IMG/VR virus record: IMGVR_UViG_3300048554_000560
Coordinates: 1-20,543 of that record
Length of the DNA stretch: 20,543 nucleotides
Strand: one strand, 5' to 3'
Source of the DNA: a virus
Position 1 is the first letter of the stretch. Every line of letters begins with the position of its first letter. The notes beneath the pieces are model-generated. The model had not been told where the DNA came from and did no database searches. It worked only from the letters and a program-made list of their open reading frames with translations. Both the position numbers and the translations under genes were made by a program. Shown here piece after piece: positions 1 through 20,543 of this stretch.

Positions 1-5
1 CTATT

Positions 6-365
6 ATGTCTGAACTTTCAAATTGGGGAGATTATGAACTTACTAAAAATTCACCGGAGTATGCATTTGTAGTAGAATATGTACAAAGAAGAAACGAAGT
101 TCTTGATGTATTTCTTAATAATGGAAACTACACATACACTAACAGGTATGGGCAAAGTGAAACATTAAGAATTAGAGGTTCTTCAAGAAGTAATCCAGTG
201 TTAAGTGGTAGTAGCGATGACTACTTAGAAGCACAGGAAGTAATGAGATTTATATGGGAGGACATCGTGGCTAAGAGTGAAGGTACAAACTTTAGACAAT
301 TAGCTAATGAAGTATTGTTTTACGAAATAAGCCCAGTAAACCCAACAAATATAAAGGATAGATAA
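6..365 (+). CDS. Hypothetical protein, possibly 5'-truncated
   Basis: Encodes 119 residues that I do not recognise. The composition is polar and mildly acidic with no signal peptide or membrane segment; the middle (about residues 45-70) is rich in Gly, Ser and Asn, and the C-terminal half looks helical. The ATG lies only five bases from the window edge, so no ribosome site can be judged, and the frame is open to the edge; the true start may be upstream. The stop overlaps the next ATG as TAATG, so it is translationally coupled to the following large gene and probably belongs to the same virion operon. A head completion or small virion protein is possible, but no motif supports a specific role. 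Confidence 0.75.
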   Translation: MSELSNWGDYELTKNSPEYAFVVEYVQRRNEVLDVFLNNGNYTYTNRYGQSETLRIRGSSRSNPVLSGSSDDYLEAQEVMRFIWEDIVAKSEGTNFRQLANEVLFYEISPVNPTNIKDR

Positions 366-1849
366 TGGACCCGGATAACGAAGAAAATAATATATTAGAC
401 CTGGAAGAAGGTAGCGGTGATGACACTGGTATAGATGTTGCTGATTTTAGTGAAGGTGGGATAGGTTCACAATCTATAGGAAGTATAATAGCTTATTATC
501 TTCAACAAGCTGCATATGAATATGATATCGCAAAAATAAATGAAAAAGGCACATCAGTTGATGCTAATACTCAAACTTTTAATTTAAACCAAATATTTCA
601 AAACGCTGATTTACGAGGCATATTTAGTGATGAAACAATAGCTTTATACAATGATGTCACAACAAATCTAAACATAGATAAATTAACAGAGTTAGTAATA
701 AAAGCTGATGCAGAAATTAGAAGTGCTGAACCGGTAATTGATAGACCGACTGAAGGTTCTGTTAAAGGTGCAACATCATATGTATTTCAAAAACCAGGAT
801 TTTTTGGACAGGGTACACAAACAAATACACAAGACATAATAGATGAAATAAACAAAACTCTTAACAGTGTTGATTACACAAGTGCTAGAGAAACAGAAGA
901 GAGATTACAAAAACAATCTGATGCTGGAGAATATATACCGGACCCAGCAGGTACTTATAGGTCAACTCATCCAGCGTGGGGATATACAACCGATAAAGAT
1001 GGAATGGTTCAGTCTAAAACTGAAACTGACCCTACTACTGGAGAGCCTACAGAGTATGATGCACCATTCCCAAAAGGTGCAGAGTATAGAAACTTTATTG
1101 ATATGGACCCAAGTGAAATATTTATATTAAAACAACGAATGGTTAGAGCAGGACACGATGCAGGACCACCAGCAGAATTTGGCCAGTGGACAGATAAAGA
1201 TGCTGCTTTTATGGCCCAAATATTTATCAAAGCAACTGATACTGGTAACTGGGAAAAAGATATGGCTGCTGGTATTGCTATGTATGAAACTACTCTTACA
1301 GAACAAGAAGCAGTATATAACGAAACAAAAAACTTTAGTGAAATGTATCAGGATTTCATAAACCTTGAACAACAAGTTAAAGCAAATCCAACACAAATTA
1401 AAGAACTTATGGACCAAGTAGGTGCGTTAATGGGTATTAATTTTACTGATGCAGATTATGTAGATTTCGCAGAAGATATAAATAAAAGTTTAGCCGAAGC
1501 ATCTGCATCTCAAAAGGCATACGAAGATAGCTTAATAACAGATAGAGATATTATCTTAGGGACTACATTGGGAGATAGTTATAGAGCAGAACCAGGTGAA
1601 GGTTATGTCAAACTAGCATTACCTAATAGCCGGCTACCTTTAATTGTTCCTGGATACGAAGTCTTAATGCAAGGCAAAGGTGAGATACCACAACCTAAAA
1701 GTGCTATAGATACCATACAAGAAAATTTATTAGCAAGACCGGAGATACAAGGAGAGATAGCATCGGTAGAGAATTTACAACAAATACAATATGGTACTAA
1801 CTTTTTTGAAGCATCAATGGGCCAAATTGGAATGGGAGATGATACATAA
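365..1849 (+). CDS. Large acidic virion-associated protein, unknown family
   Basis: Encodes 494 residues, strongly acidic, especially the first 40 residues, which look disordered. The rest is mostly predicted helix with Gln- and Glu-rich stretches and no signal peptide, transmembrane segment or enzyme motif that I can identify. It starts at a TAATG junction with the upstream gene and ends in another TAATG with the next. It is the first of five large genes of similar style lying immediately before the scaffold and capsid genes. Position and size suggest a structural or ejected internal virion protein of a short-tailed phage. This is inferred from context; I do not recognise the family. Confidence 0.8.
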   Translation: MDPDNEENNILDLEEGSGDDTGIDVADFSEGGIGSQSIGSIIAYYLQQAAYEYDIAKINEKGTSVDANTQTFNLNQIFQNADLRGIFSDETIALYNDVTTNLNIDKLTELVIKADAEIRSAEPVIDRPTEGSVKGATSYVFQKPGFFGQGTQTNTQDIIDEINKTLNSVDYTSARETEERLQKQSDAGEYIPDPAGTYRSTHPAWGYTTDKDGMVQSKTETDPTTGEPTEYDAPFPKGAEYRNFIDMDPSEIFILKQRMVRAGHDAGPPAEFGQWTDKDAAFMAQIFIKATDTGNWEKDMAAGIAMYETTLTEQEAVYNETKNFSEMYQDFINLEQQVKANPTQIKELMDQVGALMGINFTDADYVDFAEDINKSLAEASASQKAYEDSLITDRDIILGTTLGDSYRAEPGEGYVKLALPNSRLPLIVPGYEVLMQGKGEIPQPKSAIDTIQENLLARPEIQGEIASVENLQQIQYGTNFFEASMGQIGMGDDT

Positions 1850-2790
1850 TGGAAGAAAATAATACAACACCATTTGGTGGACTGGACTGGTATAAAGCTA
1901 AGACTGTTGAAGAGATGCGTGCAGATTTAGTAAGTATGGCCCAAGGTAATTACTTTGATAATGAAACAGAATATGTGTTTAAAGCAAGTGGTGACATTGT
2001 TATTAGAACTGGTGAAGAACTTAATGACCAAGCACCGGAAGGACCAGGACCGGAAGAATATCAACAAATGAACAATGAACAAATAGTTCAACAATATGTA
2101 TCAAGAATTAAAATGTATCCACCATTAGTGTCAATAGAAGACCAAGAAGGTTTTGCTGAAGCGTACTTACCTGCATTAGAGAATATGAATAATGTTGCAA
2201 GTGTATTTGGTAATGATGTTCAGTATGGAGATGGTATGACAATGGCTTCAGAAATACAGACAGGTGCAATAACAGATTATATTGCTACAGGATTTGAAAG
2301 TATTCAAGAGTTTTATGACTGGTATCTAAGTGATGTTGCACCTCATCAAGCAGTATTACAACCAGGACAAACACAAGCAGAAGACTTTAGTATTGTTGAT
2401 GAAGGTTTTTATGATGAGAAGAAAAATTTAACTGATGAATTTCCAATGTCTGAACCATTTGTGGACCCAATGACCACTCCAAACACTAGATTTGTTAGAA
2501 GCCCGGCAACACAAACTGATAACTCTTTGTTTAAACAGCCAGCTAAGAACTACTATGGACTGCTTAAATTGATTACCAACATACAAGAGGGTGCTGAAGA
2601 TTTTGTAAAATATAAAGATAGACTTAAAGCAGGTGCATTTGAAGGTATGGGACCTACAAAAGAAGCATTAGCTAGAGCAGGTAGGCTAGAAAGTGAACCA
2701 CCTAATACTGTATTTCCACAAAACGAAGAAGCTAAGTCTTTACTAGAGATGGTTAAAGAGATACAAGGTGGTAACCAAATTGCAGATTAA
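1849..2790 (+). CDS. Acidic virion-associated protein, unknown family
   Basis: Encodes 313 residues, acidic, rich in Glu, Gln and Asn, with no membrane segment or recognised domain. It begins at a TAATG junction. Near residue 228 it carries Leu-Phe-Lys-Gln encoded by TTG TTT AAA CAG, one of the nine copies of the dispersed palindrome. Its last codons overlap the start of a small Lys-rich reading frame in the +1 frame that runs to the next large gene. By placement among similar genes before the scaffold it is a candidate structural or ejection protein; no function can be read from the sequence. Confidence 0.8.
   Translation: MEENNTTPFGGLDWYKAKTVEEMRADLVSMAQGNYFDNETEYVFKASGDIVIRTGEELNDQAPEGPGPEEYQQMNNEQIVQQYVSRIKMYPPLVSIEDQEGFAEAYLPALENMNNVASVFGNDVQYGDGMTMASEIQTGAITDYIATGFESIQEFYDWYLSDVAPHQAVLQPGQTQAEDFSIVDEGFYDEKKNLTDEFPMSEPFVDPMTTPNTRFVRSPATQTDNSLFKQPAKNYYGLLKLITNIQEGAEDFVKYKDRLKAGAFEGMGPTKEALARAGRLESEPPNTVFPQNEEAKSLLEMVKEIQGGNQIAD
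2527..2538. promoter_or_regulatory. Dispersed palindrome copy 1 (in-gene)
   Basis: TTGTTTAAACAG, one base from the full palindrome TTGTTTAAACAA. It lies inside a coding region and is read in phase as Leu-Phe-Lys-Gln. See the finding on the dispersed site. Confidence 0.55.
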
Positions 2791-2866
2791 AAAGAAAACT
2801 GTTGAAGAAATAGCTGAAGAACTTAAACAAGCCAAGGAACAATTTAAAAAAACTAAAGAGAAATAA
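2780..2866 (+). CDS. Lys-rich 28-residue microprotein
   Basis: A short frame starts at TTG 2780, eight bases after AAGGTGG, overlaps the last 11 bases of the preceding gene and ends exactly at a TAATG junction with the next large gene. A GTG at 2768 in the same frame is an alternative start. The 28-residue product is highly charged and basic, reading as one amphipathic helix with repeating Lys/Glu pairs, in contrast to the acidic proteins around it. The stop/start overlap, matching the other junctions in this operon, and the ribosome site are the evidence that it is translated. It might instead be a +1 frameshift extension of the preceding protein. Function unknown. Confidence 0.45.
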   Translation: MQIKKKTVEEIAEELKQAKEQFKKTKEK

Positions 2867-4614
2867 TGTCAGTTGAATTAGGTAATAGAGAAGTTCAAAT
2901 GATAACTGATGCTATAAAATCAGTTGTTGATGATGCTATAAAATTTGGTAATCCCGAAAATTTTAAAATGCCTGATGGCTCTTATATGAAAAACGCAGAG
3001 GACTGGCGTACAGGTATTATTTCTAGTCTTATACAAGGAACTCCAGGAGATACTTACGCATCACATACAGGAGTATTGTATAATTACACTAACAAAATAG
3101 ATAGCAATATAAAAAATGTAAGACTTGAAACTCTTATTAATTACGCATTTGATACCTTTTTAGCATTTGAAGAAACAGAAATGTTAGATAAATTAGCATC
3201 ACCGGATTTTTTGTGGACTGGATTTCAGGAAACGAGTGAGGCTATTTACGATATTGCAATGGAGTTGACTAATGATTTTGATTTAGAGATACCTTCAGTT
3301 AGTGCTGATAACTGGGATATAAAAACATTATTAATAGAAACAAGTGAAGCACTTTTGGATAGCGACATAAAAGAAGGGGATTTAACAAGCAGTCTTGAAT
3401 TACGAATAAGAGTTTTAGATGACATACGAATTAACGAGTTATACCAAATGTATGGTACATTCCCATCTACTGAAGGTGTAAGACCATTTATAGTACAGCT
3501 TACGGAGTTGTATGACCAAGTAGATAATTTAGATGATGATGGTATTTTAGAAATTATAGATGCGTTAGAAAATTTATATATTGAAAATGACCCAGGATTT
3601 ACTTTAAAAGAAATTAATCCAGGTGGTAAAGGCAGACCATCTATTCAACAAATAGTAAAAAATCAAATACAACATTATTTTCAAGAGATGACAGATTTAC
3701 AAGAAAGATATATAAAATTTAAGAACACACCATCAACAGTTTTTCAATCAGTACACGATGAAAATGTTGAAAGAATGTTTTATAATATGGGACAAATAGT
3801 GGACCCAATGAGAGATGCATTTGGTGATATGCTATTTAGCACTAAAGAACCCGCACAGTTTACTAGCAGCTTTTCAGTTTTTCAGGGGACAGATGCAGAA
3901 TTACCATATCAAATTGGTAAAACATATATGAATAGGTTCCAGGAAATAGCAGGTAAAAAAGCATACGATATAACTACTGACCCAAACTATGCTAAAGATT
4001 TCAGTGTATCTAAAAACTTAACTGCTGGTGAATTTTTAGCTGATTATGTAAGTATGAATATATACGGAAATCGTATTGATGATGATATGCGAGAAAAATT
4101 AAGTCGTATAAGTATTAATGATGCAAACGCAGATGTACCATACGACCCACGATATATAACTCCCGAACAATTAGTACAAGATGTAGATAAAGCCATATCT
4201 AATTCAGATGGTGTAGAAAATCTAAACAAAGCTAAAAAGATTATGGATAAAAACCCTGGTGTATTTAAAAAAGTATTTAGTGTGTTAGAAAAACTAGACA
4301 TCGGGGACCAAGTAATTACTAAAGCAGTGCTACCTGCATTAGGAAGAATAGGTGTAGCTGGTGCAACTGGACCACTTGCTTTAGCTTATGCAGGATATGA
4401 AACCGCATTACTACTAGGAGATATAGCAAATTCTATTTATCAAGCACAAACAACTGATGAAGGTTTTTGGGATAACTTTGGTGAAGTAAGTGATAAGTAT
4501 TCTATTGCATACAAAATAAGCAAACCAGTGTATGATATAATACTAGGAAACCTATCTACAGTATTAGAACAGGAGGATGAGGAATTTATTCCACAATACA
4601 TCTATGACAGTTGA
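2866..4614 (+). CDS. Large acidic virion protein with hydrophobic C-terminal helix
   Basis: Encodes 582 residues, mostly helical and acidic. Around residues 487-525 there is an Ala/Gly/Leu-rich hydrophobic stretch that could be one or two membrane-inserting helices, the only such segment among the large upstream proteins. This would suit an ejected internal virion protein that contacts the cell membrane, but that is inference from position and composition. It starts at a TAATG junction with the Lys-rich microprotein. The 3' end overlaps the next gene by 11 or 38 bases depending on which start is used there. I do not recognise the family. Confidence 0.8.
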   Translation: MSVELGNREVQMITDAIKSVVDDAIKFGNPENFKMPDGSYMKNAEDWRTGIISSLIQGTPGDTYASHTGVLYNYTNKIDSNIKNVRLETLINYAFDTFLAFEETEMLDKLASPDFLWTGFQETSEAIYDIAMELTNDFDLEIPSVSADNWDIKTLLIETSEALLDSDIKEGDLTSSLELRIRVLDDIRINELYQMYGTFPSTEGVRPFIVQLTELYDQVDNLDDDGILEIIDALENLYIENDPGFTLKEINPGGKGRPSIQQIVKNQIQHYFQEMTDLQERYIKFKNTPSTVFQSVHDENVERMFYNMGQIVDPMRDAFGDMLFSTKEPAQFTSSFSVFQGTDAELPYQIGKTYMNRFQEIAGKKAYDITTDPNYAKDFSVSKNLTAGEFLADYVSMNIYGNRIDDDMREKLSRISINDANADVPYDPRYITPEQLVQDVDKAISNSDGVENLNKAKKIMDKNPGVFKKVFSVLEKLDIGDQVITKAVLPALGRIGVAGATGPLALAYAGYETALLLGDIANSIYQAQTTDEGFWDNFGEVSDKYSIAYKISKPVYDIILGNLSTVLEQEDEEFIPQYIYDS

Positions 4615-5803
4615 AGAAGAAGAAAAGCAAGGATTATTAACTAACCAGTTTGTATTCCAACCGGAAGAAATTATAGAAATAGATGGTGTAGTGTATGCAG
4701 TTTATTTTGATACAGGTGAAGAACTAGGTGACTTCCCTATCCTAGCTAAAGTTGACAATGCTAATTTTGTGACAGTAGGTGTAGAGCCAATATCACTAGA
4801 TATGGAAAGTTTTGCACTGCGATATGGTTATGTATTTAGAGGACACGAAGATTTATTAGTTAGTGAAATACTAACAGGTGAAGATGAAAAGGACTACAAA
4901 GGTGTATTTGATGTAGTAGAGGCACAGTTTGAAGCTAAAGCCAAGGATGAAGGAATGAGTTGGTTGTTAGATACAGATGTTCAAGCTGCATTTTTAGCTG
5001 CTTCTCTAACTGGTACACCAATATCTACTGATGATTTAGAAGGTACACAATGGTATGAAAACTCTACAGAAGGTGAAAGAAACTTTATGTTGCAGTATTA
5101 TTCAGACCCGGACAAGGTTGCTAAAGACATAGGAACTAATATGGCCAACATTAAAGAAGGAATTGTAGCTAGAAATATGACTGGACCAGTAAATGAACTA
5201 GCAAAAACAATAGCTATGATGGTGACAACAGGCCAAATACTACCGGATGAAGTAGATACATATTTAGATTACATTGATGACAGTGCATATTTAGATTTAC
5301 TAGGTGGTAAAGAACTACTACCCGAAGGCTTACAAGATTTTGTAGGGAAGTTTACTGGTGTCAATACAGGACAATCAACTGCTAAAGGTTTCATTGTAGA
5401 TACATTGGGTATGGGTGCATACGAAGCTATGGTTAGTAACAATTCATTTTATAAGATAGCCGCAAGAGTTAGAGCGGGAGATATAGAAGGTGTAAAGAAT
5501 GAACTACAAATGCAACACGATGTACTTTATCCAATGTTTAAAGGTTCTAACTACGCTACTTGGAATGGATACTACTCAAATAGAGCATCTAAACTTATCA
5601 ATGGAACTACGGGTGGACAGCTAGTTAAGTTAACACAAAGTCAACAAGACACTATAGATGATTTAATTGTTAAAGCTAATGGAGATTATATGAAGTTTGA
5701 TGAAGAAGTAAGAACAAGTTTTATTGACAGCCCAGGAGTTAAAAATAAATTCTTAGATGATTTAGCATCAAGAGTACCTCAAGCATTTAGTGGAGTATTT
5801 TAA
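4577..5803 (+). CDS. Acidic virion protein, resembles actinophage minor structural proteins
   Basis: Encodes up to 408 residues. Two starts are possible: ATG 4577, which directly abuts AGGAGG at 4571-4576 (too close for normal use), and ATG 4604, ten codons in, whose product begins Met-Thr-Val-Glu. Both overlap the end of the previous gene. The protein is acidic and helical. Its central region (about residues 125-215), including Gly-Thr-Pro-Ile-Ser and Thr-Gln-Trp-Tyr segments followed by a Ser-Thr-Glu-Gly-Glu-Arg run, recalls large virion proteins of Streptomyces phages, from memory and unverified. It ends at a TAATG junction. Internal or minor virion protein is the best guess. Confidence 0.75.
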   Translation: MRNLFHNTSMTVEEEEKQGLLTNQFVFQPEEIIEIDGVVYAVYFDTGEELGDFPILAKVDNANFVTVGVEPISLDMESFALRYGYVFRGHEDLLVSEILTGEDEKDYKGVFDVVEAQFEAKAKDEGMSWLLDTDVQAAFLAASLTGTPISTDDLEGTQWYENSTEGERNFMLQYYSDPDKVAKDIGTNMANIKEGIVARNMTGPVNELAKTIAMMVTTGQILPDEVDTYLDYIDDSAYLDLLGGKELLPEGLQDFVGKFTGVNTGQSTAKGFIVDTLGMGAYEAMVSNNSFYKIAARVRAGDIEGVKNELQMQHDVLYPMFKGSNYATWNGYYSNRASKLINGTTGGQLVKLTQSQQDTIDDLIVKANGDYMKFDEEVRTSFIDSPGVKNKFLDDLASRVPQAFSGVF

Positions 5804-6936
5804 TGCCTTTATATAAAGACCCAAGAACAGGAAAAACAAAAGAATTTGATACTGCCTCTGAAGCTGCTGGTGAAGGATATTTTGAGGAAGTAAAATTAGA
5901 GGACCAAGTTGACCCGGCTGTTATTGATGCAGTTAACAATGCTGGTGTTCCTGGATTAGAAGATGGTGAAGAAATAATTATTAATCCTGGACCATCACAA
6001 GCAGAAGAAGAGTTAGCAAATGCTGAAGAAAAAGCATTAGAAATAATAAACTCATTTTTAAGTGCGTGGGAAGGTTCAAATATTTACACTGGTAGTGATA
6101 CTACACCGGAGTTTGAAGAAGAAACAGAAACATACACACCTACAAAAGATGATGCAGCTGCATTATATCCATACTTCCCTTCTAATATTCTTGATGGATT
6201 AATAGCTAAGTGGACAGAAACAGGAAGTATTGATATTGCACTTGCAACAGTAAGAGGTAGTGATGAGTATGCTAAAGCATTCCCTGGTATAAGAAGAGAA
6301 GATGGAACTCTTCGTATGACAGAGATACAATACCTAGAATTAAAAGATGGTATGAAAGATGCATTAAGAACATACAACTTAAATCCCGATATATTTGCAG
6401 ATGAAATAACATCAGCAATAAGCGGTGATGTGGATATACAAGAATTTAAAGCAAGACTAGAGTTTGGTTATGAACAGTTAGTAAACAACAAAGAACAAGT
6501 ACTAGAAATATTTAACGAACAATATGGTTATGCAATAGATGAAACTTCTTTATTTGCTATGTTTATTAGCCCAACAATATCTACAGCAGTTTTAGAAAAT
6601 CAAATACTTACATCTCAAATACTTGCAGAAGCAGAAATAGCTACAGTATCAGTAGGACTTACAACAGCAGAAAAATTTGTAGAAGCTGATGTATCACAGA
6701 GAGATGCAGCTAAAGTATTTGCTAGAACAGATGAGTTGTCGGGCCTTACAGGTGCAGCCGCAGGTAGAGGTACTACCATTACTGAAGAACAAATTGCACT
6801 AGGAGTAGCTGGATTATCACCACAAGAATTAGGATTAGTTAAACGAGTAGCAGCACAAGAAGCAAGCGAAAGTGCTATACAGACAGGTGCATCAACAACC
6901 CAAGATGGGAAAGTTGTTGGATTAGTTGCTGAATAA
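5803..6936 (+). CDS. Putative internal/minor virion protein
   Basis: Encodes 377 residues, acidic. Residues 1-25 look like a small basic N-terminal motif, residues 45-115 are acidic and probably disordered, and residues 120-340 are helical. A Tyr-Ala-Lys-Ala-Phe-Pro-Gly-Ile motif near residue 160, followed by a Tyr-Leu-Glu-Leu helix, a Gly-Asp-Val-Asp turn and a Gly-Tyr motif, matches my memory of a helical virion protein family in Streptomyces and related actinophages; a search would be needed to confirm this. It is the last of the large pre-scaffold genes: its stop is followed within 5 bp by a palindromic operator and promoter, so the upstream operon probably ends or is relayed here. Confidence 0.78.
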   Translation: MPLYKDPRTGKTKEFDTASEAAGEGYFEEVKLEDQVDPAVIDAVNNAGVPGLEDGEEIIINPGPSQAEEELANAEEKALEIINSFLSAWEGSNIYTGSDTTPEFEEETETYTPTKDDAAALYPYFPSNILDGLIAKWTETGSIDIALATVRGSDEYAKAFPGIRREDGTLRMTEIQYLELKDGMKDALRTYNLNPDIFADEITSAISGDVDIQEFKARLEFGYEQLVNNKEQVLEIFNEQYGYAIDETSLFAMFISPTISTAVLENQILTSQILAEAEIATVSVGLTTAEKFVEADVSQRDAAKVFARTDELSGLTGAAAGRGTTITEEQIALGVAGLSPQELGLVKRVAAQEASESAIQTGASTTQDGKVVGLVAE

Positions 6937-6940
6937 CTAC

Positions 6941-6965
6941 CTGTTTAAACAACTTGTGTTATAAT
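6941..6965 (+). promoter_or_regulatory. Capsid-unit promoter with overlapping palindromic operator
   Basis: CTGTTTAAACAA (6941-6952) is followed by an extended -10, TG-T-TATAAT, with TG at 6957-6958 and the hexamer at 6960-6965. The expected transcription start is near 6972. The palindrome is centred about 25 bp upstream of that start, in the -35 region, where a bound protein would either block or recruit polymerase. There is no convincing -35 hexamer, consistent with an extended -10 promoter. It would drive the structured leader, scaffold and capsid genes. It is palindrome copy 2 of nine. Confidence 0.65.
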
Positions 6966-6971
6966 TAATAC

Positions 6972-7124
6972 GACACCCTACTAAGGTCGGGTGGTTAAAA
7001 TAGACCTAGAACGAAAACTGTCTTGATGCCTACATACAAGACACGATAAAAAAATAATATGTAGTAGTTCAGCCGATGACATAAATGCGGCTCGTAAAAA
7101 TATTATTTATAGGAGAGGACAGCA
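6972..7124 (+). ncRNA. Structured 5' leader of the scaffold-capsid transcript
   Basis: About 150 nt without a reading frame separate the promoter from the scaffold ATG. I see several inverted repeats: CACCC/GGGTG (6974-6978 with 6989-6993); an overlapping AGGTC/GACCT pair (6984-6988 with 7003-7007) that excludes the first; TGTCTTG/CAAGACA (7019-7025 with 7037-7043, 11-nt loop); and an outer AAATAATAT/ATATTATTT stem (7052-7060 with 7100-7108) enclosing AGCCG/CGGCT (7071-7075 with 7088-7092). The outer stem ends just before the ribosome site AGGAGAGGA (7111-7119). It matches no riboswitch class I know. It could stabilise this mRNA or regulate translation. Confidence 0.5.
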
Positions 7125-7574
7125 ATGTCACAAAACGAAGAAGCAAGCGTAGAAACCAATACTGGTGAAGATAAAAACTGGAAGGCAATTCGTGAGGAAA
7201 ATAAAACCCTTAAAGAAGAACTGATAAAGTATCAAGGCCAGGAACGAGATGAGTTGTTTAAACAAGTAGGTTTAGATAGGTCAAAAGGAATTGGTAAAGC
7301 AGCCGACCAAATGTACGAAGGCGATACTACAGCAGATGCATTAAAAGCATTTATAGCTGAAGAATTTGGCGAAGAAGTATTTGGGCAACAAGACAGTTTT
7401 CGTGAAACAGTCAACGCAGGGCAGGAAAGATTAGACAGCCTTGCAGCACAAGCACAAGCAGTGTCGGGTTCCCCAGGAATACGGGACCAAATAGCCGCAG
7501 CACAAGAAACTGGTAGGGTGCGAGATAGTATTGCTTCTAAAATGAAAGCTCTTAACGAGCTGGATAAAAAATAG
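7125..7574 (+). CDS. Putative capsid scaffolding protein
   Basis: Encodes 149 residues, acidic and helical, with a predicted coiled coil at about residues 18-45 (Lys-Thr-Leu-Lys-Glu-Glu-Leu) and Ala/Gln-rich helices towards the C terminus, ending in a basic patch. No cysteines are present. Small size, charged coiled-coil character and placement immediately before the major capsid gene are typical of scaffolding proteins that guide procapsid assembly and then leave. It has a strong ribosome site, AGGAGAGGA, and follows its own promoter and leader. Residues 44-47 are Leu-Phe-Lys-Gln encoded by a full copy of the dispersed palindrome (7254-7265). Assignment rests on context and composition rather than a catalytic or family motif. 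Confidence 0.75.
   Translation: MSQNEEASVETNTGEDKNWKAIREENKTLKEELIKYQGQERDELFKQVGLDRSKGIGKAADQMYEGDTTADALKAFIAEEFGEEVFGQQDSFRETVNAGQERLDSLAAQAQAVSGSPGIRDQIAAAQETGRVRDSIASKMKALNELDKK
7254..7265. promoter_or_regulatory. Dispersed palindrome copy 3 (in scaffold gene)
   Basis: A perfect TTGTTTAAACAA, read in phase as Leu-Phe-Lys-Gln and preceded by GAG (Glu), giving the same five-residue reading as copies 6 and 9 in unrelated genes. It lies 313 bp downstream of copy 2. Confidence 0.6.
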
Positions 7575-7575
7575 T

Positions 7576-7612
7576 TTAGGAGAATAAGCCTCCTAAGCAA
7601 GAAATTTAGGAG
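7576..7612 (+). promoter_or_regulatory. Alternative hairpins over the capsid ribosome site
   Basis: TTTAGGAGA occurs twice exactly 30 bp apart (7575-7583 and 7605-7613), with CTCCTAA (7590-7596) between them. CTCCTAA can pair over 7 bp with TTAGGAG at 7576-7582 or with TTAGGAG at 7606-7612, but not with both. The downstream copy is the Shine-Dalgarno sequence of the major capsid gene, so the second hairpin would hide it while the first would free it. Confidence 0.55.
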
Positions 7613-7618
7613 ATTAAA

Positions 7619-8629
7619 ATGGCCGCAATAGGCTCACCCGACCCGATTTCAGTAAGCGAAATCAACAACTTTACGGGTGAATTATTCAAAGTTGGTGCAA
7701 GAAGAACACCTTTACTATCAATGGTTGGTGGTTTAAATGGTGGTAAACTTCTTAACTCTCCTGTTTTCCAAACCCAAAAAGTAGATACACCAGCAGTATC
7801 CAGCTACACAGCTGTTGCTGAAGGTGGAACACCTGCTTATTTTGGTAGAAGCAGAAGTTCATCTATTGACTGTGTGCAAATATGGAACCAAGGTATTAAA
7901 CTTACCTATTCCGCATTAGCATCTACAGGATATTTGAACTCACAAGCTATGGAAAGCGGGACTGCCGCATTTGAAGGTTCAAACCCAATTAACGATGAGA
8001 TGGCTTTTCAATTAGAAGAGTTACTCTCCAAGATAGCAAGAGAAGTTGAATATGAATTTTTCAATGCTACCTTCAATGATGGAACAGATGGAAACCCAAG
8101 AGAGATGCGAGGCATCGCTGAATGGGTAGCTTCCGGAAATGGTTCATCAGCATTCGCACACGATACAAACAACGATGGAACAGGTACAGCCCAAGGGCTT
8201 GACTTTGATGCAATGGCTGAAACATTAAAATTAATGTATGATGCCGGTGCACCATTACAAAATGTTGTGCTTTTTGCAAGACCAGGTTCAGTCTTAGACT
8301 TAAACCAAAACCTTGTTAAAAGTGGTTCTAATCAAATGGCTATCTTACCAAGAGATAGAAATGTAGCTGGTATCAACATTGATACTATCGTTACACCATT
8401 CGGAAATATTGGATTAGCAGTGAACGAGTTCGTTCCAGCTGACCAAGCATTCGTATTGGACCTTGCATATCTTGATGTATGCTTCTTAAACATCCCTGGT
8501 AAAGGTGGTGTATTCGTAGAAGATACAGACAATGATGATGCAGCAGCAATATCAAAGCGTGTTTATATGGAAATTGGTCTTGAAAAAGGACCTGCCGAAT
8601 ACCACGCAGTTATCAATGGCGTAAGCTAA
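7619..8629 (+). CDS. Major capsid protein (HK97 fold, SU10/DUF5309-like)
   Basis: Encodes 336 residues. The opening region (residues 10-40, with a Thr-Pro-Leu-Leu-Ser-Met turn) and a Tyr-Ser-Ala-Leu-Ala-Ser-Thr-Gly stretch before a long helix with Glu-Glu-Leu-Leu-Ser-Lys-Ile-Ala resemble SU10-type (DUF5309) capsid proteins. A central Gly-Asn-Pro-Arg-Glu-Met-Arg-Gly segment, an Asp-rich insert near residues 178-195 and a C-terminal beta-rich P/A-domain-like part follow. Size and position after a scaffold are as expected. It would form the shell of the icosahedral head. Translation starts at ATG 7619 behind TTTAGGAGA. A terminator just after the gene and a dedicated promoter upstream suggest that scaffold and capsid are expressed as one strong unit. 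Confidence 0.85.
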   Translation: MAAIGSPDPISVSEINNFTGELFKVGARRTPLLSMVGGLNGGKLLNSPVFQTQKVDTPAVSSYTAVAEGGTPAYFGRSRSSSIDCVQIWNQGIKLTYSALASTGYLNSQAMESGTAAFEGSNPINDEMAFQLEELLSKIAREVEYEFFNATFNDGTDGNPREMRGIAEWVASGNGSSAFAHDTNNDGTGTAQGLDFDAMAETLKLMYDAGAPLQNVVLFARPGSVLDLNQNLVKSGSNQMAILPRDRNVAGINIDTIVTPFGNIGLAVNEFVPADQAFVLDLAYLDVCFLNIPGKGGVFVEDTDNDDAAAISKRVYMEIGLEKGPAEYHAVINGVS

Positions 8630-8641
8630 AGATAAAAATTT

Positions 8642-8681
8642 ACAAGATTTGGGTGGAACTCCACCTCCACCCTTTTCTTGT
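8642..8681 (+). terminator. Terminator after the capsid gene
   Basis: GGGTGGA (8651-8657) pairs with TCCACCC (8666-8672) over 7 bp with an 8-nt loop, followed by TTTTCTTGT. A shorter GGTGG/CCACC alternative lies within it. An outer ACAAGA/TCTTGT pair (8642-8647 with 8676-8681) extends the dyad across a TTT/TTT mismatch. This is the clearest rho-independent terminator in the window. Confidence 0.75.
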
Positions 8682-8689
8682 GTTAAAAT
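8677..8689 (+). promoter_or_regulatory. Promoter for the tail gene block
   Basis: CTTGTGTTAAAAT contains TG-T-TAAAAT, an extended -10, and matches the capsid-unit promoter (6953-6965, CTTGTGTTATAAT) at 12 of 13 positions. The predicted start near 8696 would give an approximately 20-nt leader with TTTAGGAGA (8701-8709) before the ATG at 8716. It overlaps the 3' arm of the terminator. No palindrome copy lies next to it. Confidence 0.55.
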
Positions 8690-8715
8690 ATTACATAGGA
8701 TTTAGGAGAAGATAA

Positions 8716-9069
8716 ATGCCGGTAGCAGGTAAAAGTTTATACAAAACAAAAGCAGTGACAATAGACATAAGCGAAAGCGCAACTGTATCTACAGCAGTAG
8801 ATACTGGTGGTTTATTGTTAGCAGGAATTATTTTTCCAGCAGCAATGACAGGAACAGCTATTACATTTCAAGTAGCATCTACTAATACAAACGGAACATT
8901 CAAAGTCTTAACTGAAACTGATGGAACAGATGTGTCTTATACAGTATCAGCAGACAAACAAGTTCGTGTTGACCCTAGTGGATGGGCTGGAGTAGGTGCA
9001 ATTAAAATTGTATCCGGTTCCACAGAAGCAGCTGATAGAGTTATTAATTTAGTATTCCATTCAGCATAA
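8716..9069 (+). CDS. Putative head decoration / small virion protein
   Basis: Encodes 117 residues, largely beta-strand by alternating hydrophobic and Thr/Ser residues, with a conserved-looking Gly-Gly-Leu-Leu-Leu-Ala-Gly-Ile core around residues 30-40 and no membrane segment or cysteine. Small all-beta proteins placed directly after the capsid gene are often shell-decorating or cement proteins, which is my best assignment; similar Thr/Val-rich proteins are common in marine phages. It has the strong ribosome site TTTAGGAGA, six bases before ATG, the same sequence as used by the capsid gene, suggesting high expression. It is the first gene after the capsid terminator. No catalytic feature is visible. 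Confidence 0.7.
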   Translation: MPVAGKSLYKTKAVTIDISESATVSTAVDTGGLLLAGIIFPAAMTGTAITFQVASTNTNGTFKVLTETDGTDVSYTVSADKQVRVDPSGWAGVGAIKIVSGSTEAADRVINLVFHSA

Positions 9070-9077
9070 GGTAAAAA

Positions 9078-10019
9078 ATGAGTAGTGATATACGAGGCCT
9101 AGTAGATAGGACTTTTAGAGAGTACTTAGAACCAATGGATAGTTTAGAAAGCTATACATATCTAACTACTGGTGTAGGTACAACTGAAACAACTATTGCT
9201 TATGATGGTAATTTACTAAGTATAGAAGAAGAAGATGCAATAGATGCTGGTGCAATAATAGAAATTGGTACCGAACTTATGTATTCTAAAGGACTTAATG
9301 CTGCTGGAAATACTCTTACAGTATCACGAGGTGCTAGAGGAACAACTGCACAATCTCACAGCACAAACGATTTAATTAAATTATCACCAGCATTTGCAAG
9401 AATTAATGTTTTCAATGCAGTTAAAGACCAAATAGAAAATCTTTATCCTACTCTCTACGCAATAGAAGAGCAGACAATAGCAGCTGCTACAGGATATGTA
9501 GCACTTACAGGTGGTGATGATAATAGAATTGTTGCACCACTTAAAGCAGTATCACAGTACACAAATCTATCTTCCGGTAGTGAAACATCGGTACAGTTTA
9601 GAGGTGTAGCAGTAGAACTAATTGATGTACCTACAACAGTCACAGCTAGTGGTAAAGTAGTACAGTTCTCCGGTGTAAATAATGGTGTAAATGTTCATTG
9701 CACATTCAAGAAAAAATTCGGTGAGATAACAAATGAAGATACAACATTATCTTCGGTAGGTTTAGAAACAGAATACGAACCTATAATTATGGCCGGAGTA
9801 GCCGCACAGATACTAGCAGGTAGAGATATACCTTCTGCTACTGCTGAATATATAACAGAGAGTATGGCCCTAACTACATTCCCAGTTAATTCAGCTACTA
9901 GCATTAGAAACAGTTTGTTGCAATATCAACAAGTTCTTATAAATCAAGCTAGAAAAGATTTAAGAGCAAGGTTCCCGGAACCAGTCGCTCTTAACAGTGT
10001 GGTGTATCCAAGTGCCTAG
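9078..10019 (+). CDS. Putative head-tail connector / neck protein
   Basis: Encodes 313 residues. Residues 35-100 form a beta domain with the pattern Gly-Thr-Glu-Leu-Met-Tyr, Leu-Thr-Val-Ser-Arg-Gly, Gly-Thr-Thr-Ala and His-Ser, widespread in phage neck and fibre-base proteins where the first part reads as a small barrel. The N-terminal 30 residues and the part from residue 105 onward are helical, then beta (residues 150-220), then a helical C-terminal segment ending in a basic Arg-Lys-Asp-Leu-Arg-Ala-Arg run. Its place between the decoration-like gene and the propeller-type tail gene fits a connector or tail-tube-adaptor role. Its last 8 bases overlap the next start. The exact role is inferred. 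Confidence 0.65.
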   Translation: MSSDIRGLVDRTFREYLEPMDSLESYTYLTTGVGTTETTIAYDGNLLSIEEEDAIDAGAIIEIGTELMYSKGLNAAGNTLTVSRGARGTTAQSHSTNDLIKLSPAFARINVFNAVKDQIENLYPTLYAIEEQTIAAATGYVALTGGDDNRIVAPLKAVSQYTNLSSGSETSVQFRGVAVELIDVPTTVTASGKVVQFSGVNNGVNVHCTFKKKFGEITNEDTTLSSVGLETEYEPIIMAGVAAQILAGRDIPSATAEYITESMALTTFPVNSATSIRNSLLQYQQVLINQARKDLRARFPEPVALNSVVYPSA

Positions 10020-11985
10020 GGTTGCAACTACTAATAACATTACAAATCCTCAAAGATATGGATATGATGTGCGTATTGATGAGTTGTTGTTGCGTTCAGC
10101 AGCAGGTTCAGATAGAAGATTAACTATACAATCCAGTGATGTTCAAGACAATAAAATTAATGTTGCAAGAAATCCCGAAGATTTTACATCTAATGTTGGA
10201 AGGATATACTCTAGGAATAATTTTTCTGCTGGTCAAGGTTTAGATACAGCACATAGAGCAGATGCAAATGCTAATGATGCTAATAGATTTTGGGATAGTA
10301 AAGGTATAGATGTCTTTCACGGAGATGATGAAACATCTTATAACATTCATCTACTACACACAACAGCACCGGAAGGAATAAGTTTTTCAAATACAAACAA
10401 CTACCTTGTTCAAACAACTAATGGTTATTTGTATGTGACAGATGGAACAGATATACATTTATCTACTGATGATGGTGTGACCTGGAGTACAATAGCTTCC
10501 GGAACTAATGGTGCAACACATAACTTTACAGGATTAGCCGCAGTAGGAAACACTTTGTATGCTACAACTGCTAATGGAACCGCAGGTTCGCAATTAATTA
10601 ACTACGATGGTAGCACTTGGTCGGTTCTTACTACAGCACAAGCTGCTGCTGGTGGCCTAAATGGTATATGGTTTGCTAAAGGACAGCTATTTATTAGTGG
10701 TGATGATGGAACAGTAGAGAGATTATGGGCAATATCACCATTTGAAAAATCCTGGAGTGCTAGTGATTTACAAACTTCTGCACAAATTGTTTCTTTTGAA
10801 GACACACACCACATATCACAAGTAGCTGATGCAGGTGCAGTAGTTCTAGTAGCCGCAACAGATGGAAATATATATTCTATTAAAGAAGTAGAAGGTACTA
10901 TGACACTCAAAGGCCAAACTACTATACCATTTGAAGAGGTACATTCAATAGCTGCAACAGAAGGCCAGGTATTTTTTGGTACAAAAGAATATACCAGGGA
11001 TGTTGGAAGATTTTATCGTGCACAATTATCGGTAGCAGATGATTTATATGTGTTAGCAGGTAGGCAATTAATAAAAGAATGGGTTATTACTGGTATAGAT
11101 ACAACACCTAAACATATGTTTGTATCAAGGGATAGTGTTTATTTAGGAATACAAGAAGATACTAATGAAAGTTATTTATGGAGATATTATTTACCAACTG
11201 CTGGTTTAGCTAGAGATTTAGAGGCAGGTGCAGGAGGCCATATAACTGGTATAACTATTGCAGGGGATAAATTCTGCATTGTTGTAGCAGGCCAAGATTT
11301 ATACAGGGAAACCTCGTTGTTTAAACAAGAAGGTTATCTCATTACTTCTGCTGCTGATTTTTTTACAGCTGAACATAAGCAATATGTAGGTGCAGAAATA
11401 TCTACATTGTCTTTAGCAGACAACACAAGTGTAGAGTTAGAGTACAGTACAGTGTTTGAAGCCTTAGATAATCCAACACACAGTAGTTTTGTAAATGCAT
11501 TAACACAAATTATAGGTGTTGGTGACACAGAAAAACAAATAGCAGAAGTATCTAGGTACATTATTGGTAAAGTAATACTTAAATCTAGTGACCAGGTATC
11601 TACACCTTATGTTAAATCTATGCAGTTTCGTGCATTAGCAAGGCCCGAACTTGTTGTTGCACAGATACCAGTTAATTTAAGCGATAGAGTTGAAAGGCCT
11701 AATAGAAAACCTCTTAGAGTTAAAGGACTTGGAGATGTTTTATATACGGCACTAAAACAAAAAGAGGGTGATGCTGTGACACTGGAGTTATACACGCCAA
11801 AAGAAACAATAAGAGGTGTAGTAGAACAAGTAAGTTACCCAATTATTGATAATGAAAATATTGGTAGTGATTTTTTATTTGCTATAGTTACAGTACGAGG
11901 AACTAGAGTTCCATTGACACAAGACCCTACAAGTGAAGAAGTATTTGGTATTCAAATGCTTGGTAAAGCAATCTTCGGAGGTTAG
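10012..11985 (+). CDS. Beta-propeller tail protein (nozzle or tube component)
   Basis: Encodes about 657 residues from GTG 10012 (GTGCCTAG overlaps the previous stop); an upstream GTG at 9997 is open, but this start gives the more natural Met-Pro-Arg opening. Residues 110-420 contain repeated short beta modules typical of a propeller, including an Asp-box-like Ser-Thr-Asp-Asp-Gly-Val-Thr-Trp at about residue 150 and several Gly-Asn-Thr-Leu-Tyr and Gly-Gln-Val-Phe-Phe strands. The C-terminal 200 residues form a separate beta-rich domain. Large propellers occur in the tail nozzles of short-tailed phages (as in T7 gp12) and in minor tail proteins. With no tape measure nearby I favour a short-tail nozzle-like component. 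The gene carries palindrome copy 4. Confidence 0.7.
   Translation: MPRVATTNNITNPQRYGYDVRIDELLLRSAAGSDRRLTIQSSDVQDNKINVARNPEDFTSNVGRIYSRNNFSAGQGLDTAHRADANANDANRFWDSKGIDVFHGDDETSYNIHLLHTTAPEGISFSNTNNYLVQTTNGYLYVTDGTDIHLSTDDGVTWSTIASGTNGATHNFTGLAAVGNTLYATTANGTAGSQLINYDGSTWSVLTTAQAAAGGLNGIWFAKGQLFISGDDGTVERLWAISPFEKSWSASDLQTSAQIVSFEDTHHISQVADAGAVVLVAATDGNIYSIKEVEGTMTLKGQTTIPFEEVHSIAATEGQVFFGTKEYTRDVGRFYRAQLSVADDLYVLAGRQLIKEWVITGIDTTPKHMFVSRDSVYLGIQEDTNESYLWRYYLPTAGLARDLEAGAGGHITGITIAGDKFCIVVAGQDLYRETSLFKQEGYLITSAADFFTAEHKQYVGAEISTLSLADNTSVELEYSTVFEALDNPTHSSFVNALTQIIGVGDTEKQIAEVSRYIIGKVILKSSDQVSTPYVKSMQFRALARPELVVAQIPVNLSDRVERPNRKPLRVKGLGDVLYTALKQKEGDAVTLELYTPKETIRGVVEQVSYPIIDNENIGSDFLFAIVTVRGTRVPLTQDPTSEEVFGIQMLGKAIFGG
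11317..11328. promoter_or_regulatory. Dispersed palindrome copy 4 (in tail gene)
   Basis: A perfect TTGTTTAAACAA inside the beta-propeller tail gene, read in phase as Leu-Phe-Lys-Gln. There is no -10-like hexamer next to it. Confidence 0.55.
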
Positions 11986-11992
11986 AATATTA

Positions 11993-12012
11993 TGGTATCA
12001 TTGTTTAAACAA
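11993..12012 (+). promoter_or_regulatory. Palindrome copy 5 with adjoining -10-like element
   Basis: In the 35-bp gap before the gene at 12021, TG-G-TATCAT (TG 11993-11994, hexamer 11996-12001) runs directly into a perfect TTGTTTAAACAA at 12001-12012, sharing the T at 12001. The right edge of the palindrome merges with the ribosome site AAGGAG (12011-12016). A protein bound here would cover the predicted start site near 12008 and touch the ribosome-site DNA. The -10 itself is weak, but the same arrangement recurs at 19976-19992. Confidence 0.5.
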
Positions 12013-12020
12013 GGAGATAA

Positions 12021-12758
12021 ATGACCGCACAACAAATTAATTACAGCAACTTTTATGAAAGTACAGTTGCCTCTACTCAAATAGGTAGTAGTGATACAGC
12101 TTTTGACATTACTGCGGTAGCTACTTCTAATGGAACTGATGCTATTAATGCACCATACTACATAGTAGTTGACCCGGATACAGCATCTAAAAGAGAAGTA
12201 ATGTTAGTAACTAATGTTGCTGGTACTACTCTTACAGTTGAACGAGATAAAGAAACTAGACATTCAACAGACCCAGTTCACGCACAAAATACAGTTGTTC
12301 GTATGGCTGTTGTTGGAGAAATGTTTGAAGATATGCACGACCAAATAACAGATGGTGCAGTTACAATGAAGAACAAAGTAATACAAGATTTTACAGAAAC
12401 AGTGTATGGTAGTTCAGCTAGCGTAGCAGGAAACTTAGATATAGATGTTGATAACGGAAACATACACACAGTCACCTTAACTGAAAGCGTGACAGGAATA
12501 GATTTTCTTAACCTACCAACAAGTGGTATGTGTGTAGTACAAATATTATTTACACAACCTTCTTCACAGTCTTATACAGTTGCATTAGATGCAATAACAA
12601 TTAATGGTGCGGGTGCAGTCACAGGTAATACAAGTGGTAATGGTGGAATAACTATTACTGCAAACCCTTCTACTGATACAGTTGATATATTAACTTTTGC
12701 TTTTGTTAATGCAGGCACACCTCATATCACTGCATTCCAAGACAGTAGAAATGCGTAA
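12021..12758 (+). CDS. Putative tail fibre / baseplate-attachment protein
   Basis: Encodes 245 residues. Residues 15-100 form a beta domain with Lys-Arg-Glu-Val-Met-Leu-Val-Thr, Thr-Leu-Thr-Val-Glu-Arg and a His-Ser/His-Ala-Gln end, the same small-domain pattern as the gene at 9078 and typical of N-terminal attachment regions of phage fibres. Residues 100-125 are a short helix with Met-Phe-Glu-Asp-Met-His-Asp, and residues 130-245 are a Thr/Val-rich beta domain with a Gly-Asn-Thr-Ser-Gly-Asn-Gly-Gly loop. It opens the receptor-binding cluster, has its own operator-like palindrome and SD (AAGGAG), and couples to the next gene by TAATG. Likely connects fibres to the tail. Confidence 0.65.
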   Translation: MTAQQINYSNFYESTVASTQIGSSDTAFDITAVATSNGTDAINAPYYIVVDPDTASKREVMLVTNVAGTTLTVERDKETRHSTDPVHAQNTVVRMAVVGEMFEDMHDQITDGAVTMKNKVIQDFTETVYGSSASVAGNLDIDVDNGNIHTVTLTESVTGIDFLNLPTSGMCVVQILFTQPSSQSYTVALDAITINGAGAVTGNTSGNGGITITANPSTDTVDILTFAFVNAGTPHITAFQDSRNA

Positions 12759-13162
12759 TGCCTTTAGGTGCGTATAAACTAGCTATCTATTCAGCCGGAG
12801 ATACTAACCCTCCAGTGTGGACAACAGCAGCAGGTGCATTAGGAACCTTTAGGCCAGGTAAAACAATAGTTTCTCAAAGTGCAAACATTACAGTTGCCGC
12901 AGCTGATGAAGAAGGTAATGGAGAAAACTTTACAGTAACTTCCGGTTCACTACCTACAGGACTATCAATGGTAGATAATGGAAATGGAACTGCTACAATT
13001 AGTGGTACACCAGGACAAGTCACCAGTAGTACAACATATAACTTTGATATAACAGTAGAAGATGACAAAGGCAATGGTGACCCAAGGTCATTTAGTATTG
13101 TCATTCAACCTAACTACTTCGGTGACAGTAGCGATGGTGCATATACAGGAGGTAATGATTAA
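12758..13162 (+). CDS. Ig-like (He_PIG type) domain tail protein
   Basis: Encodes 134 residues. Residues 50-118 contain the hallmark of a putative Ig (He_PIG/cadherin-like) domain: a Gly-Ser-Leu-Pro-Thr-Gly-Leu turn, then a Gly-Thr-Ala-Thr-Ile-Ser-Gly-Thr-Pro core and a following Tyr-Asn-Phe-Asp-Ile-Thr-Val strand with Asp and Glu side chains suited to calcium binding. Such domains decorate phage virions and may bind glycans on the host surface. The first 45 residues look like an attachment segment, and the tail is Gly/Asp-rich. It starts and ends at TAATG junctions, so it is translated with the fibre genes on either side. Confidence 0.75.
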   Translation: MPLGAYKLAIYSAGDTNPPVWTTAAGALGTFRPGKTIVSQSANITVAAADEEGNGENFTVTSGSLPTGLSMVDNGNGTATISGTPGQVTSSTTYNFDITVEDDKGNGDPRSFSIVIQPNYFGDSSDGAYTGGND

Positions 13163-14091
13163 TGGCTAATTACACTTGGTCAGTAGCTAATGCAAGTGCA
13201 TATAAAGGTGATATGGTTGTAAAACAGTATTCATCTTTTAACCTAGGTGCCGGTGATACGCTTACACCTGATGCAAGAGCACAAGGAGTTATGTTATTTG
13301 TAGATGGTGATGCAACTATAGATGGAACTATACAAGTTAAAGGTGCATACTTAGGAACTCCAGCAGACTTATCTTGGAATATGGCCTGGATTAAATCCGG
13401 TGAAACAGGAACTTTTACTAACTCATCTACTGAATGGGGCAATGGTTCAAGTGCATCTAATGGTGTTCAAAGCACGCTAGATACAATATTGACTAAGATG
13501 CCTACAACTTCTAGTAATTCATTAACAGTTTTTACTGGACAAAATGGTATAGGTAATGCAACAGGTGGTGTAGGTTATGGTGGTGCAGCACCTAACAATG
13601 GTCAAGATAACAAAAACCAAGGTTCTCCATTCGCAGGTGGTGCTGGTGGTAATGGTGATATTACTTCTAGTGATACAGAAGTTAGATATGGTGGTAGAGG
13701 TGGTAATGGCCAAGGTGGTGCCTATGCAATGGGCAATGGTGCAGGAAACCCTGGAGGTAGTGGTGCTAATAATGCAGCTGGAGATTACTCCGGTGGTCTA
13801 TTTGTTCTTTGTGCAAGCGGAGATATATTAGGTTCCGGAACAATAAATTGTAGTGGTAGTAATGGAGGATACGCTGCCTTTACATCTACAGAAGTTTTAT
13901 ACGCTTATGGTGGTGGAGGTGCAGGTGGAGGTAGAATTATTCTTATTGCTGGTGGTAGCATATCAGGCTCTATAACTTGTAATGTTAATGGTGGTAGTGG
14001 TGGTGGTGCTACGGGTTCAAAGTATTTATCACTAAGTGGTAGCAGTGGTAATAACGGAACTGTCACAAAAGTAGAAAGTGTTGGAGTTTAA
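13162..14091 (+). CDS. Glycine-rich tail fibre protein
   Basis: Encodes 309 residues. Residues 1-125 look like beta-helical or sandwich fibre sequence, with Asp-Gly-Asp-Ala-Thr-Ile-Asp-Gly-Thr-Ile strands; residues 130-305 are dominated by Gly, Asn and Ser with GGN, GGG and GNG runs interrupted by short hydrophobic strands (Leu-Phe-Val-Leu-Cys, Ile-Ile-Leu-Ile-Ala). This fits a polyglycine fold as found in receptor-binding adhesins. Four cysteines are not obviously paired. The ribosome site AGGAGGT (13148-13154) is strong and lies inside the end of the preceding gene. Likely a receptor-binding fibre, one of two glycine-rich proteins in the cluster. Confidence 0.72.
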   Translation: MANYTWSVANASAYKGDMVVKQYSSFNLGAGDTLTPDARAQGVMLFVDGDATIDGTIQVKGAYLGTPADLSWNMAWIKSGETGTFTNSSTEWGNGSSASNGVQSTLDTILTKMPTTSSNSLTVFTGQNGIGNATGGVGYGGAAPNNGQDNKNQGSPFAGGAGGNGDITSSDTEVRYGGRGGNGQGGAYAMGNGAGNPGGSGANNAAGDYSGGLFVLCASGDILGSGTINCSGSNGGYAAFTSTEVLYAYGGGGAGGGRIILIAGGSISGSITCNVNGGSGGGATGSKYLSLSGSSGNNGTVTKVESVGV

Positions 14092-14294
14092 TGGAAGAAA
14101 TAGAAATTGTATGTGTCATTGATGATGATGGTGTAAGAAGATGTTTTTCTATTGCAATAGATAGAAACCAAATGCCGGTATGTCACAGCACAACTACTAA
14201 ACCAGCCAATGATAATGAATGGTATAACGAGTTGTTTAAACAGACAGATGCAAACCAACAAAATCCGCCTCCAACAATAAAGGACTGGTCATAG
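14091..14294 (+). CDS. Small protein with Leu-Phe-Lys-Gln site, unknown
   Basis: Encodes 67 residues, unrecognised. The N-terminal half is beta-like with an Ile-Val-Cys-Val-Ile-Asp-Asp-Asp-Gly stretch and three cysteines in all (about residues 8, 15 and 27); the C-terminal half is polar with a Pro-Pro-Pro run. Residues 48-51 are Leu-Phe-Lys-Gln, encoded by palindrome copy 6. It starts at a TAATG junction with the fibre gene and its stop TAG is directly followed by GTG of the next gene. Located between two glycine-rich fibres, it could be a fibre chaperone or accessory protein, but nothing in the sequence shows this. Confidence 0.65.
   Translation: MEEIEIVCVIDDDGVRRCFSIAIDRNQMPVCHSTTTKPANDNEWYNELFKQTDANQQNPPPTIKDWS
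14232..14243. promoter_or_regulatory. Dispersed palindrome copy 6 (in-gene)
   Basis: TTGTTTAAACAG, preceded by GAG as in copies 3 and 9, so all three read Glu-Leu-Phe-Lys-Gln in three unrelated proteins. Confidence 0.55.
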
Positions 14295-14516
14295 GTGTTT
14301 GAAACATTAATAACTGCATTTGAAGGTATAGAAGATTACCAGCCAATTCACCACGCAGATTTTCTCGCACATCACAGTGATATATCAGATAGTTATATGG
14401 AAACATTATTTGAAAACCAGTTAGAACATTGCAGTAGATTTATTAATCAAACAGTTAGCGAAGCTGGTGTATGTAAAAATGATATAATAGAGTTGAATAA
14501 TTTAGGATTACTATGA
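14295..14516 (+). CDS. Small acidic protein, unknown
   Basis: Encodes 73 residues, starting at GTG 14295 immediately after the previous stop, with AAGGA about ten bases upstream. It is acidic and helical with two cysteines and four or five histidines in the middle (His-His-Ala-Asp, Ala-His-His-Ser-Asp). The stop overlaps the next start as ATGA. A His/Asp-rich small protein could bind metal, but this is speculation. An extended -10 element (14480-14488) lies inside its 3' end. Confidence 0.6.
   Translation: MFETLITAFEGIEDYQPIHHADFLAHHSDISDSYMETLFENQLEHCSRFINQTVSEAGVCKNDIIELNNLGLL
14480..14488 (+). promoter_or_regulatory. Possible promoter before the second fibre gene
   Basis: TG-A-TATAAT is identical to the extended -10 at 16485-16493. 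The predicted start near 14495 would leave a short leader before ATG 14513. It lies inside a coding region and no -35 is seen, so it is tentative. Confidence 0.35.
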
Positions 14517-15394
14517 GCATATTACTTAATTTAAAAGAAGGTACATTATTAGATATTGACCAACCTAACTTTAAACCATCATTCCCAGGAACACCTCCAA
14601 GTTTAGATATTGAATATTTAATTGTTGGCGGAGGTGCTAGTGCAGGTTCTGGAGGAACAGGTGGTGGCGGTGGTGGAGGTGCAGGTGGTATGATTACAGG
14701 CACAGCAACTATTGAAGCAACAGGAACTTACGCAGTCACAGTAGGTGCTGGTGGTTCGGGAACAGGTGGTAGTCGTGGTAATGAACAGTATGGTAATTAT
14801 GGTGGTGATAGTTCTATTGCTACATTAGTAGCTACTACAGTTAAAGGTGGAGGTCGTGGTGGTAGGGCTAATGGTGGTCCCGGAGGTAATGGTGGTTCCG
14901 GTGGTGGTGGAGGTTGGTCTAACTCTGCTGGTGGTTCAGCTACAACAGGTCAGGGTAATAATGGTGGAGAAGCTGGAGGTGGCTCTTTTGAAGGTGGAGG
15001 CGGTGGAGGTAAAGGCAGTGCCGGTGGAAGCAACGGAAACTCCAATGGTGGTTCTTCATCTAACAGTTCTATAACAGGTTCATCAGTTGCATACGCAGGT
15101 GGTGGCGGTGGCGGGGGCTATCAAGATTACGGAAGCGGTGGTGGTGCCGGTGCCGGTGGTGGCGGAGGTCACTTTTCAAGTGGAAGTTCTGCTTCTATAT
15201 CTAACAGAGGTTCCGGTGGTGGTGGAGGTGGAGATGAAGGATATGGCGGTGGTGCTGGTTCTTCCGGTGTCGTAGTTGTAAGATACATAACTGCTGATAA
15301 TTCTTCATTCACTATAACAGGAGGTTCTACTTCAACTTCAGGTTCATACACAGTTCATAGATTTACAGGTAGCTCTAACTTGGTGGTAGCATAA
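14513..15394 (+). CDS. Glycine-rich adhesin, Gly_rich_2-like
   Basis: Encodes 293 residues. Residues 37-60 have the pattern Tyr-Leu-Ile-Val-Gly-Gly-Gly followed by a run of glycines and then Gly-Met-Ile-Thr-Gly, Gly-Thr-Tyr-Ala-Val-Thr-Val-Gly-Ala-Gly-Gly, the signature of the glycine-rich phage and bacterial surface domain (PF21722-like). Residues 60-260 are long GGG/GGS repeats, probably a polyglycine II sandwich as in T4-like gp38 adhesins. The last 40 residues are a beta-strand cap with Gly-Val-Val-Val-Val-Arg-Tyr and Tyr-Thr-Val-His-Arg-Phe. Such proteins bind receptors at the fibre tip and vary rapidly. It overlaps the previous gene by 4 bp and couples to the next by TAATG. Confidence 0.82.
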   Translation: MSILLNLKEGTLLDIDQPNFKPSFPGTPPSLDIEYLIVGGGASAGSGGTGGGGGGGAGGMITGTATIEATGTYAVTVGAGGSGTGGSRGNEQYGNYGGDSSIATLVATTVKGGGRGGRANGGPGGNGGSGGGGGWSNSAGGSATTGQGNNGGEAGGGSFEGGGGGGKGSAGGSNGNSNGGSSSNSSITGSSVAYAGGGGGGGYQDYGSGGGAGAGGGGGHFSSGSSASISNRGSGGGGGGDEGYGGGAGSSGVVVVRYITADNSSFTITGGSTSTSGSYTVHRFTGSSNLVVA

Positions 15395-15801
15395 TGGCTC
15401 ATTTTGCACAATTAGATGAAAACAATATTGTAATAAATGTATGGGTTATAACAAACGAAGATATAGGGGACCCGGAAAATACAGCAGGATTAGACAACGA
15501 ACAACAAGGCATTGATTTTATTACAAATGAATTAGGACAAGTCGGGTTGTTTAAACAAACATCTTTTAATTCTAATTTTAGAGGTGGTTATGCAGGAATA
15601 GACTGGGTTTACAGTGAAGAAGATGATAAATTTTATCCTCCTAAACCTTACGATAACTGGATTTTTAATGAAGAATATTATGTATGGTTGCCTCCAGTAG
15701 AGAAACCTACATTAACAGATGAAGAAATAGCTGCTAATAAAATGTATTACTGGAACCAAGAAGATAATACTTGGAACTTAGGAGATAGCTACAGAACATA
15801 G
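15394..15801 (+). CDS. Conserved marine-phage fibre-cluster protein
   Basis: Encodes 135 residues. The opening Met-Ala-His-Phe-Ala-Gln-Leu-Asp, a central Phe-Lys-Gln-Thr-Ser-Phe-Asn motif, an Arg-Gly-Gly-Tyr-Ala-Gly-Ile-Asp segment, a Pro-Pro-Lys-Pro-Tyr-Asp-Asn-Trp motif and a late Tyr-Tyr-Trp-Asn match a family repeatedly seen near fibre genes of cyanophages and pelagiphages, from memory; its function is not established, possibly fibre assembly or tip. Palindrome copy 7 coincides with the conserved Phe-Lys-Gln part, so there protein constraint may also explain the bases. It starts at TAATG directly after the adhesin. Confidence 0.72.
   Translation: MAHFAQLDENNIVINVWVITNEDIGDPENTAGLDNEQQGIDFITNELGQVGLFKQTSFNSNFRGGYAGIDWVYSEEDDKFYPPKPYDNWIFNEEYYVWLPPVEKPTLTDEEIAANKMYYWNQEDNTWNLGDSYRT
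15547..15558. promoter_or_regulatory. Dispersed palindrome copy 7 (in-gene)
   Basis: A perfect TTGTTTAAACAA, in phase as Leu-Phe-Lys-Gln. In this family a Trp/Phe-Lys-Gln-Thr-Ser motif is usual, so this copy is the one best explained by protein conservation. Confidence 0.45.
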
Positions 15802-15813
15802 TATTGTTAAGGT

Positions 15814-16479
15814 ATGCTTAAAGTATATCCTAAGAAAAAAGAATACATTCCTTTATTAGAACATATATCAACTAAACCAATTATTCCCGATTGGTATAAA
15901 AATCAAAAGATGTCAAGTGATAAAGACACTTGGAATAAATTTATAAATAAAAAACCAGCGAAAAATTGCCCAGCTCTTCAACATAATATTACTTCCAGTT
16001 ATTATGTGACTGCTTGGAGTGATGTATATGTAGAGATATTTGATGATGGTAGTAGCACTTGGGATTGCCCAGTTAGGTTTGCGTGGGAAGAACCTATAGA
16101 AGATTGGATAAGACATCAAAGCCCTAATCAATTAGAAGGTATGGATATTAAACAGATACCTGGTGTAGGCATACTTAAACTTGTTATGCCTATGTATTTT
16201 AAAACACCTAAAGGGTATGGATTATTGGTAGAAGGAATACATCCAACTGCTAAATTTGTACAAGGAATATCGCCAACAGATAAATGGTTTAAAATTCCAT
16301 TACCATTTAGTTTTGAAGGAAATAAATTAGTTATTAAAACAGGAGAACCTTTAGTAAAATTAACAATAGTTAAATTAAAACCTAAGATACAAAAAATAAA
16401 TACTATACCTAAATATTTTAATGTATTAGAAATTAAAAAAAATCAAGTATATCACTGGAACAGATATAAAAATATGTAG
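15814..16479 (+). CDS. Conserved hypothetical phage protein
   Basis: Encodes 221 residues, basic, unlike its acidic neighbours. It opens with Lys-Val-Tyr-Pro-Lys-Lys-Lys, has Ile-Ile-Pro-Asp-Trp-Tyr-Lys near residue 25 and a Cys-Pro-Ala-Leu-Gln-His motif near residue 52, then a beta-rich region with Asp-Val-Tyr-Val-Glu-Ile. This arrangement recalls DUF6065-type proteins of cyanophages and related viruses (a memory-based guess). A Phe-Lys-Thr-Pro-Lys-Gly-Tyr-Gly segment follows near residue 130. AAGG sits very close to the ATG, so its ribosome site is weak. The role is unknown; position at the end of the fibre cluster suggests an accessory function. Confidence 0.7.
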   Translation: MLKVYPKKKEYIPLLEHISTKPIIPDWYKNQKMSSDKDTWNKFINKKPAKNCPALQHNITSSYYVTAWSDVYVEIFDDGSSTWDCPVRFAWEEPIEDWIRHQSPNQLEGMDIKQIPGVGILKLVMPMYFKTPKGYGLLVEGIHPTAKFVQGISPTDKWFKIPLPFSFEGNKLVIKTGEPLVKLTIVKLKPKIQKINTIPKYFNVLEIKKNQVYHWNRYKNM

Positions 16480-16484
16480 GCATA

Positions 16485-16493
16485 TGATATAAT
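16485..16493 (+). promoter_or_regulatory. Lysis-cassette promoter giving a leaderless mRNA
   Basis: TG-A-TATAAT (TG 16485-16486, hexamer 16488-16493) is followed after seven bases by ATG 16501. A transcript starting at the usual distance would begin at or one base before the A of the start codon, with no Shine-Dalgarno. No good -35 is seen. It would drive the lysis cassette. Confidence 0.6.
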
Positions 16494-16500
16494 CCTATTT

Positions 16501-16632
16501 ATGGATTATGTAATTGGTTTTATTGTTGGATTTTTTTTAAAAGATTTTAGTAGGTATCTTAAAAAATTAGCTGATAGTCACTACGATTGGGATACTGAAT
16601 TTGAAGAATGGTCTGCTGATGACCTCCCATAA
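16501..16632 (+). CDS. Small membrane protein on a leaderless transcript
   Basis: Encodes 43 residues. Residues 3-13 are strongly hydrophobic (Val-Ile-Gly-Phe-Ile-Val-Gly-Phe-Phe) and would form a short N-terminal membrane anchor; residues 14-22 are basic and residues 25-43 acidic with Trp. This layout suits a small inner-membrane protein with a cytoplasmic tail. There is no ribosome site, but an extended -10 places the transcript start on the ATG. Its 3' end overlaps the next gene by 14 bases. It opens the lysis cassette and may be an antiholin, holin regulator or superinfection protein; none of these can be shown. Confidence 0.55.
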   Translation: MDYVIGFIVGFFLKDFSRYLKKLADSHYDWDTEFEEWSADDLP

Positions 16633-16810
16633 CGGCAATGGATTTACACAGAAAGAAATGCTTACTCTAATATTGGAAGGGCAACAAGATATAAACAAAC
16701 GCATAGATGAGTTACACGAAAAGGTTAATCAAAAGATTTCAAGACAAGAATTAAGTGGATGGCTTGTAGCTATTTCCGCATTGGTGGTATTAATAAATAA
16801 CTTAATGTAA
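16619..16810 (+). CDS. Small lysis-associated membrane protein, XhlA-like
   Basis: Encodes 63 residues from ATG 16619; an in-frame TTG at 16601 would add six residues but has no ribosome site. Residues 13-45 form a heptad-like coiled coil with Lys-Glu and Ile/Leu spacing, followed by a polar turn and a C-terminal hydrophobic segment (Gly-Trp-Leu-Val-Ala-Ile-Ser-Ala-Leu-Val-Val, residues 48-60). A cytoplasmic coiled coil plus one C-terminal membrane helix is the layout of hemolysin XhlA-type phage proteins, which assist lysis. It overlaps the upstream gene by 14 bp and links to the next by TAATG. Membership of that family is a suggestion from layout only. Confidence 0.6.
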   Translation: MTSHNGNGFTQKEMLTLILEGQQDINKRIDELHEKVNQKISRQELSGWLVAISALVVLINNLM

Positions 16811-16917
16811 TGGAAGATGACTTCGTACTTCCGGACAATATGTTTACAGACAACCCTGTATTTGAAGACACTTCAAAAGAATTTGATGATGATTGTGGGG
16901 ATGCGTGTAAAATATGA
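16810..16917 (+). CDS. Acidic 35-residue peptide with Cys pair
   Basis: Encodes 35 residues, very acidic, ending Asp-Asp-Asp-Cys-Gly-Asp-Ala-Cys-Lys-Ile. It begins at a TAATG overlap and ends at an ATGA overlap with the secreted protein gene, so both boundaries fit translational coupling; this is the main evidence that it is real. The Cys-Gly-Asp-Ala-Cys pair could bind a metal or form a disulfide. No function is known. Confidence 0.55.
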   Translation: MEDDFVLPDNMFTDNPVFEDTSKEFDDDCGDACKI

Positions 16918-18725
16918 AAAAGTTTTTTAGTTTACTTGCAGCTTTCTTATTAGTTACTACACCTGCTTATGCTTACCACACAGAAACACAAACACCTTAT
17001 GGTATAAACATATCTGTTGATAATGAAACAGGAGAGATAGAACTTACCTTTCAAGAGAGTGATGCGTTAGAAGTTAATCCACCTGAATACTATAGGTTAT
17101 TTTTTGGTGATGATGACCAAGCAGCAGACTTCTCTATAGATACTAGCTTTGGTTTTAATGAAGCATTGTCTTGGAGAACTTATTACTTTACTCCTGAATA
17201 TATATACGAAAAGTTTGAAACAACTACGCTTACATTTTATGCAAAGATACAAGCAAGGAACGATACAGGTAGTACAGTTAGTGACTATACAGCAGTTGTT
17301 AGTGTAGAATATGATTATGATTATGTACCTGATACAACGACATCTAGTTCGACAACAAGCTCTACCACCACAACAACGACAACGCTACCTAAGGCGGAAG
17401 ATGTGGTTGAAGATGGTAACACAACCTATCTTGCGTGGGATGAATATGGTTGCGAACATCCGAACAACCCTTTATCGTTTAAAGAATACCTGGAAGCAGT
17501 AGAGAGTGGAGTATGGTTCGGTTATCAAGATGGTGATTGCAGTGATGTACCTGATATCATTACTATTATTATCGAAGAAGAGGAGATAGAAGATGAGTTG
17601 GACCAAGAGATACTTGGAGATGACACCCTCGGAGAAGAAGAAATTTTTATTGAAGAGGAAGAACTTACACAAGAAGAAATAGATATCATTGAAGCAGAAA
17701 TTAAAGCTGAAGAAGAGCGTTTAATTGCTGAACAGATAGATGCTGAAGAAGAATTACTTATACTAGAAGAACTAGAAGATAGTGTAATTATTCTTGAAGA
17801 TTTATCTGAAGAAGAGATACAAGAGTTCGTAGATGTTATACAGGAAATAGAAGATACAATAGAAATTATTGAAATCGTTGAAGAGATAATAGAACTAGAT
17901 ATACCCGAAGATATTATACTTGTTATAGAAGAAAAGGTTTTAGAAGATGATGATGTTGTTGTGGTGGAAGATGAAGAAGTTATCCAGGAAGTTTTGGATG
18001 AGCCAATACAGGAAGATGTTGAGGAGAAACTTGCAGAAGAACTTTCTGAAGAAGAGGTCATTGAAGAACTTGTTGAAGTTGAAGAGGTCATTGAAGAACT
18101 TATAACAGTAGAGATAGTAGAAGTATCTGAAGAGGAACTAGAAGAGTTCACAGAAGAGGAGTTAGTTGAGTATGAAGAAGCAAAAAAAGAAGCTATACAA
18201 GAGTTTGTACAAGAGCTTACCAACGAAGAAGTCGTAGAAGTACTTGAAGAAGTACAAGATGTTGGTGTACAAAACTTAGAACAAGTATCAGAGGAAGTAC
18301 AAGAGGTTGTACAAGCAGTAGTGGAAGAGGCTATTGATAATGTTGAAGAACTTACAGAGGAACAAGTTGAGGTTGTTGCTGAAGTATTACAAGTTGAAAC
18401 TGAGGATGTTGCTATTGTTGCAGAAGCAATTAAATCAGATGAAGTCGTAGCTGAAGCAGTAGAAGAATATGTAGAGAGAGCTGTAGAGAACGCAGATGTA
18501 GAAGACTATACACTTGCTGATGTTGTCACAGAAAAAACTTATGAGGCATTCCTTGAAAATCCAATAGAAGTATTTGTAGATGTTGATATACAAGATATAA
18601 ACCTATCAACCATTGGTAATGATATGACACAAGACCAAAGAGAAAAAGCACAAGAAGTTGTCGTGCCTGTAATTTTGACTAGAATAGTAAGTATCGCAGC
18701 ATTTGTGATGAGGAAAAGTTTATGA
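16914..18725 (+). CDS. Secreted or surface Glu-rich protein in the lysis cassette
   Basis: Encodes 603 residues. Residues 1-20 are a classical signal peptide ending Thr-Pro-Ala-Tyr-Ala. Residues 25-138 form a beta-sandwich-like domain. Residues 140-159 are a Thr/Ser linker ending Leu-Pro, a hallmark of actinobacterial surface proteins. Residues 165-212 hold a small domain with two cysteines and Trp-Asp-Glu-Tyr. Residues 217-530 are an extremely Glu-rich helical region with Glu-Glu-X-X-Glu repeats, including a direct DNA repeat. The last 20 residues are hydrophobic with a basic end, a possible membrane anchor. It is translated from an ATGA overlap and overlaps the next gene by 4 bp. Secretion and host-surface placement are inferred; function unknown, and acquisition from a host is possible. 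Confidence 0.75.
   Translation: MKKFFSLLAAFLLVTTPAYAYHTETQTPYGINISVDNETGEIELTFQESDALEVNPPEYYRLFFGDDDQAADFSIDTSFGFNEALSWRTYYFTPEYIYEKFETTTLTFYAKIQARNDTGSTVSDYTAVVSVEYDYDYVPDTTTSSSTTSSTTTTTTTLPKAEDVVEDGNTTYLAWDEYGCEHPNNPLSFKEYLEAVESGVWFGYQDGDCSDVPDIITIIIEEEEIEDELDQEILGDDTLGEEEIFIEEEELTQEEIDIIEAEIKAEEERLIAEQIDAEEELLILEELEDSVIILEDLSEEEIQEFVDVIQEIEDTIEIIEIVEEIIELDIPEDIILVIEEKVLEDDDVVVVEDEEVIQEVLDEPIQEDVEEKLAEELSEEEVIEELVEVEEVIEELITVEIVEVSEEELEEFTEEELVEYEEAKKEAIQEFVQELTNEEVVEVLEEVQDVGVQNLEQVSEEVQEVVQAVVEEAIDNVEELTEEQVEVVAEVLQVETEDVAIVAEAIKSDEVVAEAVEEYVERAVENADVEDYTLADVVTEKTYEAFLENPIEVFVDVDIQDINLSTIGNDMTQDQREKAQEVVVPVILTRIVSIAAFVMRKSL
18051..18101 (+). repeat. Direct repeat in the Glu-rich region
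   Basis: Two identical 21-bp copies, 18051-18071 and 18081-18101, lie 30 bp apart and encode Glu-Glu-Val-Ile-Glu-Glu-Leu twice, a ten-residue helical repeat. It suggests growth of the Glu-rich region by short duplications. Confidence 0.8.
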
Positions 18726-18940
18726 TAAAAAAAATATGGAATTGGTTTATAACAATAATTAAGGAAACATTAAACCTTAGTTGGACCCTCGTTGGGCTAA
18801 TAATTGCAACACTCACTTTGACCGGGAGTGCCCAGCAAGTAACAGGTTTAGCTACTGTAATTACATTAGCTGTATGGTTATTGACCATTGGATTTAGAAG
18901 TGACAAGCCTAAAAACAAATCAACGAAAGCGAGTAGGTAA
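18722..18940 (+). CDS. Two-helix membrane protein, holin-like
   Basis: Encodes 72 residues. A basic N terminus with Trp is followed by two hydrophobic segments, about residues 20-37 and 43-59, separated by a short polar turn with Gln-Gln, and a basic Ser/Lys-rich C terminus. Two helices and a basic tail are the layout of class II phage holins, which open the membrane for the lysin. A separate r1t-type holin follows at 19658, so this one could instead be an antiholin or a membrane partner of the secreted protein. It overlaps the secreted-protein gene as ATGA and ends at a TAATG junction with a Cys-rich microprotein frame. Confidence 0.7.
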   Translation: MIKKIWNWFITIIKETLNLSWTLVGLIIATLTLTGSAQQVTGLATVITLAVWLLTIGFRSDKPKNKSTKASR

Positions 18941-18978
18941 TGGACTGTTGTGGCGGTGGATGTTGTGGCGGCAAATAA
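18940..18978 (+). CDS. MDCCGGGCCGGK microprotein
   Basis: A 12-residue frame starting exactly at a TAATG overlap with the holin-like gene encodes MDCCGGGCCGGK, a tandem Cys-Cys-Gly-Gly pattern. Bases are guanine-rich and unlike the AT-rich surroundings. The coupled start and the striking repeat are the only evidence that it is translated. Four cysteines in such a short, flexible chain could bind iron, copper or zinc or act through disulfides. Chance is not excluded. Confidence 0.4.
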   Translation: MDCCGGGCCGGK

Positions 18979-19066
18979 CTGCTACACATTTATTAATGAG
19001 AATGGTACACACATAAGTATATGTGATTGTAAGAATGGAGGAATAGGTGAAACTCACAGTTGTTAG
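18965..19066 (+). CDS. Possible Cys-rich 33-residue peptide
   Basis: From GTG 18965, in frame with the holin-like gene across its stop, this frame encodes 33 residues with four cysteines, including Cys-Asp-Cys-Lys and a terminal Cys. GGTGGA lies four bases upstream. It overlaps the start of the DUF5675 gene by 20 bases and other GTG starts at 18950 and 18956 are open. The sequence also holds a CACATA/TATGTG hairpin (19010-19025), so the bases may serve RNA structure instead. Tentative. Confidence 0.3.
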   Translation: MAANNCYTFINENGTHISICDCKNGGIGETHSC

Positions 19067-19658
19067 AACCCAAATGGGAACTGATGCGACCAATGGAATT
19101 TTATTAATTGATAATGTATTTGAAGCATATACATTAGAAGACCAATACCAAGCAGTAAAAGTAATGCACGAAACCTGCATACCTGAAGGTACATACGACA
19201 TAAAGTTTAGAACTGTTGGTGGTTTTCATACTAAGTATGCAGAGAGATATGGTAATGCACACTATGGTATGTTACATTTACAAGATGTACCTAACTTTAC
19301 TTATATACTTATACACGCTGGGAACACCGATGAACATACTTCGGGTTGTCTTATTGTCGGAGAAACTCAACAAGATTTAGACCTTAGTGAGGATGGTTTC
19401 ATCGGACATTCAGGCAAAGCGTATTCAAAAATGTATAACAAGGTGGCTAAAGAACTACTACTTGGTGGGGAAGTAACTATAGAATACACAACAATAACTA
19501 AATTATTACAAAAGCCTTTATCTAATTCTTCTACTGATGATGTAGTACTAGCTAGAACAGTTATGGATAAATTGCAAGAACTCCAGGAAGATATTTCTGA
19601 AGTGAATGGTAATGTTATAACAAATCAAGCTATGCTAAGAGGTAGGATAATTAAATAA
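19047..19658 (+). CDS. DUF5675, L,D-transpeptidase-like probable lysin
   Basis: Encodes 203 residues from GTG 19047, with GGAGGA just upstream. The first 130 residues match the DUF5675 pattern: Leu-Thr-Val-Val-Arg, Gly-Ile-Leu-Leu-Ile-Asp, Tyr-Thr-Leu-Glu-Asp, Cys-Ile-Pro-Glu-Gly-Thr-Tyr and then Ile-His-Ala-Gly-Asn ... Thr-Ser-Gly-Cys-Leu-Ile-Val-Gly. The last block places a His and a Cys as in the YkuD L,D-transpeptidase active site (near residues 90 and 101). Residues 140-203 are a helical tail. With a holin immediately after it and no other peptidoglycan enzyme in the window, it probably acts on the wall; substrate and reaction are inferred. Confidence 0.78.
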   Translation: MKLTVVRTQMGTDATNGILLIDNVFEAYTLEDQYQAVKVMHETCIPEGTYDIKFRTVGGFHTKYAERYGNAHYGMLHLQDVPNFTYILIHAGNTDEHTSGCLIVGETQQDLDLSEDGFIGHSGKAYSKMYNKVAKELLLGGEVTIEYTTITKLLQKPLSNSSTDDVVLARTVMDKLQELQEDISEVNGNVITNQAMLRGRIIK

Positions 19659-19939
19659 TGTTTGATAAATCTAAAAGAAAAAGAAACTCTGATGGGACAT
19701 TCAAGAAGGATGTGGCGTGGACCCCTTGGAACGAAGCCTGGAGTTATAAAATGAGTGAAGAACTTAAAGATATGATTGAGCGTACAGCTTGGACCTTCAT
19801 TGAAGCGTTCATTGGTGCGTTAACAGTTGCACCTTTAGTAGGTGTAGAAGCTGAAACATTACAACTAGCTGCTTTAGCTGGTGGTGGTGCTGCACTTGCA
19901 GTCATTAAGACATACGCAAAAAAACAAATCACTAAATAA
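19658..19939 (+). CDS. Holin, r1t type
   Basis: Encodes 93 residues. A basic N terminus (Lys-Ser-Lys-Arg-Lys-Arg) is followed by an acidic helix (residues 30-42) and two hydrophobic segments: about 42-62 (Arg-Thr-Ala-Trp-Thr-Phe-Ile-Glu-Ala-Phe) and 66-86 (Ala-Ala-Leu-Ala-Gly-Gly-Gly-Ala-Ala-Leu), with a basic C-terminal end. This Arg-Thr-Ala-Trp-Thr-Phe start and Gly-Gly-Ala-rich second helix match r1t-like holins, common in actinophages and Lactococcus phage r1t. It would permeabilise the membrane and release or activate the lysin, whose gene directly precedes it at a TAATG junction. It is the most confidently named lysis gene here. Confidence 0.85.
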   Translation: MFDKSKRKRNSDGTFKKDVAWTPWNEAWSYKMSEELKDMIERTAWTFIEAFIGALTVAPLVGVEAETLQLAALAGGGAALAVIKTYAKKQITK

Positions 19940-19975
19940 CCTAAGTTAAATACCGGGGTAATTCAATATCTGTTA

Positions 19976-19992
19976 TATACTTGTTTAAACAA
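19976..19992 (+). promoter_or_regulatory. Promoter with overlapping palindrome copy 8
   Basis: TATACT (19976-19981) shares its last T with a perfect TTGTTTAAACAA (19981-19992). A start near 19988-19989 would lie inside the palindrome, and a leader of about 26 nt with GGAGGTG (20004-20010) would precede TTG 20015. The same placement of -10-like hexamer and palindrome occurs at 11996-12012. A bound protein would most simply repress. Confidence 0.55.
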
Positions 19993-20014
19993 GCAATAAA
20001 AACGGAGGTGGACA

Positions 20015-20543
20015 TTGCCTAAAAAGAAACAAGAGAAGGGGATACCGGTAGAGAATAGTAATAATTTCTACAAAGCCGGATGGAAACCTAACGCAGAATT
20101 TAACCACGAAACAAACAGAGGTGAAATAACAGAGGTCACCACTGATAAGAACTACCACAATAACTACGACAACATACTAAAGAAGTGGGGATTTAATCCT
20201 AAAGAGTATGAGATAGATGGTATTTTAAAGGTATCTTCCTGGAATGCACAGCTTAAAGGTGGTAGGGTTGAAACATTTTATGCATTCAAAGGTACAATTC
20301 GTAGAAAAAATTTATCAAGAGATAAGTATTACAAGGAGTTGTTTAAACAGGCAGTCAAGAAGCCACCACTACCAAAGCATAATATCTTTAAGGGTGACAC
20401 TGCATTCTGTTTTTTTCTTGCCGACTTTCAGTTGGGTAAAGATGACTATGGTGTAGAGAATACAGTCAAAAGATTTGATGTTGCTTTACAAGATGGGTTG
20501 CAACTATTAAAGAACTACCGAAAAATGGGTATGAAGATAGATG
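20015..20543 (+). CDS. Possible metallophosphoesterase, 5' part only
   Basis: A reading frame opens at TTG 20015 (GGAGGTG about five bases upstream) and runs to the window edge; about 176 residues are visible. The N-terminal 40 residues are basic and polar, followed by a helical segment with Trp-Gly-Phe-Asn-Pro and a beta segment around residues 70-90. Near residue 135 it has Leu-Ala-Asp-Phe-Gln-Leu-Gly-Lys followed by Thr-Val-Lys-Arg-Phe, which matches the first metal-binding part (Asp-X-Gln-X-Gly-Lys) of metallophosphoesterase-like proteins I recall from actinophages. The remaining catalytic motifs lie outside. It carries palindrome copy 9 and sits behind copy 8, marking a likely new transcription unit. 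Confidence 0.8.
   Translation, partial: MPKKKQEKGIPVENSNNFYKAGWKPNAEFNHETNRGEITEVTTDKNYHNNYDNILKKWGFNPKEYEIDGILKVSSWNAQLKGGRVETFYAFKGTIRRKNLSRDKYYKELFKQAVKKPPLPKHNIFKGDTAFCFFLADFQLGKDDYGVENTVKRFDVALQDGLQLLKNYRKMGMKID
20339..20350. promoter_or_regulatory. Dispersed palindrome copy 9 (in-gene)
   Basis: TTGTTTAAACAG, preceded by GAG, read as Glu-Leu-Phe-Lys-Gln like copies 3 and 6. It lies 358 bp after copy 8. Confidence 0.55.

Follow-up and report, generated by a model that had tools for sequence, protein, structure and literature searches.

The window analysed here, a stretch of 20,543 bases that forms part of virus record IMGVR_UViG_3300048554_000560, contains a 188-nt intergenic gap between the stop of an upstream gene at position 6936 and the ATG of a scaffold gene at 7125, and the question it raises is what the RNA leader spanning most of that gap does for the scaffold and capsid genes that follow. 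The sequence-only reading of positions 6972–7124 had described a structured leader before a scaffold–capsid unit, one that may set mRNA stability or respond to a signal. The structured leader proved to be real and conserved, with covariation in its support: compensatory changes among homologous leaders were looked for and were abundant, and the leader was present in relatives of the same gene order. That reading had missed a series of tandem pseudoknots and a covarying partner within the scaffold coding sequence (CDS).

The first gene of the unit was identified as the scaffold gene from its position immediately 5′ of the capsid gene (Table 1). It is syntenic with the gene for the ‘head scaffolding protein’ of Mycobacterium phage Mendokysei, and a Pfam family scan of its product returned no match. 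The nearest named relatives of the capsid protein, 26–33% identical, belong to phages of Mycobacterium, Propionibacterium, Bifidobacterium and Eggerthella. A TGnTATAAT or TGnTATACT box was found at the equivalent position 5′ of the leader in 47/47 non-redundant relatives, and the position of the promoter predicts a transcription start at about 6971–6973. At the other end of the unit, 137 of 173 related loci have a hairpin similar to that of the window 3′ of the capsid gene. The scaffold and capsid genes form one unit with its own promoter and terminator-like hairpin. A sequence similar to a T7-type promoter (TAATACGAC, 6966–6974) was also considered and was rejected, as it is not kept in relatives.

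Table 1 Features of the scaffold–capsid unit and its leader (window coordinates)
Feature	Position	Strand	Sequence or basis
Extended −10 promoter element, TGTTATAAT	6957–6965	+	Sequence; TGnTATAAT box
Pseudoknot 0, at mRNA 5′ end	6974–7007	+	Pseudoknot finder and covariation
Pseudoknot 0, stem 1	6974–6978/6989–6993	+	CACCC/GGGUG
Pseudoknot 0, stem 2	6984–6988/7003–7007	+	AGGUC/GACCU
Leader word X, ACGAAAAC, just 5′ of pseudoknot 1	7011–7018	+	Complementarity and tree covariation
Pseudoknot 1	7019–7064	+	Pair-set variation in relatives; A-rich loop 3
Pseudoknot 1, stem 1	7019–7025/7037–7043	+	UGUCUUG/CAAGACA
Pseudoknot 1, stem 2	7030–7036/7058–7064	+	CUACAUA/UAUGUAG
Pseudoknot 2, abutting the Shine–Dalgarno sequence	7071–7110	+	Pseudoknot finder and covariation
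Pseudoknot 2, stem 1	7071–7075/7088–7092	+	AGCCG/CGGCU
Pseudoknot 2, stem 2	7081–7087/7104–7110	+	AUAAAUG/UAUUUAU
Shine–Dalgarno sequence AGGAG of scaffold gene	7111–7115	+	Sequence
Scaffold gene, 149 aa	7125–7574	+	ORF; PHROG 7813
Long-range partner in scaffold CDS	7377–7403	+	BLAST self-match, duplex energy, tree covariation, codon conservation
CAAGACA, pairing with pseudoknot 1 stem 1 strand 7019–7025	7389–7395	+	Complementarity
X′, GUUUUCGU, pairing with 7011–7018	7396–7403	+	Complementarity
Major capsid protein gene, second of the unit	7619–8629	+	SU10_MCP, PF17236; PHROG 1328
Hairpin resembling an intrinsic terminator, with T-rich tail, at the end of the unit	8651–8672	+	Similar hairpin in relatives

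Ordinary folding undersells the leader because its conserved structure is not nested: the nested fold reached −31.6 kcal/mol (z −1.99) and was equalled by 6 of 200 shuffles, which is mildly unusual. When an H-type pseudoknot finder was applied, the leader tiled into three pseudoknots with a score of 49.3, as against a mean of 8.9 (sd 7.3, maximum 27.4) for 200 dinucleotide shuffles. The three pseudoknots recur across 47 non-redundant relatives, and this comparative evidence shows three tandem H-type pseudoknots running from the predicted 5′ end to the Shine–Dalgarno sequence. The three local stems noted previously are all present, as the first stem of each pseudoknot, and the last stem adjoins the ribosome site as had been described, its 3′ strand stopping right at the AGGAG. 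The claim of two mutually exclusive stems fared unevenly. CUACAUA/UAUGUAG turned out to be stem 2 of pseudoknot 1 and is compatible with its hairpin, whereas AAAUAAUAU/AUAUUAUUU does compete with pseudoknot 2; as a conserved helix, however, the latter was rejected, being confined to the window's own (A/B) clade and absent from more distant relatives.

Since MAFFT failed to align the second stem of pseudoknot 1 correctly across clades (alignment A1), pairs there were counted per sequence. In pseudoknot 0, stem 2 covaries through AGGUC/GACCU, AAGUC/GACUU, UAGUC/GACUA and UGGUC/GACUA; the per-sequence count gave no match for this pseudoknot in relatives L005, L007 and L013. Stem 1 of pseudoknot 1 shows U–A/G–C exchange among relatives, and its stem 2 occurs as CUACAU/AUGUAG, CUACUG/CAGUAG, CUACUU/AAGUAG and CUACUA/UAGUAG, with position 6 unpaired in 17 of the 47 leaders. 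Among the same 47, stem 1 of pseudoknot 2 was represented by 7 pair sets, each fully Watson–Crick, and its stem 2 by 17; the counts of zero unpaired leaders obtained for the pseudoknot 0 and pseudoknot 2 stem-2 positions are biased because these positions were picked to maximise pairing. Loop 3 is A-rich in each pseudoknot. Across most leader types the CCUAC/GUAG core of pseudoknot 1 is retained, while helix sequences differ and pairing is kept.

Related leaders were found in well over 100 marine viral contigs, always 5′ of the scaffold–capsid genes. A capsid-based search of viral contigs yielded 39 loci, a leader-hairpin pattern search at least 100 stretches and two more capsid searches 148 further loci; these overlapping sets, with some contigs common to several searches, amount to more than 200 retrieved loci. 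The full hairpin motif was present in 138 loci at one copy per locus, and a leader of 155–265 nt precedes the scaffold gene in virtually every relative. The leaders fall into 29 sequence clusters. Leaders that accompany capsid proteins just 44–48% identical to that of the window align end to end. The earlier statement that the leader resembles no known riboswitch class was borne out by Rfam, where searches of the window at the gathering score, of the leader with a cutoff of E ≤ 10 and of 14 related loci all came back without a match, and the leader belongs to an undescribed RNA family.

A sister type, with capsid proteins approximately 50% identical, carries four tandem pseudoknots in about 204 nt. 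Across 29 non-redundant sequences of this type, 98.8% of the cells for its 44 pairs were standard-paired and 20 of the 44 pairs showed two-sided compensatory changes, values reached by 0/500 shuffles; slid controls were 30–43% paired. Covariance model R1, built without pseudoknots, detects the sister type weakly (L031 and L251, 21 bits, E about 0.06). For other types, such as those of L276, L299 and L309, three pseudoknots per leader were predicted, calls that are provisional because shuffles yield 0.8–2.1 by chance.

ARAGORN found no tRNA-like or tmRNA-like element, no scaffold relative was obtained from the genome-contig search for bacterial homologues, and 40 leader-pattern matches in bacterial genome contigs were set aside as most likely due to chance because the extended motif was absent. 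In the isolated actinophages Mendokysei and B22, with gaps of 69 and 200 nt respectively, no recurring tandem-pseudoknot pattern was seen. A class-level genome search, using the class of an Acidimicrobiales genome, found capsid relatives on two contigs of a single 1.1-Mb genome, and the leaders of these two Acidimicrobiia-class contigs were of types E and C. Contig C30 of genome G169 (58 kb; L354 and L355) has the same ORF run at both ends, as expected if this Acidimicrobiia-class genome bin contains a phage of about 44 kb that is circular or terminally redundant. The genome-bin contigs and the actinophage-like capsid suggest an Actinomarina-like host, although the contigs may be there through binning or through infection.

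The partner in the scaffold CDS was evident from a BLAST comparison of the leader with its own sequence, which returned a minus-strand match at 7377–7403 (24/27, E 4e-5). Here X faces its coding complement X′ and the first strand of pseudoknot 1 faces CAAGACA, with weaker pairing extending on the CDS side to 7377. The predicted duplex, at −37.4 kcal/mol versus about −14 kcal/mol for both stems of pseudoknot 1, is the best site in the entire scaffold and capsid CDS, and the corresponding duplexes of six relatives range from −29.6 to −33.5 kcal/mol. In all 121 relatives tested this site was the leader's best complement in the available CDS, X and X′ being complementary at 8/8 or 7/8 positions throughout, with one non-Watson–Crick position in the 8-bp word in 43 of the 121 loci and a spacing from leader to CDS site of 345–374 nt.

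The 8-nt words match inside lineages and not between the main lineages, where cross-matches fall as low as 2–4 of 8; the lineage pairs are UUGUAAUC/GAUUACAA, UUGUAUUC/GAAUACAA, ACGAAUAC/GUAUUCGU and ACGAAAAC/GUUUUCGU. When changes were placed on a tree of the intervening scaffold and capsid codons, 9/9 CDS-word changes (15/15 by position) lay on branches with a leader-word change, and position 6 of X:X′ had swapped between A–U and U–A seven times, mostly via Leu/Ile codon exchange. A comparison of all leader 7-mers with all scaffold 7-mers revealed no other covarying pair in the window's clade. Next to X′, the coding CAAGAC complements the invariant stem-1 strand GUCUUG, and its codons are strongly fixed (CAA 100% vs 83% in general usage, GAC 98% vs 40%), although part of this conservation may be at the protein level since CAAGAC encodes Gln-Asp. 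The comparison thus shows leader strand 7011–7025 to be complementary to scaffold codons about 350 nt downstream and to co-evolve with them. It is possible that the adjacent leader and site were co-inherited by recombination, though the tree used intervening scaffold sequence. Because the strand is shared, the long-range helix and pseudoknot 1 cannot both form fully; X:X′ could instead stack on an intact pseudoknot 1 without displacing it.

Leader and coding sequence are also complementary in the four-pseudoknot type, where leader UCAAGUG matches a coding CACUUGA located at about nt 331 in the scaffold gene; being nearly invariant, the match offers no covariation. Rare codons are fixed in this type (Val GTG 100% vs 13% usage, Leu CTT 100% vs 27%), which suggests an analogous pairing network. 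In the same phages (L203–L270) a coding CAAGUG at about nt 183 of the scaffold CDS is invariant, and CACTTG is able to pair either with the leader or with this upstream CAAGTG. For a third leader type, the screen of leader against CDS found no comparable helix.

We propose, at a probability of roughly one half, that the scaffold–capsid mRNA has in its leader a cis-acting RNA switch that is coupled to translation and also serves as a 5′ shield. Pseudoknots 0–2 would fold as the leader emerges, shielding the 5′ end and presenting the ribosome site. Ribosomes following close behind RNA polymerase would then cover the scaffold site, so that the pseudoknot, or expressed, state lasts. Were scaffold translation low, through repression or a scarcity of ribosomes, the site would be exposed and could capture the leader strand, the kinetic order being pseudoknots first and a ribosome-free coding site taking the strand later. 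Pseudoknot 1 would open and the start region would become enclosed in a long-range loop that alters translation or decay of the mRNA, so that expression of the unit would depend on how much scaffold is being translated. The switch may in addition be biased by a protein, for example by scaffold or capsid protein in free form. Switching as such, its direction (on or off) and any protein ligand are what we infer in this scheme.

Two other explanations are serious rivals, and either could be combined with such a switch. Pseudoknot 0 begins a few nucleotides from the predicted start site, and promoter and terminator bound a short unit encoding the most abundant virion proteins, all of which would suit a static 5′ stabiliser and ribosome-loading element; its pseudoknots would guard an abundant late mRNA against 5′-end-dependent decay and leave the ribosome site accessible, with the helix merely compacting or protecting the message and no switching. 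T4 gene 32 mRNA, which has a leader pseudoknot, has indeed been described as the most stable T4 mRNA (PMC3014915). A single pseudoknot should however be enough as a 5′ block, the last pseudoknot abuts the Shine–Dalgarno sequence, and one strand common to pseudoknot 1 and the CDS pairing would be an odd design, and we regard a purely static role as unlikely. The constant location directly 5′ of the scaffold gene would equally fit an autoregulatory operator, with the pseudoknots as the binding site through which free scaffold (or capsid) protein represses its own message, as T4 gp32 does on its leader pseudoknot (PMC3014915), and helices that vary around a kept core of pseudoknot 1 favour such a protein-binding site. 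The operator by itself leaves the co-evolving CDS site unexplained and seems to us somewhat unlikely.

The leader is also discrete, structured and promoter-proximal, with a 15–24 bp antisense match to its own mRNA, as might be expected of a small RNA released to pair with the scaffold mRNA or to serve in packaging like the phi29 pRNA. Such a trans-acting RNA is improbable: among the loci examined the leader is never away from the scaffold gene, no terminator separates the two, and an RNA acting in trans would not need its CDS site at a fixed spacing. Equally, an H-type pseudoknot beside a Shine–Dalgarno sequence is a known riboswitch design (SAM-II, preQ1), and a new class sensing a small molecule might be envisaged. 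This we consider very improbable, given the absence of an Rfam match, freely covarying helices whose small common core leaves no obvious conserved binding pocket, and controlled genes that are structural rather than metabolic; the covarying CDS partner points to control coupled with scaffold translation, not to a small-molecule signal.

Further sequence elements of the window lie near the leader or elsewhere. A palindrome around TTGTTTAAACAA at 6939–6954, just 5′ of the leader promoter, recurs at 7252–7267 within the scaffold gene, the two copies being 17/18 complementary; it is also found 5′ of the promoter in distant relatives L271 and L277 and is a possible operator for a DNA-binding regulator. 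The scaffold–capsid gap (7575–7618) holds UUUAGGAG ... CUCCUAA ... UUUAGGAG, an anti-Shine–Dalgarno sequence with two alternative pairing partners, a decoy upstream and the Shine–Dalgarno sequence of the capsid gene itself. Its hairpin is conserved with compensatory changes in L001–L029 and is possibly a second translation-coupling switch. At 16914–18725 lies a gene whose 603-aa product begins like a signal peptide and contains a very long repetitive region rich in Glu and Val; a PHROG scan gave no match for this protein.

Known systems resemble the proposed switch in part. Scaffold synthesis in phage P22 is reported to be autoregulated post-transcriptionally, a precedent for the operator reading and a likeness in that scaffold synthesis is controlled after transcription, and we know of no pseudoknot leader there. 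In single-stranded RNA phages such as MS2, a ribosome site is controlled by a distant pairing that opens when one gene is translated; these too are long-distance pairings involving a coding region and tied to translation, whereas here the mRNA is that of a dsDNA phage and the leader–CDS pairing competes with a pseudoknot. Packaging RNA of the phi29 type is a separate transcript acting in trans; the present leader is always directly 5′ of, and promoter-linked to, the scaffold–capsid genes and has no Rfam match. A literature search yielded no relevant paper on phage leaders with tandem pseudoknots or on autoregulation of the P22 scaffold.

Gene 32 of T4, T2 and RB69 likewise has an H-type pseudoknot in a phage mRNA 5′ leader, where it precedes the ribosome site for a protein needed in abundance. 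Its product gp32, a single-stranded DNA-binding protein, autoregulates by binding a leader pseudoknot that lies 67 nt before the start, the interval being an unstructured stretch rich in A+U; a 2010 T4 review considered this possibly the sole viral pseudoknot in translational autoregulation (PMC3014915). Gene 32 differs in having one pseudoknot rather than three or four, a ribosome site covered by an A+U-rich tract that lacks structure, where pseudoknot 2 here abuts the Shine–Dalgarno sequence, control of a DNA-binding protein gene rather than scaffold–capsid genes, and no described partner in coding sequence (PMC3014915). The STAXI motif resembles the present leaders, with three tandem pseudoknots here and four in the sister type, in that its pseudoknot unit is tandemly repeated, two or usually three times; it frequently has UUCG tetraloops and lies near ssb, topoisomerase, antirestriction and integrase genes (Weinberg et al. 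2010, PMC2864571). STAXI, however, repeats one unit near DNA-handling genes, whereas every pseudoknot here has its own sequence, no UUCG loop is present, virion genes flank the leader and Rfam gives it no match.

How phages set scaffold:capsid dosage is poorly understood beyond a few model systems, and here a strongly covarying RNA element, tied to the scaffold CDS by base pairing, heads the capsid operon in phages of a widespread marine group. More tentatively than the switch itself, we suggest a new class of control in dsDNA phages, in which a tandem-pseudoknot leader, by way of its co-evolved helix with the coding sequence, would sense how densely ribosomes travel along its own gene and tune scaffold–capsid output, with neither a small ligand nor a regulator protein dedicated to the task. 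The class would be widespread in marine phages, its leader sequences having diverged so far that types have only topology in common. The present leaders would add a large and diverse natural set to the gene 32 pseudoknot.
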